The notes beneath the pieces are model-generated. The model saw nothing but the letters and a program-made list of their open reading frames with translations. It had not been told where the DNA came from and made no database searches. A stretch of 64,000 nt of DNA from Virgibacillus ndiopensis (GTDB taxonomy: Bacteria; Bacillota; Bacilli; Bacillales; Amphibacillaceae): NCBI RefSeq assembly GCF_900187325.1, contig NZ_FZMZ01000005.1, positions 558,001 to 622,000 of the forward strand, read 5' to 3'. Positions 1-64,000 of the stretch are shown one piece after another (the stretch's first letter is position 1; every line of letters starts with the position of its first letter). The position numbers were made by a program, and so were the translations under genes.

Positions 1-443
1 TCATTGTCTTCTGCCGCTTTAATAATGGTTGGGTTACCACCCGCTAATTTGATTTGTTCCGGATAACTCACCCAGTATGGCGCTGGAACAATCACTTCAT
101 CACCCGGGTTTAAAAGCACTTGAAATAATGTATATAAAGCATGTTTAGCCCCTGTAGTCACAATTATTTCATTTGTATTATAAACCAATTGGTTGTCATC
201 TTTGAATTTTTTAATAATTGCTTCTTTAAGTTTAAGTATTCCACCTGATGGCGTATACTTTGTTAACCCGTTTCTCATGGATTTTTCAGCAGCTTCAATA
301 ATATATTCAGGGGTATTAAAGTCAGGCTCACCTGCACCCAACCCAATAACGTCAAAGCCCTGTTGTTTTAATTCTTTTGCTTTAGCTGTAATGGCAAGTG
401 TTGATGATGGTGTTAATGTCTTTACTCTATTTGCTAATTCCAT
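1..443 (-). CDS. aspB: Aspartate aminotransferase, N-terminal part (cut by window edge)
   Basis: PLP-dependent aminotransferase that interconverts aspartate and 2-oxoglutarate with oxaloacetate and glutamate in the cytosol. About 147 N-terminal codons are visible; the 3' end lies left of the window. The start is ATG at 443 with an AAGGTGA ribosome site just upstream. The translation shows the class I aminotransferase signature GLGAGEPDFNTPEY near residue 35, then YTPSGGILKLKEAI and TTGAKHALY, typical of the AspB/AspC family. It sits 13 nt after ypmB, the same order (dinG-ypmA-ypmB-aspB) as in B. subtilis. The PLP lysine is outside the window, so its presence cannot be checked. Confidence 0.93.
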   Translation of the reverse strand, partial: MELANRVKTLTPSSTLAITAKAKELKQQGFDVIGLGAGEPDFNTPEYIIEAAEKSMRNGLTKYTPSGGILKLKEAIIKKFKDDNQLVYNTNEIIVTTGAKHALYTLFQVLLNPGDEVIVPAPYWVSYPEQIKLAGGNPTIIKAAEDN

Positions 444-456
444 AACGATCACCTTC

Positions 457-999
457 CTATTTAAACATACTTTTTAAACGAAATTGTTCATATCGTTCTC
501 CATCATAAATTGATAAATAATCAAAAATATACCGCCCAGAATTGTCCTTATATGTTATTTCCCATAATGGCTTTTCTTTTACCATTGCTGGCATAATTTC
601 AATTAATTCACATTTATTACATTGGGCTTGCCATTGTTCTTTAATATTTTGTTTGCTTATTATTTCCTTAGTGTTAATAATTGTTAATTTTTCCGATTCA
701 TTTTCAATCGGAACAAATACCAGTTTGTCTTCTTCCTCTTTGGTACTACCTCGTACAACATGATATTCGGTTAATCCTTGAAAACGCGATATACTTGCGA
801 TTGACGACAACTCGGTTTCATCCAAAACTTTTTTCTTCGTTTGGCTAAAACCATCCGTTTTGCTCAATTGAATATCATGATATAAAAACCCACTGTAAAT
901 AAAACAAGATATGAGCACAAGACATAAAACTAAAAAAGTCCATTTCAACCATTTAGGTACGATAGATCGTGAATACTGCTTGTTTATCATCGTTTTCAT
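457..999 (-). CDS. ypmB: YpmB-like membrane-anchored protein (DUF5590)
   Basis: Protein of 180 aa with a short basic N-terminus, one transmembrane segment at about residues 18-37 and an extracytoplasmic domain of PepSY-like character (repeated beta-rich stretches such as LWEITYKDNSGRYIFDYLS). Position between ypmA and aspB and overall shape match B. subtilis YpmB, whose role is not established. The first ATG (999) gives a 47-nt overlap with ypmA, and a second ATG lies at 990. Neither has a strong ribosome site, so the protein is probably translated by coupling to ypmA and the exact start is uncertain. Confidence 0.8.
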   Translation of the reverse strand: MKTMINKQYSRSIVPKWLKWTFLVLCLVLISCFIYSGFLYHDIQLSKTDGFSQTKKKVLDETELSSIASISRFQGLTEYHVVRGSTKEEEDKLVFVPIENESEKLTIINTKEIISKQNIKEQWQAQCNKCELIEIMPAMVKEKPLWEITYKDNSGRYIFDYLSIYDGERYEQFRLKSMFK

Positions 1000-1120
1000 C
1001 TAATGCCAGCCCAAACATTAGATCGTCCTTTTTTAGTGTTCGATTTAAGCAATCGACAATTTTGTATAAGTCTGATGAGTATTGGATTTTTATAGTTGAT
1101 AATGTCTCGATTTTATTCAA
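953..1120 (-). CDS. ypmA: YpmA-like small protein (55 aa, TTG start)
   Basis: A 55-codon gene easily missed because it starts with TTG. GGAGG lies 9 nt upstream of the TTG at 1120, an ideal ribosome site. The translation begins MNKIETLSTIKIQYSSDLYK, continues through DLMFGLALDENDDKQ and ends FTIYRT. This is the pattern of the small YpmA family (DUF4264), which lies between dinG and ypmB in B. subtilis. It is a cytosolic protein of unknown function. Its 3' end overlaps the start of ypmB, suggesting translational coupling. Recognition is from memory of the family and from position. Confidence 0.8.
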   Translation of the reverse strand: MNKIETLSTIKIQYSSDLYKIVDCLNRTLKKDDLMFGLALDENDDKQAVFTIYRT

Positions 1121-1235
1121 TTATTTTTCCCTCCAAAAAAGCTTCTTGTTTTATCAAATTTTGTTACACATAGTAAAGGTTCTATGGTTTAAACTAATTG
1201 TATCGTTGAAGATAAATATTATGTAGCACATATAC

Positions 1236-1244
1236 AGTATAACA
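1236..1244 (-). promoter_or_regulatory. Possible extended -10 promoter for ypmA-ypmB-aspB
   Basis: On the minus strand the sequence TGTTATACT fits an extended -10 element (TGN-TATACT) about 115 nt upstream of the ypmA start. No good -35 hexamer accompanies it. Confidence 0.35.
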
Positions 1245-1301
1245 AGCATTTGTTTGTTTGTATTTATTTCAACAAAATTTTTTCCAACCCATACCATATT
1301 T

Positions 1302-1326
1302 ACTGATGCATCAATGGTGCATCAGT
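1302..1326. terminator. Hairpin after dinG, T-run on the + side
   Basis: Perfect 9-bp stem ACTGATGCA / TGCATCAGT with a 7-nt loop, 12 nt beyond the dinG stop. The T-run (ATTTTTTTG) follows it only in the + direction; in the dinG direction the stem is followed by AAATATGG. It may therefore protect against + strand readthrough or act as a weak dinG end. Confidence 0.4.
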
Positions 1327-1337
1327 ATTTTTTTGTT

Positions 1338-4139
1338 TTAAAACCACTCTTCTGCTTTATCCATCAATTTGTGTGTAGAATCAAATGTTGTTGGGACACT
1401 TGGGATTGATTCGGTAAAATATTTTCCGTATCTAGCTTTTACGATTCTTGCATCACAAACAAAAACAAGTCCACGATCATTGGAAGAACGAATAAGCCGT
1501 CCGAACCCTTGTTTAAATCTAATTACTGCATTTGGTAAAGAAAGTTCCATAAATGCATTTATTCCCTCTTCTTTTAAATGATCAGATTTTGCCTGATAAA
1601 CTGGATGATCAGGTGGTTGAAATGGTAGGCGAACTATCATTAAACATGATAAATCTTCACCAGGAATGTCAACACCTTCCCAAAAAGAACTAGTACCTAA
1701 TAAAATTGCTTGGTCAAAGTTTACAAAATTCTTCTTAAGTCTTGAACGACTACCACTTGATATTCCTTGAGCAATTAATGCGAATTTTGTTATATCGATT
1801 GCTTCCTTGAGTATTGTATGTGCACGTTTTAACATGTCATAAGAGGTAAAAAGCACAAGCATTCTGCCGTTAGTTATTTCAGAAAGCGATATAATTGCCT
1901 CACATGTTGAATAAATAAATGCATCTAAATCACCATGTTTAATATCTGGAAAGTCATTTGGAATTAATAATTGTACCTGATCGTGATAAGAAAATGGTGA
2001 ATCAATTTTTTTCGTTATTGTATTTTCAGATTGTAATCCCAAACGGTTTTGAATAAATGTAAATGAATTTTTCATTGTCAATGTCGCACTAGTTAAAATG
2101 ACACTTTGTTTCTTTTCGAAAAAGTCAGTTGTTAAAAACTTAGAAATTTCAATTGGTTCACTATACAAATACACCGCATTTTTAGCTCCATATGCTTCAA
2201 TTTCTATCCATTTAACATCGTTGTTCAGTTCAGTTAAAAATAATTGTTCCATTGTATCAATAAATAATTGCATATGCTGAATAGCTGCCTGGATTTCCTC
2301 CCTATCATTTTTATCAAGCTGCTCTTGTTTCGTTAAATAGTCTTCCAGCTGTGCTAGGATGTGAATTAAATCCCTAAAATTGAAAGTTAACCTCGTTGCC
2401 ATTTCCTTAATGACACGCCATTGTTTAGGGTTCTCTTTATCATTTTCAAAACGGTATTGAATACGACCAATATCACTAAAAGATTTTTTGTATTTTTGCT
2501 GATCAACGACATATTGAAAAATATGACGAAACAAATCATCAATTTCATGCTTTGTTAACCCAAATTTATGATCCCATTTGTCCATTATGGTTTCCTCATT
2601 TTTTACTGGATATTTCCCCAATAATTTCCCAAGCCAGTTCCCATCATCGACTAATCCAATGTGATTAAGATTATAGTTAATATTCGCATAATCCAGTTTC
2701 AAACCATAATGTTTTGATGCGGTTTCTTCTAAATGGTGTGCCTCGTCAATAATAACCTTTTCATATGATGGTAAAAATTGATAACCATTAAAAATATCGG
2801 TACATAACAATGCATGATTCGTAATAACGATATCCGCTTGTTGTGCTCGTTTTCTAGCTCTTTGATAAAAGGATCGTGAAAACCAAGGTGATGATGGATC
2901 TGCATATCCCTCTGTATCAGTTGAAATTCGTTTAAAGAATAAATACCCACTGGGAGGTAATTGAATTTCATCAATATCACCAGTTTCGGTTTCAGTTAAC
3001 CAAACTAAAATCATAGCCTTGGTTAATGTGATATCATAATTGTCAACTTGTCCTGTTCCTAACTCTCTTTCAAATTTTTCTAAACTAATATAATGCTGTT
3101 TTCCTTTTAATAAAGTGACATTAAAAGGAAAAGAAACAAGCCTTCGGATTAATGGTATTTCTTCATCTAACAACTGTGACTGTAATTGAGTTGTATGCGT
3201 ACTTATTACAATACGTTTTTTTGTTTTAACAGCTTCAAAAATTGCCGGAATTAAATATGCTAACGATTTACCTGTTCCAGTCTCTGCCTCTATTAACGCA
3301 TGTGACTTCACTTGAAAGGCATCAAAAATCTCTTCGGACATTTCGCGTTGTCCGTTCCTTTTTTCATAGTTCTTCATAAGCTGTGCCATCGTTCCATTTG
3401 CCTCATAAATGGAATCTAAATAACTCCCAAAAGCCGTCTTGACAGTTACTTTGGCACCATTACGATCGTCTTGTTGGTTAAATGCTAATCCTTTGTAAGA
3501 AGTAATAGTAGCTTGTTCTTCTGTTGAAAAAGCTAACGCTTCTTGTCGCTCTGTAAGTAGTTGATATAAATCCGATTTTAGTGTTTTTTCTAGCTTTAAA
3601 AGATGATCAATCGTTTCATATGGAAGTGTTTCAAGCTTTTCCATTAGGTTTATAAATAATTCAGCTGTTACATAAGCATCTGACAAAGCACGGTGGGGAT
3701 CACTATGTTTAATTCCTATATACTCCGCCAATTGGCCAAGTTTAAAACTGGGTGCCTGCGGATATAAAATCCTTGCAAGTTCCACTGTATCGATGACAGG
3801 ATTATTTAACTTTTTCATATTATATGTAGCAAGCTCTTCATTTAAAAAGCCTAGGTCAAAAGGTACATTATGAGCTATTAGATAACTGTCTTCAAACATC
3901 GAAACAATTGCATTTGCCTCATCTTTAAACGTTGGGGCATCTAAAACATCTTCATTGGAAATACCTGTTAAATTAGATATAAATGGTGGTATTGATTGTT
4001 CTGGATTTAAAAGGGTAGAATACTCTTCACTAATTGTGTTATTCTCTATAACAACAATTCCAACTTCAATTATTTTATCATTTTTAATTGGTGAGTGCCC
4101 TGTTGTTTCAAGGTCTATTACAACATATCTTCCGTTCAT
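1338..4139 (-). CDS. dinG: DinG-family exonuclease/helicase-like protein
   Basis: Protein of 933 aa combining an N-terminal DEDDh 3'-5' exonuclease domain with a superfamily 2 XPD/DinG-type helicase domain. Exonuclease motifs are visible: D9 and E11 in VVIDLETTG, AHNVPFDLGFLNE near residue 90, and HRALSDAYVT near 150. The helicase part has Walker A EAETGTGKS near residue 288, the DEAH box IIDEAHH near 465, and the C-terminal arginine motif FKQGFGRLIRS. The four Fe-S cysteines of Gram-negative DinG are missing between Walker A and DEAH, as in the Staphylococcus protein, which is known mainly as a nuclease. I chose the start at 4139 because AGGTGG precedes this ATG; an upstream in-frame start at 4181 has no such site. 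The upstream leader contains a structured element and a terminator. Confidence 0.93.
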   Translation of the reverse strand: MNGRYVVIDLETTGHSPIKNDKIIEVGIVVIENNTISEEYSTLLNPEQSIPPFISNLTGISNEDVLDAPTFKDEANAIVSMFEDSYLIAHNVPFDLGFLNEELATYNMKKLNNPVIDTVELARILYPQAPSFKLGQLAEYIGIKHSDPHRALSDAYVTAELFINLMEKLETLPYETIDHLLKLEKTLKSDLYQLLTERQEALAFSTEEQATITSYKGLAFNQQDDRNGAKVTVKTAFGSYLDSIYEANGTMAQLMKNYEKRNGQREMSEEIFDAFQVKSHALIEAETGTGKSLAYLIPAIFEAVKTKKRIVISTHTTQLQSQLLDEEIPLIRRLVSFPFNVTLLKGKQHYISLEKFERELGTGQVDNYDITLTKAMILVWLTETETGDIDEIQLPPSGYLFFKRISTDTEGYADPSSPWFSRSFYQRARKRAQQADIVITNHALLCTDIFNGYQFLPSYEKVIIDEAHHLEETASKHYGLKLDYANINYNLNHIGLVDDGNWLGKLLGKYPVKNEETIMDKWDHKFGLTKHEIDDLFRHIFQYVVDQQKYKKSFSDIGRIQYRFENDKENPKQWRVIKEMATRLTFNFRDLIHILAQLEDYLTKQEQLDKNDREEIQAAIQHMQLFIDTMEQLFLTELNNDVKWIEIEAYGAKNAVYLYSEPIEISKFLTTDFFEKKQSVILTSATLTMKNSFTFIQNRLGLQSENTITKKIDSPFSYHDQVQLLIPNDFPDIKHGDLDAFIYSTCEAIISLSEITNGRMLVLFTSYDMLKRAHTILKEAIDITKFALIAQGISSGSRSRLKKNFVNFDQAILLGTSSFWEGVDIPGEDLSCLMIVRLPFQPPDHPVYQAKSDHLKEEGINAFMELSLPNAVIRFKQGFGRLIRSSNDRGLVFVCDARIVKARYGKYFTESIPSVPTTFDSTHKLMDKAEEWF

Positions 4140-4167
4140 ATTACCACCTGCCTTCATTACATAAAGG

Positions 4168-4199
4168 AAAACTCTTATCAAAAAACTGATAAGAGTTTT
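4168..4199 (-). terminator. Intrinsic terminator between panD and dinG
   Basis: Twelve-base-pair stem AAAACTCTTATC / GATAAGAGTTTT with an 8-nt loop, only 29 nt upstream of the dinG ATG and about 160 nt beyond the panD stop. It could end the pan operon or act as an attenuator in a dinG leader. The same 12-nt arms recur in the terminator after gudB at 46456-46490. Confidence 0.6.
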
Positions 4200-4345
4200 G
4201 CGCCTTACAAAATCACATTAAATAGCCTTCGCTTTTAATATGCCAGCAACACTTCTAGGGGTATTGCCGCAAAACCAATTGGTATTCCGATCACAAATCC
4301 CTGCGAGCCGCAGTTCATTTATAATGACCACCCCAAACCAGTCGA
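4200..4345 (-). other. Unexplained structured element upstream of dinG
   Basis: This 146-nt stretch between panD and the dinG terminator is GC-richer than neighbouring spacers. Read on the minus strand it can fold into a helix of GCGGCAATAC with GTGTTGCTGGC (positions about 4241-4270, G-U pairs and one bulge, loop CCCTAGAA). It also holds a small TCATT/AATGA hairpin near 4317-4329 and an enclosing GCGAG/CTCGC pairing. It has open frames on both strands, including a 27-codon ORF at 4235-4318 preceded by GGGGTGG. I do not recognise it as a known riboswitch class; it could be a cis-regulatory RNA, an mRNA 3' end or a dispersed repeat. Confidence 0.4.
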
Positions 4346-4359
4346 TCTCGCTTTTTATA

Positions 4360-4743
4360 CTACAATTCAGTCAGTGGTGGTTCTTGTTCAATTAATTGTT
4401 GAATTTCATTTTTTTCATTCATTATTGCAACTTTTGGTTTGAATGAAGCTAACTCTTTCTCAGAAACCATTGCATATGAAACAATAATGACAGTGTCATC
4501 TGGTTGAACAAGTCGTGCTGCAGCTCCATTTAAGCAAACAATCCTAGATCCTCTATCACCTGGTATAACATATGTTTCTAATCGAGCACCATTATTATTA
4601 TTAACGATTTGAACTTTCTCATGTGGTAAAATACCGACTTGTTCGATTATATTTTGATCTATCGTAACACTGCCAACATAATTAAGATTTGCTTCTGTAA
4701 CTCGTGCACGATGAATTTTTGCCCTCATCATGGTGCGATACAT
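4360..4743 (-). CDS. panD: Aspartate 1-decarboxylase precursor
   Basis: Pyruvoyl-dependent enzyme that decarboxylates L-aspartate to beta-alanine for pantothenate synthesis in the cytosol. The 127-aa proenzyme has the self-cleavage site Gly24-Ser25 within [10 protein letters not shown]; Ser25 becomes the pyruvoyl group. Also visible are the substrate-binding lysine region [13 protein letters not shown] and the strand [17 protein letters not shown]. Length equals that of the usual family member. GGGGG lies upstream of the ATG at 4743. It is the last gene of panB-panC-panD and follows panC by 12 nt. Confidence 0.97.
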
Positions 4744-4755
4744 AAAAATTTCCCC

Positions 4756-5628
4756 CTACTTTATATGTTTAACGAGGCTTCCATCTGTATCAAATATCAA
4801 ATTATCTATTAGTCGCGCGCTTTCAAAGAAAACGGCAGTTGCTAAAATAACCTGTTGATCTATCGTAGATACGTCCTGGAGTTCTGGGTAGCTCAATAAT
4901 TCAACATAATCTACCGTACCACTAGTCTTATTTTCAATAATCTTTTTAACCTCTTTTTCAATAATAGCAGGATTTTTTTCCCCGTCAACTACTAAACGCT
5001 GCCCATGTTTTAAAGCTTTGTATAGCCATACAGCTTCATTTCGCTCTATCTTACTTAAATTTACATTCCGACTGCTTTTGGCTAAGCCATCCTCTTCTCT
5101 TACAGTTGGTAAAGCAATTAACTCGTTTGGAAAATTCAAATCGTGGATTAGCGCATTTACAACTGCAATCTGCTGTGCATCTTTCATCCCAAAAAACGTT
5201 TTGTCAGGTAAAATAATATTAAACAACTTAGACAAAACAGTTAAAACACCTTCAAAATGACCCGGGCGAGAACGACCACATAAAACATTTACACGTTCAT
5301 TTATGGTCATATCAATCATCATTTTTCTCGGATACATATCACGCACACCTGGCATGAATAATATGTCTACACCAGCTTGTTCCGCAAGTTTTATGTCATT
5401 TTCCTCATTACGCGGATATTGTTCATAATCCTCGTTTGGTCCAAATTGTAGCGGATTAATAAATATGCTTGTAACAACAATATCGCTATCTTTTTTTGCT
5501 TCCTTCATTAAGGATAAGTGTCCTTCATGAAAGAAACCCATTGTTGGAACTAAACCAATTGTTTTATTGCTTCGTAACAATCCTAATGATTTTGTTTGCA
5601 TTTTATCTATTGTACGTATTATTTCCAT
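4756..5628 (-). CDS. panC: Pantothenate synthetase
   Basis: ATP-dependent ligase joining pantoate and beta-alanine to pantothenate through a pantoyl-adenylate. The 290-aa protein has the HIGH-like motif in LVPTMGFFHEGHLSLM (His34, His37) and the KMSKS-like GLAKSSRNVNLS near residue 183, typical of the cytidylyltransferase fold. The stretch ITSIFINPLQFGPNEDYEQY-type region (about 53-74) forms the pantoate site. It lies 10 nt downstream of panB and 12 nt upstream of panD, so the three steps are made from one transcript. AGGTAG precedes the ATG at 5628. Confidence 0.97.
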   Translation of the reverse strand: MEIIRTIDKMQTKSLGLLRSNKTIGLVPTMGFFHEGHLSLMKEAKKDSDIVVTSIFINPLQFGPNEDYEQYPRNEENDIKLAEQAGVDILFMPGVRDMYPRKMMIDMTINERVNVLCGRSRPGHFEGVLTVLSKLFNIILPDKTFFGMKDAQQIAVVNALIHDLNFPNELIALPTVREEDGLAKSSRNVNLSKIERNEAVWLYKALKHGQRLVVDGEKNPAIIEKEVKKIIENKTSGTVDYVELLSYPELQDVSTIDQQVILATAVFFESARLIDNLIFDTDGSLVKHIK

Positions 5629-5638
5629 TTTTATCTAC

Positions 5639-6472
5639 CTACTTAATTATGTTTGGTAATGCATCTTTATTTTTAATCAAAAAGCTATATGCTTCAGTAG
5701 GAAATTTATTATTTTTGACATCATTACTATACGATTGAATAGCCAGCTTTACTTCTGAATTTAAGTCCGTATAAGACTTTACAAACTTTGGTAAGCGGTC
5801 TACTCCATACTTGAGGATGTCATGATATACTAATACTTGTCCATCGCAAGCCATTCCTGCACCAATTCCTATTGTTGGTATAGATAATGATTCTGTAACA
5901 ATGTCGGCAAGCTCCATGGGAACACATTCTAGAACCACTGCAATTGCTCCACTTTCTTCTAATTGCTTAGCATGTTGCAATAATTTCTCGCCGGTTTGTT
6001 TGTCCTTACCTTGGACTTTATAACCACCTATAACGTTAACAGTTTGAGGTGTTAACCCAATATGTGCTACGACAGGAATCCCCGCATTTGTTAAAAATTT
6101 TGTAAGATCAAGAATTTCATCTGATGCCCCTTCAATTTTTAAAGCTTGTGCATCCGTTTCCTGAAAAATTTGTTGTGCATTTTTTAAAGAATTTTCAAGT
6201 GATACATGGTATGACATGAATGGCATATCAACAACTACAAACGTCTTCTTTGCTCCACGTTTTACGGCTTTTGCATGATGAATCATATCATTGACTGTTA
6301 CCTTTACAGTAGAGTCATACCCAAGCACTACCATTCCAAGTGAATCACCAACTAAAATCATATCAATACCTGCTTGTTCTGCCATTTTTGCAGATGGGTA
6401 ATCGTAAGCAGTAAGCATTGCTATTTTTTGATTTTCATTTTTCATTTTTTGTAGATCAAGCCTAGTTAACAT
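5639..6472 (-). CDS. panB: Ketopantoate hydroxymethyltransferase
   Basis: Transfers a hydroxymethyl group from methylene-tetrahydrofolate to 2-oxoisovalerate to give ketopantoate, the first committed pantothenate step. The 277-aa length from the ATG at 6472 matches the family, and GGAGAG lies just upstream. An in-frame start at 6538 lies inside birA without a ribosome site and was rejected. Visible motifs are [10 protein letters not shown] near residue 20, the metal-binding [17 protein letters not shown], and [17 protein letters not shown] near the C-terminal third. The start overlaps the birA stop by 11 nt, implying translational coupling to the biotin regulator. Confidence 0.96.
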
Positions 6473-7466
6473 GATTCCTCTCTCCTTCCCTATACCAGTC
6501 AATTTCTGCTGAATATAACTTTTTGATCTCACCGTCATTGTTTTTCGTTAACAACGCTCCATCCTCCGCAATACCTAAAAAGACTGCTTCCCAGCTTTTT
6601 TTGATAGTTTTAATTTGAATCGTTTCACCGATTCTAAACCCATAACTTTCCCATTTATTCTTAACGTTTGGAAAACCGTACTTTATGTATGAATCATAAG
6701 CGGATTCAAACGTTTGTAAAATGTGTTGAATAAGATTAGTAATATCGAATGTTTTATTTGTTTCTATTTGTAAAGAGGTAGCTTTCCTATGAATATCTTC
6801 AGGAATGTCTCCCAAAGTATGATTAACGTTTATGCCTACACCAATGACAACATATTGAATCTGGTCCTGTTCAGCTTGCATTTCTGTTAATATACCTGCT
6901 GTCTTTTTGTTATTTATTAGAATGTCATTGGGCCATTTGATTTTTGGCTCTGTATCCATATCTTTTGATAATACGTCTGCCAACACTGTCGCCGTCAATA
7001 ATGTTAATTGCGGTGCTAGGTAGGGTAAGATATCAGGTCTAAGTAAAATGCTCATCCAGACGCCTTTTCCTTCTGTTGAATGCCATTTACGATTCATTCT
7101 ACCTTTTCCAGCCGTTTGCTCATCAGCAATGACGATTGTACCGTGTGGTGTATTTTCTTGAGCCAACTGATGGGCAATATGTTGGGTGGATGTAGTTGAC
7201 GATTTATGTATTATTTTTTTCCCTAGCCATTCTGTATTTAATCCCCACTGGATAGTGTTTTCACTTAATTTTTCTGGAGACTTTAATATCCGATACCCTC
7301 TTTTAGATTTCCCTTCAATTTCATAACCGTCTTTTTCAAGTTCTTTCATATGCTTCCAGATTGCTGCACGAGATATATTAAGTTCTTCGGACAAAAATTG
7401 ACCTGAAACATAATTGTCTCTTGTTTTTTCTAAAAGCTTGATTAGTTTATTTCGGGTGGATGCCAT
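6462..7466 (-). CDS. birA: Bifunctional biotin-protein ligase / biotin operon repressor
   Basis: Attaches biotin to carboxylases through biotinyl-5'-AMP and, in class II enzymes like this one, represses biotin genes through an N-terminal winged helix. In the 334-aa protein the DNA-binding domain is residues 1-65 ([20 protein letters not shown] is the helix-turn-helix), followed by the biotinylation loop [11 protein letters not shown] and the catalytic [19 protein letters not shown] region. The ATG at 7466 is preferred because AAAGG sits 10 nt before it; the in-frame TTG at 7475 is too close to that site. The 5' end overlaps cca by 25 nt. Confidence 0.95.
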
Positions 7467-8644
7467 CTTATCCAATCCTTTAATTCATTTTTATTGTTTT
7501 TTATGTTTCCGAATACAACTTGCTGCTCTAGTAAATTTAAGTAAGTTTGTATCCACGGTCCTTTTTTGACATCAGGAAATAATGATATAAGATCATTCCC
7601 ATTCAAAGCCAAATCTTTTTTTGAATTGATTGGTAACAATTGCTCGATTTGCTCTAGTTCCTCTATCAAAACATGTCCACGACCATAAAACATATTAATG
7701 ATCTTTACAAAACCTTGATAGTTTTCAGTGTTTAAACAATATACCAACCATTGGTCTAATTGATGATTTTTATAATGTAAAAATGCTTCATATAACTGAG
7801 TTGCTTCCTGTTTTATCTTATTTGAACATTTCCATTCTTTCACCCATGTGAGGATGCTAATTTGTGGTTCAATAGAATGAAATAAAGCAATTACTTGACC
7901 AAACGATGATAATGAGTTTAGTTTCTTAGGAAGATTATCAATGATATATGGATATTTTACCATAACAGGTAGGTGTTTATATATATCTGTGCTTTTTAAA
8001 TACTCCATTCCGTGATTTATAAACTCACCAGCAAATAACTTTGTAAATTCTGTAGCAAGGCGTTCAACAGCTATTGTTTCAATTTGTTGTTTAAGCTCTT
8101 TCATCTGATCCAATGTTTCTAGATCTATTGAAAATCCTAATTGACTAGAGAACCTAAGCGCGCGCATTATTCGTAATGGATCTTCATTAAATCGATTATA
8201 CCCATTGCCTACTGTTTTAATTACCTTATTTTCAAGGTCTTTCTTACCCATAAATAAATCAATGATATCACCATTTTTATCCATCGCTAAGGCATTAATC
8301 GTAAAATCTCTTCGTAGTAAATCCTGATCAATAGTTCTAATAAATTCAACAGAGTCTGGATGCCTTTGATCGCTATACGTTCCATCTACACGAAATGTCG
8401 TTACTTCATAGGATTGTTGTTGGTGCCTTACGATAACTGTACCATGTTCAATCCCCACAGGAATTACCTTATCAAACATTGTTATAATCTCTTGTGGGGT
8501 TGCAGACGTTGCAATGTCAATATCCCCAATTGGTCGTCGTAGCAGTATATCTCGAACACATCCACCTACAAAATATGCTTGATGATGATGCTTTTCAATT
8601 TGCTTTAAAACAAATTTTGCTTGTTCAAATTTTTCTGCCAGCAT
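7442..8644 (-). CDS. cca: CCA tRNA nucleotidyltransferase
   Basis: Adds or repairs the 3'-CCA of tRNA without a template. About 400 aa, class II nucleotidyltransferase. The head domain shows YFVGGCVRDILL and the catalytic acids in IGDIDIATSA, the neck shows RRDFTINALAMD, and the base-recognition segment shows DPLRIMRALRFSSQLGF. The C-terminal tail is the long Bacillus-type helical body. The ATG at 8644 is preferred over the ATG at 8656 because GATGGTGAT lies just upstream of it; the difference is four residues. It follows bshA by 14 nt and overlaps birA, as in B. subtilis. Confidence 0.95.
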   Translation of the reverse strand: MLAEKFEQAKFVLKQIEKHHHQAYFVGGCVRDILLRRPIGDIDIATSATPQEIITMFDKVIPVGIEHGTVIVRHQQQSYEVTTFRVDGTYSDQRHPDSVEFIRTIDQDLLRRDFTINALAMDKNGDIIDLFMGKKDLENKVIKTVGNGYNRFNEDPLRIMRALRFSSQLGFSIDLETLDQMKELKQQIETIAVERLATEFTKLFAGEFINHGMEYLKSTDIYKHLPVMVKYPYIIDNLPKKLNSLSSFGQVIALFHSIEPQISILTWVKEWKCSNKIKQEATQLYEAFLHYKNHQLDQWLVYCLNTENYQGFVKIINMFYGRGHVLIEELEQIEQLLPINSKKDLALNGNDLISLFPDVKKGPWIQTYLNLLEQQVVFGNIKNNKNELKDWIRWHPPEIN

Positions 8645-8658
8645 TACTATCACCATCT

Positions 8659-9789
8659 CTATTTAGTACTACGTAATACGTGATCATATAAATCTAGGTA
8701 TTGTTTTACAATTTCTTCCGAATGAAAATTAGTTCTTGCTCGATCATATGCATATTTTGAGAAGCTATTAAGTAATTCCTCATCTTCTAAAAGCTTGATG
8801 GCATAAGAAGCAGTTTTTTCAATATCTCCTACTTCCACAATATAACCTGTTTCACCGTGCCTAATAACCTCTGGAATTCCTCCAACATTTGTCCCTATAC
8901 AAGGTACTTCGCAAGCCATAGCCTCAAGTAAGACTAAGCCGAAACTTTCCTTTTCTGATAGAAGTAATTTTAAATCTGAAATAGATAATAAATCACTCAC
9001 ATTTTTTTGTTTTCCCAAAAACAATACATGGTTTCGTAGGCCAAGATTGTCAACTAATTGGCATACAGTTGAATATTCCGGACCATCCCCTACTAACAGG
9101 AGTTTCGCTTTTACTTGTTCCTTAATTTTGTTAAAGGCATGGATGACATCCGTTACTCTCTTTACTTTACGAAAGTTTGATATATGGATAATTACTTTTT
9201 CATCCTTTTGAATACCATATTGTTGTTTAATATCAAGGATTTCTTTTTTTCGATATTCATTTTCATTAACAAAATTATATATTACCGATATTTCTTTATT
9301 TATTGTTAGCATATCCTTTGTTTGTTCGACTAAACTTTTGGAAACAGCTGTAACTGCATCAGATTGTTCAATACCATGCTTTATCATTTTTTTAAACGTA
9401 TGGTCTATTCCTAACACGGTAATATCTGTTCCATGTAATGTCGTAACTATTTTCACATCATGCTGTGCGATATCTTTGGCTAAAATGGCACAAATTGCAT
9501 GCGGCATTGCATAATGTACATGTAATATATCCAACTTCTCCCTATCAATCACCTCAGCCATTTTACTTGCTAAAGCAAGATCATACGGTGGGTATTGAAA
9601 TACGGGATAATGGTTCAACTCCACTTCATGGTAATAAATAGTAGGATAAATATGATTAAGACGAAATGGGATACTTGATGTTATAAAATGTATCTCGTGT
9701 CCCTGTTCCGCAAGTAGGATACCTAATTCTGTGGCAATAACGCCTGAACCTCCTACAGTCGGATAGCATGTAATACCAATTTTTTTCAT
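8659..9789 (-). CDS. bshA: N-acetyl-alpha-D-glucosaminyl L-malate synthase (bacillithiol step 1)
   Basis: GT4 glycosyltransferase that couples UDP-GlcNAc to L-malate, the first step of bacillithiol synthesis. The 376-aa protein begins [16 protein letters not shown], the characteristic BshA N-terminus. The C-terminal GT-B half carries the nucleotide-sugar motif [18 protein letters not shown] and NVGGIPEVI. Its ATG overlaps the mgsA stop as ATGA. In B. subtilis bshB1, the deacetylase for the next step, lies between mgsA and bshA; here it is absent, so the second step must be supplied elsewhere. The YpdA-type bacillithiol reductase gene is in the same window at 45.3 kb. Confidence 0.95.
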
Positions 9790-10211
9790 TCTGACATTTC
9801 CTTCTCTTGCTTATTTTGTTTGACGACTTCTCTCCAACTAAGGTCACCGCGCTCTAATGCTCGAATAACGATTTCTGCAGCAGCTAAATTTGTTGCTAAT
9901 GGAATCAAATGAACATCACACAAGCGCATCAGTGCACTTACATCAGGTTCGTGTGGTTGTGCTGTAAGTGGATCACGAAAAAAGATTACGACATCCATTT
10001 CATTGTTTGCCACTAATGCACCGATTTGCTGATCTCCACCTATTGGACCTGATTGAAATCTGTGAACGTTTAAATCAGTCGCTTCAGTAATTAACTTTCC
10101 AGTAGTTCCAGTTGCAAACAAGTTATGTTTTTTTAAGACATGTTTATAAGCAATACTAAATCCAATAATATCCTGCTTTTTCTTGTCATGAGCAATTAAT
10201 GCAATATTCAT
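9786..10211 (-). CDS. mgsA: Methylglyoxal synthase
   Basis: Converts dihydroxyacetone phosphate to methylglyoxal and phosphate, a bypass that relieves sugar-phosphate stress. The 141-aa protein has all family motifs: LIAHDKKK at the N-terminus, the phosphate loop [19 protein letters not shown], and the catalytic aspartate in [14 protein letters not shown], then [21 protein letters not shown] precedes the ATG at 10211. It lies 11 nt after dapB and overlaps bshA by 4 nt. Methylglyoxal is detoxified with bacillithiol in Firmicutes, so co-transcription with bshA makes physiological sense. Confidence 0.97.
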
Positions 10212-10222
10212 CGAATCCCCAC

Positions 10223-11017
10223 CTATTCTAAAATGTTTTCAAGTCCATAAACAAGTTTGTCTAATTTCATAACTTCCTCAATTGCCAACTTTATCCCTGC
10301 CATAAATGACTCACGATTATAGGAATCATGTTTAATGGTTAGGGTTTGTCCAGAACTTCCAAAAATCACTTCTTGGTGGGCTACTAGACCAGGTAGGCGT
10401 AAACTATGTATTCTCATACCATCAGAATTTGCCCCTCTTGCACCTGCTAACGTTTCTTTTTCTGCTTCGTGTCCCTGTTCTTTGTAACTTCGTACACTAG
10501 ATATTAATTCAGCAGTTTTTATTGCGGTTCCAGATGGAGCATCCAATTTTTGATCGTGATGTTTTTCAATAATCTCCACATCAGGAAAGTATTTCGAAGC
10601 AGTCTGTGCAAATTGCATCATAAGTACAGCACCAACAGCAAAATTCGGAGCAATCAACCCACCTACTTTTTCTGATTTCGCAACTTCTGTAAGCTCTTCT
10701 ATTTGTTTAGTTGTAAATCCAGATGTCCCAACAACAGGCCTAACATGATTCTTTAATGCAGCTTTTGTATGTATATAACCTGTTTCAGGAACAGTTAAGT
10801 CAATAAAAATATCTGCATGGATTTGTTGAAAACATTCTTCAACACTCTCGTATATTGGAACGTCTAAATCAGGAAGAGACTCAACATCTCTCATTGTTTT
10901 ACCATCATTTTTACGATCGATGCATGCAACTAATTCAAATGATTCCGTACTGTTAACCAATTGAATTGCTTCAGACCCCATTTTACCTCGTGGTCCTGCT
11001 ATTATGATTCGTGTCAT
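10223..11017 (-). CDS. dapB: 4-hydroxy-tetrahydrodipicolinate reductase
   Basis: NAD(P)H-dependent reductase of the lysine/diaminopimelate pathway; the product line also supplies spore dipicolinate. The 264-aa protein starts with the dinucleotide-binding loop [17 protein letters not shown] (residues 4-20). The catalytic segment [17 protein letters not shown] is complete, with the His-His and Lys of the family signature. GGAGG lies upstream of the ATG at 11017. It follows ypjD by 21 nt, in the conserved ypjD-dapB-mgsA order. Confidence 0.97.
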
Positions 11018-11038
11018 ATCTAGTATCCTCCTATGTTT

Positions 11039-11377
11039 CTAATCTTTTTTAGTCCAACGGTCCTTATCACGTGTTTCAATTTTATTAATTGACAATTCAA
11101 ATGCCTCGGAAAGGTCAATATCAAGGGAATTTGCAAAACAAGTCAGCACAAATAGGATGTCACCAAGCTCTTCATCTATCGATTTAATATTCTCAGTTGT
11201 CTTTTTAGGCTTCTCACCATAGTAGTGATTCACTTCACGTGCCATCTCCCCCATTTCTTCTGTTAACCTGGCCACAAGACTTAATGGGGAGAAATAACCC
11301 TCTTTAAATTGGGAAATATACATATCTACTCGTTTTTGTATCTCAACTGTGTTATAAATAGGTTTGTCGTTTGTCAT
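11039..11377 (-). CDS. ypjD: MazG-like nucleotide pyrophosphohydrolase YpjD
   Basis: Small all-alpha NTP pyrophosphatase of 112 aa. The metal-binding MazG pattern is visible as EEMGEMAREVNHYYG (EExxE) followed by DEELGDILFVLTCFAN (ExxD). It is likely a house-cleaning enzyme that hydrolyses non-canonical or excess nucleotides, but the substrate is not known. GAGGGG stands 7 nt upstream of the ATG. It is the first gene of the leftward operon toward panD, driven by the promoter at 11411-11439. Confidence 0.88.
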   Translation of the reverse strand: MTNDKPIYNTVEIQKRVDMYISQFKEGYFSPLSLVARLTEEMGEMAREVNHYYGEKPKKTTENIKSIDEELGDILFVLTCFANSLDIDLSEAFELSINKIETRDKDRWTKKD

Positions 11378-11410
11378 TATAATCCCCTCATTTTTTATTA
11401 ATCTCCTTTC

Positions 11411-11439
11411 ATGTTAGCCAAAAGGGTTGATTTTGACAA
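11411..11439 (-). promoter_or_regulatory. Sigma-A promoter for the ypjD-dapB-mgsA-bshA operon
   Basis: Minus strand TTGTCA, 17 nt, TAACAT, about 35 nt upstream of the ypjD start. The -35 has five matches to consensus, the -10 has four, and the spacing is ideal. Confidence 0.65.
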
Positions 11440-11470
11440 ATTATTTATTTTATAACAGGTAAAAATATGA

Positions 11471-11499
11471 TTGTTGAAGTAATTTAAATTGACTATAAT
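11471..11499 (+). promoter_or_regulatory. Sigma-A promoter for the YitT-family gene
   Basis: Plus strand TTGTTG, 17 nt, TATAAT (perfect -10), about 40 nt before the ATG at 11541. It diverges from the ypjD promoter, the two being about 30 nt apart. Confidence 0.65.
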
Positions 11500-11540
11500 A
11501 ATAAAAGTGTCTAATTACATAATGATAGGAGGTACATATT

Positions 11541-12416
11541 ATGCTATTTGGATTAAAAATAAAAAATATCTTTTTTATTTTGTTAGGTTCTGCAATCTTT
11601 TCCTTTGGAATTGTTCATTTTAATATGCAAAACAATCTTGGTGAAGGTGGATTTACTGGAATCACGTTATTATTTTATTTCTTATGGGAATGGGACCCTG
11701 CAATAACCAATATTATATTAAATGTCCCAGTATTTTTTGTAGGTTGGAAATTTCTTGGACGCAGTACATTTATTTATACTATTATTGGTACGTTTGCGGT
11801 ATCGGTATTTTTAAGTGTATTTCAAATTAATCCATTTGAATTAAACCTGCAAGGAGATATGACGTTGGTTGCATTATTCGCCGGTGTCTTTATCGGGGTT
11901 GGACTTGGTATTATTTTTCGTTATGGAGGAACTACTGGTGGCGTAGATATTATTGCACGACTAGTTCATAAATACGTTGGCTGGAGTATGGGAAAAACAA
12001 TGTTCTTATTTGATGCAGTAGTTATAATAACTTCCGTATTTACGAGCTTGGAGTTAGTTGAAGGTATGTACACATTATTGGCAGTTTATATTGGAGCACG
12101 TGTAATTGATTTTATTCAGGAAGGTGCATATGCAGCACGTGGTGCAACAATCATATCCAGTCACAGTGATAAAATCGCAAGCAAAATAAATATAGATATG
12201 GACCGTGGAGTTACAGTATTAGCCGGCAGAGGAAGTTTCACTGGTGAAACGCGTGATGTGCTATATTGTATTGTTGGTCGAAATGAAATTGTCCGATTGA
12301 AAAATATTATTAATGGCATTGATCCACATGCCTTTGTTGCAGTAAGTTCCGTCCATGATGTTGTTGGTGAGGGATTTACGTTAGATGAAAATAAAAATCC
12401 TTTAAACGATGATTAA
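11541..12416 (+). CDS. YitT-family membrane protein (DUF161 + DUF2179), YpjC position
   Basis: Integral membrane protein of 291 aa with about five to six hydrophobic segments in residues 8-200, including the small-residue-rich FRYGGTTGGVDIIARL typical of the family. A soluble C-terminal DUF2179 domain (about 205-285) carries the VTVLAGRGSFTGETRDVLYC pattern. The transported or bound compound is unknown. It sits where B. subtilis has ypjC, a member of the same family. AGGAGG precedes the ATG, a perfect -10 promoter lies upstream and a strong terminator follows. It is one of the few + strand genes here. Confidence 0.88.
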   Translation: MLFGLKIKNIFFILLGSAIFSFGIVHFNMQNNLGEGGFTGITLLFYFLWEWDPAITNIILNVPVFFVGWKFLGRSTFIYTIIGTFAVSVFLSVFQINPFELNLQGDMTLVALFAGVFIGVGLGIIFRYGGTTGGVDIIARLVHKYVGWSMGKTMFLFDAVVIITSVFTSLELVEGMYTLLAVYIGARVIDFIQEGAYAARGATIISSHSDKIASKINIDMDRGVTVLAGRGSFTGETRDVLYCIVGRNEIVRLKNIINGIDPHAFVAVSSVHDVVGEGFTLDENKNPLNDD

Positions 12417-12446
12417 GGGACAGGCAAGTATGAAAAAATATATAAT

Positions 12447-12480
12447 AAAAGGATGACAACTCACGTGTCATCCTTTTTTT
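12447..12480. terminator. Strong terminator shared by the YitT-family gene and the YugP-like gene
   Basis: Stem GGATGACA / TGTCATCC with flanking AAAA/TTTT, loop of 7 nt, followed by seven T on the + side and by TTTTATTATA on the minus side. It can end transcripts from both converging genes. Confidence 0.85.
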
Positions 12481-12481
12481 A

Positions 12482-13168
12482 TTAATCTTCACTTGCTACA
12501 AACATCAAAATGAATCTGATTAGTTCAGCTACTGCTACTAATGCAGCAGCTACATATGTTAATGCCGCAGCATTGAGTACCTTTTTCGTTTCGCGTTCTT
12601 CATTATTTCTTATTACTCCTGTTGAAACCAATTGAGCCATTGCGCGATTAGAGGCATCGAATTCAACTGGTAATGTAACCAACTGAAACAATACAGCAAA
12701 TGACATAAAAACAATCCCAATTAACAATAAGTTCATTGCACTAAAAATGATTCCCGCTAAAATAAGAAGAAATGAAATCTTTTCTCCAAAGCTAGCGAGA
12801 GGAAAGATTGCGTGTCTAAAACGCAAAAATGCATATGATTCTGCATCTTGTATTGCATGTCCTACCTCATGGGCAGCAATTGCAGATGATGCCATTGATT
12901 GTCCATGATAGTTACTACTTGAAAGCCTAACTACTTTTTTACGTGGGTCATAGTGATCAGAAAGCGTCCCTCTAGTTTCTTCCACCTGAACATCATATAT
13001 CCCATTATCATTTAATATTTTTCGAGCAACTTCTGCACCAGTCATATAGGAAGAAGTTGCCTTTTTTGAATACTTTTTATACGTACTTTTCACTTTTGAT
13101 TGAGCCCATATCGGGATAGCCATTAATAGGACAATATATATAATATATCCACCAAGTCCACCTAGCAT
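12482..13168 (-). CDS. YugP-like membrane zinc metallopeptidase
   Basis: Membrane-embedded putative metalloprotease (Zn_peptidase_2 family) of 228 aa. One transmembrane segment lies at residues 3-22. The zinc motif AAHEVGHAIQDAES is centred near residue 98, and three further hydrophobic segments follow (about 125-165 and 195-222). The family is predicted to act at the cytoplasmic membrane; substrates are not established. GGAGG lies upstream of the ATG. It lies convergent to the YitT-family gene and separate from the ypjA group, which has its own upstream signals. Confidence 0.88.
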   Translation of the reverse strand: MLGGLGGYIIYIVLLMAIPIWAQSKVKSTYKKYSKKATSSYMTGAEVARKILNDNGIYDVQVEETRGTLSDHYDPRKKVVRLSSSNYHGQSMASSAIAAHEVGHAIQDAESYAFLRFRHAIFPLASFGEKISFLLILAGIIFSAMNLLLIGIVFMSFAVLFQLVTLPVEFDASNRAMAQLVSTGVIRNNEERETKKVLNAAALTYVAAALVAVAELIRFILMFVASED

Positions 13169-13196
13169 TTACATTCCTCCATCGTTTAGTATAAAT

Positions 13197-13224
13197 ATAC
13201 TACCTTAAGGTCAATTTTAGTCAA
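13197..13224 (-). promoter_or_regulatory. Likely promoter of the YugP-like gene
   Basis: Minus strand TTGACT, 16 nt, TAGTAT, about 29 nt upstream of the start codon. An overlapping TTGACC (13209-13214) gives an alternative pairing with TATACT. Confidence 0.5.
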
Positions 13225-13238
13225 TAATTAAAGTCAAG

Positions 13239-13493
13239 TCAACTATTTGGATCATTATTTGCACTCTTTTTTTTATCGCCTTTATATTTTCTCCAACCAA
13301 CATACGTTAATGTAATTGCAATTAATCCACCTACAATTCCTACCGTCCAATAAAACGGTGTCATATCTTTAGATGTAGTCGAGTGTGCTGATGCAACAAT
13401 GTCCATTGCATAAACGGAACATGGAAAATAAACATAAATCCCTATGATTATTGCTACAAGCACCGAAAACAAAGATATTTTATTGCGTTTCAT
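13239..13493 (-). CDS. Very short YpjB-like secreted/membrane protein
   Basis: Protein of 84 aa with an N-terminal signal peptide (hydrophobic residues about 8-26, possible cleavage after VYA), a short external stretch and a C-terminal anchor (about 47-66) followed by a charged tail RKYKGDKKKSANN. It lies where B. subtilis carries ypjB, a much longer sporulation protein with the same layout, so I infer a YpjB relative that has lost its middle; this is not proven. The ATG at 13493 is preferred: AGGTGAT lies 6 nt before it, and the upstream in-frame GTG at 13502 is part of that ribosome site. The site is buried in a hairpin. Confidence 0.6.
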   Translation of the reverse strand: MKRNKISLFSVLVAIIIGIYVYFPCSVYAMDIVASAHSTTSKDMTPFYWTVGIVGGLIAITLTYVGWRKYKGDKKKSANNDPNS

Positions 13494-13498
13494 AGAGA

Positions 13499-13539
13499 TC
13501 ACCTCATATACATCGTTCTATCATTAATGTATGAGGTGA
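13499..13539 (-). promoter_or_regulatory. Hairpin covering the ribosome site of the YpjB-like gene
   Basis: On the minus-strand RNA TCACCTCATACAT pairs with ATGTATATGAGGTGA around a 13-nt loop (13 bp, one 2-nt bulge). The 3' arm contains the whole GAGGTGA ribosome site of the gene starting at 13493. Confidence 0.55.
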
Positions 13540-13561
13540 AATTCAATTATATAACAGGGAC

Positions 13562-14140
13562 TTACAGCTTTATTTTGAGTTTATTGTTTGTTAATACATA
13601 AGCAATCATAATGGATAAAATACTTAGCCAAAAGGTGAAATATCCAATTTCATTCATGTAGTCAGTTAGAGACCCATACATGGGCATCATTTCAAACACA
13701 TAATCAATAATATCATTGTGTAGTGTCCAAACTGCTGCAACCATTATATGCCTTAACCTTATTTTGTAAAATGGTGCATAAAGCAAACCTTGAATCGCCA
13801 TCGCACCATGTGATGCAATTAGCATATACCCCTGCCAGCTTAAAGATCCGTCAACGACAAGTGTTAGTATATTCATTAACACGGCCCATACGCCATACTT
13901 AAACAAGGTAATCATTGCAAGCGCTTCGATATAAGGAGCATTTTTTTTTAATAAGAAGAAAAAAAGTACGAATGTAAAAAACAAGCTTGCTGTGGGGCTG
14001 TCGGGTACAAATATTAGAAAGATTGCGGGTGTAATGGCCAATTGGCTCTCATACCAAATATATCCGTATATCGTTCCAAATAAATTAATAATAAATAAAA
14101 TAAGTATAAACGTTTGATTCTGTAATATGTATTTAACCAT
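13562..14140 (-). CDS. ypjA: YpjA-like membrane protein (DUF1405)
   Basis: Protein of 192 aa with about five to six transmembrane segments spread over its whole length (for example residues 8-27, 35-62, 70-95, 105-125 and 165-185) and short loops. Position next to qcrC and overall pattern match B. subtilis YpjA (DUF1405). Its function is unknown. The neighbourhood of the cytochrome bc complex suggests a membrane or respiratory role, but this is only context. AAGGGA precedes the ATG. A hairpin between qcrC and ypjA suggests partial transcriptional separation. Confidence 0.8.
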   Translation of the reverse strand: MVKYILQNQTFILILFIINLFGTIYGYIWYESQLAITPAIFLIFVPDSPTASLFFTFVLFFFLLKKNAPYIEALAMITLFKYGVWAVLMNILTLVVDGSLSWQGYMLIASHGAMAIQGLLYAPFYKIRLRHIMVAAVWTLHNDIIDYVFEMMPMYGSLTDYMNEIGYFTFWLSILSIMIAYVLTNNKLKIKL

Positions 14141-14189
14141 TTAGAAAGTCCCTTCTATATCGTTCCTGCAAAAATCTTTAAATAGATAA

Positions 14190-14224
14190 AGACACCTTCA
14201 CCAATTGAAATGGCAAAGGTGTCT
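14190..14224 (-). terminator. Hairpin after the qcr operon
   Basis: Stem AGACACCTT / AAGGTGTCT, loop about 17 nt, 11 nt downstream of the qcrC stop. The following T content is only moderate (TTATCTATTT), so readthrough into ypjA is possible. Confidence 0.65.
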
Positions 14225-14234
14225 ATTTAATATC

Positions 14235-15005
14235 CTATTTTGCTTCTTCATTAACAGAGACAATAAACTCTGCCAATTGTTTTAATTCTTTATCAGTACC
14301 CTTAAATACACCTGGTGGCATTGATCCAGTACCTTCTTGTGCAATTTTCATAATTTCATCTGCAGAACGGTCAATTCCAATCAATGAAGGTGCAGCAGCT
14401 CCACCTTGTAAGGAATCGCCATGACAAGACATACAGTTACTTTCAAAAACTTTATATCCCGGAGCTTCTTTATCAATTTCTACGGAAGCAACCGGTTTGT
14501 TTGCTTCTGCACGAGCTTCCCAATCAACATGTTCCGCTGATTCATATGTTAACCACATTACAGATGCTACAGCAAGTAACATCATACCAACAGCAATCGG
14601 GCGCTGATGTGGTCTTCTGCCTGGTCCTTTGTCTAAGAATGGTGCTAATAAAAGTCCACCAAATGCAAGTCCAGGTATTAAAAGAATACCAAATAAAATA
14701 TATGGTCCACTTGCAAATTTATATTTTAATAATTCATATAAGAACAAGAAGTACCAATCCGGTAATGGTATATAACTTGCATTAGTTGGATCTGCCATAC
14801 CCTCTAAAGGTGATGGATGTGCGATTGTAACACAAAGAAAACCAATTAGAAAGACAGCACCAACTAACCACTCTTTTAATAAGAAGTTAGGCCAAAAAGC
14901 TTCTGTTCTACCAGGATACTCAGAATAGTCTTTTGGCATATTCGGCTTTTTATCAGCGGATATACGTGAGTCGCCGACAAATTTCATTCCTTTACCCTTA
15001 TGCAC
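14235..15005 (-). CDS. qcrC: Menaquinol:cytochrome c reductase, cytochrome b/c subunit
   Basis: Fusion of a subunit IV-like cytochrome b segment with a membrane-bound c-type cytochrome in the bc complex of menaquinone respiration. The 256-aa protein has three to four hydrophobic segments (about 46-64, 85-118, 137-156) and a C-terminal cytochrome c domain with the haem motif CMSCHGDSLQGG; the Met ligand is probably in GTGSMPPGVF. The start is GTG at 15005 behind a strong AAAGGAGG. Length equals the Bacillus protein. It is the last gene of qcrABC, 18 nt after qcrB. Confidence 0.96.
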   Translation of the reverse strand: MHKGKGMKFVGDSRISADKKPNMPKDYSEYPGRTEAFWPNFLLKEWLVGAVFLIGFLCVTIAHPSPLEGMADPTNASYIPLPDWYFLFLYELLKYKFASGPYILFGILLIPGLAFGGLLLAPFLDKGPGRRPHQRPIAVGMMLLAVASVMWLTYESAEHVDWEARAEANKPVASVEIDKEAPGYKVFESNCMSCHGDSLQGGAAAPSLIGIDRSADEIMKIAQEGTGSMPPGVFKGTDKELKQLAEFIVSVNEEAK

Positions 15006-15023
15006 AGTTTTCCCCTCCTTTTA

Positions 15024-15698
15024 TTATAGTGGTCCAGAAATACCTTGTTTACGGATTAACAAAAAGTGAACAGCCATTAATCCAAACAGTGCTGCTGGTA
15101 AGAAGAATACGTGGATCGCAAAGAATCGTGTTAATGTTTGCGCTCCAACGATATGTGCATCACCGGCAAGTAGTATTTTTATTTGTTCTCCAATAAATGG
15201 TACCTGTTCAGCAATTTCCAGTCCTACCTGAGTCGCAAAGTAGGCTTTGTTATCCCATGGCAATAGGTAACCAGTAAAGCCTAGACCAAGCATACAGAAA
15301 AATAATAGTACCCCTACCATCCAGTTAAGCTCACGCGGTTTTTTATACGCGCCTTGGAAAAATACGCGCAATGTATGTAAAAATATCATTACAATAACAA
15401 CACTTGCGCCCCAGTGGTGCATGCCTCGTACAATTTGACCGTGAGCTACTTCTGTTTGCAAGTAATAAACAGATTTCCATGCATTTTCGATATCAGGAAC
15501 ATAATACATTGTTAGGAACATTCCTGATAAAATTTGTATTACTGTAACGAAAAATGTTAAGCCCCCAAAACAATATACAAAAGCAGAGAAATGATGGGCA
15601 GGATTAACATGTTCAGGTACTTCATGATCCGCTATATCGCGCCATAATGGCGTAATATCGATACGATCATCAATCCAGTCATATAATTTTTGTAGCAT
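15024..15698 (-). CDS. qcrB: Menaquinol:cytochrome c reductase, cytochrome b6 subunit
   Basis: Four-helix cytochrome b of the bc complex, 224 aa. Haem-binding histidines lie in NPAHHFSAFVYCFGG-type helix I, in the segment GMHHWGASVVIVMIFLH and in FAIHVFFLPAALFG near the C-terminus; LPWDNKAYFATQVG contributes to the quinol site. Together with QcrA and QcrC it oxidises menaquinol and pumps protons in the cytoplasmic membrane. It follows qcrA by 6 nt. In B. subtilis these genes depend partly on ResD; resE is at the right edge of this window. Confidence 0.97.
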   Translation of the reverse strand: MLQKLYDWIDDRIDITPLWRDIADHEVPEHVNPAHHFSAFVYCFGGLTFFVTVIQILSGMFLTMYYVPDIENAWKSVYYLQTEVAHGQIVRGMHHWGASVVIVMIFLHTLRVFFQGAYKKPRELNWMVGVLLFFCMLGLGFTGYLLPWDNKAYFATQVGLEIAEQVPFIGEQIKILLAGDAHIVGAQTLTRFFAIHVFFLPAALFGLMAVHFLLIRKQGISGPL

Positions 15699-15704
15699 TA
15701 ATGA

Positions 15705-16217
15705 TTACGCCTCCCCTCTTGGATGTGCTCTACCAAGGTATAACATCCCATTTTCAACTTTACTCTCATATACGTCTAGCGCTGCTGTCGGTGGTGTTCC
15801 AGGAATATTTTGTCCATCCTTATGATAGCGTCCGCCATGACATGGGCAGTAAAATTGGTCTGGATAATCTTCGCTACCTTCCCAAGAAACAACACAACCA
15901 AGGTGCTTACAAATTGGGGAAAGTGCTACAACTTCATCATTATCATTTTTATAAACCCATGCAGATTTACCAACTTTAGATTCATACCATGCATCCACTT
16001 GATCAATTTTCCAATCGACACGTTGTGGTTCTGTGGTGATATCTTCTACAGCTAAGCCAACATTTACTAAATCGCCTGCTGAAGACTCCTGCAGAACCGG
16101 ATCAACTGCCATACGTAACATAGGAACAAGCATTCCAGCTGCCATAAATCCACCTACACCTGTTAGTGTATAATTTAGAAACTGTCGACGGGATACTTGT
16201 TGCTTTTTTTCACTCAT
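15705..16217 (-). CDS. qcrA: Rieske iron-sulfur subunit of the bc complex
   Basis: Rieske 2Fe-2S protein of 170 aa. The twin-arginine-like N-terminus SRRQFLNYTLTGVGG leads into a single membrane anchor (residues about 14-33). The cluster motifs are CKHLGC near residue 113 and CPCHGGRYHKDG near residue 132, each giving one Cys and one His ligand. It is the first gene of qcrABC with its own good promoter at 16284-16312, and GGGGGG lies upstream of the ATG at 16217. Confidence 0.97.
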   Translation of the reverse strand: MSEKKQQVSRRQFLNYTLTGVGGFMAAGMLVPMLRMAVDPVLQESSAGDLVNVGLAVEDITTEPQRVDWKIDQVDAWYESKVGKSAWVYKNDNDEVVALSPICKHLGCVVSWEGSEDYPDQFYCPCHGGRYHKDGQNIPGTPPTAALDVYESKVENGMLYLGRAHPRGEA

Positions 16218-16283
16218 GATTTTCCCCCCTCTATTCGTTTATCACGGACAAATATATTTTAATCAGATTACTAGGACATTACC

Positions 16284-16312
16284 ATGATAGCGCAAAGTAT
16301 TTGTCGGGTCAA
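16284..16312 (-). promoter_or_regulatory. Sigma-A promoter of qcrABC
   Basis: Minus strand TTGACC, 17 nt, TATCAT, about 67 nt upstream of the qcrA ATG. Both hexamers have five of six consensus bases with ideal spacing. Confidence 0.75.
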
Positions 16313-16381
16313 TATTTATTCATTATTGTTACAAAAGTTTCGCAAAAACATACAACCACCGATGCAAATGATAGTTTATCC

Positions 16382-16840
16382 TTACCAGTAGGATTTTATA
16401 AACTCACCAATTTGCTCTACTTGATCATGAATAAAAGAACGCATTTCATTAGATTTTAAATCTCCAGATTGAATACCAGGTAACCATATCAACGTTCCAT
16501 CTAAGGCTTGTTCATTTTTTTTCCAAGTTGAATCAAATGTGACAAAAAATACATTCTTAAATGGTTGAGACAATGCATCACCCGCCCATGAATTGATTCG
16601 TTTCAATTCCTCTTCTTTACTTCCACTTTTTAAATAATGATAATTAGGAGTTAACATTACTCGACCTGATAATTCTTTTTCGATTTCTTTAGCAAATATA
16701 GATAGCACTTCACTCTGAAATGCATTTTTCTCTAGTTCCGAATCCTGTGATAAATGATATGGAATTAATGGAACTATAATCGTATCAACGTATTCCTTTG
16801 CCTGTATGTATTGCTGTAGATCTTCTTTAATCCATTGCAT
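16382..16840 (-). CDS. ypiF: YpiF-like protein (DUF2487)
   Basis: Soluble protein of 152 aa, predicted alpha/beta, with no catalytic motif that I can recognise. Sequence style (MQWIKEDLQQYIQAKEYVDT, then VFFVTFDSTWK) and position between ypiB and qcrA match B. subtilis YpiF, DUF2487. Function unknown. GAGG lies about 12 nt before the ATG. A terminator lies between ypiB and this gene and a promoter between it and qcrA, so it may be a monocistron. Confidence 0.82.
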   Translation of the reverse strand: MQWIKEDLQQYIQAKEYVDTIIVPLIPYHLSQDSELEKNAFQSEVLSIFAKEIEKELSGRVMLTPNYHYLKSGSKEEELKRINSWAGDALSQPFKNVFFVTFDSTWKKNEQALDGTLIWLPGIQSGDLKSNEMRSFIHDQVEQIGEFIKSYW

Positions 16841-16923
16841 GCTTTTGTCGACCTCTTTCTTTATTCTTGTTCATATTTAAAAAAATTATTAATCATAATT
16901 ATAAATACTATCTTATTTACACA

Positions 16924-16963
16924 AAAAAAATCAACCTATTGCTTAAGCAACTTAGGCTGATTT
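16924..16963 (-). terminator. Terminator overlapping the 3' end of ypiB
   Basis: Minus strand stem AAATCAGCCTA / TAGGTTGATTT (one G-U pair) around a 14-nt loop, followed by eight T in total. The stem begins inside the last ypiB codons. Confidence 0.8.
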
Positions 16964-17511
16964 GAATAGTAAGCTTCTAGTTTATGTAGCTGTTCTACTA
17001 GCTTTAAAAACGTTTGTTCATCCTTATTATCCAAAGAACGATCAATTTGCTCCCGAAGCATTTTCTTTTTATAGTTATATAATGAGTTATCTAAAAGTTT
17101 TTTTGCCAGCTCCTGATCCTTTTTAGTGATAAAGAATCCCTCTGGAATAAATGGATTATCTTCTAAAACAGCTACATAAAAAGCATTCTGATTTGCGTTT
17201 TTAAAATTTAATTGAATGTACAATGGCTCTTTTTGATTTAAACGTATATCGTGAAATGACTTTTCTGCGTCAGTTGTCACCAATTGATTCTTATAAAAAC
17301 GAAAAGGGACTTCATCAGAGCAGTGACTACTCATTACAATCGCTCTTGGACAAAACCTTGCTTCTCTTATGAAATGGACATTTGTTAACAGGTCGTCATG
17401 GTTTACTAAATAATTTAATATCCATACACTTTCTCTCTTTTTCAATTGAAAATGATTTAAAAACCAATCTATAAAGCTTTTTTTATCTTGTACGGAAATA
17501 GGAGTCTGCAC
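16936..17511 (-). CDS. ypiB: UPF0302 protein YpiB
   Basis: Cytosolic protein of 191 aa with an N-terminal UPF0302 domain (for example SFIDWFLNHFQLKKRESVW and FCPRAIVMSS) and a C-terminal IDEAL-type helix segment around QIDRSLDNKDEQTFLKLVEQ (residues about 155-175). Start is GTG at 17511 with AAGGAGG 8 nt upstream. Position next to ypiA and ypiF is as in B. subtilis. In that organism YpiA and YpiB have been linked to QcrA stability; that link is recalled knowledge, not visible here. Confidence 0.88.
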   Translation of the reverse strand: MQTPISVQDKKSFIDWFLNHFQLKKRESVWILNYLVNHDDLLTNVHFIREARFCPRAIVMSSHCSDEVPFRFYKNQLVTTDAEKSFHDIRLNQKEPLYIQLNFKNANQNAFYVAVLEDNPFIPEGFFITKKDQELAKKLLDNSLYNYKKKMLREQIDRSLDNKDEQTFLKLVEQLHKLEAYYSNQPKLLKQ

Positions 17512-17566
17512 TTAAGTTGCCTCCTTTACATTCAATTAGAATTTATTGTTACCATTCATAATCGAT

Positions 17567-18805
17567 TTACTGTCTTAATCGATTATAAAATTCCTCAACA
17601 TCTATGTCCTCTGGCTGTAGTTGTAAATATGCTTTAAATAACGGTAAAGCTTCTTTGCTCCTCCCTTCTTCAATAAGAAAATATGCGAATTCTTTTAAAA
17701 ATTCACTATCTTGATTAAGATTATTATATGCTTCCCTGTAATGATTTAATGCATTATTATACGACTCAATTTCATTATACGCTCTTGCAAGTTCCCATTC
17801 ATAAAGAGCATCTTCTGCACCATATTGCTTGATTTCATTTATAAGCTCAATAATCCCATTATGGCTATCTCTCGCTTTTAACAACTCAATTAAAAACATA
17901 ATTGCTTCTTTATAATCTGGATCTAATGCAACAGCTTGTCGGATCCATTCTTCACTTTCATCATTGTTATTTAATTGATGAGCAAGTGTTCCCGCATAGA
18001 AATATAACTCTTTATTGAATTCATCAACCTGTAAACCTTTTTTGGCTGTATTGTACGCTTCTTTTGGTAGTTCTTCTTCCTCATATGCTTTCGCCAATTG
18101 GTAATAAACAGTATGATAATACGGATCAAGTGTAATAACTTGCTCCCAGGCCTTGATTGCAATATCGAGTCTTCCAGCTTGTGATGCTGTAAACCCATAT
18201 TTAAATAATGTATCAGAGTTTTCACTATCAATGCTTTGGAAAATTTCTAATGCTTTCTCATATTCGCCAATTGCGGCATAGGCTTCTGCTAAACGGTCAT
18301 TGATGGAAACATTTGCTATTTCATTTGTTTTTACGATAATTTTTTCATAATACGTAATTGATTTTTTATAATCCCCAGTTGAAAATAACAATTCTCCTAG
18401 CGCAAAATCGATAATTGGTTCATTTGGATTCAAATTTTTTGCTGCCAATAACTTCTGTTCAGCTACTTCAAATAGTCCTTGAGCTTGATATAAATCAGCA
18501 AGTTGTATTAATGCTTGGATATATGACTCATCGTCTTCACCAATTTCATTTAGTAAGTTAATAGCTTCTTCATCATTGTCCAATTCTATATATATATCAG
18601 CAAGCATGACTTTCAATTCACTTTCTGCCGGATATTGTTGGAGCATTTCATTTAAAATAACACTAGCTTCTTGAAGGAACCCCCATTGTATATATAATTC
18701 AGCAATTGTAAACCTTTCTTCTTCATCAGCCAATGGCAAATAATTCTCTAAGAGTGCTATTGCTTCATTCATTTTCTTTGCTTCCATTAAATTTACTGCT
18801 TCCAT
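17567..18805 (-). CDS. ypiA: Tetratricopeptide repeat protein YpiA
   Basis: A 412-aa cytosolic protein built of about ten degenerate TPR helix pairs from start to end (for example YIQWGFLQEASVILNEMLQQ, YQAQGLFEVAEQKLLAAKNL and RLDIAIKAWEQVITLDPYYH). TPR arrays bind protein partners. It lies directly upstream of ypiB, as in B. subtilis. The open frame continues to 18919, but the upstream part runs through a terminator and has no ribosome site. The ATG at 18805 (GGGTGG upstream) gives a protein starting with a TPR and of normal length. Confidence 0.85.
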   Translation of the reverse strand: MEAVNLMEAKKMNEAIALLENYLPLADEEERFTIAELYIQWGFLQEASVILNEMLQQYPAESELKVMLADIYIELDNDEEAINLLNEIGEDDESYIQALIQLADLYQAQGLFEVAEQKLLAAKNLNPNEPIIDFALGELLFSTGDYKKSITYYEKIIVKTNEIANVSINDRLAEAYAAIGEYEKALEIFQSIDSENSDTLFKYGFTASQAGRLDIAIKAWEQVITLDPYYHTVYYQLAKAYEEEELPKEAYNTAKKGLQVDEFNKELYFYAGTLAHQLNNNDESEEWIRQAVALDPDYKEAIMFLIELLKARDSHNGIIELINEIKQYGAEDALYEWELARAYNEIESYNNALNHYREAYNNLNQDSEFLKEFAYFLIEEGRSKEALPLFKAYLQLQPEDIDVEEFYNRLRQ

Positions 18806-18849
18806 AATTGTTTCCACCCGAAACATCCTCTCTACCGTACAATAAAACT

Positions 18850-18870
18850 GTATGATAGATTTTATCATAC
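18850..18870. promoter_or_regulatory. Inverted repeat upstream of ypiA
   Basis: Perfect 8-bp inverted repeat GTATGATA / TATCATAC with a 5-nt centre, 45 nt upstream of the ypiA start. It could be an operator or part of a weak hairpin. Confidence 0.3.
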
Positions 18871-18888
18871 ATGTGAAGAAAAGAAAAA

Positions 18889-18911
18889 AGAATCCGCACT
18901 GTGCAGATTCT
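18889..18911 (-). terminator. Terminator between the repeat region and ypiA
   Basis: Minus strand stem AGAATCTGCAC / GTGCGGATTCT, almost no loop, followed by TTTTTTCTTTTC. It isolates ypiA from leftward transcripts of aroA. Confidence 0.75.
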
Positions 18912-18949
18912 TCTATCATTAGCTAAGATCTTTTCACATAGTTTGTTGC

Positions 18950-19405
18950 AATTTATAGAAACTGCGACATAACTTAAAATCTTGTTTGACGTCCTGCGAC
19001 CGCTACGGAAAATACTACGCTTAACACGGGCTCACACTAAGCCTCCTCGCTCGCAAAGACCGCTCCCTGTGGGGTCTCATCGTCTTCGCTTTCCCGTAGG
19101 AGTCTCTGTATATTTCCATCATTGGTGTTGTGATTTTTTTAATCCAATTTCAATGATGAGAAATAGAAACGCATATATTTTCTTACAAGCAGCCCGTATA
19201 CACGTAGACTCTTGGGAAATGAGACCCTTAAAGAAGTTAGTACGAGGACGCTCTCCAACCGCCCCCGAAAAGAATAGTGTATACGGACTGTGGGGCAAAG
19301 AGCAACTAAAAATGCGAAATCAACATAGCTCTTACATCTCATTTTATATCAACTATTAAATAAAATTCAGCATGTTAAAAAGCAACAATCTTCTAGAAAA
19401 CATCC
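18950..19405. repeat. Fold-back dispersed repeat, copy 1 (with tail)
   Basis: This 450-nt gene-free stretch holds two related GC-rich arms in opposite orientation. Arm 1 (about 18988-19105), read on the minus strand, starts AGACTCCTACGGGAAAGCG and contains GAGACCCCACAGG and GAGCGAGGAGGCTT. Arm 2 (about 19201-19310), read on the plus strand, starts TAGACTCTTGGGAAATGAG. An AT-rich spacer of about 100 nt separates them. The spacer plus arm 2 start align with 27331-27448. The tail AAAGCAACAATCTTCTAGAA (19379-19398) recurs at 46415. This looks like the non-coding dispersed repeat family of Bacillaceae intergenic regions; no transposase is present. Confidence 0.7.
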
Positions 19406-20695
19406 TTAGCTTAAAACTAAATTTAAATCATCAAAAAAATCTGGATATGAAATGGCAATACTTGCATCATCATCCAAAATAACCTTATCTTCTGTAATCA
19501 ATGAAGCAATTGCAATCATCATGGCTATGCGGTGATCATCGTATGACGCTACACTTCCACTTATTAATTGCGTCTTACCATGAATAATCATCCCATCATC
19601 CGTAGCCTCTATTTTTGCTCCAAGTGTAGACAATACATCGACAACAGCTGCAATCCTATCCGTTTCTTTGTACCTTAGTTCACCAGCGTCTCGAATTATC
19701 GTCGTACCTTCAGCTTGCGTTGCTAAAAGAGCAAGGATAGGAATTTCATCTATCAATCTAGGAATAATATCCCCACCGATTACGATACTTTTTAGCTTCC
19801 TATAAGAAACGGAAAGGTCACCAATGCGTTCACCACCAACAGTTTGTTCATTAGTAATTTCAATGCTTGCACCCATATTTACCATAACATCTATAATACC
19901 TGTTCTAGTGTTGTTAAGACCAACATTTTTCAAGGTAATTGAACTTTCTGGAACAATTGTTGCAGCAACTAGAAAAAAGGCTGCAGATGAAATGTCTCCT
20001 GGCACGAGAACATCTATTGCTTTCAATGCATTTTTATTTGTAATAACTGTATGGTTCTTATGTCTTTTTATGTCAGCGCCAAAAGCATGTAACATATTTT
20101 CAGTATGGTCCCTAGTTGAAATTTCCTCAATTACTTCTGTCTCACCCTCAGCAAATAGACCTGCTAATAAAACCGCTGATTTCACTTGAGCGCTTTTAAC
20201 TGGAAGTGCATAGCGTATCCCGCTTAACTCCCCACCCCGAATTGCTAGTGGTAAGTTGCTTCCTTGATTTCGTCCATCGAATGAAGCCCCCATTTGTGTT
20301 AGAGGATCCACAACTCTATCCATTGGGCGCTTGGTTAACGATTCATCACCATATGCAGTTGTAAAAAATGGTAAACCAGCCAACACACCTAACATTAGTC
20401 TCGCTGTTGTACCAGAATTTCCAAAGTATAATGGAGTGGTTGGTTCTGTTAAGGATGAAGCACCCTTACTTTGAATGAATAGTGTTGTATTTTCTTTCTT
20501 TATCACGACACCCATTGCTCTGAATGTATTAACGGTTCTCATACAGTCTTCACCATCTAAAAAGTTATCAACTCTTGTTGTACCATTCGCCATAGATCCA
20601 AACATTACAGATCTGTGGGATATTGATTTATCTCCAGGTACGTTGATAACCCCAGATAAAGGTTTAGAACTTGGATACAATACCTTCTTATCCAT
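19406..20695 (-). CDS. aroA: 5-enolpyruvylshikimate-3-phosphate synthase
   Basis: Sixth step of the shikimate pathway, joining PEP and shikimate 3-phosphate. The 429-aa protein has the N-terminal PEP/phosphate motif VPGDKSISHRSVMFGSMA near residue 20, LYFGNSGTTARLMLG near 90 and RYKETDRIAAVVDVLS in the C-terminal half. It is named aroE in older B. subtilis nomenclature. Last gene of the aroC-aroB-aroH-hisC-tyrA-aroA run, 32 nt after tyrA, with only a weak GGATGTGATG ribosome site. Confidence 0.96.
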   Translation of the reverse strand: MDKKVLYPSSKPLSGVINVPGDKSISHRSVMFGSMANGTTRVDNFLDGEDCMRTVNTFRAMGVVIKKENTTLFIQSKGASSLTEPTTPLYFGNSGTTARLMLGVLAGLPFFTTAYGDESLTKRPMDRVVDPLTQMGASFDGRNQGSNLPLAIRGGELSGIRYALPVKSAQVKSAVLLAGLFAEGETEVIEEISTRDHTENMLHAFGADIKRHKNHTVITNKNALKAIDVLVPGDISSAAFFLVAATIVPESSITLKNVGLNNTRTGIIDVMVNMGASIEITNEQTVGGERIGDLSVSYRKLKSIVIGGDIIPRLIDEIPILALLATQAEGTTIIRDAGELRYKETDRIAAVVDVLSTLGAKIEATDDGMIIHGKTQLISGSVASYDDHRIAMMIAIASLITEDKVILDDDASIAISYPDFFDDLNLVLS

Positions 20696-20727
20696 ACTAC
20701 ATCACATCCTTATGTATCTGTATAGAA

Positions 20728-21831
20728 TTACTCATCTATCATCATTTCATATCCATGTTTCCCTAGTAAAGTATAGCTTTGTAATTGTGCATTTTTAGTA
20801 GGAAAACTTAACCGTAGAACACCTGTTATCCCATCGCGAATCTCTAAAATTTCAATATTATTTATACTTATTTCCTCTGTCGCGAGTAATTGTGCAACAG
20901 TTGCTATTGCCCCTGATTGATCTCGAATATCAACATATAAATCATGGAATGCCGGTATTGCACCTTTTTCTTTGTGTCCTAGTCCATCCCTATACTCTTT
21001 TGCTTGCTGTAAATAACTAATTATCCGATTCTTATCATTATTTTCAAGTAAATCTTTCAACTCACTCATTTCAGTTATCCAATCCGCTAACAATTGTGAC
21101 ATTTTGCCTCGATTATGATAAAAAATATCTTGCCACATCTCTGGATTACTTGATGCAATTCGTGTTATATCGCGGAACCCTCCAGCTGCGAGTTTTGGAA
21201 TATATTCGTGTGTAAGCTCCCACTTTTTTGCTTGATGAACTAATGAAGATGCAATTAAATGTGGAAAATGAGAAATAACCCCTGTCATCTCATCATGTTC
21301 ATTTGGATGTAAAATAACAAAATGACTTTTTGTATCCTTTAGTAATTGTTGTAGCGCTTCTATATGCTCACTTGCACAATTCAATAAAGGTGTTAAAACA
21401 AAAATTGCATTTTCAAATAAATGCTCCTTTGCTGCAGTGATCCCTTTTTTATGTGAACCTGCCATTGGATGACCTCCAATGAAGGTGATATTACGGTTTG
21501 ATAACGATTTAGCAGTTTTCATTATTGGCTCTTTAACAGAAGAAACATCTGTTACAATCACATTATGATCCAGCTCAATTTTATCTAACTTTTGCATGAT
21601 TGCAATCGTCTGAGATATTGGAGTTCCAATAATTACAAAGTCTAAATCTTTAATCGCTTCGGTAACTGATGTACATGATTCATCAATAATTCCATTCATC
21701 AGTGCATATTCAATTGTTTTTTCATTAGTATCGTAGCCAATAATATAATTTTCATTAGATTGTGCAAGATTTTTTGCTAATGATCCACCAATTAAGCCGA
21801 GACCAACCATTAGTATCTTTCGTTTCCCCAT
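20728..21831 (-). CDS. tyrA: Prephenate dehydrogenase
   Basis: NAD-dependent oxidative decarboxylation of prephenate to 4-hydroxyphenylpyruvate for tyrosine. The 367-aa protein has a Rossmann loop MVGLGLIGGSLAKNL at residues 7-21, the conserved GGHPMAGSHKKG, and a C-terminal ACT domain (about residues 290-367) likely to bind an amino-acid effector. The ATG at 21831 follows AGGTGA by 5 nt; the in-frame GTG at 21840 is inside that ribosome site and also overlaps the hisC end. Gap to hisC is 5 nt. Confidence 0.95.
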   Translation of the reverse strand: MGKRKILMVGLGLIGGSLAKNLAQSNENYIIGYDTNEKTIEYALMNGIIDESCTSVTEAIKDLDFVIIGTPISQTIAIMQKLDKIELDHNVIVTDVSSVKEPIMKTAKSLSNRNITFIGGHPMAGSHKKGITAAKEHLFENAIFVLTPLLNCASEHIEALQQLLKDTKSHFVILHPNEHDEMTGVISHFPHLIASSLVHQAKKWELTHEYIPKLAAGGFRDITRIASSNPEMWQDIFYHNRGKMSQLLADWITEMSELKDLLENNDKNRIISYLQQAKEYRDGLGHKEKGAIPAFHDLYVDIRDQSGAIATVAQLLATEEISINNIEILEIRDGITGVLRLSFPTKNAQLQSYTLLGKHGYEMMIDE

Positions 21832-21836
21832 TAAAA

Positions 21837-22925
21837 TCACCTACAACGTTTAAATTCTTGAATAATCGACTGTAATTTCTCCATATCTTGTTTATTACCA
21901 ATGGTTATACGAACAGTATTTGGACAACCTATTCCTTCTCCTGGTCTAACAATATATCCGTGCTTAAGTAAATATGCGAACATTTCATTACCAGATACCG
22001 GTAACGAAACACACAAAAAGTTTGTATGTGAGTCGTAGTATGACCAGCCTATATTATCTAAAAAATGCTGAAACGTTTCTTTAATGAATTTGTTTTTTTC
22101 ATAAGTTTCTTTAATAAACGATTCATCTTCTAAAGCAATTAACGCTGCCTTTTGAGTATAAGAAGTTGTATTAAAAGGACCTCTGACAACATTAAGTTTT
22201 GTTATTATCTGCTCAGATCCAACCCCGTAACCAATGCGCAAACCAGCTAATCCGTATGCCTTTGAAAATGTTCTTAGTACTAATAAATTAGAATAATTGT
22301 TTATGTTATTGATGGCATCTGGATCTAATCCTGGTTCAACATATTCATAATAAGCCTCATCCAAGACTATTAATACATCCCTTGGGCATTTATTTAAAAA
22401 TGAGTAAAATTCATCTTTGGGTGTTAGGCACCCAGTTGGATTATTAGGTGAACAAAGCCAAACAACTTTTGTATTTTCATCAATTGCATGAACCATCGAT
22501 TCTAAGTCATGATACCCATTAACGGTTGGTATTTCCTTAATTTCCGCACCCTCTATTTGCGCATTATGTTTATATTGTGGAAACGTAGGAGCAGCCATAA
22601 CTGTGTTAACACCTGGATATAAAAATGCACGGCAGGTTAATTGCACAAGCTCATCAGAACCGCTACCAAAAACAAGCTGGTTTTCTTCTATTTGTAGTTT
22701 CGTGGCCAATGCGGTTCTAAGTTCAGCAGTATAGCCATCTGGGTATATAGCAAAATCATGGAGCATGTTTGGTAATTGTTCTTGTAACTTGGAAGAATAG
22801 CCAAAAGGATTTTCATTCGATGCTAACTTTACAATTCGAGTTAATCCATATTCTTTTTTTACTTCTTCAATTTGCATACCTTGTTTATATGGGGTCATTT
22901 GACTCAAAATACTTTTTCCATTCAC
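21837..22925 (-). CDS. hisC: Histidinol-phosphate / aromatic aminotransferase
   Basis: PLP-dependent class II-type aminotransferase of 362 aa. Motifs are LASNENPFGYS (substrate arm), WLCSPNNPTG (Asn of the active site), VLDEAYYEYV and the PLP-lysine segment TFSKAYGLAGLRIGYG. In Bacillus this enzyme serves both histidine synthesis and the last transamination of phenylalanine and tyrosine, which explains its place among aro genes. Start is GTG at 22925 with a weak GGCAGG site, 2 nt after aroH. In B. subtilis the trp operon lies between aroH and hisC; it is absent here. Confidence 0.94.
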   Translation of the reverse strand: MNGKSILSQMTPYKQGMQIEEVKKEYGLTRIVKLASNENPFGYSSKLQEQLPNMLHDFAIYPDGYTAELRTALATKLQIEENQLVFGSGSDELVQLTCRAFLYPGVNTVMAAPTFPQYKHNAQIEGAEIKEIPTVNGYHDLESMVHAIDENTKVVWLCSPNNPTGCLTPKDEFYSFLNKCPRDVLIVLDEAYYEYVEPGLDPDAINNINNYSNLLVLRTFSKAYGLAGLRIGYGVGSEQIITKLNVVRGPFNTTSYTQKAALIALEDESFIKETYEKNKFIKETFQHFLDNIGWSYYDSHTNFLCVSLPVSGNEMFAYLLKHGYIVRPGEGIGCPNTVRITIGNKQDMEKLQSIIQEFKRCR

Positions 22926-22927
22926 TG

Positions 22928-23299
22928 TTATTCGCCTGCCTTATTTAGGTCTGGTCGTAAACGAATTGCTTCATTATGAAATACATGTTTTATTTGTGAT
23001 TGGGCAACATCTGTATTTACAACCATCATAACTCTTATACAATTCTTAAGACTGTTAGGAACATCAATTTCTGTCATACACATTACAGGTACATACTTCC
23101 AGCCCTGAATTTGCCTTAATGATTTTGCAGGAAACCCTGCATTCAGATCTTTTGTGACGGAAATAAATACATGGGAGATTGATTCCACTTTAACTTTATT
23201 ATTCTTAACCATCTCTTCAACAAGTGATTTCGTGTTTGAAAGAATTTGCAGTTCATCATTTTCTGTAACCGTCGTAGCCCCTCTTACTCCACGTATCAA
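22928..23299 (-). CDS. aroH: Chorismate mutase, AroH class
   Basis: Monofunctional trimeric chorismate mutase that rearranges chorismate to prephenate. At 123 aa it has the family length. Catalytic counterparts of B. subtilis residues are R6 (in RGVRGATT), C74 and E77 (VMCMTEID) and R89 (CIRVMM). The tyrosine equivalent to B. subtilis Tyr108 is replaced by phenylalanine (F107 in KHVFHNEAIRLRPD). The start codon overlaps the aroB stop as ATGA. Confidence 0.95.
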   Translation of the reverse strand: MIRGVRGATTVTENDELQILSNTKSLVEEMVKNNKVKVESISHVFISVTKDLNAGFPAKSLRQIQGWKYVPVMCMTEIDVPNSLKNCIRVMMVVNTDVAQSQIKHVFHNEAIRLRPDLNKAGE

Positions 23300-24372
23300 C
23301 TAACCACCAACTCTCTAATAAAATTGTCCAGTAACTGTGTAAGCTCATGATCATTTATTTCGACAACTGTTGGATCTGCAAGCTTTCGCAGCACAACCAT
23401 TTGTATTTTTTTATTTACGGTTTTTTTATCTGATTTCATCTTCTTTATAATCTTATCTGTGTTTAAATTGTCTAATTGTAAAGGGTAAAGATTATTTCGC
23501 AACCAATGATAAAATGCATCGTATGGAAGATTAATAGAAAAAAAAGATTCACTTACCCTTAAAGCAAATAACGTGCCAATTGCAACTGCTTCTCCATGGG
23601 TTAGCGTTCCGTATCCTTTTTCTGCTTCTAATGCATGACCAAGTGTGTGGCCAAAATTTAAATATTTACGAATCCCAGTCTCTTTTTCATCATTTTCAAC
23701 GATAGAAGCTTTGATTTTAATTCCGGTTTGCAAGTGTTTTTCTAATTGTTCAGTAGTTATCGCTTGTAAATTTGTATTTAATAACACTTGTAAAAAGTCA
23801 CCATCTGCTATAAATGCTTCTTTTATTAATTCAGCATACCCGGACCGTATTTCTTTTTCATCTAATGATTTCAATGTCTGTATATCATAAACAACTGCAA
23901 CAGGTGGATAAAAACTGCCAATCATATTTTTACCTAAATCATGATTAATCGCTACTTTTCCACCTACACTACTGTCATGAGCTAAAATAGTAGTTGGCAT
24001 TTGTATATAATCTATTCCGCGCATGTAGGTAGACGCTACAAAACCGGCAATATCCCCTATAACTCCACCACCTAGTGCAATAATAAGTGATTGTCTATCC
24101 AGGCCAAAGTTAATCGCTTCTGTTTGAAGCTGGTAATACGTATTTATATTTTTAGAACTTTCACCCGATGGAATGACAGAATAAAAAACCTGTTCATTTA
24201 CAGAAAAATTGCTTTTTACATCTTTCAAATACAACTTACTTACCGTTTCATCTGAAATGATTAAAATAGAGGAATATTCTTTAGGTAAAAAGCCCTTAAT
24301 ATTAAATCTAATATTTTCACCGGTATAAATGTTGTATGGATGTGTACTCGTATTGATTGTTATTTTCTCCAC
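23296..24372 (-). CDS. aroB: 3-dehydroquinate synthase
   Basis: NAD- and metal-dependent cyclisation of DAHP to 3-dehydroquinate. About 358 aa. Visible are the nucleotide-binding IALGGGVIGDIAGFVASTYM, PTTILAHDSSVGGKVAINH, and the metal histidines in LNFGHTLGHALE and the following THGEAVAIG. I chose GTG at 24372, which shares one base with the aroC stop (TAGTG) and has AAGG upstream; the in-frame GTG at 24381 is part of the ribosome site. Tight coupling with aroC and aroH. Confidence 0.95.
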   Translation of the reverse strand: MEKITINTSTHPYNIYTGENIRFNIKGFLPKEYSSILIISDETVSKLYLKDVKSNFSVNEQVFYSVIPSGESSKNINTYYQLQTEAINFGLDRQSLIIALGGGVIGDIAGFVASTYMRGIDYIQMPTTILAHDSSVGGKVAINHDLGKNMIGSFYPPVAVVYDIQTLKSLDEKEIRSGYAELIKEAFIADGDFLQVLLNTNLQAITTEQLEKHLQTGIKIKASIVENDEKETGIRKYLNFGHTLGHALEAEKGYGTLTHGEAVAIGTLFALRVSESFFSINLPYDAFYHWLRNNLYPLQLDNLNTDKIIKKMKSDKKTVNKKIQMVVLRKLADPTVVEINDHELTQLLDNFIRELVVS

Positions 24373-25538
24373 TAAAAGCACCTTATTTCTTCGCGATAAT
24401 CTGCTACAGCTTTTTGTAAAGTAGGAAATTGATCACTTGGAAATTGTTCTGTTATCGCCCGTGCTAATTCAAACGCAACGACATGCTCCATAACAACAGA
24501 AGCCGCTGGTACAGCACAGGAATCAGATCTTTCGACACTAGCATTAAAAGGTTCCTTGGTTTCAATGTCAATACTCTGTAATGGTTTATATAATGTCGGG
24601 ATTGGCTTCATAACACCCTTTACAACGATAGGCATTCCAGTTGTCATTCCCCCCTCAAAACCGCCTAAACGATTTGTTTTTCGATAATATCCATCCTCTT
24701 CGTTCCAAGCAATTTCATCGTGCACTTGGCTACCATTTTTTCTCGCTGCTTCAAATCCAATACCAAACTCTACACCTTTAAAAGCATTGATACTTATAAC
24801 GCTACCTGCAATTCTGCTGTCAAGCTTTCGATCATAGTGTACATAAGAACCAACACCAGCAGGCATTCCCTCGACATAAACCTCTACAACACCACCGATT
24901 GAGTCCCCATCTTTTTTTGCTTTATCAATCGCATCCATCATAGATTTTTCAACGCTTTTATCAAGTGTCCGTACAGGTGATTCCTCTGCTATCATTTTGC
25001 GGTCCTCTATAGATAAAGAACTATCCTCACTTGCTCTAATACCAGCTATTTCTTTTACATAGGCTGTTACTTCAATTCCTAACTGTTTAAGCATCGTCTT
25101 CGCAACGGCTCCTGCTGCTACTCGTGCAGCTGTTTCTCTTGCTGAAGAACGCTCTAAAACGTTACGCATATCACGATGACCATATTTTAAAGCACCATTC
25201 AGATCAGCGTGACCAGGTCTTGGTCGTGATACAGTTCTCCTAATTTTCGTATCTTCTTCTATAGGGTCTTCACCCATCACATCTAACCAATGTTTAAAGT
25301 CATCATTATGTATAACTAAGGAAATAGGTGATCCTATTGTATAACCATGTCGTATACCACTCGTGATTTCAACTAAATCCTTTTCAATTTGCATTCGTTT
25401 ACCACGTCCATGCCCTTTTTGCCTACGAAGTAATGAAGCATTAATATCTTCTTTAACTATTTGCATGTTTGAAGGAATACCCTCGATAATTGTTGTTAAT
25501 TGTTTTCCATGAGACTCTCCTGCAGTTAAGTAGCGCAT
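24372..25538 (-). CDS. aroC: Chorismate synthase
   Basis: FMN-dependent trans-elimination that turns EPSP into chorismate. The 388-aa protein starts [14 protein letters not shown], the family hallmark, and carries the [18 protein letters not shown] and [13 protein letters not shown] signatures. It is called aroF in older B. subtilis naming. First gene of the aromatic cluster; GGAGG lies before the ATG at 25538. The 186-nt space upstream is very AT-rich and I could not pick a convincing promoter pair in it. Confidence 0.96.
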
Positions 25539-25687
25539 TTAAATTCCTCCATCTCCGTAATTTGTATTACTATACCATATCACAGTCGTTTATAGTTAAA
25601 ATTCAAAAAAATTATTTCGAATTTAATGTATAATTTGTAATTATAAATCGAGATAATTATTTATGCAATTTTTTTAAACAATACAAA

Positions 25688-25718
25688 AATACTCTCGGCA
25701 ATGTTTGCTAAGAGTATT
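25688..25718 (-). terminator. Terminator after cheR
   Basis: Minus strand stem AATACTCTTAGCAA / TTGCCGAGAGTATT with a short loop and trailing TTTGTAT, 7 nt beyond the cheR stop. It separates cheR from the aromatic operon. Confidence 0.75.
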
Positions 25719-25724
25719 TAATAT

Positions 25725-26498
25725 TCATTCTTTTGTGTAGAAAAATGTATCCAGTAAACTAAAATGATATTGATTAGGACTAAATATTTGTTCCGTACTA
25801 CCTACAAATAAAACCCCTTTTTCTACCAACGCATCACTGAAACGTTCATAGATGATTTCTTTTGCTTGATCAGTAAAATAAATTAATACATTTCGACAAA
25901 CTATTAAATCCACATTTCTTGGATAACGATCGACCAATAAATTATGTTTTTTAAATGTCACCATTTGTTTAATTCGATTATCAATATAATACAATCCATG
26001 TTCACAACGAAAATATTTTTCCTTCAATTCAAATGGGAGTTCTTTTAATGCTTGTTTCTGATAAATACCACGTTTTGCTTTTTCTAATACTTTACCATCT
26101 ATATCTGTTGCAATAATGCGTAAATTAACATGTGGAAAATGCTCTCTTAACATAATTGCGATACTATATGGTTCTTCTCCCGTTGAACATGCAGCACTCC
26201 AGACAGTTAGATTAGTCGATTTGTTTAGTAAAGCAGGTAAAATTTTGTCTTGTAAAACGTGCCATCTTTTAGGGTTCCGATAAAACTCTGAAACATTAAT
26301 AGTAAGACGATCAACAAATTCTTGTAACAAAACTTCATCTTTGTCTAAAACTTGAGCATAGTCATTAAACGTAGAAAAACCACGTTTATTTCTTAAAGAT
26401 GTAAGACGCCTTTTCATTTGAGCTTCTTTATACAACGTTAAATCAATTCCCAGTTTTCTTTTTATATGGGAAATAAAATCTATGTAATCCGCTGACAT
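25725..26498 (-). CDS. cheR: Chemotaxis protein methyltransferase CheR
   Basis: SAM-dependent enzyme that methylates glutamates of chemoreceptors. The 257-aa protein has the N-terminal CheR_N helices (residues 1-60), then the SAM-binding WSAACSTGEEPYSIA near residue 95 and the segment LIVCRNVLIYF near 195. GAGGAG precedes the ATG. It lies between ndk and the aro genes, the conserved Bacillus position outside the main flagellar cluster. A chemoreceptor gene that could be its substrate lies at 51.8 kb. Confidence 0.95.
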   Translation of the reverse strand: MSADYIDFISHIKRKLGIDLTLYKEAQMKRRLTSLRNKRGFSTFNDYAQVLDKDEVLLQEFVDRLTINVSEFYRNPKRWHVLQDKILPALLNKSTNLTVWSAACSTGEEPYSIAIMLREHFPHVNLRIIATDIDGKVLEKAKRGIYQKQALKELPFELKEKYFRCEHGLYYIDNRIKQMVTFKKHNLLVDRYPRNVDLIVCRNVLIYFTDQAKEIIYERFSDALVEKGVLFVGSTEQIFSPNQYHFSLLDTFFYTKE

Positions 26499-26523
26499 TT
26501 CATTACTCCTCTTTGTTATAGGA

Positions 26524-26550
26524 AAACCCCCGTTAAAAAAACGGAGGTTT
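26524..26550 (-). terminator. Terminator after ndk
   Basis: Stem AAACCTCCGTT / AACGGGGGTTT with a loop of about five T, 7 nt after the ndk stop; the downstream T tail is short (TTTTCC). Confidence 0.65.
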
Positions 26551-26556
26551 ATTTGC

Positions 26557-27003
26557 TTAATAGATCCAGCTGCTGTCTTGTTTAGAATAAGAAACTAATT
26601 CGCTTTCATTGAAGAACAAACCAATTTCTCTTTCAGCACTTTCACTCGAATCTGAACCATGAATAATATTTTTTCCAACAGTCATACCATAGTCACCGCG
26701 AACCGTACCGGATGCAGCTTCTTGTGGATTTGTTTTACCCATCATATCACGTGCTGTAGCAATTACGTTTTCGCCTTCCCAAACCATTGCGAAAACAGGT
26801 CCAGATGTGATGAAATCAACTAATTCACCGAAGAATGGGCGTTCTTTATGCTCGCCATAATGATTTTCTGCTAATTCGTTTGAAATACTCATTAATTTTG
26901 CTCCAACAAGTTTAAAACCTTTCTTTTCAAAGCGATTAACAATGTCTCCAATCAAATTGCGTTGAACCCCGTCTGGTTTTACCATTAAAAATGTTTTTTC
27001 CAT
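26557..27003 (-). CDS. ndk: Nucleoside diphosphate kinase
   Basis: Transfers the gamma-phosphate between NTPs and NDPs via a phosphohistidine. The 148-aa protein has the N-terminal [13 protein letters not shown] and the active-site segment [20 protein letters not shown] with its catalytic His. GAGGTG lies 6 nt before the ATG at 27003. The open frame extends upstream to 27129, but that part is outside the family and passes through the promoter, so it was excluded. Confidence 0.97.
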
Positions 27004-27034
27004 TTCTACACCTCTTCTATGTATGTTTGTACTA

Positions 27035-27062
27035 ATATTACAGCCGATAAAAATTTTATCAA
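27035..27062 (-). promoter_or_regulatory. Probable sigma-A promoter of ndk
   Basis: Minus strand TTGATA, 16 nt, TAATAT, about 32 nt upstream of the ndk ATG. Confidence 0.5.
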
Positions 27063-27109
27063 ACTTTGGCATAAATAACAATATACCCGTAAGAAATATG
27101 ACTATGTAA

Positions 27110-27600
27110 CTTTTGATACCATTTCTCAATGGCCACGTGAGCGGACCGAAGTCTTCTTACGATAAGTCTAACACGAATTTGCTTACGTTCTTCATTTTTG
27201 CTTTACTTTATCTCCTAGTTGGAGGAATAGTCGGTGCCCTGCTACCACTACAGAAATACACTACGCCAAGGTCGAGCGTCTATAATTCCGTAACATCCAT
27301 CACTTAATTTCAGTGATTGGAGCGAGGTCAATGTAAATTTCCATCACTTTCGTTGTGCTTTTATTCATCTGATTTCATTTATAAGAAATAGATAAGCATT
27401 TATTTTCTTACTAGCAGCCCGTATACTCGTAGACTCCTGGGGAGATGAGAGGCATCGGTGAGACCCCGGAATTTGTAGACGAGGAGGCTCATCAGTCACC
27501 CCGAAATGCGGAGTGTATACCGTCTGCGAGGCAGAAAACAATATAAATTACGAAATTACTACAGCGCTTATGTTACATTCTAAAAATAACAACAAGCTAG
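27110..27600. repeat. Fold-back dispersed repeat, copy 2 (degenerate)
   Basis: Gene-free stretch of about 490 nt between hepT and the ndk promoter. Positions 27331-27448 align with 19106-19224, including TTTCTTACTAGCAGCCCGTA and TAGACTCCTGGGGAGATGAG. The following arm (to about 27536) has GAGACCCCGGA and GACGAGGAGGCTCATC, typical of the same repeat family. The left part (27110-27330) is too decayed to align by eye, although GTTGGAGGAATAGTCGG may be a remnant of the opposite arm. Short open frames here are accidental. Confidence 0.65.
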
Positions 27601-27616
27601 CAAAAAGAGCCTAATA

Positions 27617-28588
27617 TTATGAACGTCTTTTCCCGATATATTTTGCAATGTCCTGTAATGTATGCTTTGCTTTAATATTTGGAAGCTGATCTAGCATCTT
27701 TAAGGCTTTTTCTAAATATAAATTACTAATTTTATAAGAGCATTCAATTGCATTTGTTTTATGTAAAACACTTAAAAGATTGTTCATGTCCTTTTCCGCA
27801 ACATCATCAGGGTTTGCGAACGTATCTCTTAACAACTGGTTAAACGTCGAATCTTCCATAGCAAATAATACTGGTAAGGTTATATTCCCTTGAAGTAAAT
27901 CGTTTCCGGCAGGTTTACCGAGTACATTAGCCGATGACGTAAAATCTAAAATATCATCAATTATTTGATAAGACATTCCAATGAAATATCCATATTTATA
28001 CAGTTTATTTGCTAATGTTTCAGGCACATCAGCTGCAATCGCGCCTAATTTGCAACTTGTCGCAATCAACAATGCCGTTTTTCGCTTAATTCTACGCAAA
28101 TAATCTCGTAGCTGCTGATCCCATACATACTTATCCTTAATTTGCTCAAACTCTCCAACACAGACTTCCACAATTGTTTTAGATAACACTTTGTGTGCAG
28201 ACGGTTTTTGCAGCTTTGTAATACTCTCTAAAGATCTAGCTAAAATATAATCCCCTGTATACATTGCAACACGATTATCATAAAGCTGTTTTATTGTTGG
28301 TTTTCCTCGTCGTAATGCTGCATCATCTATTACATCATCATGTACAAGTGATGCCATGTGAATTAATTCAAGTGAGACAGCAACTGTTTTTATACGTTCA
28401 ATGTTAAAGTCACCAAATTGACCAGATAGCAAAACAAAAACAGGTCGGATTCTTTTTCCACCTGCACGCAACAATTGTGTAGATGCTTCTCGTAAAACAG
28501 GATGTTCAGCTTGAATTACTTTCATTAAAGCCTCTTCAATTAAATCTAAATCTTTTTTTAAATATCCATATGTTTTAGCTATTTTCAT
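27617..28588 (-). CDS. hepT: Heptaprenyl diphosphate synthase component II
   Basis: Catalytic subunit that elongates farnesyl diphosphate with isopentenyl diphosphate to the C35 side chain of menaquinone-7. The 323-aa trans-prenyltransferase has the first aspartate-rich motif in ASLVHDDVIDDAALRRG near residue 80 and the second in QIIDDILDFT near residue 210, with the GGKRIRP and HMAS segments of the family. The ATG at 28588 is preferred: AAGGTGA is upstream, whereas the in-frame GTG at 28597 is inside this site. It works with HepS, two genes upstream. Confidence 0.95.
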   Translation of the reverse strand: MKIAKTYGYLKKDLDLIEEALMKVIQAEHPVLREASTQLLRAGGKRIRPVFVLLSGQFGDFNIERIKTVAVSLELIHMASLVHDDVIDDAALRRGKPTIKQLYDNRVAMYTGDYILARSLESITKLQKPSAHKVLSKTIVEVCVGEFEQIKDKYVWDQQLRDYLRRIKRKTALLIATSCKLGAIAADVPETLANKLYKYGYFIGMSYQIIDDILDFTSSANVLGKPAGNDLLQGNITLPVLFAMEDSTFNQLLRDTFANPDDVAEKDMNNLLSVLHKTNAIECSYKISNLYLEKALKMLDQLPNIKAKHTLQDIAKYIGKRRS

Positions 28589-28631
28589 GCATGTCACCTT
28601 TTAATTCTCTTACTATTTTGTATTATTCTTA

Positions 28632-29336
28632 CTATTTATATCCCATATGCATTGCAGCAACACCGCCAGTATAGCTTTTCACTTGTACATGAGAAAAACC
28701 AGCATTTAAGAACATTTGCTTAAGTTCTTTCTTGTCTGGGAAGCTTTTGGCTGATTCGTGTAACCATGCGTATTCTTTATAGCTTTTAGCTAACATTCTA
28801 CCGATGAGAGGCATTATATAACGGAAATAAAAGTAATAGCCTTGTCTAAAGCCAATCATCGTAGGTTGAGAGGTCTCTAGACAAACAACTTTTCCATGAG
28901 GCTTAACTACCCGATACATTTCTTTTAACACAGTCATGTAATCTGGAACATTGCGTAATCCAAAACCAATTGTTACATAATCAAACGAGTTATCATCAAA
29001 CGGAAGTTCCATTGCATTGCCGTGAATAAAGCTAAGCTGTTTCATGTTAAGATGTTGATGTTTCTCATTCGCAACCGAGAGCATATTCTGACTGAAATCG
29101 AGCCCAATCACTTCCCCCTCAGATCCAATAGCTTCTGCCAGTGAAATTGACCAATCGCCGGTTCCGCAACAAACATCAAGTGCTTTAGTCCCTTTTTCTA
29201 CTTCCATTCGTCTCATAACATCTTTACGCCATGCTTTATGTCTCTGGAAAGATATGATGGAATTCATGGAATCATAGTTATTATATATTTTTTCAAAAAC
29301 ATGATGGACACGTTCCTCTTTGGATTGCTCGTGCAT
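28632..29336 (-). CDS. menG: Demethylmenaquinone methyltransferase
   Basis: SAM-dependent methyltransferase for the last step of menaquinone synthesis. The 234-aa protein carries [18 protein letters not shown] (motif I, near residue 50), [13 protein letters not shown], and the UbiE/MenG signature [20 protein letters not shown]. It lies between hepS (3 nt) and hepT (43 nt), the standard hepS-menG-hepT order, so side chain and ring methylation are co-expressed. AAGGG precedes the ATG. Confidence 0.96.
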
Positions 29337-29339
29337 CGA

Positions 29340-30134
29340 TTACCCTTCTTCCACGTTTAGATCTTTATATAAAAATTGATTTATCTTATTTGTAACATGT
29401 GATTTCAGATTTGATAGATGGAGAGGTAGTTTTGACACTTCCTTTTCCATGGATGATAAATTTTCTTGAATAATTGCTTCAACGTTAGTTACCATACTTG
29501 TATATGTATTGGATTTTGATTGTCCTAGCCAAATATCAAATAATGGAGAGCTATCCTTATTCTGAAACAGTCTTTTCTCCTGTAATAATTTACTAGTTAA
29601 CAACCAATCTTCTGTTATAGATTTTACTGCAGTTGCTTGAACATGGTCTGCCACACGTAAAATCAATAATGATTCAACCTTTTTAATTAAATCAATGTAC
29701 TCTGGAAAAGAATCTACTTCTCTGTAGTATATTTGCATTTTATATTCGTTAATTTCCTTGATTGCGGACGCAAGCACATGAATCATTTGATAATCCTCAA
29801 TCTCTGAAAGAAGTAAATAATAGAGGCCACTATAATAGTCCCCTGCTAAAACAGTTAGTTGTCTTTTCTTTTTTAATGCCTTACTTTCATCAATTGCTGT
29901 TTTTTTGGCAACTAAGTCATGTGTATCTAAAGCTATTTGAACTAACATCGTGGTTATAATATATTGCTGTTTTTCTGATGCTGTTAACGGTGTATTAGTA
30001 ACAATAGAGGCTAATAAAAACAGCTTTCCCTCATCTATAACTGGCTTCTGTAAATACTTCTCTAGATATGTGTGATGGATTGTTTTCTCGATGGATCGTT
30101 TAAGATTTTCAAGTTCTAAACTAGAGGTTTGCAC
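29340..30134 (-). CDS. hepS: Heptaprenyl diphosphate synthase component I
   Basis: Non-catalytic partner of HepT; it has no aspartate-rich motif and is thought to set chain length. The 264-aa protein is mostly helical with conserved-type segments such as LASIVTNTPLTASEKQ and LAGDYYSGLYYLLLSEIED. The start chosen is GTG at 30134, 5 nt after AGGTGA; the in-frame GTG at 30143 lies in the ribosome site. Position upstream of menG supports the call. Confidence 0.9.
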   Translation of the reverse strand: MQTSSLELENLKRSIEKTIHHTYLEKYLQKPVIDEGKLFLLASIVTNTPLTASEKQQYIITTMLVQIALDTHDLVAKKTAIDESKALKKKRQLTVLAGDYYSGLYYLLLSEIEDYQMIHVLASAIKEINEYKMQIYYREVDSFPEYIDLIKKVESLLILRVADHVQATAVKSITEDWLLTSKLLQEKRLFQNKDSSPLFDIWLGQSKSNTYTSMVTNVEAIIQENLSSMEKEVSKLPLHLSNLKSHVTNKINQFLYKDLNVEEG

Positions 30135-30179
30135 AGTAATCACCTAAGCCCTTTCTCCCATTACGCAATTCTATCTGAC

Positions 30180-30188
30180 ATTATAGCA
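30180..30188 (-). promoter_or_regulatory. Extended -10 promoter of hepS-menG-hepT
   Basis: Minus strand TGCTATAAT is a perfect extended -10 element, about 45 nt upstream of the hepS start. No clear -35 hexamer, which is usual for extended -10 promoters. Confidence 0.65.
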
Positions 30189-30257
30189 TAAGTTTTGTGC
30201 AAATCATAAGCAGATGAACATATTTGATCAGAATGAATAATCATTTTCTTGGTTTTC

Positions 30258-30488
30258 CTAATTATTATCAATTTGACCATGACTTGTTTGAATAATGGCT
30301 TTTCCTCTTACCTTTACTGCGGAAGTATGCTCAGTAAACTGCGCAATCATAACTTCATCCTTATCCAATTTTTCTGAGTGATGAAACCTGGTATCCGAAC
30401 CTCTAGTCAACCCTATTACATTAACTCCATCTTCCAGCGCTTTAATTACAAAGAAATCAGATTTAAATTTTGTATTTGATTCGTCCAT
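30258..30488 (-). CDS. mtrB: Tryptophan RNA-binding attenuation protein (TRAP)
   Basis: Ring-forming protein that, with bound tryptophan, binds (G/U)AG repeats and attenuates trp transcripts. The 76-aa protein is nearly colinear with B. subtilis [24 protein letters not shown] and [14 protein letters not shown]. The RNA-contact residues of the KKR set are present (Lys in HSEKLDKDE, Lys and Arg in VKVRG). GGAGG precedes the ATG. Its usual partner mtrA (folE) and the trp operon are both absent from the window. Confidence 0.96.
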
Positions 30489-30554
30489 TCGGATCCTCCT
30501 ACAGTATGTTTCTTATACTATCGCTTATTACAACTAATGTGTCAATTCAAAAAG

Positions 30555-30584
30555 AAAAAGGGCGCGTGAATACGCACCCTTTTT
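30555..30584 (-). terminator. Terminator after hup
   Basis: Stem AAAAAGGGTGCGT / ACGCGCCCTTTTT with a 4-nt loop, 18 nt beyond the hup stop, ending in a T-run. Confidence 0.85.
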
Positions 30585-30601
30585 CGCCCTATGTAAAACT
30601 A

Positions 30602-30874
30602 TTATTTTACGCTTTCTTTTAGGGCTTTCCCTGGTTTAAATGCAGGGACTTTGCTAGCAGGAATTTCGATCTCTTCTCCAGTTTGTGGATTACGACCTTT
30701 ACGAGCTGAACGCTCACGTACTTCAAAATTCCCGAATCCAATTAGTTGCACTTTTTCACCATTTTTAAGTGAATCCATGACAGATTCAAAAACTGCATCT
30801 ACAGCTTTTGTAGCATCCTTCTTAGAAAGTTCACCTTTTTCAGCAACTGCATTAACTAAGTCTGTTTTATTCAT
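30602..30874 (-). CDS. hup: Histone-like DNA-binding protein HU
   Basis: Dimeric DNA-bending protein of the nucleoid (HBsu in B. subtilis). The 90-aa product from the ATG at 30874 has the standard N-terminus [13 protein letters not shown] and the HU signature [20 protein letters not shown] in the DNA-binding arm. GAGGAGGTG lies upstream. A longer frame to 30910 only adds the leader and was rejected. Monocistronic between a terminator and its own promoter. Confidence 0.97.
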
Positions 30875-30958
30875 GACATTCACCTCCTCCCAAAAAATTT
30901 CAATCGACATTGGAACAAATAACTAATTTAATTTCATTTGTTAACCAATTTGCCATCA

Positions 30959-30994
30959 ATTATACTTATATGCCATCTTTTTCAAGGATGACAA
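30959..30994 (-). promoter_or_regulatory. Promoter region of hup
   Basis: Minus strand TTGTCA, 18 nt, TATAAG, with an overlapping TATAAT (30959-30964). It gives a leader of about 85 nt. The rest of the 349-nt gap between hup and spoIVA (30875-31223) is very AT-rich; I see no gene in it. Confidence 0.5.
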
Positions 30995-31196
30995 GGCTTA
31001 TATTAACCGAGATTGCTACAAAATTCAACAATAAGTTCATATTTTTTATTTTTAAATTGAATTTTAGCTATAATTTTATACAGAATTTACATTTAATGGA
31101 ATAAAATCATCTCGTCCAATATACCTTGTTTCACTAATATATATACGACATAAATTTGCATTTTCCTGCTGTTAATAAAAAATTTATAAAAAAAGA

Positions 31197-31227
31197 CAAA
31201 AAAATAGCAGCTCTGATCGGCTGCTAT
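31197..31227 (-). terminator. Terminator after spoIVA
   Basis: Stem ATAGCAGC / GGCTGCTAT-type (8 bp) overlapping the spoIVA stop codon and followed on the minus strand by TTTTTTTGTCTTTTTT. Confidence 0.8.
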
Positions 31228-32702
31228 AAAATAATGGCGATTAAACCGCCTGACCCTTCATTAATAATTCGTTCAAGGGTATCCTTTAATTTATATCTGG
31301 CGTTCTCTGGCATTAGAGCAATTTTTGCTTGAATCCCTTCCCGCACTATTGAACTTAAGGACCTACCGAAAATGTCAGATTCCCAAATTGATAATGGATC
31401 CTCTTCAAAATCTTGCATGAGGTATCGTACCAATTCTTCACTTTGTTTTTCTGTTCCAATAATTGGAGCAAATTCAGATTCTACCTCAACTTTAATCATA
31501 TGAATAGAAGGTGCAACTGCTTTAAGTCTAACACCGAATCTTGAACCTTGCCTTATAATTTCTGGCTCATCTAACTCCATATCCTCTAAAGAAGGGGCAG
31601 CAATTCCATATCCGGTTTGTTTCACCATTTGCAGGGCACCTGAAACTTGATCATATTCTCGTTTAGCATGTGCGAAATCCTGCATAAGTTCTAATAAATG
31701 ATCTTTACCACGTATTTCTTCTCCAACAATTTCTTTTAATATTTGATCGTATAAGTGATCTGGTGCATGTAAATCAATCTCTGCAACCCCTTCACCCATT
31801 TCCATTCCAGCCAGGTTTGCCCTATCAATATAGTCATAGTCTGCAAAATGCCCTACAATCTGATCTACGTCCCTTAGTCTTTTGATGTCCTTTACCGTAG
31901 TTTGAATTGCTTCTTGATAATTCTTCCGTAACCAGTGATCTTCATTCAGTACCATTACCCAGCTAGGGAGATTAACATTGACCTCTAGTACAGGAAACTC
32001 ATATAATGCTTCACGTAATACATTGTGTACGTCGTGTTCTGTCATTGATTCAATACTCATTGCAAGAACCGGTATGTCATATTTCTCGGACAAATCCTGC
32101 CGTAATAATTCCGTTTCCTGACTCGTTGGTCGCACTGAATTGACAACCATGATAAAAGGCTTTCCGACTTCTTTCAGCTCTTCAACGACTTTTGATTCAG
32201 CATCAACATAATCATTGCGAGGTATCTCACCAAATGTTCCATCAGTTGTTACCACTACACCAATTGTTGAATGTTCCTGGATCACTTTACGAGTTCCGAT
32301 TTCGGCAGCGTCGTGAAATGGAATTGGTTCTTCATACCATGGTGTATGAATCATTCTTGGGCCATTTTCATCTTCAAATCCTTTTGCCCCTTCAACGGCG
32401 TAGCCGACACAATCAACAAGTCGAACATTTACATCGAGACCTTCGTCAACATTAACCTTCACCGCTTGATTTGGAACAAATTTAGGCTCAGTTGTCATAA
32501 TTGTTTTTCCAGCTGCGCTTTGCGGTAGTTCATCTAGTGCCCTAGACCGATCACTTTCATCTTCAATATCAGGTAAAACAACTAATTCCATAAACTTCTT
32601 AATAAAAGTTGATTTACCGGTCCGAACGGCACCCACAATCCCTAAATAAATATCTCCATTCGTCCGTTTCGAAATATCTTTAAAAATATCAATTCTCTCC
32701 AA
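31224..32702 (-). CDS. spoIVA: Stage IV sporulation protein A, coat-basement ATPase
   Basis: ATPase that polymerises on the forespore surface and anchors the spore coat; made in the mother cell. The 492-aa protein has a TRAFAC-type P-loop IVGAVRTGKSTFIKKF (residues 22-37), the switch-like VRLVDCVGYAVEGAKG, and a conserved C-terminus ERIINEGSGGLIAIIL that in B. subtilis contacts SpoVM. Start is TTG at 32702 behind GGGAGGGG. A sigma-E-type promoter lies upstream. Confidence 0.97.
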   Translation of the reverse strand: MERIDIFKDISKRTNGDIYLGIVGAVRTGKSTFIKKFMELVVLPDIEDESDRSRALDELPQSAAGKTIMTTEPKFVPNQAVKVNVDEGLDVNVRLVDCVGYAVEGAKGFEDENGPRMIHTPWYEEPIPFHDAAEIGTRKVIQEHSTIGVVVTTDGTFGEIPRNDYVDAESKVVEELKEVGKPFIMVVNSVRPTSQETELLRQDLSEKYDIPVLAMSIESMTEHDVHNVLREALYEFPVLEVNVNLPSWVMVLNEDHWLRKNYQEAIQTTVKDIKRLRDVDQIVGHFADYDYIDRANLAGMEMGEGVAEIDLHAPDHLYDQILKEIVGEEIRGKDHLLELMQDFAHAKREYDQVSGALQMVKQTGYGIAAPSLEDMELDEPEIIRQGSRFGVRLKAVAPSIHMIKVEVESEFAPIIGTEKQSEELVRYLMQDFEEDPLSIWESDIFGRSLSSIVREGIQAKIALMPENARYKLKDTLERIINEGSGGLIAIIL

Positions 32703-32766
32703 ACGATCCCCTCCCGATCTCCTTTACCAAATAGTGTTGAACAAACTACGAATAATTGACATTACA

Positions 32767-32796
32767 AGTCTATGATGTTGTCCTATCAAAATATGA
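32767..32796 (-). promoter_or_regulatory. Sigma-E-type promoter of spoIVA
   Basis: Minus strand TCATATT, 15 nt, CATAGACT. The -10 matches six of eight bases of the sigma-E consensus CATACAAT, with the -35 and spacing as expected. The leader is about 58 nt. The rest of 32703-33006 holds no gene that I can see. Confidence 0.65.
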
Positions 32797-32959
32797 CTTA
32801 AATGTGTGTAAAGATTTAAAAAAGATGAATATTTTAGACTTACTAGGAATTACTGGTATAATTTTGCTGTGATGTACATTCAGAAAGGACCGTGAAGCAT
32901 ACTAATTTGTTATCCAGACTGTTTTGCTCATAGAATAGGTATTAAAAAAGCATACAAAT

Positions 32960-32993
32960 AATCCCTTGCAACCAATATATGTTACAAGGGATT
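32960..32993 (-). terminator. Terminator after yphF
   Basis: Stem AATCCCTTG / CAAGGGATT extended imperfectly by AT pairs, 14 nt after the yphF stop, with GCTTTTTT further on. Confidence 0.65.
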
Positions 32994-33006
32994 TATTATG
33001 ATATAT

Positions 33007-33735
33007 TTATTTATCTTTATTCAAAATTATCGGCTCTCCATCATGGACTGTATACGGTAATGAATAAGCGGGTACGAATGGCGTATTTTCGGCTAGTAGA
33101 TACCGAATATCATCACCTTCTTTATAGTTATGATCATATTCCTTTAAAGCATCATAAAGATCATTTCGATAATCAACATATAGTTCACCATCTGTAGTCA
33201 TGATAATTGGCAAGTTATCACCGGAATACGGACTAACTACATATGGTTCATTTTCTAAACCTAACTCTTTATATTTTATTTTATAAATACCTTTCTCTAT
33301 TTGATCCCCAAACGGTGGATAAAGATGTTTATTACGATAAATCTGTAATTTCACGCTTACCTCACGTATTGCCTCCGTAATTCGTAAATCAATTAATTTC
33401 ACGCGTGGATTGTCCTCAGGTGTAATTAAAGTATACTGATAAACACCACCATTTTCATATGCATTACCTGGTATTTCTGCCAGTTGGTGGCCTTCTTTTA
33501 ATGTAGTGAAATCAATTAAATACTTTTGGAAGATAGGAGTATTCATTGGTTTTGTTTTGATAGGTACTAGTCCACTGTTATCTTCACGATAATTATCAAC
33601 AGCTGTTTGTACTAATTCTAACTGTGCTTCATTGGGTACTTGGTTCTTAGCTAACTCATTATCTGGATAAAGACAGCCACTTAACAAAACCATAAGTAAC
33701 AAAACGCCTATACCTTTAATATATGTATGATTCAT
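33007..33735 (-). CDS. yphF: YphF-like lipoprotein (DUF3939)
   Basis: Lipoprotein of 242 aa with signal peptide and lipobox VLLSGC (Cys21). The mature domain contains DNYREDNSGLVPIKTKPMN and VSPYSGDNLPIIMTTDGELY. Shape, length and position between yphE and spoIVA match B. subtilis YphF. Function unknown; the context (spoIVA, SpoVIF) makes a spore role possible but not shown. It follows yphE by 18 nt. Confidence 0.85.
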   Translation of the reverse strand: MNHTYIKGIGVLLLMVLLSGCLYPDNELAKNQVPNEAQLELVQTAVDNYREDNSGLVPIKTKPMNTPIFQKYLIDFTTLKEGHQLAEIPGNAYENGGVYQYTLITPEDNPRVKLIDLRITEAIREVSVKLQIYRNKHLYPPFGDQIEKGIYKIKYKELGLENEPYVVSPYSGDNLPIIMTTDGELYVDYRNDLYDALKEYDHNYKEGDDIRYLLAENTPFVPAYSLPYTVHDGEPIILNKDK

Positions 33736-33753
33736 AAAATGCCTCCTAAACTT

Positions 33754-33951
33754 TTACATAGTCGGTCCACTAAAGACAATATAAAAGATAATAATACTAC
33801 CAATGATCAAACAAATATATGCAAGCAACGATACAATTCCTGCAAACCACCCATGTAGTTTATGTCTGCTAAGTAGTATTAAACCAATAGCCACTAACAA
33901 AAGTATAATACCTGCAAATGAAATCCACATTTTTAGCATTGACTGTGACAT
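33754..33951 (-). CDS. yphE: YphE-like small membrane protein (DUF2768)
   Basis: Protein of 65 aa with two transmembrane helices (about residues 9-28 and 37-60) joined by a short basic loop SRHKLHGW. It matches the DUF2768 family member YphE that lies upstream of yphF in B. subtilis. Function unknown. It is followed by yphF after 18 nt, probably one transcript. Confidence 0.82.
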   Translation of the reverse strand: MSQSMLKMWISFAGIILLLVAIGLILLSRHKLHGWFAGIVSLLAYICLIIGSIIIFYIVFSGPTM

Positions 33952-34030
33952 CTATCTCACCCCTAATAAATAACGCCTTATATTTGCACAACGTATTATA
34001 TCATATCGAAAATAGTCGTAGCATCAAAAA

Positions 34031-34052
34031 ACCTTTAATTGTCATTAAAGGT
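34031..34052. terminator. Short hairpin upstream of yphE
   Basis: Perfect stem ACCTTTAAT / ATTAAAGGT with a 4-nt loop, about 80 nt upstream of yphE. T-runs are weak on both sides, so it may be only a secondary termination site. Confidence 0.4.
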
Positions 34053-34092
34053 AAAGTCATTCCTATTAATTTGATTTTTTACACAAAAAATA

Positions 34093-34130
34093 AAAACCGA
34101 GATGGAGGGGGCCATCTCCACCTCGATTTT
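34093..34130 (-). terminator. Strong terminator after the spoVIF-type gene
   Basis: Minus strand stem CGAGGTGGAG / CTCCATCTCG (one G-U pair) flanked by AAAA and TTTT, about 100 nt beyond the stop of the gene at 34229-34489. Confidence 0.75.
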
Positions 34131-34228
34131 GACTAAATAACACCCACTACAACTCTCTCCATGAATGCTTGTGCGATTTATATTATGCGAGCTGATACGT
34201 TTTTGTATCCTCACTTGCCCAGTTCAAA

Positions 34229-34489
34229 TTACTTTTTAAAAAGTTTATTCAACGATTGCATATCTACAGGCATGTTGTTTTTTGCAATAGACTGAACAAT
34301 TTTATCTTCTTTTTCTTTTGAAATTGGTTTATTTGCCATTCTTGCTAATTGCCGTACTAGTTTTCTTACTGTTTTTTCATCGGAAAAATCAGCATTTTTA
34401 ACAGAATCTGCTACCTTATAAATTTCACTGGGGTCAATATTTGCATTTTGTTGAATTTTGTCAAAAGCTTTTTTTTGAAAACCGCTCAC
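34229..34489 (-). CDS. Stage VI sporulation protein F-like
   Basis: Helical protein of 86 aa resembling the stage VI sporulation protein F family (visible FQKKAFDKIQQNANIDPSEI and VRKLVRQLARMANKPISKE). Members are made late in sporulation and affect spore maturation. The start is the GTG at 34489, 7 nt after a perfect AGGAGG; the upstream in-frame ATG at 34507 precedes that ribosome site and is rejected. It is inserted between gpsA and yphE, which are adjacent in B. subtilis. Confidence 0.8.
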   Translation of the reverse strand: MSGFQKKAFDKIQQNANIDPSEIYKVADSVKNADFSDEKTVRKLVRQLARMANKPISKEKEDKIVQSIAKNNMPVDMQSLNKLFKK

Positions 34490-34561
34490 AGGCTCGCCTC
34501 CTTGCATTGTTAAGTCAACAATATTATATGCAAGACGGCGAATTAAGTGAGTTCGATAGGC

Positions 34562-35599
34562 CTATTGTGAATATCTTTCCGTAAGCAAGGTCGCTATATC
34601 ATCCATTTCCTCACGTTTCGTTCTGTTCATTAACTGATCAACAACATCTTTTGGTTTTGCCTCTTCAAACAAAATCTTATAGATACCATTTGTTATTGGC
34701 ATTTCAATTCCTTGTTGGGATGCGAATTGATAGGCTGCTTTAGCCGTTCTTACTCCTTCAACAACCATTCCCATTTGGTCTAAAACTTGATCCAGCTTAT
34801 TACCTTTACCTAATAAATTTCCAGCACGCCAGTTTCTACTATGCACACTCGTACAGGTTACAATTAGATCACCTACACCTGGTAATCCTAAAAATGTAAG
34901 TGGATTTGCACCTAGTGATGTGCCTAATCTTGCTATTTCTGCCAATCCACGCGTTATAAGTGCTGCTTTGGCATTATCACCATAGCCTAAGCCGTCAGAT
35001 ATTCCAGCACCCAACGCAATGATGTTTTTAAGCGCTCCACCGAGTTCAACACCAACTACATCGGGACTCGTATAAACGCGAAACGATTCATTGATAAACA
35101 GGTCCTGAGCAACTTCTGCGTTGGAATCATTTAACGATGAAACTGTTACCGTTGTCGGTTGTCTCTTTCCTACTTCTTCAGCATGGCTTGGGCCAGAAAG
35201 AACAACAATATCATCATATTTGAATTCAGTCATTTCTTCACTAATCATTTCTGATACTCGTTTTAATGACTCTGGCTCGATCCCCTTTGAAGCATGGATG
35301 ATTGTTACGTTGTGATGAAGAATCTCATTCAGCTGCTGAGATACTTCACGTATCGCTTTTGTTGGAACTGCAATTACAATGGCAGAAACATCTTGTACCG
35401 CCTCTTCTAGGTCGTGATAAGCCTTAATTTTTTCAGGGATCATTATTTCTAAGTACTTCTCATTTTTATGTGTAGTGTTAATAATTTCAGCTTGGTCTTG
35501 TCTGTGGGTCCACAGTCTGACATCATGATTGTTATCAGCTAACACGATGCTTAAAGCTGTCCCCCAACTACCAGCCCCTAGTACTGCTACTTTAGCCAA
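34562..35599 (-). CDS. gpsA: Glycerol-3-phosphate dehydrogenase [NAD(P)+]
   Basis: Reduces dihydroxyacetone phosphate to sn-glycerol 3-phosphate for phospholipid synthesis. The 345-aa protein has the N-terminal dinucleotide loop VLGAGSWGTALSIVLA, VLSGPSHAEEV, and the catalytic-lysine segment GVELGGALKNIIALGAGI. The start is a TTG at 35599, 8 nt after AAGGAGG, giving the usual N-terminus MAKVAVLGAG. The ATG at 35632 would lie upstream of that ribosome site and inside der. It follows der by 13 nt. Confidence 0.95.
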   Translation of the reverse strand: MAKVAVLGAGSWGTALSIVLADNNHDVRLWTHRQDQAEIINTTHKNEKYLEIMIPEKIKAYHDLEEAVQDVSAIVIAVPTKAIREVSQQLNEILHHNVTIIHASKGIEPESLKRVSEMISEEMTEFKYDDIVVLSGPSHAEEVGKRQPTTVTVSSLNDSNAEVAQDLFINESFRVYTSPDVVGVELGGALKNIIALGAGISDGLGYGDNAKAALITRGLAEIARLGTSLGANPLTFLGLPGVGDLIVTCTSVHSRNWRAGNLLGKGNKLDQVLDQMGMVVEGVRTAKAAYQFASQQGIEMPITNGIYKILFEEAKPKDVVDQLMNRTKREEMDDIATLLTERYSQ

Positions 35600-35612
35600 G
35601 AATGTCTCCTCC

Positions 35613-36923
35613 TTATTGTCTTCTTCTTGCAAATATTTTTATAGGTGTACCTACAAATCCAAATGCATCCCTAATTTTATTTTCTAAAAATCGTTCATAA
35701 GAAAAATGCATTAATTCCGGATCATTAACGAAAACAACAAAACTTGGTGGTTTGATAGAAACTTGAGTTGCATAGAGTATTTTCAACCGTTTCCCTTTCA
35801 TCGTTGGTGTTGGATTCATTGCCAACGCATCCATAATTATATCGTTTAGTACGTTTGTCGGTATACGTTTTTCATGATTTTCACTAGCTACTTTAATCAT
35901 TGGTATTAACGTGTGTAATCGTTTCTTTGTTTTCGCAGATAAGAAAACAATCGGTGCATAATCTAAAAATTGAAAATGAGATCTTACTTTTGTTTCAAAT
36001 TCTTTCATAGCTTTCTCGTCCGATTGAATCGTATCCCATTTGTTCACGACTATTACAATTGCTCGACCTGCATCATGTGCGTAACCTGCAATTTTTTTGT
36101 CCTGTTCTCTTATACCCGTTTCAGCATCAATTAACACTAAGACGACATCAGAACGTTCAATTGCTTTTAATGCACGCAACACACTATACTTTTCGGTTGT
36201 TTCATAAACCTTTCCCCGTTTACGCATTCCAGCTGTATCAATAATTACAAAATCCTGATCATCTTTATGTAGATGCGTATCAATGGCATCCCTTGTAGTG
36301 CCCTCGATTTCACTTACGATTACACGCTCTTCGTTTAATAGTGCGTTAACCAATGATGATTTGCCCACATTTGGTCTACCGATTAAACTAAAGTAAATCG
36401 TATCATCATCTTTATCTTCAGGATCACTTTCAGGAAAATGCTTCACCACTTCATCTAATAGATCACCTAACCCAAGTCCATGTGATCCAGAGATTGGATA
36501 CGGTTCACCAAAACCTAGCGAATAGAACTCATAGATTTTATCACGCATTTCTGGATTATCAATTTTATTGACACCAAGTACAACAGGTTTGTTCGATTTA
36601 AATAAAATTTTTGCAACCTCTTCATCAGCCGCTGTAATACCCTCTCTACCGTTTACCATAAAAATGATCACGTCAGCTTCGTCAATTGCGAGTTCTGCTT
36701 GTTGGCGCATTAACATTAATAATGGTTCGTCACCAACCTCAATTCCACCAGTATCTATAATGTTAAATGTTGATGTTAACCATTCACCTTGTGCATAAAT
36801 ACGATCTCTCGTAACACCAGGTATATCCTCCACAATTGATATTCTTTCTCCAACTAGTCTATTAAATATCGTTGACTTTCCTACATTCGGTCTCCCGACA
36901 ATTGCTACAACAGATTTCCTCAT
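35613..36923 (-). CDS. der: Ribosome-assembly GTPase Der (EngA)
   Basis: Essential GTPase with two tandem G domains that helps mature the 50S subunit. The 436-aa protein has P-loops [13 protein letters not shown] (residues 9-21) and [13 protein letters not shown] (near 183), G3 motifs DTGG and DTAG, NKID and NKWD, and a C-terminal KH-like domain ending [21 protein letters not shown] lies before the ATG at 36923. It forms an operon with gpsA. Confidence 0.97.
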
Positions 36924-37020
36924 GAAAGGAACATCCTTTCTATTCTTTCTAATAACTTATTAAGTACAAGTTAATTCAAGTTTTAATTCTAGCAAAAGAA
37001 ACTAATATTAACAATTGTTT

Positions 37021-37629
37021 TTAGTGCTGATTCATTTTCCACCTTAACGATTGTTTGTATTCATGTATGGCTGCGTATAATTTTACCTTTACTTTTTGTA
37101 CAGTTTCAATAAAAATTACTAACATTGTAATCATAAAAAAGATATCCAGAAAAGCTAATCCACCAATTGTTTCATAAAGCTGATAGCTCGATAAAATAAT
37201 ACTGTGGAGAATCTCCCCACTTGTTATTCCCAATAATCCTATAGCGAGTTTATCATGTAATGATTCTGTCAATATTACGATTAAGAATGTCATTATAAGT
37301 GGAATTAAAACCGACCGTGGCAAAAATAACCATACAGGAGTAATTCTTTCCCAAAACAAAATTGCTATGTATCCTAATGAAATGGTAAAAGCAGAAAATA
37401 AGAGATATAACGATTTTGCAATTGAGTGAAAATAAGTAGAACCTGCTAGTAAAATCAAAAAAGAAACACCTATTTGATAACCACCAATAGGTATAGATAT
37501 AGGAGAACATAAAATGATTAACAATATCCAACACGCATAGAAAGTTCTTTGACGTCCTTTTTTCATAAAAAATGTAACAATAACCCAAAAAATCCAACCA
37601 ATCCAATAAAATATAATACCACTCGTCAC
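37021..37629 (-). CDS. yphA: YphA-like polytopic membrane protein
   Basis: Protein of about 202 aa with six to seven hydrophobic segments across its whole length and a basic cytoplasmic tail KVKLYAAIHEYKQSLRWKMN. Position between ypfD and der and size match B. subtilis YphA, of unknown function. Start ambiguous: the GTG at 37629 lies 5 nt after AGGTGA and is preferred over ATG 37635, which is too close to it. A longer open frame in another phase (37253-37651) is a shadow. Confidence 0.75.
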   Translation of the reverse strand: MTSGIIFYWIGWIFWVIVTFFMKKGRQRTFYACWILLIILCSPISIPIGGYQIGVSFLILLAGSTYFHSIAKSLYLLFSAFTISLGYIAILFWERITPVWLFLPRSVLIPLIMTFLIVILTESLHDKLAIGLLGITSGEILHSIILSSYQLYETIGGLAFLDIFFMITMLVIFIETVQKVKVKLYAAIHEYKQSLRWKMNQH

Positions 37630-37762
37630 AACCATCACCTACCATTAGCATTATAACTACTAACAGATTGTTTTAAACAAGCTAGATGATAGAACAGATA
37701 ATGATTTTATAAATGGCTATTTTCTCAAAGAAACTATGCGAAAAGAGCCCTGTAAATAAAAA

Positions 37763-37787
37763 GGTTCCTCTTCATACAAGAGGAACC
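37763..37787 (-). terminator. Terminator after ypfD
   Basis: Perfect 10-bp stem GGTTCCTCTT / AAGAGGAACC with a 5-nt loop, followed on the minus strand by TTTTTATTTAC; 18 nt after the ypfD stop. Confidence 0.85.
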
Positions 37788-37804
37788 AGATGCAAAGTAG
37801 CATT

Positions 37805-38935
37805 CTATTTATATTTATTTAGTTTATCGCCAATAAAATCGCCTAGTTGAAAACCTGACTGGTCTTCGTCTTTTTCATATTGTTTAAGTTCAGCAGCTTC
37901 CTGCTCTTGTTCTATTTCTTTAATACTAAGCGACATACGTTCTTCCGCTTCATTCACGTCTAATACTTTAACTTTAATTGATTGTCCTGCTTCCAAAACT
38001 TCATGAGGTGTACCTACATGGCGATTAGCGATTTGTGAAATGTGAACCAATCCTTCAACACCAGGTGCAACTTCAATAAATGCACCGAAATTAACTAAGC
38101 GTTTTACTGTACCATCTACAATATCACCCCTAGAAAATCGTTCTTGAATATTAGCCCATGGACCAGGAATTGTTTTCTTGTGTGAAAGTGAAATTCGCTC
38201 ATTGTCACGATCAACTGACAATACTTCTACTTTTATTGTTTGACCAACTGATACAACATCAGATGCTTTTTCCACATGCTGGTGTGCAAGCTGTGAGATA
38301 TGGACAAGACCATCAATCCCTCCAATGTCAACGAATACACCAAAACTCGTAATTCGTTGTACAACCCCCTCTACTATTTGCCCTTCTTCTAGAGATTGAA
38401 TTACTTCTTGTTTTTGCTTGGCAGTTTGGTCTTCAACAACAGCACGATGTGATAAAATAACACGATTCTGTTCTTTATTTAAATCAACTATTTTCACACT
38501 TAATGATTTACCTTTATAATCACTAAAATCTTCTACAAAATACGTTTCTACTAGTGATGCTGGGATAAAGCCGCGTAAACCAACATCGACAACCAGTCCA
38601 CCCTTAACAATTTCTTTAATCTCAGTATCAAAAACTTCATTACTCTCATAAGCTTTTTCCAATTCATCCCATGCCTTATCTGAATCTATTGCTTTTTTAG
38701 AAAGTACTATTTCATCGTCCGCAGCTTTTGTTATCTTTAAAGTTAGTTGGTCACCCTCTTTAACCACGTCTTCAGGTGATTCTACGTGAAGATTTGATAA
38801 TTCACTTATTGGAACAATACCTTCTGTTTTATATCCGATATCAACAAGAACATGCTTATCTTCTATTTTAACAACATTTCCTGTCACAGTATCTCCTACT
38901 TGTAATACCGATATTTCATTACCATTCTCACCCAT
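37805..38935 (-). CDS. ypfD: S1-domain RNA-binding protein YpfD (RpsA-like)
   Basis: Protein of 376 aa made of four S1 domains (about residues 10-80, 95-165, 182-252 and 267-337); the last two are the most canonical (GVFVDIGGIDGLVHISQLA and GAFIEVAPGVEGLVHISQIA). Resembles ribosomal protein S1 but is shorter, as in other Firmicutes, where it is not essential. AAGGAGG lies 7 nt before the ATG at 38935; the upstream ATG at 38959 is before that site. It stands downstream of cmk and plsC, a linkage shared with rpsA in many bacteria. Confidence 0.92.
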   Translation of the reverse strand: MGENGNEISVLQVGDTVTGNVVKIEDKHVLVDIGYKTEGIVPISELSNLHVESPEDVVKEGDQLTLKITKAADDEIVLSKKAIDSDKAWDELEKAYESNEVFDTEIKEIVKGGLVVDVGLRGFIPASLVETYFVEDFSDYKGKSLSVKIVDLNKEQNRVILSHRAVVEDQTAKQKQEVIQSLEEGQIVEGVVQRITSFGVFVDIGGIDGLVHISQLAHQHVEKASDVVSVGQTIKVEVLSVDRDNERISLSHKKTIPGPWANIQERFSRGDIVDGTVKRLVNFGAFIEVAPGVEGLVHISQIANRHVGTPHEVLEAGQSIKVKVLDVNEAEERMSLSIKEIEQEQEAAELKQYEKDEDQSGFQLGDFIGDKLNKYK

Positions 38936-39021
38936 AAGAAAACCCTCCTTAAAATACAAACAACAAAAATACTCTTTTTAATAACTTCTAATAATTACAA
39001 TTATTTGTCAAGTGAAGAATA

Positions 39022-39606
39022 TTAAGATTGATAGTTTTCTATCAATTTTTCTATTTCGGACATAATGGCGTCCGCAGCTTCTTGAGCAGAAGATTTATTA
39101 GCTCGGTAATAGTCCATATCCATTGGTTCACCATAGATTACAGTAAGCTTCTTAAACGGTTTATATGGCCCTACAATCGCACAAGGAACAATCGAAGCTT
39201 TAGAACGTAAGGCGAAAAATCCCGCTCCCGCTAAAGCTTTTCCTAATTTCCCATCTTTACTACGTGTACCTTCAGGAAACAGCCCAAGTGTCCTTCCATC
39301 GTCAAGAATGGCTAAACCCTTTCGTAATGCGTTACGATCTCGCATTCCTCTTTTTACAGGAAAAGCGTGGATGCCAATTAATAATTTACCCAAAAAAGGT
39401 TTATCGAATAATTCTCCTTTTGCCATAAAATAAATATCCCGAGGGGATGTTATCCCAACTACCGGTGGATCTAAATTTGAGATATGATTAGAGCATATAA
39501 TTACAGGGCCTTCCTTAGGTACATTTTCTTTACCAACTATCTTAATTCGATATAGAGGAAAAAAGATTATGGCAACAACTGTTTTTGCAAACTTATAAAG
39601 GCTCAT
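39022..39606 (-). CDS. plsC: 1-acyl-sn-glycerol-3-phosphate acyltransferase
   Basis: Membrane-associated enzyme that acylates lysophosphatidic acid to phosphatidic acid. The 194-aa protein has an N-terminal hydrophobic segment and the acyltransferase motifs NHISNLDPP (NHxxxxD, near residue 36), the GLFPEGTRSKDG motif near residue 110 and IVPCAIVGPYKPF. It lies 12 nt after cmk. AAGGGAG precedes the ATG. Confidence 0.94.
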   Translation of the reverse strand: MSLYKFAKTVVAIIFFPLYRIKIVGKENVPKEGPVIICSNHISNLDPPVVGITSPRDIYFMAKGELFDKPFLGKLLIGIHAFPVKRGMRDRNALRKGLAILDDGRTLGLFPEGTRSKDGKLGKALAGAGFFALRSKASIVPCAIVGPYKPFKKLTVIYGEPMDMDYYRANKSSAQEAADAIMSEIEKLIENYQS

Positions 39607-39618
39607 TACAATCTCCCT

Positions 39619-40296
39619 TTAATTAATAAATTTATCGACTTCTTGTAAAATACGATTTGCAACATCATCAATAGTAAGGGATGTTGTATCAATTTCTATT
39701 GCATCATCTGCTTTCACTAATGGTGCAGCTTCCCGTTTTGAATCAATAAGATCTCGTTGTTTTATTTCCTCTTTTAATTCCTCTAAATCTGATGAAAAAC
39801 CCTTTTTTAAATTTTCTTCATACCTGCGTTTCGCCCGCTCTTCTACCGTAGCTATTAAAAATATTTTTACCTCTGCGTCCGGGAGTACATGAGTTCCGAT
39901 GTCTCTACCATCCATCACGACACTTTTTTCTTCAGCTAATTGTTGCTGACGTTTCACCATATCTCTTCGGACACTGGGATGTTTTGCAACATGTGAAACA
40001 TTATTTGTAACTATGTTAGAACGAATTTCAAGTGAAACATCATTACCATCAACCAAAACGTATTGTCCTTTTTCGCTCTGTTTGAGTTCAATATCAGTAT
40101 GTACTAATAAATCAGTTAGTTTCTCTTCATTTTCCAATTCTATATTTTTGTTTAATGCTTTTAATGTTAGTGATCGATACATTGCACCAGTATCTATATA
40201 AATATAAGATAGTTCTTTTGCAACAATCTTTGCAACTGTACTTTTCCCTGCTGCAGCTGGTCCATCGATTGCTATTCTAATTGTTTTATTCTTCAT
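39619..40296 (-). CDS. cmk: Cytidylate kinase
   Basis: Phosphorylates CMP and dCMP with ATP. The 225-aa protein has the P-loop [14 protein letters not shown] (residues 10-23), the CMP-binding [12 protein letters not shown] and the [16 protein letters not shown] segment. AGGAATG precedes the ATG at 40296. First gene of cmk-plsC-ypfD, as in related bacilli. Confidence 0.96.
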
Positions 40297-40340
40297 TGAT
40301 GCTTGTCATTCCTCTCATTTTCCTAAATAGTAGTTTAAAA

Positions 40341-40360
40341 AACTTGGCAGAAGCCAAGTT
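40341..40360 (-). terminator. Terminator between ypfA and cmk
   Basis: Perfect 8-bp stem AACTTGGC / GCCAAGTT with loop AGAA, followed on the minus strand by TTTTAAAC; about 80 nt after the ypfA stop. Confidence 0.7.
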
Positions 40361-40439
40361 TAGATAATGTAATCCTATAAAAATAATAACATATCAACAA
40401 AAATTTGGTCTATTTGTTTTCTTAGGTGAAATTTACAAT

Positions 40440-41099
40440 TTACAACAATTCCTTCTTTCGTGCTTCCCGTTGTTTTTCGAAACAATATTGAACTATATGT
40501 TGTTGTGCTTGACTAGTTATTGATACAAATTTTAACGAAGCTGTATTTACCGATGTGTCGGAAACATTGATCCTAATTATTTCCGTTTGTGCAAACACAT
40601 AATGATATTCGTTTGATTGCATAGGTAATACTACCCACAAGTCCAACGTATCACGCTCAGCTAAATTGACTTTATTGGGTAAAATGATAGACAGTCCACC
40701 GCCGCTAATATCCGATGTAACAGTAACAAACGGTTCAAACGAATCATTTGGACTATGCACTGTTACGTCTACTGATGTATCAATTCTTACATATTTTCTA
40801 CGTTGAATTCGATTGATTTTACTCTTTTCAGGCAAACTAATTGCAAGAGCTGGTATATTAAATTTCACTTTTGCAACTATTTGTGTGTGAAATGAATATA
40901 CCGATTGATCACTTCCAACATACGTAACAGCAATATACGTCCCTTTAGGTAAATAGGATGTTTTTTTAGTTTGTTCATTTACGGGATAATCAATAAATAA
41001 ATAGTGTTCATTTTTTTCTATTACCTTACAGCGATATTTTTGTAGGTCATTTTTGTCGGTTTGTGTAACTTCTAACATGAGTAAAGTCCCGATTTTCAT
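40440..41099 (-). CDS. ypfA: PilZ-domain c-di-GMP effector YpfA
   Basis: Protein of 219 aa with an N-terminal YcgR-type domain (about 1-95) and a C-terminal PilZ domain. The c-di-GMP motif is complete: RRKYVR near residue 100 and DISGGG near 130. In B. subtilis the homologue (MotI) binds c-di-GMP and stops flagellar rotation, which is the likely role here. GGGGG precedes the ATG at 41099; the GTG at 41105 is within the leader. Position upstream of cmk and downstream of ypeB is as in B. subtilis. Confidence 0.92.
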   Translation of the reverse strand: MKIGTLLMLEVTQTDKNDLQKYRCKVIEKNEHYLFIDYPVNEQTKKTSYLPKGTYIAVTYVGSDQSVYSFHTQIVAKVKFNIPALAISLPEKSKINRIQRRKYVRIDTSVDVTVHSPNDSFEPFVTVTSDISGGGLSIILPNKVNLAERDTLDLWVVLPMQSNEYHYVFAQTEIIRINVSDTSVNTASLKFVSITSQAQQHIVQYCFEKQREARKKELL

Positions 41100-41160
41100 A
41101 TACACTACCCCCTAAATAGAAAACATTACTTTATACCTATTATTACAGAAAAATCAAAAA

Positions 41161-41184
41161 AGGGAAAGGCATTTGCCAATCCCT
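41161..41184 (-). terminator. Terminator after ypeB
   Basis: Minus strand stem AGGGA-TT-GGC / GCC-TT-TCCCT followed by TTTTTTGATTTTTC, 8 nt after the ypeB stop. Confidence 0.75.
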
Positions 41185-41191
41185 AATTCAA

Positions 41192-42535
41192 CTAAAAATT
41201 TGCTGCAAAGTTTATTTCGGTTCCACCTAATTTTTCAACCTTTTCTTCTGTACCATCCATTGCATTAATAAAGATTCGATATGTTTCATTTCCCATAACA
41301 CCTAAAAATTCATATGTGAGAACTTCATCTCCAATATCGTTATCAATTATGGATAAAAATTCTTCATTAATTTTAACATCTGGATTTACTTTGGCTTTAG
41401 CCTCTTTTTTAGATAACTTTGGTTCAGGTATATCTCTTTTCGAATGATTCATATAGTAATTTCTTGCGGTGAATCCTAATATTTCACCATTATCTAATGC
41501 AACTTTTACTTCCACAGCATCTGAATACACTCGAACACCATCTTGATTGTATAAAAATGAATAAACACCAACATTATTATATTCGTTACTTTGGAATATC
41601 GCCATGTCATCCAGCTGATTCTTTTTTAAAAAAGCCTCAGCTTTTTTAAGCCCCTCATTAAGACTTATTTTTTCTTTACCAATCGGTCTATTTACTAAAA
41701 GTGAAATTGGATTTCCACCTTTTTTTGACATGTCCATGTAGGCATTTTTTTCACCATTTCGATATGAAATGCTATACAGTGGTATATCTGAGCCTTTTCC
41801 ACTTTCAGTAATAGTTAGATTAGCATTTTTCTTTATTTCAAACAGTTTTTTACTTTTTTCCAATGCCTCATCCTTACTTATGTTATCCCCTTTTAAAAAT
41901 TGATAGGTATGTTCTTCCGATGAAGTACCAATTAATCCAGAATTCACGTTACTTTCTGTGTATCCTTCTACTTTTTTCTCTACTGTTTTTAAACCGTCAA
42001 TAATTGTGTTATCCGTTTGTTTATCTGTACTTGCCAATGCAAGCTGAACATCCATCCACCGTAAATTATTATCTAAAACAACGTGTTGTACTTGTCTCAA
42101 TTCATCTTTTAGATCACCAGATTGCTCATATAACTTTTCCAACGTTTTTGTTTCCTCATTGGTAAGAGGTTCCTTTTCCAAATCTCTTACAGCAGTTCTA
42201 TACGTAAAATCACCAATATTGGACAAGAATTCTTCCGTTTTATTAAAGGGAAGCAAAGATAATGGTAGTTGACCTACATCAGATAACGCTTCTGATGTCA
42301 ATCGCCATATCTCAACCAGTTGTGGTGACAGACTTTGTTTAGAGTTCATAGCAAGAGATGTACCGATTTTGTCATGTAACATATCCATTCGGTAGGAAAG
42401 CTCATGAAAAGAGCGTTGATATGAGTTTTCGGCTTGAATTAAAATCGCATTTTTTTCCTGATGCTCCTGGTAACCCCAAAAAGCAACACCAGCGAGCCCA
42501 ATTGTGAGAATTGTAATTAATATCCATCGAATCAT
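41192..42535 (-). CDS. ypeB: Germination protein YpeB
   Basis: Partner protein required to localise and protect the cortex-lytic enzyme SleB in spores. The 447-aa protein has an uncleaved N-terminal membrane anchor (residues 3-21), a long helical middle region and C-terminal PepSY repeats (for example LSLNEGLKKAEAFLKKNQLD and KLSKKEAKAKVNPDVKINEE). AAAGGTG lies before the ATG, 14 nt after sleB. The sleB-ypeB pair is the conserved bicistronic unit expressed in the forespore in B. subtilis. Confidence 0.96.
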   Translation of the reverse strand: MIRWILITILTIGLAGVAFWGYQEHQEKNAILIQAENSYQRSFHELSYRMDMLHDKIGTSLAMNSKQSLSPQLVEIWRLTSEALSDVGQLPLSLLPFNKTEEFLSNIGDFTYRTAVRDLEKEPLTNEETKTLEKLYEQSGDLKDELRQVQHVVLDNNLRWMDVQLALASTDKQTDNTIIDGLKTVEKKVEGYTESNVNSGLIGTSSEEHTYQFLKGDNISKDEALEKSKKLFEIKKNANLTITESGKGSDIPLYSISYRNGEKNAYMDMSKKGGNPISLLVNRPIGKEKISLNEGLKKAEAFLKKNQLDDMAIFQSNEYNNVGVYSFLYNQDGVRVYSDAVEVKVALDNGEILGFTARNYYMNHSKRDIPEPKLSKKEAKAKVNPDVKINEEFLSIIDNDIGDEVLTYEFLGVMGNETYRIFINAMDGTEEKVEKLGGTEINFAANF

Positions 42536-42549
42536 TTTATCACACCTTT

Positions 42550-43389
42550 CTATTTACAAAATATATGTTTACCAATCTGTTTAATCTGTGGTCTCCCCCA
42601 AATCCAATCAGAAGTTGCTGTGTTTGGATTGAAATAATATAATGCACTGCCAGTTGGGTCCCAACCATTTATCGCATCCAAAACTGCTTGTTTGGATGTT
42701 TCATTTGGCGTTAACCAAATTTGCCCATCGGCAACGGCTGTAAATGCTCTAGGTTCAAAAATAACGCCAGAAACTGTATTTGGAAATGTAGGGCTTTCTA
42801 CGCGATTTAATATTACCGCTGCTACTGCAACCTGTCCTACATAGGGCTCCCCGCGTGATTCTCCATGTACAGCGTTAGCCATTAGTTGAATATCATTTTG
42901 TGAAAATCCTTGTGGTACATTTACCGCTGTTGGAGTTGTTTCTGCATTCGTATCATTAGCATTATTTGTATTATTTGCCTGATTTTTGCTAGGTGTAGTT
43001 TGCTTTTCTTTATCAACTCCACCATAATAAGTAAAATCTCTTCCTTTTTTAATCTGTTCTTGGACAAACTGTTTATCATATTTACTCGCTTTAACTAGCT
43101 TTTGCTTCGTTGTTTTGCCAGCTAAACCATCGATATCCAACCCAAACTCATACTGAAAATTACGTAATGCCCAATATGTCCCCCATCCAAATACACCATC
43201 AATCTTTCCGTTGTAAAAACCTAAATATTGTAATCTCGCTTGTAATTCAATTACATCATCACCAACAGCCCCATGTTGGATAACTTGTGGACTGAAAGCA
43301 TGTACAGTTGCAGGTGTTTTGGAAGCTTGAAACCCTATCGTTATAAAACATATAATGATAAAGAATAGGAACATCTTTTTGTAGTTCAT
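42550..43389 (-). CDS. sleB: Spore cortex-lytic enzyme SleB
   Basis: Lytic transglycosylase that degrades cortex peptidoglycan during germination. The 279-aa protein has a signal peptide (residues 1-31), a PG_binding_1 domain (about 37-95, VIELQARLQYLGFYNGKIDG), an Asn/Thr-rich linker and a C-terminal hydrolase domain with catalytic Glu in NAVHGESRGEPYVGQ and the ending WIWGRPQIKQIGKHIFCK. AGGAGG precedes the ATG. I found a TGAATA element upstream but no convincing sigma-G -10 partner. Confidence 0.97.
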   Translation of the reverse strand: MNYKKMFLFFIIICFITIGFQASKTPATVHAFSPQVIQHGAVGDDVIELQARLQYLGFYNGKIDGVFGWGTYWALRNFQYEFGLDIDGLAGKTTKQKLVKASKYDKQFVQEQIKKGRDFTYYGGVDKEKQTTPSKNQANNTNNANDTNAETTPTAVNVPQGFSQNDIQLMANAVHGESRGEPYVGQVAVAAVILNRVESPTFPNTVSGVIFEPRAFTAVADGQIWLTPNETSKQAVLDAINGWDPTGSALYYFNPNTATSDWIWGRPQIKQIGKHIFCK

Positions 43390-43499
43390 ACTTTTTCCTC
43401 CTACTTTTCCAATCTCTTCTTGATGTCTATTTTTTGATTAAATCTCACTTTTATTCATCATTCTTGAAAGAGTATTAGAAACAGTTTTACGGCAACAAA

Positions 43500-43534
43500 A
43501 AAATCCTCCGTAGTTTCTAGCTACAGAGGATTTT
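43500..43534 (-). terminator. Terminator after prsW
   Basis: Stem AAAATCCTCTGTAG / CTACGGAGGATTTT around a 7-nt loop, overlapping the prsW stop and running into a T-run on the minus strand. Confidence 0.8.
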
Positions 43535-44210
43535 ATGCACGTTGTTTTTCACTATGAAGGGCAACCTTTGCTTTCGGTTGATTAGCTAATTTCACTTTAC
43601 GTAAACCATATATCCATAATATGATCATAAACGGAATTAACAAAAACAACCAATCACTTGTTACAGTTTTTAATATATAATTATATGTTCCATGTAGTAA
43701 AAAAGGGATGCAAAATGCAAGAAAAATATTTCTATTTTTATTGGTTTGATTCATCTTTGCCTTACCGAAATAGTATCCCATAATCACGCCAAATATGGCA
43801 TGAGAGGAAACAGGAAACAATGCTCTAGTAAATGCATATTCAATGCCATTCGTAATTAAATATAGTATATTTTCTACCGTTGCGAAACCTAAACTAATTG
43901 CAACCGCGTAAATAATACCATCATAGTGTGCATCAAATTCGGTATGATGATAAATAACATAAATAAAAATAAACCATTTAAAAAATTCTTCGATTAGAGC
44001 AATAAGAAAAAAGGATTGAATAAAATTATTTTGAGCAATCTCCTCAGCATTAAAGGCATATTGAATAAACATTATAGGAAATACAAGTAATCCACCATAT
44101 ATAAACATTTTTATAATTAAGGGTAATGGTTCAGCGAAACGGTCTTTTAAATAAAAGAACGCCATCAATGCAAGTGTAGGAGCTATACCCGCGGATAAAA
44201 TAGCAAACAT
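43533..44210 (-). CDS. prsW: Intramembrane site-1 protease PrsW
   Basis: Polytopic membrane protease that in B. subtilis cleaves the anti-sigma factor RsiW. The 225-aa protein begins MFAILSAGIAPTLALMAFFY and has the active-site signature LIEEFFKW (EExxK), FATVENILYL, and conserved histidines in SSHAIFGVIMG and LLHGTYNYIL. The start at 44210 matches B. subtilis PrsW; the open frame extends to 44279 without support. No rsiW/sigW is in the window. Confidence 0.94.
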   Translation of the reverse strand: MFAILSAGIAPTLALMAFFYLKDRFAEPLPLIIKMFIYGGLLVFPIMFIQYAFNAEEIAQNNFIQSFFLIALIEEFFKWFIFIYVIYHHTEFDAHYDGIIYAVAISLGFATVENILYLITNGIEYAFTRALFPVSSHAIFGVIMGYYFGKAKMNQTNKNRNIFLAFCIPFLLHGTYNYILKTVTSDWLFLLIPFMIILWIYGLRKVKLANQPKAKVALHSEKQRA

Positions 44211-44303
44211 AGCTAATAGACCTCTTTCCAATTTGATTAGTTTTATCGTATCATTAAGTAGCAGGATTGGGAATAGCAATTAAACAATGGCAGGTGAACA
44301 TGA

Positions 44304-45275
44304 TTGAAAAATATTTTACTTATCCATACAGGTGGTACTATATCCATGCTGGAAAACAAGCAAACTGGAGAGGTTACTACTACAAATAATCACCCATTAA
44401 CTGAATTATCCTTTTTGTTTAAAACGTACGCCAATGTAGACGAAATAATCGCATTCAGTCTTCCATCACCTCAAATAACACCAACAGAGATGTTGAAATT
44501 GGCCGATATAATTGAGGAGAAAAGTACATCTTATGATGGAATCGTCATTACACATGGTACAGACACATTAGAGGAAACAGCATATTTTCTTGATTTAGTC
44601 ATAAAAACTGACAAGCCTGTTATTATAACGGGAGCGATGCGTTCAAGTAATGAAATAGGCTCTGATGCTCTTTATAATTTAATTAGCTCATTACGTGTTG
44701 CAATAAATGATGATGCCAATAATAAAGGTGTACTAGTTGTAATGAATGATGAAATACATACTGCTAACAATGTAACGAAAACATCAACCAGCAATGTTGC
44801 AACGTTTCAAAGCCCGCAATATGGACCCATCGGTATAATTACTAAGGAATCTATAATATTTCATCATACGATAATTGAAAGACCAAATCACTCGGTTAAC
44901 AACATTACAAAGAATGTATTTTTGTTAAAAGCCTATGCAGGTATGGATGAACAGATTATCAACGCTATCTATCAAGTAAAGCCTGATGGGTTGGTGATTG
45001 AAGGGCTCGGACAAGGGAATTTGCCAAAAAGTACAGTTGAACCTATTCAAGAAATGATTCAAGCTGACATTCCAGTAATTCTAGTTTCTAGATGTTATCA
45101 AGGAATTGTACAACCCACTTATGGATACGAAGGCGGCGGAAAGCAATTAAAAGATATCGGAGTTATTTTTGCTAACGGACTAACAGGACCAAAAGCAAGA
45201 TTAAAATTACTCATCAGCCTGGAACAAACAACGAACGTTGAATCACTAACGAAGATTTTTGAAAAAGAACGTTAA
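44304..45275 (+). CDS. ansA: L-asparaginase, type I
   Basis: Hydrolyses asparagine to aspartate and ammonia in the cytosol. The 323-aa protein has both threonine active sites: IHTGGTISM near residue 8 and THGTDTLEETAYF near 88, plus the Lys in ITGAMRSSNEIGSDALYN. The start is TTG at 44304, 6 nt after AGGTGA. It is on the + strand, divergent from prsW and convergent with ypdA; no ansB follows it. The strong terminator at its stop is shared with ypdA. Confidence 0.95.
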   Translation: MKNILLIHTGGTISMLENKQTGEVTTTNNHPLTELSFLFKTYANVDEIIAFSLPSPQITPTEMLKLADIIEEKSTSYDGIVITHGTDTLEETAYFLDLVIKTDKPVIITGAMRSSNEIGSDALYNLISSLRVAINDDANNKGVLVVMNDEIHTANNVTKTSTSNVATFQSPQYGPIGIITKESIIFHHTIIERPNHSVNNITKNVFLLKAYAGMDEQIINAIYQVKPDGLVIEGLGQGNLPKSTVEPIQEMIQADIPVILVSRCYQGIVQPTYGYEGGGKQLKDIGVIFANGLTGPKARLKLLISLEQTTNVESLTKIFEKER

Positions 45276-45315
45276 AAATGAGGCAGTCTTCCTATTTGAA
45301 GATTGCCTCATTTTT
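45275..45315. terminator. Bidirectional terminator between ansA and ypdA
   Basis: Stem AAAATGAGGCAGTCTTC / GAAGATTGCCTCATTTT (one mismatch) with a short loop and T-runs on both sides, filling the whole space between the converging genes. Confidence 0.85.
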
Positions 45316-45318
45316 ATT

Positions 45319-46302
45319 TTAGTTTTCTTTTTTTGTAATAGATTTAGCAATAAGTTCTCCGTGATGTCTTCCGTTTTCAATAAAAATTTCATTGTTATTG
45401 TACCCTGCCGCTACTACTCCTGCTACATAAACTCCAGGAATATTCGTTTCAAACGTAGTATCATTAAATTGTGGACGACCAGTTTCTGAGTCAATCTTTA
45501 CTCCAATTTTTTGCAAAAATTGATGATCCGGCTTATATCCAGTCATAGCAAAAACAAAATCGTTCTTTATTGTTTTCGTCTCACTATTAACTGTATAAGT
45601 TACAGCATCATTCGTAATTTCTGTAACTTGAGCATTAAATTCCATTTTGACTATTCCTTTTCTAATCAGAGCATCAAATTCTGGTAAAATCCATGGTTTA
45701 ATACTCTTGGAATAAGTGTCTCCGCGATATAATACTGTAATATTCGCACCAGCTTTATGGAGTTCCATTGTTGCATCAACTGCTGAATTTTTCCCACCAA
45801 TCACAACGACATTCTTGTTGAAATATGGATGTGCTTCTTTAAAATAGTGCATTACTTTATCAAGGTTTTCACCTGGCACATTCATTTCGTTCGGCTGATC
45901 ATAATAACCAGTTGCAATTATTACATTTTTAGCTTGATAGTGAGTTAGTTCACCAGTGCTATTCGTTGTCTTTACATGAAACATTTCATTTAATTTCTTA
46001 ACTTCAATTACTTTTTCAAAAGTATTAATACGTAAATCTTTTCGTTTAGCAACATTACGGTAGTATGCTAATGCCTGATTGCGAACTGGTTTTTGTTTCT
46101 CCGTAATAAAAGGCAATTCACCAATTTCCAATTTCTCACTAGAACTAAAAAACATTTGGTGTGTAGGAAAATGATAAATGGTGTTTACCACATTTGCTTT
46201 TTCAATTATTAAAGGAGGGGTGTGACCTTGTTTTTGTAATTCGATGGCACAGGACATACCACATGGTCCTCCCCCAACAATAATCGTATGTTCTTCTTGC
46301 AT
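45319..46302 (-). CDS. ypdA: YpdA, bacillithiol disulfide reductase
   Basis: FAD-dependent NADPH oxidoreductase of 327 aa. The FAD loop TIIVGGGPCGMSCAIELQ is at residues 6-23 and the NADPH-binding loop VVVIGGKNSAVDATMELH near 165. There is no CxxC redox pair, in line with YpdA (Bdr) rather than thioredoxin reductase. The family reduces oxidised bacillithiol, complementing bshA at 8.7 kb. I chose ATG 46302 (AGGT upstream); the frame reaches 46335. Confidence 0.93.
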   Translation of the reverse strand: MQEEHTIIVGGGPCGMSCAIELQKQGHTPPLIIEKANVVNTIYHFPTHQMFFSSSEKLEIGELPFITEKQKPVRNQALAYYRNVAKRKDLRINTFEKVIEVKKLNEMFHVKTTNSTGELTHYQAKNVIIATGYYDQPNEMNVPGENLDKVMHYFKEAHPYFNKNVVVIGGKNSAVDATMELHKAGANITVLYRGDTYSKSIKPWILPEFDALIRKGIVKMEFNAQVTEITNDAVTYTVNSETKTIKNDFVFAMTGYKPDHQFLQKIGVKIDSETGRPQFNDTTFETNIPGVYVAGVVAAGYNNNEIFIENGRHHGELIAKSITKKEN

Positions 46303-46414
46303 TACCTGCACTTCCTTTTCGAAACCTTTGAGCATTATTATTAATATAAATCTAGTCTGTTTTTGTATAGATTGTTGTTAGCTCGTGGCCAGCATTATTA
46401 AAATTATTCATTAT

Positions 46415-46446
46415 AAAGCAACAATGTTCTAGAACACAGCCTAAAT
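46415..46446. repeat. Short remnant of the dispersed repeat tail
   Basis: AAAGCAACAATGTTCTAGAA and following bases match the tail of repeat copy 1 (19379-19409) at about 26 of 31 positions. No arms of the repeat are seen next to it. Confidence 0.45.
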
Positions 46447-46455
46447 CTAAAAAGA

Positions 46456-46490
46456 AAAACTCTTATCCCACTATACATGATAAGAGTTTT
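46456..46490. terminator. Terminator downstream of gudB
   Basis: Stem AAAACTCTTATC / GATAAGAGTTTT, loop of 11 nt, with T-rich tails both ways; 76 nt beyond the gudB stop. The arms are identical to those at 4168-4199. Confidence 0.7.
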
Positions 46491-46565
46491 TTCGTCATTT
46501 ATTTAGATTTCAGCCGATAAAATTTAAAATATATTATAGTAACCCAAACTAGAGAGGTCTGTTAT

Positions 46566-47840
46566 TTAAACCCATCCGCGGAATCTAGCTGCTTCAGCCA
46601 TTTTTCTAACACCAACCATGTATGCAGCAAGACGCATATCTACACGACGTGTTTGAGCAATATTAAAAATGGCATTAAAAGATTTAACCATAATTGTTTC
46701 TAATTTTTCAGCGATTTCTTCCTCTGGCCAATAATACCCTTGATTATTTTGCACCCATTCAAAATAGGATACCGTTACACCACCAGCAGACGATAATACG
46801 TCTGGAACAAGTAAAATACCACGTTCTGTTAATATTTTTGTTGCTTCTAATGTAGTAGGACCATTTGCTGCCTCCACTACAATACTCGCTTTAATTTTAT
46901 GAGCATTTTCTTCAGTAATTTGATTTTCTACTGCAGCCGGTACTAAAATATCACAATCCAATTCAAGTAATTCTTTATTTGAAATAGTGTTATTGAATAG
47001 TTTTGTAACTGTACCAAAGCTATCTCTTCTATCTAATAAATAATCAATATCAAGACCATCAGGATCATGAAGAGCGCCATAGGCATCAGAAATTCCAACA
47101 ATCTTTGCTCCAGCATCATATAGAAATTTAGATAAAAAGCTTCCGGCATTACCAAATCCTTGTATAACGACTCGTGCACCTTTTACATCTATTCCCTTTT
47201 TCTTTGCCGCTTCATTGATACAAATTGTAACACCTTTTGCAGTTGCAGATTCTCTCCCGTGTGAGCCACCAAGAACAATCGGTTTCCCTGTAATAAAACC
47301 TGGACTATTAAATTCATCAATACGACTATACTCATCCATCATCCATGCCATAATTTGTGAGTTTGTAAATACGTCTGGTGCAGGAATGTCTTTATTAGGT
47401 CCAACGATTTGACTTATTGCACGAACATAGCCACGACTTAAACCTTCTAGCTCTCGAAAAGACATTTCACGTGGATCACAAATAATTCCACCTTTCCCCC
47501 CACCATAAGGTAAGTCAACAATACCAGCTTTCAGACTCATCCAGATTGATAATGCCTTTACCTCTTTTTCAGTTACATCTGGATGAAATCTAACCCCACC
47601 TTTTGTAGGACCAACTGCATCGTTATGTTGTGCGCGATAACCAGTGAAGATTTTAATTGAACCGTCATCCATTCTAACTGGAATTCTAACTGTCATCATG
47701 CGGATTGGTTCTTTTAATAATTCAAATACTTCATCAGGGTAACCCAACCTCTCCAACGCATTTTTGACAACAGTTCGTGTTGAACTTAATACATCCATAC
47801 TTTCTTCTTTGGTAGAATCTGCTGCTTTATCGGCTACCAT
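46566..47840 (-). CDS. gudB: NAD-specific glutamate dehydrogenase
   Basis: Hexameric catabolic enzyme that deaminates glutamate to 2-oxoglutarate. The 424-aa protein has the catalytic segment VDLPYGGGKGGIICDP near residue 100, the Rossmann motif VVIQGFGNAGSFLSK near 220, and ENAHKIKASIVVEAANGPTT. The stretch KEVKALSIWMSLK shows a single VKA, so it does not carry the 9-bp duplication that inactivates GudB in B. subtilis 168. GGAGGT precedes ATG 47840. Confidence 0.95.
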   Translation of the reverse strand: MVADKAADSTKEESMDVLSSTRTVVKNALERLGYPDEVFELLKEPIRMMTVRIPVRMDDGSIKIFTGYRAQHNDAVGPTKGGVRFHPDVTEKEVKALSIWMSLKAGIVDLPYGGGKGGIICDPREMSFRELEGLSRGYVRAISQIVGPNKDIPAPDVFTNSQIMAWMMDEYSRIDEFNSPGFITGKPIVLGGSHGRESATAKGVTICINEAAKKKGIDVKGARVVIQGFGNAGSFLSKFLYDAGAKIVGISDAYGALHDPDGLDIDYLLDRRDSFGTVTKLFNNTISNKELLELDCDILVPAAVENQITEENAHKIKASIVVEAANGPTTLEATKILTERGILLVPDVLSSAGGVTVSYFEWVQNNQGYYWPEEEIAEKLETIMVKSFNAIFNIAQTRRVDMRLAAYMVGVRKMAEAARFRGWV

Positions 47841-47897
47841 GAATTTACCTCCTAGAATATCCATAAAAATTTTGTATAATAGCTTTACTCAGAGATT

Positions 47898-47925
47898 AGT
47901 ATACACCTTCATCATAAATATGCAA
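47898..47925 (-). promoter_or_regulatory. Probable promoter of gudB
   Basis: Minus strand TTGCAT, 16 nt, TATACT, about 58 nt upstream of the gudB start. Confidence 0.5.
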
Positions 47926-47964
47926 TAATATATAACTATTTTATTAGTTAATTTTATACGAATT

Positions 47965-47978
47965 TGAAAACGTTTACT
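47965..47978. promoter_or_regulatory. cre-like CcpA site upstream of gudB
   Basis: TGAAAACGTTTACT matches 13 of 14 positions of the cre consensus TGWNANCGNTNWCA. It lies about 40 nt upstream of the proposed gudB -35 and just after the ddl stop. Confidence 0.4.
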
Positions 47979-47983
47979 CCTAT

Positions 47984-48910
47984 CTACTCTATTGTAAGAT
48001 TCACGAAAATTTCGATCATCTCTTCATATGTCCACCCTTGCGCTTTTGCAGCATCTGGAAATAGACTTGTTGGCGTCATTCCAGGCAGAGTGTTCACTTC
48101 TAGAATCACAGGAACATTTTCAGATGTAACGATAAAATCAACTCTAGAGTATGTGCTGCACCCTAACAACTGATGTGCAAGAACAGCATATGCTTGAAGT
48201 TGTTTTGTAACCTCTAATGGCACATTAGCTGGAATTATATGCTCACTTCCACCAGGTGCGTATTTTGATTCATAATCATAGAATCCGTTCTTTGGAATAA
48301 TTTCGATTACAGGTAGTGCCGTTTCTTTTCCAATTGATCCTAATACAGGAACAGTTACTTCCCTACCATCAATAAAATCTTCTACAAGAATAGTATCGTC
48401 ACTTACTAATGCATTCTTTAATGCAAGTTCAATTTCTTGTTTTTCCTTGACTATTGTTAGTCCTAACGTTGAGCCTTCCCTATTCGGTTTAATAACAAAA
48501 GGAGTGTCAAACGATGTTTCAATCGCTCTTACTATCTCGTTTATATTAGTATGTTGAGTTATTGAATAAACATGGCTTTTAGCTACTGGAATATTATTTG
48601 TTTGGAATATTTGCTTAGCTTTATCCTTATCCATTGCTAACGCTGAAGCTAAAACACCTGACCCAACATAGGGAATTTTAAGCATATCCAATAGGCCTTG
48701 AACTCTTCCGTCTTCTCCAAACTTCCCGTGTAAACCTATAAATACTAGGTCAACATCTAAATTAATAATTTCTTCCATTTCATCTGGATTAAAATCAATT
48801 CCGATAACATCATGACCATTGTGTTTTAACGCATTTATTATTCCCTTTCCCGATGATAATGAAACTTCACGCTCACCAGAAATGCCCCCATAAAGTACTG
48901 CTATTTTCAA
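47984..48910 (-). CDS. ddl: D-alanine--D-alanine ligase
   Basis: ATP-grasp ligase making the D-Ala-D-Ala dipeptide of peptidoglycan. The 308-aa protein shows VLYGGISGEREVSLSSG at the N-terminus, LHGKFGEDGRVQGLL, the ATP-binding KPNREGSTLGL, and EVNTLPGMTPTS near the C-terminus. The omega loop GFYDYESKYAPGG has tyrosine where D-Ala-D-Lac ligases have phenylalanine, so it should make D-Ala-D-Ala. Start is TTG at 48910 behind GAGGAG. Confidence 0.95.
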   Translation of the reverse strand: MKIAVLYGGISGEREVSLSSGKGIINALKHNGHDVIGIDFNPDEMEEIINLDVDLVFIGLHGKFGEDGRVQGLLDMLKIPYVGSGVLASALAMDKDKAKQIFQTNNIPVAKSHVYSITQHTNINEIVRAIETSFDTPFVIKPNREGSTLGLTIVKEKQEIELALKNALVSDDTILVEDFIDGREVTVPVLGSIGKETALPVIEIIPKNGFYDYESKYAPGGSEHIIPANVPLEVTKQLQAYAVLAHQLLGCSTYSRVDFIVTSENVPVILEVNTLPGMTPTSLFPDAAKAQGWTYEEMIEIFVNLTIE

Positions 48911-48975
48911 TTGTGTACACTCCTCATTTACATAAATAACTTACCAAATTTATCGTATCACTTTTCCATACAATA

Positions 48976-49554
48976 TCAATAAAATGTATCAATTATTTGT
49001 CTTACTGCATTTGATGCCATGATAACCTTTCCGTATTCTAATAACCGTGTAGATGTGATAATACTTGGTGATGAAAACTCAGACATTATGGCAATAATGT
49101 GTTCTTTATTTTTACCAACTAACTCAACATCCTGCAATAGCATATAGTAGCGTTGATTCAAATGATAAATTTGCCCGCCTTCAATGGACGCTGCCATTAA
49201 GTAAGAAGATACTTGTATAATATCCTCGAATTCATCAAAGGAAAAGATTAATTCTTTGCTTTCATCCAAGGTAACTTTCATTTCAATAAAATCCTCATCC
49301 CAATTTAAATTTTCGATTTTTTGTGTAACAATGACATGCATACCTTGCGCTTGCATTAAGTGAACTTGTACAAGCAACATTCCTTCCAACTCAAAACCTA
49401 ATTCACTACTTGCTTCGTACATCATATCACTAAATAAATTACGTACACTAGAGACATCCTGCCATAAATCCTCTTTGGTAAAACCACGTTCAATTAGGTC
49501 ATCGAACGTAAGAAATATCGTAAATTGACTCATCGATACTCGTTCAATACGCAT
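48976..49554 (-). CDS. ypbH: MecA-type adaptor protein (YpbH/MecB)
   Basis: Adaptor that brings substrates to the ClpC protease. The 192-aa protein starts MRIERVSMSQFTIFLTFDDL and continues ERGFTKEDLW, the N-terminal substrate-binding pattern of MecA/YpbH. The C-terminal half (about 105-192) is the ClpC-binding domain. It lies next to ypbG as in B. subtilis, supporting YpbH rather than MecA itself. AAGGAGG precedes the ATG. Confidence 0.88.
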   Translation of the reverse strand: MRIERVSMSQFTIFLTFDDLIERGFTKEDLWQDVSSVRNLFSDMMYEASSELGFELEGMLLVQVHLMQAQGMHVIVTQKIENLNWDEDFIEMKVTLDESKELIFSFDEFEDIIQVSSYLMAASIEGGQIYHLNQRYYMLLQDVELVGKNKEHIIAIMSEFSSPSIITSTRLLEYGKVIMASNAVRQIIDTFY

Positions 49555-49719
49555 GTAAGCATCCTCCTTTACACAGCAATATGGTCTTGAAATGACCCAT
49601 CAAACAAAATCCTTAATTTTTTTCTTACTATACTATATGCTTCATGATTAATTGTTGAACTATATGAATATGATCTAAATTTATTAAATCGACCACTGCT
49701 ATCCTTCATGAATTTTAAA

Positions 49720-50493
49720 TTATTCGTTCCTCTTAAAAGTTATCACATGGCATTCTGATTTTGTACCTAAACGAAACGGAAGTGTTGTGTAACCATAGCC
49801 TTCACTAATTAATATGTTTGTCCCCTGATATACTTGAAACCCACCTGGTTCGTATAGCCCAAATCCCAAAATTCGTATTTGCCCACCATGAGTGTGGCCT
49901 GCTAAAACGGTATGTATCACTTGTTGCTCGTCCACATTCAGATCATAAAACGCACTTGGAGCATGTGTTAATAACAGATTATACGTCCCTTTTGCACCTT
50001 GTAATGCTTGATCCAAGTGTGCCTCTTGGTATTTACAACAATCCAGTCCTAATAAACTAAGTATATCACCATTATTAGCGACAATATCTTTACTTGAATT
50101 CGCTAAAATAATAACGCCTTCTTGTATTAATAAATGATAGATCGTATCGGGGAATGCCTCATAATCATTATTTCCCCAGATAAAATAAATTGGTTTATTC
50201 CATTGTTTAAGCTTTTTTATGTAATTTTGTGTTCGTTTAATTGGAACACCTTTTTCGGTAAGATCTCCACCGATTATAACAATATCAATTTTTCCCTTTA
50301 TTAATTGTAGTGTATTTTCATTAATTTGTCTGCGATGAATATCAGAGATAAAAAACAAGCGAAAACCAGAAAATCCTTCAGGTAAATTCCTATCAGTAAT
50401 TTCTAAGTAATCAATTGTATCATGATGAGCTTTGTATGCCATATATAAGGTAAATAGAAATATACAACAACCAAGGATAAGCAAATAAATCAT
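49720..50493 (-). CDS. ypbG: Calcineurin-like phosphoesterase YpbG
   Basis: Membrane-anchored metallophosphoesterase of 257 aa. A transmembrane segment spans residues 2-19. The five metal motifs are FISDIHRR, IIGGDLTEKG, IWGNNDYEAF, LLTHAPSAF and LAGHTHGGQIRILGF. Substrate unknown. Position beside ypbH agrees with B. subtilis YpbG. AAGGG precedes the ATG at 50493. Confidence 0.9.
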   Translation of the reverse strand: MIYLLILGCCIFLFTLYMAYKAHHDTIDYLEITDRNLPEGFSGFRLFFISDIHRRQINENTLQLIKGKIDIVIIGGDLTEKGVPIKRTQNYIKKLKQWNKPIYFIWGNNDYEAFPDTIYHLLIQEGVIILANSSKDIVANNGDILSLLGLDCCKYQEAHLDQALQGAKGTYNLLLTHAPSAFYDLNVDEQQVIHTVLAGHTHGGQIRILGFGLYEPGGFQVYQGTNILISEGYGYTTLPFRLGTKSECHVITFKRNE

Positions 50494-50586
50494 ACATTAT
50501 TCTTCCCTTCTTATGTATTGCGATAATACCATATTTATTATCGTTCCATCACAAAAAATAATTATTTGTTTTAAGTATTTATCTTG

Positions 50587-50616
50587 GTATAGGACTACCA
50601 CTAAAAATCATACGCT
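50587..50616 (+). promoter_or_regulatory. Sigma-E-type promoter of cotJABC
   Basis: Plus strand GTATAGG, 15 nt, CATACGCT. The -10 keeps six of eight sigma-E consensus bases; the start of cotJA is about 40 nt downstream. cotJ is known to be sigma-E dependent in B. subtilis. Confidence 0.55.
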
Positions 50617-50655
50617 TAAGAGAGAACGATTGCCTACTTAAGAAAGGAGGATTTT

Positions 50656-50880
50656 ATGTTTACACAATTTAAATATTGGGAGCCGTACATCAGTCCATTT
50701 GACCCTTGCCCACCAATGCGCATTAAGAGTTATTCAACCCCCCCACAACTATATATTCCCTTTCAGCCAAAAGGATTACCACAATTTAAACCAATGGAAG
50801 CATTGTATCGCGGAACTTTGTGGCCGGCTTTATTCAGCCCTTATCCAGACCCTAAAAAAAGAGGTGATCAGGATGAATAA
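50656..50880 (+). CDS. cotJA: Spore coat associated protein CotJA
   Basis: Inner spore coat protein of 74 aa rich in Pro, Tyr and Phe (FKYWEPYISPFDPCPPMR, PPQLYIPFQPKGLPQF, LYRGTLWPALFSPYPDP), the CotJA pattern. GAAAGGAGG precedes the ATG. Its last codons overlap the cotJB start by 8 nt. It forms an operon with cotJB and cotJC and is made in the mother cell. Confidence 0.92.
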   Translation: MFTQFKYWEPYISPFDPCPPMRIKSYSTPPQLYIPFQPKGLPQFKPMEALYRGTLWPALFSPYPDPKKRGDQDE

Positions 50881-51136
50881 ACAGCTTCCACAAGAATATT
50901 ATGAATTACTTGAAGAAATCCAAGCAGTAGATTTTGTTTTGGTCGAATTGAATTTATATTTAGATACACATCCAGATGATTATGATGCAATCGAACAATT
51001 TAATACATTCACAAAAAAAAGCAAAGAATTAAAAGTTGTTTATGAGAAAAAGTACGGTCCACTTATGAATTTTGGCAGAAGCTATTCAAATTATCCTTGG
51101 GATTGGAAAGAAGCTCCTTGGCCTTGGCAAGTCTAA
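50873..51136 (+). CDS. cotJB: Spore coat protein CotJB
   Basis: Protein of 87 aa from the ATG at 50873, with AGAGGTGAT upstream inside cotJA. The sequence (MNKQLPQEYYELLEEIQAVD, then LNLYLDTHPDDYDAIEQFN, ending in YPWDWKEAPWPWQ) is the CotJB family pattern. A longer open frame back to 50699 merely reads through cotJA in another phase. It is translationally coupled to cotJA. Confidence 0.93.
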   Translation: MNKQLPQEYYELLEEIQAVDFVLVELNLYLDTHPDDYDAIEQFNTFTKKSKELKVVYEKKYGPLMNFGRSYSNYPWDWKEAPWPWQV

Positions 51137-51182
51137 TTCGTTCTTTTGCAATGATTAACAAATAGATGGGAGGATAATTTTT

Positions 51183-51752
51183 GTGTGGTATTACGAAAAA
51201 AAGCTCCAATATCCAGTTAGAGTCAGTCAATGTAATCCAATGCTTGCAAAATTTTTAATTGAGCAATATGGTGGAGCTGATGGTGAATTAGCTGCCGCTT
51301 TACGCTATTTAAACCAACGATATACAATTCCTGATAAAGTAGCTGGGCTATTAAATGATATCGGCACAGAAGAATTTGCACATCTCGAAATGATTGCAAC
51401 AATGGTTTATAAGTTAACGAAAGATGCAACTCCTGAGCAAATGAAAGAGGCGGGTCTAGGTGCACATTATGCAGATCATGACAAAGCTTTATTTTTCCAT
51501 AACGCAGCAGGTGCACCTTTTACAGCAACATATTTTCAAGCTAAAGGTGATCCAATAGCAGATATATATGAAGATATTGCTGCTGAAGAGAAGGCCCGTG
51601 CTACGTATCAATGGTTAATAAACATGTCTGATGATCCAGATATAAACGATGGATTAAAATTCCTGCGTGAACGAGAAGTGGTTCATTCAATGCGTTTTAG
51701 AGAAGCTGCTGAAATATTGAAAGAAGAGAGGGATAAAAAAACATATTATTAA
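51183..51752 (+). CDS. cotJC: Manganese-catalase-like coat protein CotJC
   Basis: Member of the dimanganese catalase family in the spore coat, 189 aa. Likely metal ligands lie in GADGELAAALRYLNQ, GTEEFAHLEMIATM, IAAEEKARATYQW and REREVVHSMRFREA. The start is GTG at 51183 behind GGGAGG. It closes the cotJABC operon and ends at a strong shared terminator. Confidence 0.94.
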   Translation: MWYYEKKLQYPVRVSQCNPMLAKFLIEQYGGADGELAAALRYLNQRYTIPDKVAGLLNDIGTEEFAHLEMIATMVYKLTKDATPEQMKEAGLGAHYADHDKALFFHNAAGAPFTATYFQAKGDPIADIYEDIAAEEKARATYQWLINMSDDPDINDGLKFLREREVVHSMRFREAAEILKEERDKKTYY

Positions 51753-51784
51753 TAAAGAGGTGCCAAGTTGGCACCTCTTTATTA
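51752..51784. terminator. Bidirectional terminator between cotJC and the chemoreceptor gene
   Basis: Perfect 15-bp stem AATAAAGAGGTGCCA / TGGCACCTCTTTATT with a 3-nt loop, exactly filling the space between the two converging genes. Confidence 0.9.
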
Positions 51785-53437
51785 TTAAAGTGTAAACTTT
51801 TTCAGCTGCTGATCTAATCCATTTATCATTTCCTCTAATTGCTGTACCTGTTCATTAACATGAAGAAATGAACGCTGCTGATCTTCTACAGATGCTGATA
51901 TTTCTTCGGTTCCTGCTGCAGTTTCTTCCGTTACAGCACTGATATTTTGAACAGATGCTACAATCGTAGAACTCATTTCACTGGAAAGAACCATATCCTC
52001 ATTCAGTTGTTTAAGTTGAACCATCATATTTGTTACATTATCTTTTATCGTAGAAAACGACATTACTGTATTTTGCATCGATTTCGATTGATCATTAGAT
52101 AAATCACTTGCTTGTTGCGTTACTTCATTAATATTCTTAATTCCAACATGAATTTGTTCAACCATTTTAAAAATTTGATTTGTAGCGTTTGTTGATTCAT
52201 CTGCAAGTTTACGAACCTCTTGTGCTACCACGGCAAATCCTTTCCCATTTTCACCTGCACGTGCAGCTTCAATTGCTGCATTTAATGCTAAAAGATTTGT
52301 TTGTTCAGCAATTTCGTTAACAAGCTTAGCAGTCTCTTCAATTTTTGTCGCATAACCTACAAAAGATTTTACAGACGATTCAATTAGGTTAGTTGACTCA
52401 ATACTCTTCTCCATAATAGAGCGTTGTTGCTTAATAGAATGTTGGCCATCCTCTATTAATTGGAGACTCATTTCGCTTGCATGGGTAGATTTTTGACTGC
52501 TTTGAACATTTTCTTCAAACTTTTTATTCATTTGTTCTATATGAAAGGATACATCTTGAATTTCCTCTGAAATAGATTGACTCCCACTTGATAATTCTTC
52601 AGTAGAGGTTGACACTTGACTGGTGCTTTCTGTTAAGACATGCATGTTTCCAGATATATCTGTACTGAATGTTTTAACCTCTTTCCCAATTTTATTAACT
52701 GTCTGTATCGTTGATTTCAAATTCTCTATCATTTGGGTAAATGAAGTTGTTAACTGACCAATTTCATTCTTATCTTTTTCGTTAATATCTATATTTACGG
52801 TTAGATCTCCCTCTGCTACCTGTGCCGCATAATCAGCCAAACGCCGAATAGGTCTTGCTGTTTTAATCGTCAACCGAATAATTGAAAAGATAGTTGCTGC
52901 AATTAATACGAGACTTGCTACAATCGTGAAATTAATAATATTTTTTATCATATCATTACGGTTCTCTACTGTATTTTCATACCACAGATTTGCACCACGT
53001 TGAAGCATATACACATCATTTAAAACACCGGCAGTTTTTGCAGATTGACGTTTGATTTCATTCGTGTCCGATTCAACTAGTGCCTTTTCAATAGTCGGCA
53101 TTAATTTCTTATATTTTTCTTGAATTCGTTTAAACCAGTCTTCCTGTTTATTCGTTTTTAATTCCTCTTTAACAGTTTTTAATTCCTTATTGATTTCTGT
53201 TAATTGTGTCGTAATTTCTGCTTTAGTACCTTCAGAAGGATTATATGCATAATTGCTTAATGACTGTTTTGCAGTAATAAACTCACCATTCAATTCTTTA
53301 ACTTCTAATAATAACTGGACATCATTATTCGATGACTTCTGTAAATCATTCATTTGAATGATAATAAAAAAGATTAAAGCTAAGCTAAGGAGCAACGGAA
53401 TTAATGTAAAAGTAAAAAGTCTTTTTTTTATCGACAT
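51785..53437 (-). CDS. Methyl-accepting chemotaxis protein
   Basis: Transmembrane chemoreceptor of 550 aa: TM1 at residues 8-28, a four-helix-bundle sensor domain outside (about 30-165), TM2 at 167-189, a HAMP domain (about 190-243) and a long cytoplasmic signalling coiled coil. The CheA/CheW-binding tip is [20 protein letters not shown] (378-397). Its ATG is 1 nt after the stop of the upstream BMP-type lipoprotein gene, with AAGGGGG inside that gene. The pair is therefore co-translated, and the lipoprotein may present a ligand to the receptor. It ends without a CheB/CheR-docking pentapeptide. Confidence 0.93.
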
Positions 53438-53438
53438 A

Positions 53439-54382
53439 TCATTGTTCCCCCTTATCCATTGCTTGATCGATAATTGCTTGCTCGTTATCCGATAACTGAA
53501 TCAGTCTAATTGGAGCCAGTCCTATACCATTTTCTTTTACCCCTAATTTAAATTGCTCACCAGTTAGATCATCACCATTCATTAGTTTTTTTACAACATC
53601 GTACAGGGCTACATCTACATTCTTAAGCATTGATGTGACAACAGCCTTTTCTGCTATGTAAAATTGATCACTATCAACACCAAAGGCATAAATTCCTTCT
53701 TTTTGTGCTTCCTTTAAGACTCCAATTCCTGAAAATCCTGCGGCAGGAAAAATAAAATCAGCATCTTTTTCAATTTGCTTGTTAGCAATTGCAGCTCCTT
53801 TTTGATCGTCACCAAAAGTCCCTGTGTATTCTGTCAAAACGGTAGCATCCTTGTTTACGGCTTTAACGCCTTCCTTAAAACCTTGCTCAAAATTCTTAAT
53901 TAATGGTACTTTTTCACCGCCAACGAAACCAACAATATTAGTTTTTTTTTTAAACCGGCAATTAAACCAATTACATAGCTTCCCTCATCTTCTTTAAATG
54001 TAATGGAAATTACATTCTTTTTATCAGAGACTGCATCAACAAGTGCAAATTGTTGTTTAGGATATTTTTCTGCTAATTCATTAACAGCAGGTGCGGCAGT
54101 AAAACCTATCCCAATAACTAAATCATGCCCATCTTTAATCAATTCTTCTAATTTCCCTTTAAAATTTTGCTCCACTGGTTCTCGATAATCAAAAATTATT
54201 CCAAGCTCATCACGGGCTTTTTCTAGTCCACGAAATGCAGAATCATTAAATGAACCATCTCCAAGCCCACTGTCAGAAAGCAATAACCCAACACTAAAAA
54301 CATCTTTTTCAGCTTGTTTTGATTCTCCAGTTGAGCATGCACTTAATAATAGTATTAGCGTAATTATAAGTAAACGTCTCAA
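53439..54382 (-). pseudogene. BMP-family substrate-binding lipoprotein, frameshifted at a poly-A tract
   Basis: Periplasmic-binding-type lipoprotein of the BMP (basic membrane protein/Med) family, which binds nucleosides or related ligands. The N-terminal frame (53900-54382) has a lipobox LLSAC (Cys16) and the family motif DSGLGDGSFNDSAFRGLEKA. The C-terminal frame continues from VGFVGGEKVPLIKNFEQGFK through YTGTFGDDQKGAAIA to 53439. The two frames join at ten A residues on the coding strand (53942-53951); eleven A would restore one open frame of about 315 aa. It may be a true frameshift, slippage-corrected expression, or a sequencing error. It lies 1 nt before the chemoreceptor gene. Confidence 0.85.
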
Positions 54383-54512
54383 TCAATATTCCCCTTTCTT
54401 GTTGTCTAACGACATACATTTATCAATTCCAAATTATATATCGTCACCAACGGGGGTACTATGAAATAAAAAAATAGTTTAAAACTCTTAAAAAATTTAA
54501 AAAGAAATATAA

Positions 54513-54554
54513 AAAGCCATTCAACACTTTTAAAATCAAGCGTTGAATGGCTTT
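54513..54554 (-). terminator. Terminator after the small ypbE-position gene
   Basis: Perfect 13-bp stem AAAGCCATTCAAC / GTTGAATGGCTTT around a 16-nt loop, followed on the minus strand by TTTATATTTCTTTT. Confidence 0.85.
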
Positions 54555-54569
54555 AACTAAATTCAGATA

Positions 54570-54890
54570 TTAAATAACATTCAATAATTCTTCTCCCCAT
54601 ACATAATAAAGTCCGAATAACACGGCTAAAATGATTACAATTACAAGTACTAGTCGCATAAATGGTTTGCTCATTTTCACGTGTGCTCGCGTATTATTTT
54701 TACTATGTACTTCCTTCCTCGGTGGTAGATTTAAAATATCTACCTCTCGGGTCTCTTCTGTTTTTATTTCATTTTCTTCTGTAAAATCGTTAGTCTCTGT
54801 TGATTCTACTAATTCTTCCTGTTGGACTTCATTAACTAATTTACGTAATTCAGAAGCCTGGTCTTCAAGCTCTTTCGTTTTATTACTCAT
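54570..54890 (-). CDS. Small single-pass membrane protein in the ypbE position
   Basis: Protein of 106 aa: an acidic, coiled-coil-like N-terminal region (residues 1-55, many Glu), a basic patch NNTRAHVKMSK before a transmembrane helix at about 79-98, and a short C-terminal tail GEELLNVI. B. subtilis has ypbE at this place, which I recall as a longer protein with a LysM domain; no LysM repeat is present here. I cannot say whether it is a shortened YpbE or unrelated. It follows ypbD by 10 nt. Confidence 0.65.
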   Translation of the reverse strand: MSNKTKELEDQASELRKLVNEVQQEELVESTETNDFTEENEIKTEETREVDILNLPPRKEVHSKNNTRAHVKMSKPFMRLVLVIVIILAVLFGLYYVWGEELLNVI

Positions 54891-54900
54891 TTACAGCACC

Positions 54901-55467
54901 TCATTTTTGAAAACGGATTACCAATCCTAATAAAAAATCAACAATAAAATGGGAAACAATTGTACAATACAAATTCTCGGTTATTTCAAACATGTAACCA
55001 ATATAAAAACTAACAAATATAACAGAAATCAGTAATACCGGCTTCGTTAAATACCGGATATGAACAAGCGCAAATATCGTACTGGCTATTATATAACCAA
55101 AACTTGTTTGAATAACTCCTCTAAACAAAAGCTCTTCTGACAAAGCCACAATTAACGTAATGAAACATATATCTCCAACGGTTCGATTTTTAAATAGTTT
55201 AACATTGATTCCACCATCATCATAGTACCGTTTAGGAAAAATGTAGATTAATAGAAAATCCAATACAACTATTGTCAAACCTGGAATAATTCCATAGTAT
55301 ACGATTTCTTTACTATCTAAATTGAAATAGCTGAACCATTGTGACATCTGATCAAACATAAACAAACTTAACAGCATACTTAATACTAATAATATAACTT
55401 GTGAAATGATTAATTGCTTTTTAAGCTCAAAGTCTGACATGTGTTTGATCAATTCACTTTGCTTCAT
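54901..55467 (-). CDS. ypbD: CPBP-family intramembrane protease YpbD
   Basis: Polytopic membrane protein of 188 aa with the CAAX-protease (Abi/CPBP) motifs: VALSEELLFRGVIQTSFG (EExxxR) near residue 112, FALVHIRY near 138 and IVSHFIVDF near 175. Substrate unknown. The ATG at 55467 lies 5 nt after AGGTGA; the GTG at 55476 is within that site. It overlaps recS by 14 nt. Confidence 0.87.
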   Translation of the reverse strand: MKQSELIKHMSDFELKKQLIISQVILLVLSMLLSLFMFDQMSQWFSYFNLDSKEIVYYGIIPGLTIVVLDFLLIYIFPKRYYDDGGINVKLFKNRTVGDICFITLIVALSEELLFRGVIQTSFGYIIASTIFALVHIRYLTKPVLLISVIFVSFYIGYMFEITENLYCTIVSHFIVDFLLGLVIRFQK

Positions 55468-57001
55468 TACCGTCACCTATTAATAATAATGTTTTTAATT
55501 TTTCTTCCCACGTTCCTAATGGATTGTTTAATTCTACATTTTCCGGTTGCCAATTGAAAAAAGAAAATCCACAATTGCTACAGCATTCATAACTTGGTTG
55601 TCTAACTGTATCTTGAAAACTTTTGAATAAACCCTTTCGTAAACATCCCTTCTCATTTATCCATTCAATCATTTCGTATAGCTTTTTTTCCTTAATGGAA
55701 ATACGCTCTTCAATGAAGTCCTGAATTATACGAAATGATTTTTTCCAGTTTTCCTCATCATAATAAATTGTATTTCCCTTAATAATATCATGTTTTTCAC
55801 ATTGGTAGTGTAAAAATCGCCATTGTATTTCACTAAGTTGAAAAATCTCCCCTAATTGTTCAACTGTCTTTGGAAGCAGCATACCTTCTTTGTATAATTG
55901 TAATAATTTTTGAAACACGTAAGTTAAGTTTTCTGCAGTAGGAAGCTCCTTTTTTATTAATTTGTTTGGCAAGAAATCATCTTTCTTGGAATATAACAGT
56001 AGCGCTACACTAGAATTCCCATCTCTTCCTGCTCTGCCGACCTCCTGAATATAGGACTCAATTTGTGGTGGGAAATGAAAATGCACCACTAATCGAATAT
56101 TTTTCTTATTTATACCCATGCCAAATGCACTCGTGCAACAAATGATGTCTAATTGATTATTCATAAATTGTTGCTGAATGGTTATACGATCCATTTGTTC
56201 CATTCCACCATGATAAAAAGCAATTCGCTGATCTGACAGCTTCCCTTTAAGTATTGCAGCAATCGTTTCGGTTGATTGTCTACTTGAAAAATAGATTAAT
56301 GCAGGAACCCGATAACGGTTAAAGAGCTTAGTTAATACATCTATTTTTTCATTGTCATTGCTCACTTCCTCAATTGAAAAGGTAATATTGTCGCGATCCA
56401 TTGGATAAATATGTTTGATCATGTTCGGTCGTTTTAAAAACGTAACGATATCATTTTGAACATCGTGAGTAGCTGTAGCACTTAATGCTAATATAGTAGG
56501 ATTGTTTAACACTTGTATAATATCACCTAATTTTAAATAATCAGGTCTGAACTCATGGCCCCATTGTGATATACAATGGGCTTCGTCAATCACAAATAAA
56601 CTTACTTGTATCCTTTTTAATTGTGTTATTAGCTCTTGATGCTGTAATAATTCAGGTGATACATAGATTAATTTATAGGTATCCAATTGTGTATAAACCT
56701 GTTTTCTCTCCAGTGGATCGATAAAACTGTTAAGTGCAATAACTGATTTGAACTGGCTAGCTTTTAATTGTTTTACCTGATCAATCATGAGTGATATGAG
56801 TGGTGAGACAACAATCGTTGTTCCAGTAAGTAGTTTAGCAGGAAGCTGGTAGCATAATGATTTGCCTGTACCTGTTGGTAATACGCCCAATACATCATTC
56901 CCCTGTATAATATCCTGAATAATCTCCTTCTGTCCGCTTCGAAACATTGTGTACCCAAACTGCTCATACAAGATTGTTTTCAAAGAGTCCTCTTTGTTCA
57001 T
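55454..57001 (-). CDS. recS: RecQ-family DNA helicase RecS
   Basis: ATP-dependent 3'-5' DNA helicase of 515 aa. Motifs: Walker A LPTGTGKSLCYQLPA (residues 41-55), DEAH in VIDEAHCISQWGHEFRPDY, LALSATATHDVQ, and the arginine motif QEVGRAGRDGNSS. A Cys-rich zinc-like segment YECCSNCGF closes the protein; there is no HRDC domain, as in the short B. subtilis RecS (YpbC). It lies between ypbB and ypbD, the same order as in B. subtilis. Confidence 0.92.
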   Translation of the reverse strand: MNKEDSLKTILYEQFGYTMFRSGQKEIIQDIIQGNDVLGVLPTGTGKSLCYQLPAKLLTGTTIVVSPLISLMIDQVKQLKASQFKSVIALNSFIDPLERKQVYTQLDTYKLIYVSPELLQHQELITQLKRIQVSLFVIDEAHCISQWGHEFRPDYLKLGDIIQVLNNPTILALSATATHDVQNDIVTFLKRPNMIKHIYPMDRDNITFSIEEVSNDNEKIDVLTKLFNRYRVPALIYFSSRQSTETIAAILKGKLSDQRIAFYHGGMEQMDRITIQQQFMNNQLDIICCTSAFGMGINKKNIRLVVHFHFPPQIESYIQEVGRAGRDGNSSVALLLYSKKDDFLPNKLIKKELPTAENLTYVFQKLLQLYKEGMLLPKTVEQLGEIFQLSEIQWRFLHYQCEKHDIIKGNTIYYDEENWKKSFRIIQDFIEERISIKEKKLYEMIEWINEKGCLRKGLFKSFQDTVRQPSYECCSNCGFSFFNWQPENVELNNPLGTWEEKLKTLLLIGDGNEAK

Positions 57002-57006
57002 TTAAA

Positions 57007-58053
57007 TCACCTAAGTTGTTTATATTTATTTACATTAGCTAATACAAGTCGAATTTGAAAATAACTAATTTCGCTATTGACGATTTCTTTTATAGTCTTT
57101 AATGAGGATGAATTAGTTCTTTCTATTGCTTTTATTATTTCTCCCTGTTGTTCTTTTGAAACGTACTGTGCTATTGGAAAAGCTGAATCAAACAACGCAA
57201 TTTCTACAATATGATCGTAAATTGTATTTATCTTTAACTTTCTTATCTGTGCAATATCCTCTACTGTGTATTTCTCATGTAATAAGTTAACTGTTCGCTG
57301 AGCAGAACTTGTAATTAATATTTTGTTTTCGATATCACTGATAATTGAATGTAAGATAGGATATCTCATAAAATCAGAATAAACAGCTGATAAAATACGA
57401 TGAACCATTCTTACCCATACCAGATGTAGATCTGGTAGATTCAAATTGTGGCTCTCTGATAGTTGGTGACTGCTTTTACCATACATTTTATAACCGGATA
57501 ATCGATCGACAAACAAATTTGCTTCTTCATTAGAAAAAGTGCTTAATAGTTGCTGTAATTCAACATATATAGCATTTAAATATGCTGTTTCGTTGGATTT
57601 TATTTTCCTGTAGTAAAGCTTCATCCAATATAACACGGAGGTCTTGTCTATTATTGGAATGAACGAAAAATAGTTCTTTTTACTATTTGTTAGTGTTTGA
57701 ATGAGTAATAATAGACGATCGGAAAAAACAGGTGCAATCGTATGATATTTTATTCCATTAAACATATCGAGTAAAAGTATGTATTCATTATGAAGAAGCC
57801 AATTTTCCCCATTTGTAGTAGGTATAAAATCGTCAGTTAATAAATTTTGCTTTATTAACTGTCGTATTTGTTTATCAATTAATTGTTTCGTTATCGATCT
57901 ATAGATACCATAAAAATTTTTCAATGCATAACTATGAGCATCCTGAACAGTTTGTATGGATTTTTTCCCTTGTAAAAGATGATAGATAGCAGCGAGGGAT
58001 CGTTCGTTTTTTATATTAGAACAGCATTTTAATAGAATTCCATCAAATAACAA
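57007..58053 (-). CDS. ypbB: YpbB-like protein with C-terminal helix-turn-helix
   Basis: Protein of 348 aa. The C-terminal 90 residues (YTVEDIAQIRKLKINTIYDH) form the HTH_40 domain also found fused to some RecQ helicases; the N-terminal part is helical and of unknown role. The start is TTG at 58053 with AGAGGAGG 10 nt upstream. The stop lies 5 nt before recS, so both probably act together in DNA processing; this is inference from linkage. Confidence 0.85.
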   Translation of the reverse strand: MLFDGILLKCCSNIKNERSLAAIYHLLQGKKSIQTVQDAHSYALKNFYGIYRSITKQLIDKQIRQLIKQNLLTDDFIPTTNGENWLLHNEYILLLDMFNGIKYHTIAPVFSDRLLLLIQTLTNSKKNYFSFIPIIDKTSVLYWMKLYYRKIKSNETAYLNAIYVELQQLLSTFSNEEANLFVDRLSGYKMYGKSSHQLSESHNLNLPDLHLVWVRMVHRILSAVYSDFMRYPILHSIISDIENKILITSSAQRTVNLLHEKYTVEDIAQIRKLKINTIYDHIVEIALFDSAFPIAQYVSKEQQGEIIKAIERTNSSSLKTIKEIVNSEISYFQIRLVLANVNKYKQLR

Positions 58054-58148
58054 TTAAAACAAGCCTCCTCTACTCGATATATTTGTGTCTTTTTTTTGAC
58101 TATTCTCTTTTGATCTATCAAGAACCCTTTTATTCACAGTGTCAATTG

Positions 58149-58177
58149 TTGAATTGAATTAAATTCCGCATTACAAT
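58149..58177 (+). promoter_or_regulatory. Sigma-A promoter of fer
   Basis: Plus strand TTGAAT, 17 nt, TACAAT, about 60 nt before the fer ATG. Confidence 0.7.
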
Positions 58178-58216
58178 AGTTTTAGTGACTTATAATAAGT
58201 AATTTAATTTTGGTAA

Positions 58217-58492
<276 letters not shown>

Positions 58493-58498
58493 TAGATA

Positions 58499-58532
58499 GC
58501 TGGTTTCATGATTAGATGGAATCAGCCTTTTT
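58499..58532 (+). terminator. Terminator after fer
   Basis: Stem GCTGGTTTCAT / ATGGAATCAGC (two G-U pairs), loop GATTAG, followed by CTTTTT. It overlaps the 3' end of the convergent XRE gene. Confidence 0.75.
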
Positions 58533-58784
58533 ATGTGCAGCATTTTTAATTACTTCTAGTACATTGCCTCCTAATGTATTTCGTATAATTTCACTGTCTC
58601 GAAATAGTGCACATAATGCTACTATTGTTGTCCAATTTGCATATAATCGTTTCTTTTCTATTTGTACGAGTGTTTTTTTGGATATGCCTAAAACAGATGC
58701 CATCGTATCTTGTGTATAATCGTTCTCTACACGTACTAATTTCATTTTGGTAGAAAGCGAACTTATTATTATTTCTTGATCCAT
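58512..58784 (-). CDS. XRE-family HTH transcriptional regulator
   Basis: DNA-binding protein of about 90 aa. The Cro/CI-type helix-turn-helix covers YTQDTMASVLGISKKTLVQI (about residues 24-43) followed by EKKRLYANWTTIVALCALF. There is no ligand domain, so it is a stand-alone regulator; targets unknown. The ATG at 58784 is used; a TTG at 58802 is an alternative and neither has a strong ribosome site. A good promoter lies at 58832-58860. No phage or toxin partner is beside it. Confidence 0.8.
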   Translation of the reverse strand: MDQEIIISSLSTKMKLVRVENDYTQDTMASVLGISKKTLVQIEKKRLYANWTTIVALCALFRDSEIIRNTLGGNVLEVIKNAAHKKADSI

Positions 58785-58831
58785 TTTGACACCATTCCCC
58801 AATTTATAAATTCCAAAATCCTCTACTTTAT

Positions 58832-58860
58832 ATACTAATTTTCTTTATTAGAAAAGTCAA
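58832..58860 (-). promoter_or_regulatory. Sigma-A promoter of the XRE gene
   Basis: Minus strand TTGACT, 17 nt, TAGTAT, about 48 nt before the ATG. Confidence 0.6.
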
Positions 58861-58967
58861 AAGTAAAAATCAGCTTGTTTATTTAAAAGGCTATTTTCTA
58901 AAAAAATATCGCTTTTTCACATGTTGAATTGTATTTAATAGTTGAAACAAAATACGATGGAACAACA

Positions 58968-59085
58968 ACATGATTTCCGCTCCGGGCAGTTGCGCACCTA
59001 AGGATTGCTGGAGAGCATCCTCGTGCTGTCGCAAACCGGGATCTCACCTACGCCTTTCCTCCCGTAGCGGTCACAGACATAAAAA
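58968..59085 (-). repeat. Dispersed repeat, copy 3 (single arm)
   Basis: Read on the minus strand it contains GACCGCTACGGGAGGAAAGG, GTGAGATCCCGG and GCACGAGGATGCTCTCC, the same modules as the arms at 18988-19105 and 27429-27536. It lies in the gene-free 346-nt gap between the XRE gene and the rsiX terminator. Confidence 0.6.
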
Positions 59086-59123
59086 AATAAATCCACATGC
59101 AATTAATTGCATGTGGATTTATT
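59086..59123 (-). terminator. Terminator after rsiX
   Basis: Near-perfect 38-nt palindrome, arms AATAAATCCACATGC / GCATGTGGATTTATT, with T-runs; 8 nt after the rsiX stop. Confidence 0.85.
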
Positions 59124-59130
59124 GGATGTA

Positions 59131-60345
59131 CTACTTCTCTTCATTTTTTATTGGGTTTACTGCTAACGGTACTTTTATAGCCTCCGTTAAATTATATATT
59201 CCAATCTGATCAATACCTGTATTGTTAAATTTTACAGAATTATATCCATAGCTTTTTGCAGTCATTAATATAGCTTCAATCATTGTATTTTTCTCTTGCA
59301 GCGTGATTGATGTTTCCTTTAATGAATTATCTTCTGCAAAAGTAATGCTAAGCTGATCTCCTGATGATTCATCTACATTAAAGCCAATTTTATTTGGTAT
59401 CGTTTGAAATATACTAAAAGTTTCCTCGTTTTGTTTCATCCCATTTAAAGCAGCTTCAATCTCTGTTTGTTCTTTAAGTGGTATTGGGATTAAAAATTTA
59501 CGTTTATCATCCGACGCCTGATAGAGTTTGTAGCTAGATTTTTGAGCTGGCTTAATCGGTAACTCAGAAATATTGCCAATTTGTCCAAGATCAACTGCCT
59601 GATTGTTATCAGTTTCAAAAACAACCTTTTTGAACCCAAGATGCCTAAACATGGCTGACAACGTATCTTCGAAAATAGTCGCATTTGCAGAGCCGTGATT
59701 CAAAGAAAATCCTTTAGGAAGATTCATTATAACGTGGTTGTTTGTGTAATCAAATTTAAAGGTTGCATCTTTAAACAAATACCCCGATACTCCCCATTCT
59801 TCTGCTTTCAAATAGGTTTCTACTTTATTATAGTAACTTTCCAATTCCTCTGTTTTAGGTATTACAAACGTCACTGGTATCATATATTGTCCTTGCTGGT
59901 CAGATACTGCTGCATGAACGATATCGGACTGGGCATCAATTTCTGTTAGAACTAGATTTTCCGAAGACTTGCTGAACAAGCTCAATTCAGGATTACTTTT
60001 ATCATTTGAAAGTGCCGCGTCTTCTTGTTCATTCATTTTTATGCCTGATTCTCCACTGGATGAACTGGAGTCGGCAGCCTTATTTAAAGATAACTTTTCT
60101 TCATGTCTTTGAAACATTTCATTATTTAAAACAACAGGTATGATAACCAACATAATAGCAACAACCAATGCAGAACTTAAAATAGGTATGAGATAGGTTT
60201 TCTTCTGTTTAATTGAAGTTTTTTCATTTTTCATCTGAGTGGAGATACGCTGGAATATTTCATTTTTATCACGAGAATCTTTTACTTTTGGCATATCTTT
60301 TAGCAAATTAATTACTTGCTTGTCGTTGTTGTAACGTGATTTCAT
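59131..60345 (-). CDS. rsiX: Anti-sigma-X factor RsiX
   Basis: Membrane-bound inhibitor of sigma-X. The 404-aa protein has a cytoplasmic N-terminus (1-48), one transmembrane helix (about 50-72) and a long extracytoplasmic domain after a Ser-rich linker. It shares one base with the sigX stop (TAATG), so both are translated together. It is longer than the B. subtilis protein as I recall it, but layout and partner gene make the call firm. Confidence 0.88.
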   Translation of the reverse strand: MKSRYNNDKQVINLLKDMPKVKDSRDKNEIFQRISTQMKNEKTSIKQKKTYLIPILSSALVVAIMLVIIPVVLNNEMFQRHEEKLSLNKAADSSSSSGESGIKMNEQEDAALSNDKSNPELSLFSKSSENLVLTEIDAQSDIVHAAVSDQQGQYMIPVTFVIPKTEELESYYNKVETYLKAEEWGVSGYLFKDATFKFDYTNNHVIMNLPKGFSLNHGSANATIFEDTLSAMFRHLGFKKVVFETDNNQAVDLGQIGNISELPIKPAQKSSYKLYQASDDKRKFLIPIPLKEQTEIEAALNGMKQNEETFSIFQTIPNKIGFNVDESSGDQLSITFAEDNSLKETSITLQEKNTMIEAILMTAKSYGYNSVKFNNTGIDQIGIYNLTEAIKVPLAVNPIKNEEK

Positions 60346-60878
60346 TACGCATCTCCTCTCTTCTCTTCATTTTCTGTTAATAGCTTTCTCAAAGCCTTTA
60401 AAGCCCTATGTTGTGTTGTTTTTACTTTACTTAGACTAAATCCTAAAATATCTGCAGTTTCTTGAATTGAAAATGAATGTAAGTAACGCAAGATCAATAC
60501 ACTCTTTTGGTCAACTGTACATTTATCTAAATGGTTATATATCTGTGTTATCTCTTCGTTTTTTATCGCTATTTCATCCGGTAAATGATTTTGGTCTTGT
60601 AATAATTCCCCTTTCTCGTGCCAATCAAAGAATTCAGCAATTCGATTCCTTTTTCTTTTTTGTGAACGGAAATAATCTATTGTTGTATGTCTGGCAATCG
60701 AAAATATCCACGTCTTTTCACTGCTATCTCCTTTAAATGTATCAAGTGATTTTAACACCTTAATATAAACTTCTTGAACGAGATCTTCAGCCACTTGTTT
60801 ATTTTTAACCATATAAAATATAAATTGAAATAAATCCTGATGATAACTGTCATATAATTTTTCAAAAATGACCTTCAT
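60345..60878 (-). CDS. sigX: ECF sigma factor SigX
   Basis: Extracytoplasmic-function sigma factor of 177 aa that in B. subtilis controls cell-surface charge genes (dlt, pssA). Region 2 is VAEDLVQEVYIKVLKSLDTF followed by KTWIFSIARHTTIDYFR; region 4 is FSIQETADILGFSLSKVKTT. GGAGG precedes the ATG. Its own promoter carries a perfect sigma-X site. Confidence 0.95.
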   Translation of the reverse strand: MKVIFEKLYDSYHQDLFQFIFYMVKNKQVAEDLVQEVYIKVLKSLDTFKGDSSEKTWIFSIARHTTIDYFRSQKRKRNRIAEFFDWHEKGELLQDQNHLPDEIAIKNEEITQIYNHLDKCTVDQKSVLILRYLHSFSIQETADILGFSLSKVKTTQHRALKALRKLLTENEEKRGDA

Positions 60879-60902
60879 AAAGATCCTCCGTTCATCTATA
60901 TT

Positions 60903-60929
60903 GTCGTCTGCGCTCGTTAAAATGTTACA
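60903..60929 (-). promoter_or_regulatory. Sigma-X autoregulatory promoter of sigX-rsiX
   Basis: Minus strand TGTAAC, 17 nt, CGAC, exactly the sigma-X consensus. It gives a leader of roughly 20 nt before the sigX start. Confidence 0.8.
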
Positions 60930-60954
60930 TTATATAATAACTATAAAGAAAAAA

Positions 60955-60993
60955 ATACAAAATACCAACCTTAATTTAGTTGGTATTTTGTAT
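60955..60993 (-). terminator. Terminator after the ECF S-component gene
   Basis: Perfect 15-bp stem ATACAAAATACCAAC / GTTGGTATTTTGTAT with a 9-nt loop, followed on the minus strand by TTTTTTTC. It overlaps the last codons of the gene. Confidence 0.85.
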
Positions 60994-61494
60994 AGTGAAT
61001 CGGTTATTAGCATATTTTTTGAAGAAATGGGATATGACAGGATACAACAAAACCATAAATACACCATTCCCTATTGCATGATAGCTATCAAACGGTAACC
61101 CAGCTAGGTAATATGCAAAGAAATTTCCTCCTGCTATGGAATAAGTGGTTAACGAAATAACAAATCCATAAAAATAACCACTAAACACAGCAAAAACCAC
61201 AATTATAAATAACGGTACGTTCTTAAAAAATTTACCTAAAAGACCGCTAAAAATTCCTATTAATCCCCACGAAACTACCTGCCAAACAGTCCAAATTCCC
61301 ATTCCTAGTAACATATTAGACAAAAATGTCGTTAAGAAAGTTAATACTATCGAGGCAACAGGTCCTAATATGAAACCGCATATAATAATTAACGATGTAA
61401 CTGGTTGAACATTTGGAAGAAATGCGAATGCAGATCTTCCTACTACAGCAAGTGCTGCCAGTAACGCAAGTAATGTTAATTTATATGTATTCAC
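60976..61494 (-). CDS. ECF transporter S component, probably for cobalamin or a precursor
   Basis: Membrane protein of 172 aa with five to six transmembrane helices (about 5-25, 33-60, 66-84, 92-118, 126-160), the size and layout of substrate-binding S components of energy-coupling-factor vitamin transporters. Visible stretches are FAFLPNVQPVTSLIIICGF and PFDSYHAIGNGVFMVLLYPV. It lies 5 nt after a DUF4430 lipoprotein under a cobalamin riboswitch, so cobalamin or a related corrinoid/base is the likely substrate (inference). No EcfA/EcfT genes are in the window; it would use the shared energising module. Confidence 0.85.
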   Translation of the reverse strand: MNTYKLTLLALLAALAVVGRSAFAFLPNVQPVTSLIIICGFILGPVASIVLTFLTTFLSNMLLGMGIWTVWQVVSWGLIGIFSGLLGKFFKNVPLFIIVVFAVFSGYFYGFVISLTTYSIAGGNFFAYYLAGLPFDSYHAIGNGVFMVLLYPVISHFFKKYANNRFTIQNTN

Positions 61495-61499
61495 TTACA

Positions 61500-61943
61500 T
61501 CATTCCCATGCCTGTAAATCAAAACTAACCTTATCCCCTGGTGATAATGTTATTTCTTTAGCACCCTTTGTCGCCATTTCATCGTTGACGAAGAACATCC
61601 AAGATTTTTGTTCTCCTTCTTTCGGGGCAACTCCATTAATAGACGTAATAAATCCACCATCAAAATCAGTTTCAATTTCGAAGTTTTCTTTCATAACATC
61701 CATTAAAATAGCACCTTCTTCAATTGCTATCTTTTTTTCAGTGATAAATTCAGCTTCTTTATCCTTTGAAATTGTTATTGTTACAACTTCTTGATTTTCC
61801 TCGTTTTTAACTTCATTACCACCACTTTGTTCCGTTTGACCATTGGTTGTAGCTTCTGAATTACTTTCATCATCTGAACTACATCCTACTAATAGACCAA
61901 TAATTAAAAGTAAAGAGCCTAATCGTAACAAAATTTTATTCAT
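61500..61943 (-). CDS. DUF4430-domain lipoprotein, candidate cobalamin binder
   Basis: Lipoprotein of 147 aa: signal peptide with lipobox LLVGC (Cys21), a low-complexity Ser/Glu/Asn linker (22-52) and one DUF4430 domain (about 65-147) ending KSWMFFVNDEMATKGAKEIT and a GDKVSFDLQAWE tail. DUF4430 is related to the C-terminal domain of animal transcobalamin, so a role in capturing cobalamin outside the membrane is plausible. It is the first gene behind the cobalamin riboswitch and is followed by the S component. Confidence 0.85.
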   Translation of the reverse strand: MNKILLRLGSLLLIIGLLVGCSSDDESNSEATTNGQTEQSGGNEVKNEENQEVVTITISKDKEAEFITEKKIAIEEGAILMDVMKENFEIETDFDGGFITSINGVAPKEGEQKSWMFFVNDEMATKGAKEITLSPGDKVSFDLQAWE

Positions 61944-61996
61944 CCCAAAAACCTCCAGATAATTTTTTTGGAGGGTCGTTTGAACAACCTAAAAAA

Positions 61997-62020
61997 GCTA
62001 ACTCTTCAAATAGAGCTAGC
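61997..62020 (-). terminator. Riboswitch expression-platform terminator
   Basis: Minus strand stem GCTAGCTCT / AGAGTTAGC with a 6-nt loop followed by TTTTTTAGG, between the riboswitch aptamer and the DUF4430 gene. This would switch transcription off when ligand is bound. Confidence 0.75.
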
Positions 62021-62112
62021 TAAAAAAGACAATCGAAACATTAAAAAAGTCCATTATGATGTATCGGTTATCTCAATTGCTCATACCCTCGAAGCATTGA
62101 AACAGTTGAATA

Positions 62113-62262
62113 TTGGCAGGTCTACTGACTTGTAATTAAATCCTACTTTAAGTCCTTCCCATATGGCTAGCATACAGTGGTTATACTTATTTCGTTCATT
62201 ACATACAGTTGCGAGGACAGTTCTAGCTTTTCACTAGATTCCCTTTTAAGCAAAAGCACCAA
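62113..62262 (-). promoter_or_regulatory. Cobalamin (B12) riboswitch
   Basis: On the minus strand all conserved blocks appear in order: GGTGCTTTTGC, AAAAGGGAATCTAGTGAAAA, ACTGTCCTCGCAACTGTA, CCACTGTATGC, GGGAAGGACTTAAAGTAGG and the B12 box AAGTCAGTAGACCTGCC (about 62115-62131). This is the AdoCbl-class aptamer. It stands in the 383-nt space between resE and the DUF4430 gene and controls the lipoprotein/S-component pair. Confidence 0.93.
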
Positions 62263-62326
62263 ATTCAAAATTATATTTAATTAAATAACCATATAAATAT
62301 TACCATAAGATAATATAATTGAACAG

Positions 62327-64000
62327 TTATTTTAAGTTGTTCGGAAACTTGACAATAAAGGTAGTTCCTTTATTCAATTTACTTTTTACTGAGATCGTAC
62401 CCTGATGTGCCTCTACAATATTTTTTGCAATAGCTAATCCAAGACCAGTACCCTTTTTCTTGTTGTTCCTCATCCTTGATTTGTCAGCTTTATAAAACCG
62501 TTCAAACACGAATGGTAAGTCTTCTTCTGGGATACCGCTACCACTATCTTCAATTGTTACTTCAAATTCCTTTTCATTTACTGAAACATTAACATTTACA
62601 AATCCTTTTTCATTTGTATGTCTTATTGCATTGTCAATTAAATTTGTAAATACCTGTTCAATACGGTCTGGATCAAAATTCACAATTTGTTCTGTTATAT
62701 CTTTCGTGAGATTTAAAATAATGTTATTATCATCTGCCAAACCTTTGAATTTCTTTAAAATTCTTTCTACAAATGTTTCAACAGGAACAGTTTCTATATT
62801 CAATTGAATGTGTCCAGCTTCCATTCTGGCTAGGTCCAACAATTCATTAACCAATCGACCCATCCTCAGTGATTCTTCATGAATAATTTGAGCTAGGTCA
62901 TTCTTTTCTTCTTTACTTTCAGCAATATCATCAACAATTGCTTCACTATAACCTTGAAGCATTGATATCGGTGTTCGTAATTCGTGTGAAACGTTAGCTA
63001 TGAAATCTTTTCTGAGCTTATCTAATCGTCGTTCCTCAGTCATATCACGAATTACTGCCACAGCACCTCGAACATATTTTTGATCATACAATGGTGTCAT
63101 AATCATAACCCAATTACGACCTTGGACACTGATTTCTTGCAGTACTTCTTTTTCTTCCTGAATAACGTTTTGTAAAATAAGGTTCAATTCTTGTGGAAGT
63201 TGTTTATTTTCTTGATCCATTGTTTGATTGTGCTCAAAATACCAATCCTCCATAAACCTTTCTGCAGGAGGATTAGTTACAATCATATCCCCATTTCGAT
63301 TAAGCGTAATAACCCCATCAGCCATAGAACTTACAATACTAGATAATTGCTCTTTTTCCTGTCTTAATGCATTAATATGAAATTTCAGCTGTCTACCCAT
63401 TCGATTAAATGCCATTGCCAACTCACCAATCTCATCATGGGTAAGGATTGGTACCTTCGTATTGAATTCTCCCCTAGTCAAATCAAACGCTGCTTCTCTC
63501 ATTTTGATAAGAGGTGATGTAATTCTAGTTGATAGAAAGAAAGCAAAAATAGTAGTCAAAATTATTGCGATTCCAGCAGCTAGAAAAATTCTTTTTGTCG
63601 TTTCTGCCTTTGTTTGATCAACAACATCTAATGACTGGTAAACAAATACGGCACCATCTTCATTTTTAATCGGTGTACCGACCATTAATACTTCGGTATC
63701 TGTTCCTGACAATACGGTTTGTTTCTTAACTTCTCCATGATTTGTTATTACCTCTGCTAAATCAGTATCCTTTTTTAGCCAATTCTCATTTACCTTAGCT
63801 AATTTTTTGTTGCTGCTTTTTGAATTCCAAAAGTCACCATTATCAAAGACAATGACTACTCTGCTTGAAGGATCTTTTATACGATCAGTTGTTTCATAAA
63901 TTAATTCCTTATTATCATATTGCTTAACCATTTCAGATACCTTCGTTGCAGTCTGCATTAAATCCTGTTCAGCTTCATCAATATGAAAGTTCTCGAAAAA
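62327..64000 (-). CDS. resE: Sensor histidine kinase ResE (N-terminus outside window)
   Basis: Membrane histidine kinase of the ResDE system for oxygen limitation and respiration genes. 557 C-terminal residues are visible; the first part lies beyond the right edge, and the frame is open to 64000. Order: remainder of the extracellular sensor domain, transmembrane helix (about 116-138), HAMP, PAS domain (GDMIVTNPPAERFMEDW), HisKA with phospho-His in IANVSHELRTPISML, and HATPase with DSGSGIPEEDLPFVFERF and GTGLGLAIAKNIV. Neighbouring sigX agrees with the B. subtilis resE-sigX order. Confidence 0.94.
   Translation of the reverse strand, partial: FFENFHIDEAEQDLMQTATKVSEMVKQYDNKELIYETTDRIKDPSSRVVIVFDNGDFWNSKSSNKKLAKVNENWLKKDTDLAEVITNHGEVKKQTVLSGTDTEVLMVGTPIKNEDGAVFVYQSLDVVDQTKAETTKRIFLAAGIAIILTTIFAFFLSTRITSPLIKMREAAFDLTRGEFNTKVPILTHDEIGELAMAFNRMGRQLKFHINALRQEKEQLSSIVSSMADGVITLNRNGDMIVTNPPAERFMEDWYFEHNQTMDQENKQLPQELNLILQNVIQEEKEVLQEISVQGRNWVMIMTPLYDQKYVRGAVAVIRDMTEERRLDKLRKDFIANVSHELRTPISMLQGYSEAIVDDIAESKEEKNDLAQIIHEESLRMGRLVNELLDLARMEAGHIQLNIETVPVETFVERILKKFKGLADDNNIILNLTKDITEQIVNFDPDRIEQVFTNLIDNAIRHTNEKGFVNVNVSVNEKEFEVTIEDSGSGIPEEDLPFVFERFYKADKSRMRNNKKKGTGLGLAIAKNIVEAHQGTISVKSKLNKGTTFIVKFPNNLK

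Follow-up and report, generated by a model that had tools for sequence, protein, structure and literature searches.

Organization of the locus

The window, the whole stretch of 64,000 nucleotides of Virgibacillus ndiopensis DNA that was analyzed, carries on its minus strand a cobalamin riboswitch, a terminator, a DUF4430 lipoprotein gene, the gene of an ECF S component, and a further terminator, in this order (Table 1). The S gene is initiated with a GTG codon 5 bases past the lipoprotein stop codon and is possibly translationally coupled to the lipoprotein gene. The GGAGG motif ahead of the lipoprotein gene matches the consensus and is probably the ribosome-binding site. As the S gene ends within the second terminator, the operon looks bicistronic.

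Table 1. Features of the operon, with positions numbered within the window.
Feature	Position	Strand	Basis
Cobalamin riboswitch aptamer	62098..62278	-	RF00174 covariance model
Intrinsic terminator, probable riboswitch expression platform	61996..62021	-	10-pair stem, 6-base loop, T run
Probable lipoprotein-gene ribosome-binding site, GGAGG	61952..61956	-	sequence read
DUF4430 (transcobalamin beta-domain-like) lipoprotein, 147 aa	61500..61943	-	PF14478
Lipobox Cys codon (Cys21 of LVGC)	61881..61883	-	sequence
DUF4430 beta-grasp domain, residues 77–144	61512..61715	-	PF14478 match
CbrT-type ECF S component, 172 aa, GTG start	60976..61494	-	PF12822/PF07155, 6fnp match
Operon-end intrinsic terminator	60955..60993	-	16-pair stem and T run; overlaps S stop codon

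Upstream of the operon lies a histidine kinase gene, which is preceded, in the adjoining genome stretch, by genes that appear to be of the resD/resC/resB/resA type. Downstream lies a sigma factor gene resembling sigX (250.7 bits, slightly short of the NCBIfam cut-off of 260). An origin of the operon as horizontal or phage cargo was rejected in view of these host-type flanks, the histidine kinase and the sigX-like gene. Two matches were found in unannotated records of 4–6 kb titled as Listeria phages.

Searching the leader with the RF00174 covariance model gave 100 bits (gathering score 31.5; E = 8.2e-24) over the full model (positions 1–189), and a chance resemblance was rejected on this score. 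The cobalamin riboswitch claimed in the initial annotation, which had named its absence as a ground for refutation, is thus present, but the aptamer match starts at 62278 and not at 62262. The intrinsic terminator that the annotation had placed between the riboswitch and the genes was also found. A terminator scan of 1,451 bases on both strands returned two terminators, whereas shuffled sequences gave a mean of 0.8 (sd 0.9). The whole leader was not unusually stable in folding energy (z = −0.61); support for a riboswitch therefore comes from the covariance model and from conservation. A promoter scan found three sigma-70-like sites against a shuffle mean of 7.2, which is no signal.

Conservation was assessed at 39 named related loci, which were found with the S component as the query and chosen by similarity to it, and are hence mutually related. 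A riboswitch above the gathering score was located upstream of the lipoprotein–S pair in 30 of them (11/14, 9/14, and 10/11 by batch), the weakest scoring 36.7 bits. Nine had none, and a permissive re-search of six of these nine gave no cobalamin match. A hairpin resembling a terminator, its stem 7 pairs or longer, separates the riboswitch from the lipoprotein gene in 24 of the 30 riboswitch-bearing loci; in a control of 30 rounds of dinucleotide shuffling, 0.97 loci on average and never more than 3 of 30 had one. Judging from the known families, the riboswitch would be of the OFF type, with corrinoid repressing the operon.

Predicted identity of the lipoprotein and the S component

The lipoprotein matched PF14478 at residues 77–144 with 72 bits (cut-off 23.8). 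DUF4430 was the only family above the Pfam cut-off in this protein, no alpha/alpha-toroid family was found in either operon protein, and no other DUF4430 match was present in the genome. These results agree with the one-domain DUF4430 lipoprotein of the initial annotation. The N-terminus, with a signal peptide as judged by eye, contains a lipobox-like LVGC at residues 18–21. Cys21, which follows LVG, was invariant among 19 aligned members, and a lipobox pattern was present in 36 of the 39 relatives; in the other three, for which an over-long start had been called, LAGC occurs further in. A polar linker of approximately residues 22–50 follows the predicted lipid anchor.

An AlphaFold model of residues 50–147 (98 residues; pLDDT 90.6) matched transcobalamin, haptocorrin, and intrinsic factor with Z scores of 12.4–13.8 (92–96 residues aligned, 15–23% identity), whereas the first other fold reached Z 7.8. 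Foldseek ranks 1–19 were occupied exclusively by these three carriers and by 3U7Z, the closest solved structure (Z 14.2). According to the model, the fold of the domain is that of the transcobalamin beta domain, a beta-grasp. With the lipoprotein as a single query, phmmer found no related structure, and a profile search was required. The structure 3U7Z is RUMGNA_00854 of Ruminococcus gnavus, deposited as a putative metal-binding protein, and no paper was found under that name. The predicted DUF4430 fold is shared with animal transcobalamin, haptocorrin, and intrinsic factor (5NP4, 2BB5, 4KKI, 2PMV); unlike these carriers, the window protein lacks the alpha/alpha-toroid half, and it is predicted to be a membrane-anchored lipoprotein.

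The S component matched PF12822 (40.7 bits) and PF07155 (38.3 bits), both above cut-off, as expected for the ECF S component of the initial annotation. When searched against solved structures as a single sequence, it retrieved CbrT (6fnp, E = 2.3e-20) and nothing else to E 1; a profile of 40 family members retrieved CbrT (E = 2.3e-33) and nothing else to E 10. Identity to CbrT of Lactobacillus delbrueckii is 37% over 130 residues. The genome has four PF12822 matches, of which the operon S alone matched CbrT by tblastn. In NCBIfam, the nearest family was the folate S component with 27.7 bits (cut-off 60), and the riboflavin model scored 17.1 bits (cut-off 99). With both models below cut-off and the profile finding CbrT alone, assignment of the S component to another vitamin was rejected.

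An AlphaFold model of the S component (pLDDT 90.6) adopted the S-component fold. It was closest to 4huq (Z 16.3), an entry titled merely "a transporter", to a folate S component (7nnt, Z 15.9), and to the riboflavin S component RibU (5kbw, Z 15.5), and reached Z 11.4 with 6fnp (a 159-residue chain); structural ranks 1–21 include folate and riboflavin S components above 6fnp. Since the model does not single out 6FNP, assignment to the CbrT family rests on the sequence comparisons. Clustering of the S component with another vitamin family had been named at the outset as an argument against a corrinoid role: by sequence it falls with CbrT, but in structure it lies nearer to the folate and riboflavin S components.

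Pairing of the two genes, cluster layouts, and a candidate motor

The 39 named loci come from Virgibacillus, Lentibacillus, Oceanobacillus, Halobacillus, Gracilibacillus, and others. The closest S relatives are those of Virgibacillus oceani (88% identity) and of Lentibacillus and Virgibacillus halotolerans (74–79%). A homologous DUF4430 lipoprotein gene was located directly upstream of the S gene in all 39.

A broader sample comprised 398 Bacilli genomes, one per species and evenly drawn from the class, each subjected to a DUF4430 search and an S-profile search. DUF4430 was found in 141 and the S profile in 143: both genes in 137, DUF4430 alone in 4, S alone in 6, and neither in 251 (Fisher p = 2e-93, relatedness ignored). 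All ten discordant genomes have weak matches (DUF4430 at E = 3e-4 to 6e-4; S at E = 1e-6 to 7e-4), and the remaining S matches have E values of 1.2e-26 or better. When the ten weak cases were dropped, a choice made after the scores had been seen, the two sets became identical (137 = 137). The presence of both genes in every clear case argues for the lipoprotein and the S component acting in one shared step.

The two genes are also neighbors. In 109 of the 111 genomes whose matches were listed, they lie within 15 kb on the same strand, 43 of these pairs being less than 300 bases apart. Three further pair-bearing genomes were read directly, and the genes were together in G158 and G037 (L134, L136) and not in G220. 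They are therefore together in 111 of the 114 genomes examined, out of 137 with the pair. As to the exceptions, the genes are 577 kb apart in G091 and on different contigs in G139, and in G220 the 12 kb that were read around the S gene (L127) contained no DUF4430 gene. The open reading frame adjoining S in G220 was considered as the DUF4430 gene and rejected, as Pfam identified a lysine-decarboxylase-like (LOG) protein.

Enterococcus and lactic acid bacteria also have the lipoprotein–S pair, plasmids included. A Lactobacillus intestinalis plasmid carries nrdJ-DUF4430-S-cobO, with an S component 62% identical to the characterized CbrT; three Enterococcus/Lactococcus plasmids carry nrdJ, cobO, and DUF4430 together with a divergent S gene; and in one genome a class II reductase gene, S, DUF4430, and cobO stand in a row (L126). 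In L. delbrueckii, the cluster is nrdJ-cbrS-cbrT-pduO, and CbrS is not described in the discussion of that paper (Santos et al., 2018, eLife; PMC5997447). The DUF4430 gene of L. intestinalis lies beside its cbrT-like gene, at the place that the L. delbrueckii paper gives to cbrS, and from this position cbrS would be a DUF4430 gene. In a term search, the words lipoprotein, operon, and riboswitch did not occur in the main text of the ECF-CbrT paper (PMC5997447).

To survey cluster layouts, gene order and RNA families were read in 24 representative genomes across the families with a match. EcfT, EcfA, and toroid proteins were assigned by similarity to the proteins of one cluster (L135), in which the Pfam families were checked, and the DUF4430 gene of another (L131) was placed by Pfam search. 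Eleven of the 24 clusters combine one or more DUF4430 proteins with an EcfT homolog, a double EcfA ATPase, and S, that is, with a dedicated motor. An alpha/alpha-toroid-type protein was present in the fetched stretch of 10 of these 11, compared with 0 of the 13 others. The toroid is sometimes on the same chain as the DUF4430 domain (L135, L138); in L135, a single protein of 1,172 aa comprises DUF4430, a Prenyltrans toroid, and S-layer domains. A natural DUF4430–S fusion was not seen among the 24 representatives.

The 13 toroid-free representatives are more compact. In ten, a small DUF4430 gene lies at most 33 bases from S or overlaps it. In two (L136, L137), an ABC-ATPase gene and an open reading frame of 242–266 aa separate the small DUF4430 gene from S; both of these frames were tested and gave no Pfam match. 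The last one (L127) has no DUF4430 gene in the stretch. A B12 riboswitch was found in 16 of the 24 representatives (14 RF00174 and 2 AdoCbl RF01482) and was absent in 8. In all 16 it precedes the first DUF4430 or toroid gene on the same strand, and all 11 dedicated-motor clusters are among these 16.

The window operon has the compact layout and must borrow a motor. Because the related clusters with their own motor have an alpha/alpha-toroid protein in 10 of 11 cases, the window version looks like a transcobalamin that consists of the beta domain only. Two CbiQ/EcfT-family matches occur in the genome, one of which is grouped with two ABC_tran open reading frames (L154). The frames beside this EcfA-EcfA-EcfT set are presumably rplQ, marking a ribosomal-protein locus, and truA. 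The best reading is that the operon S component uses this set as a putative shared motor. The "two-part" system of the initial annotation is incomplete, as it omits the ATP-driven EcfA-EcfA-EcfT module present in the genome. By sequence, the S component of the ECF-CbrT transporter of L. delbrueckii (6FNP) belongs to the same family, and that transporter uses a shared ECF motor, as proposed for the window operon.

Cobalamin demand and the proposed role of the lipoprotein

A class II ribonucleotide reductase, NrdJ, is present in the genome (457 bits over one part), and no match was found in it for the MetH B12 domain or for CbiC, an enzyme of corrin synthesis. CbiC/CobH is required in both known corrin pathways. 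The genome contains three B12 riboswitches, including that of the operon. The second (L005) precedes genes for a ribonucleotide-reductase large chain, a small chain, and a flavodoxin (nrdE-nrdF-nrdI type), and the third (L004) precedes a thioesterase-family gene. A riboswitch in front of a B12-independent reductase, alongside a B12-dependent one, fits a switch of the cell to NrdJ upon B12 import. Across the Bacilli sample, cbiC was found in 32 of the 137 pair-bearing genomes and in 106 of the 261 others. Given these 32 genomes, the lipoprotein–S system is not confined to B12 auxotrophs, and the pair holds only partly as a marker of auxotrophy.

Six PF01497 binding-protein genes were found in the genome, and none of them lies in the neighborhood of one of its three B12 riboswitches. 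None of the six proteins reached the NCBIfam cut-off for BtuF (best 83.6 against 234 bits), and in the 3.7 kb read around the best one, the only permease-like open reading frame above 200 aa was an antiporter. A BtuF-type PF01497 protein is absent from the B12-controlled operon, the proteins of which belong to other families. The suggestion that the operon acts instead of a BtuF/BtuCD route is therefore plausible, while six PF01497 genes remain in the genome. BtuFCD likewise imports corrinoids with an extracytoplasmic binding protein, as we propose here; its binding protein is of PF01497, and the window transporter, unlike BtuFCD, is of the ECF type.

We consider it probable that the gene pair is a corrinoid uptake operon under B12 repression. 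Corrinoid specificity is supported, through sequence comparison and modeling, by the riboswitch, the CbrT-only match, the predicted transcobalamin-type fold, and the co-occurrence and neighborhood of the two genes; by analogy with the known families, the ligand would be a corrinoid. The lipoprotein is best read as the candidate extracytoplasmic subunit of an ECF-CbrT corrinoid importer. When the corrinoid coenzyme is scarce, the aptamer would be free and the terminator unformed, and the lipoprotein and S component would be made. The lipoprotein, lipid-anchored on the outer face of the membrane, would capture corrinoid via the face that holds B12 in transcobalamin-beta and offer it to the CbrT-type S component at the latter's extracellular mouth. 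The S component would bind the corrinoid, dock on the shared EcfA-EcfA-EcfT, and, as in known ECF families, topple and release it inside, where it would serve at least NrdJ.

The hand-over of B12 from lipoprotein to S is inferred. Within the corrinoid uptake reading, such a hand-over appears fairly likely when its two forms are taken together, a relay, with the lipoprotein as carrier, and a joint site, with the lipoprotein as lid. ECF importers are described as capturing their substrate with the membrane S component, and CbrT alone binds cobalamin with high affinity (PMC5997447). Against a need for the lipoprotein, that study reports that CbrT with the ECF module suffices to restore cobalamin-dependent growth in E. 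coli.

The lipoprotein could also be a structural or gating partner with low affinity of its own, which closes over the corrinoid held by CbrT or stabilizes S on the motor; we regard this as a real possibility, although not the favored one. In transcobalamin, the beta domain forms half of a sandwich (PMC5599065; PMC1796856), the two halves of which are reported to assemble only with cobalamin, and separation of the domains lowered the affinity (PMC5599065). Furthermore, the toroid was found in 0 of 13 compact clusters, where S accompanies DUF4430, so CbrT may be the second half. However, 5NP4 is the isolated human beta domain crystallized with cyanocobalamin bound, which means that this domain binds cobalamin by itself (PMC5599065), and a lipid anchor with a polar linker equally suits a mobile carrier. 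The crystallized human domain and the cobalamin-dependent assembly of the halves together suggest that one domain can hold a corrinoid and that a second surface normally completes the site. A tentative extension is a split transcobalamin, in which the lipoprotein and the CbrT-type S component would each contribute half of a single corrinoid site at the surface of the membrane, with CbrT in place of the toroid. If this is true, an extracytoplasmic subunit would be obligatory for this ECF importer, and operons with toroid, beta domain, S, and dedicated motor would represent its fuller form, related to the source from which animal transcobalamin came.

It is rather unlikely that the lipoprotein serves another corrinoid-related step, such as stripping B12 off foreign carriers or recognizing cobinamide, with CbrT importing B12 alone. 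The activity of CbrT without the lipoprotein in E. coli (PMC5997447) is in line with this, as are the B12-capturing surface lipoproteins reported in gut Bacteroides (PMC6143338), but the identical sets of strong matches in 398 genomes argue for a shared step. Import of a different vitamin or precursor by an S component that merely shares B12 regulation is very improbable: the nearest NCBIfam family is the folate S component, below cut-off, and the S model lies nearer to folate and riboflavin S components than to 6fnp, but the profile search, the transcobalamin-type partner, and the riboswitch all speak against it.

A lipoprotein subunit of a B12 importer, the reading that we prefer, has precedents. 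Burroughs, Balaji, Iyer, and Aravind (2007) described the clade, its toroid fusions, and its CbiO/CbiQ operons, and suggested that its members scavenge B12 and that animal transcobalamin originated in bacteria (PMC1796856). Their bacterial transcobalamin-like SLBB proteins belong to the same clade, with an Oceanobacillus protein among the hits; the accessible text names neither an S component nor a riboswitch, both of which are found in the window operon (PMC1796856). In Lacticaseibacillus rhamnosus, LGG_02295 (LRHMDP2_2713, K8Q211), a DUF4430 protein in an rtpR neighborhood that was detected in the proteome, bears the label "Additional lipoprotein component of putative cobalamin ECF transporter" (PMC9963975). 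This is the same predicted role, given in the accessible text as a label only. The two-component idea thus already exists as prediction and annotation, and the window operon, which is well conserved and whose main point the initial annotation got right, belongs to the predicted kind. The initial annotation knew of no biochemistry for such a lipoprotein, and none was found for a bacterial DUF4430 or transcobalamin-like lipoprotein in the open-license literature, subscription papers lying mostly outside the search; the proposal itself is older than had been assumed.

As no clear S-family match occurs without DUF4430 in the 398 Bacilli, at least the B12 branch of the ECF transporters would have an extra subunit, and the lipoprotein, with its modeled domain of 98 residues, is a small protein on which to test it. 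The clusters that unite beta domain, toroid, S component, and motor give functional context to the proposed bacterial origin of transcobalamin. With the near-obligate pairing across 137 genomes and the two layouts at hand, an old prediction can be put to a test that is both sharp and cheap.

RNA elements and gene packages around the pair in other bacteria

In some relatives (L034, L037 and L051), Bacillaceae-1 RNAs lie close to the operon of the DUF4430 lipoprotein and S-component genes. A B12 gene package was observed on Enterococcus and Lactococcus plasmids (L059, L063 and L064), in which a divergent CbrT-type S gene accompanies the genes for a B12-dependent reductase, a cobalamin adenosyltransferase and a DUF4430 lipoprotein; these S genes were verified by profile search. 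No DUF4430 was found around the S gene of genome G220 within the 12 kb covered (L127, G220:C5:242000-254000). This S gene adjoins a LOG-family (lysine-decarboxylase-like) gene, and the one DUF4430 match carried by G220 is located away from it. DUF4430-like stretches, possibly host DNA, were also seen in OR847106.1 and OR848718.1, which are unannotated 4-6 kb records named as Listeria phages.

B12-related loci of the source genome outside the window

In the source genome, nrdJ, which encodes the B12-dependent class II ribonucleotide reductase, is split by a group I intron, and the two reading frames flanking this intron are jointly NrdJ-like. In the BtuF-like protein of L014, which scored well below the cut-off of the NCBIfam BtuF model, the match begins at protein residue 2 and a signal peptide is seemingly absent; its gene has an NhaC-type antiporter gene on one side and a methionyl aminopeptidase gene on the other.

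Features in the source genome (L004, L005, L014, L153) and in relatives with the operon (L034, L037, L051)
Feature	Locus	Position	Strand	Score or context
Cobalamin riboswitch aptamer	L004	8831-8650	minus	119 bits
4HBT-family thioesterase ORF	L004	8519-8049	minus	downstream of cobalamin riboswitch
Cobalamin riboswitch aptamer	L005	about 3505-3681	plus	upstream of reductase genes
Ribonucleotide-reductase large-chain, small-chain and flavodoxin genes (nrdE-nrdF-nrdI type)	L005	3746-7638		downstream of cobalamin riboswitch
BtuF-like protein, 258 aa	L014	G000:C4:527158-527847 region		83.6 bits (cut-off 234)
Group I intron RF00028	L153 (G000:C2:704000-709000)	3076-2788	minus	68.5 bits, E 3e-15
Bacillaceae-1 RNA RF01690	L034	10380-10447
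Bacillaceae-1 RNA RF01690	L037	5776-5832
Bacillaceae-1 RNA RF01690	L037	6237-6299
Bacillaceae-1 RNA RF01690	L051	3430-3497

A thioesterase under putative B12 control

The placement of a thioesterase gene under putative B12 control in L004 was unexpected. Judged by eye, a terminator-like hairpin follows the aptamer ahead of this gene. Speculatively, such control might conserve CoA whenever a step that depends on B12 is stalled.
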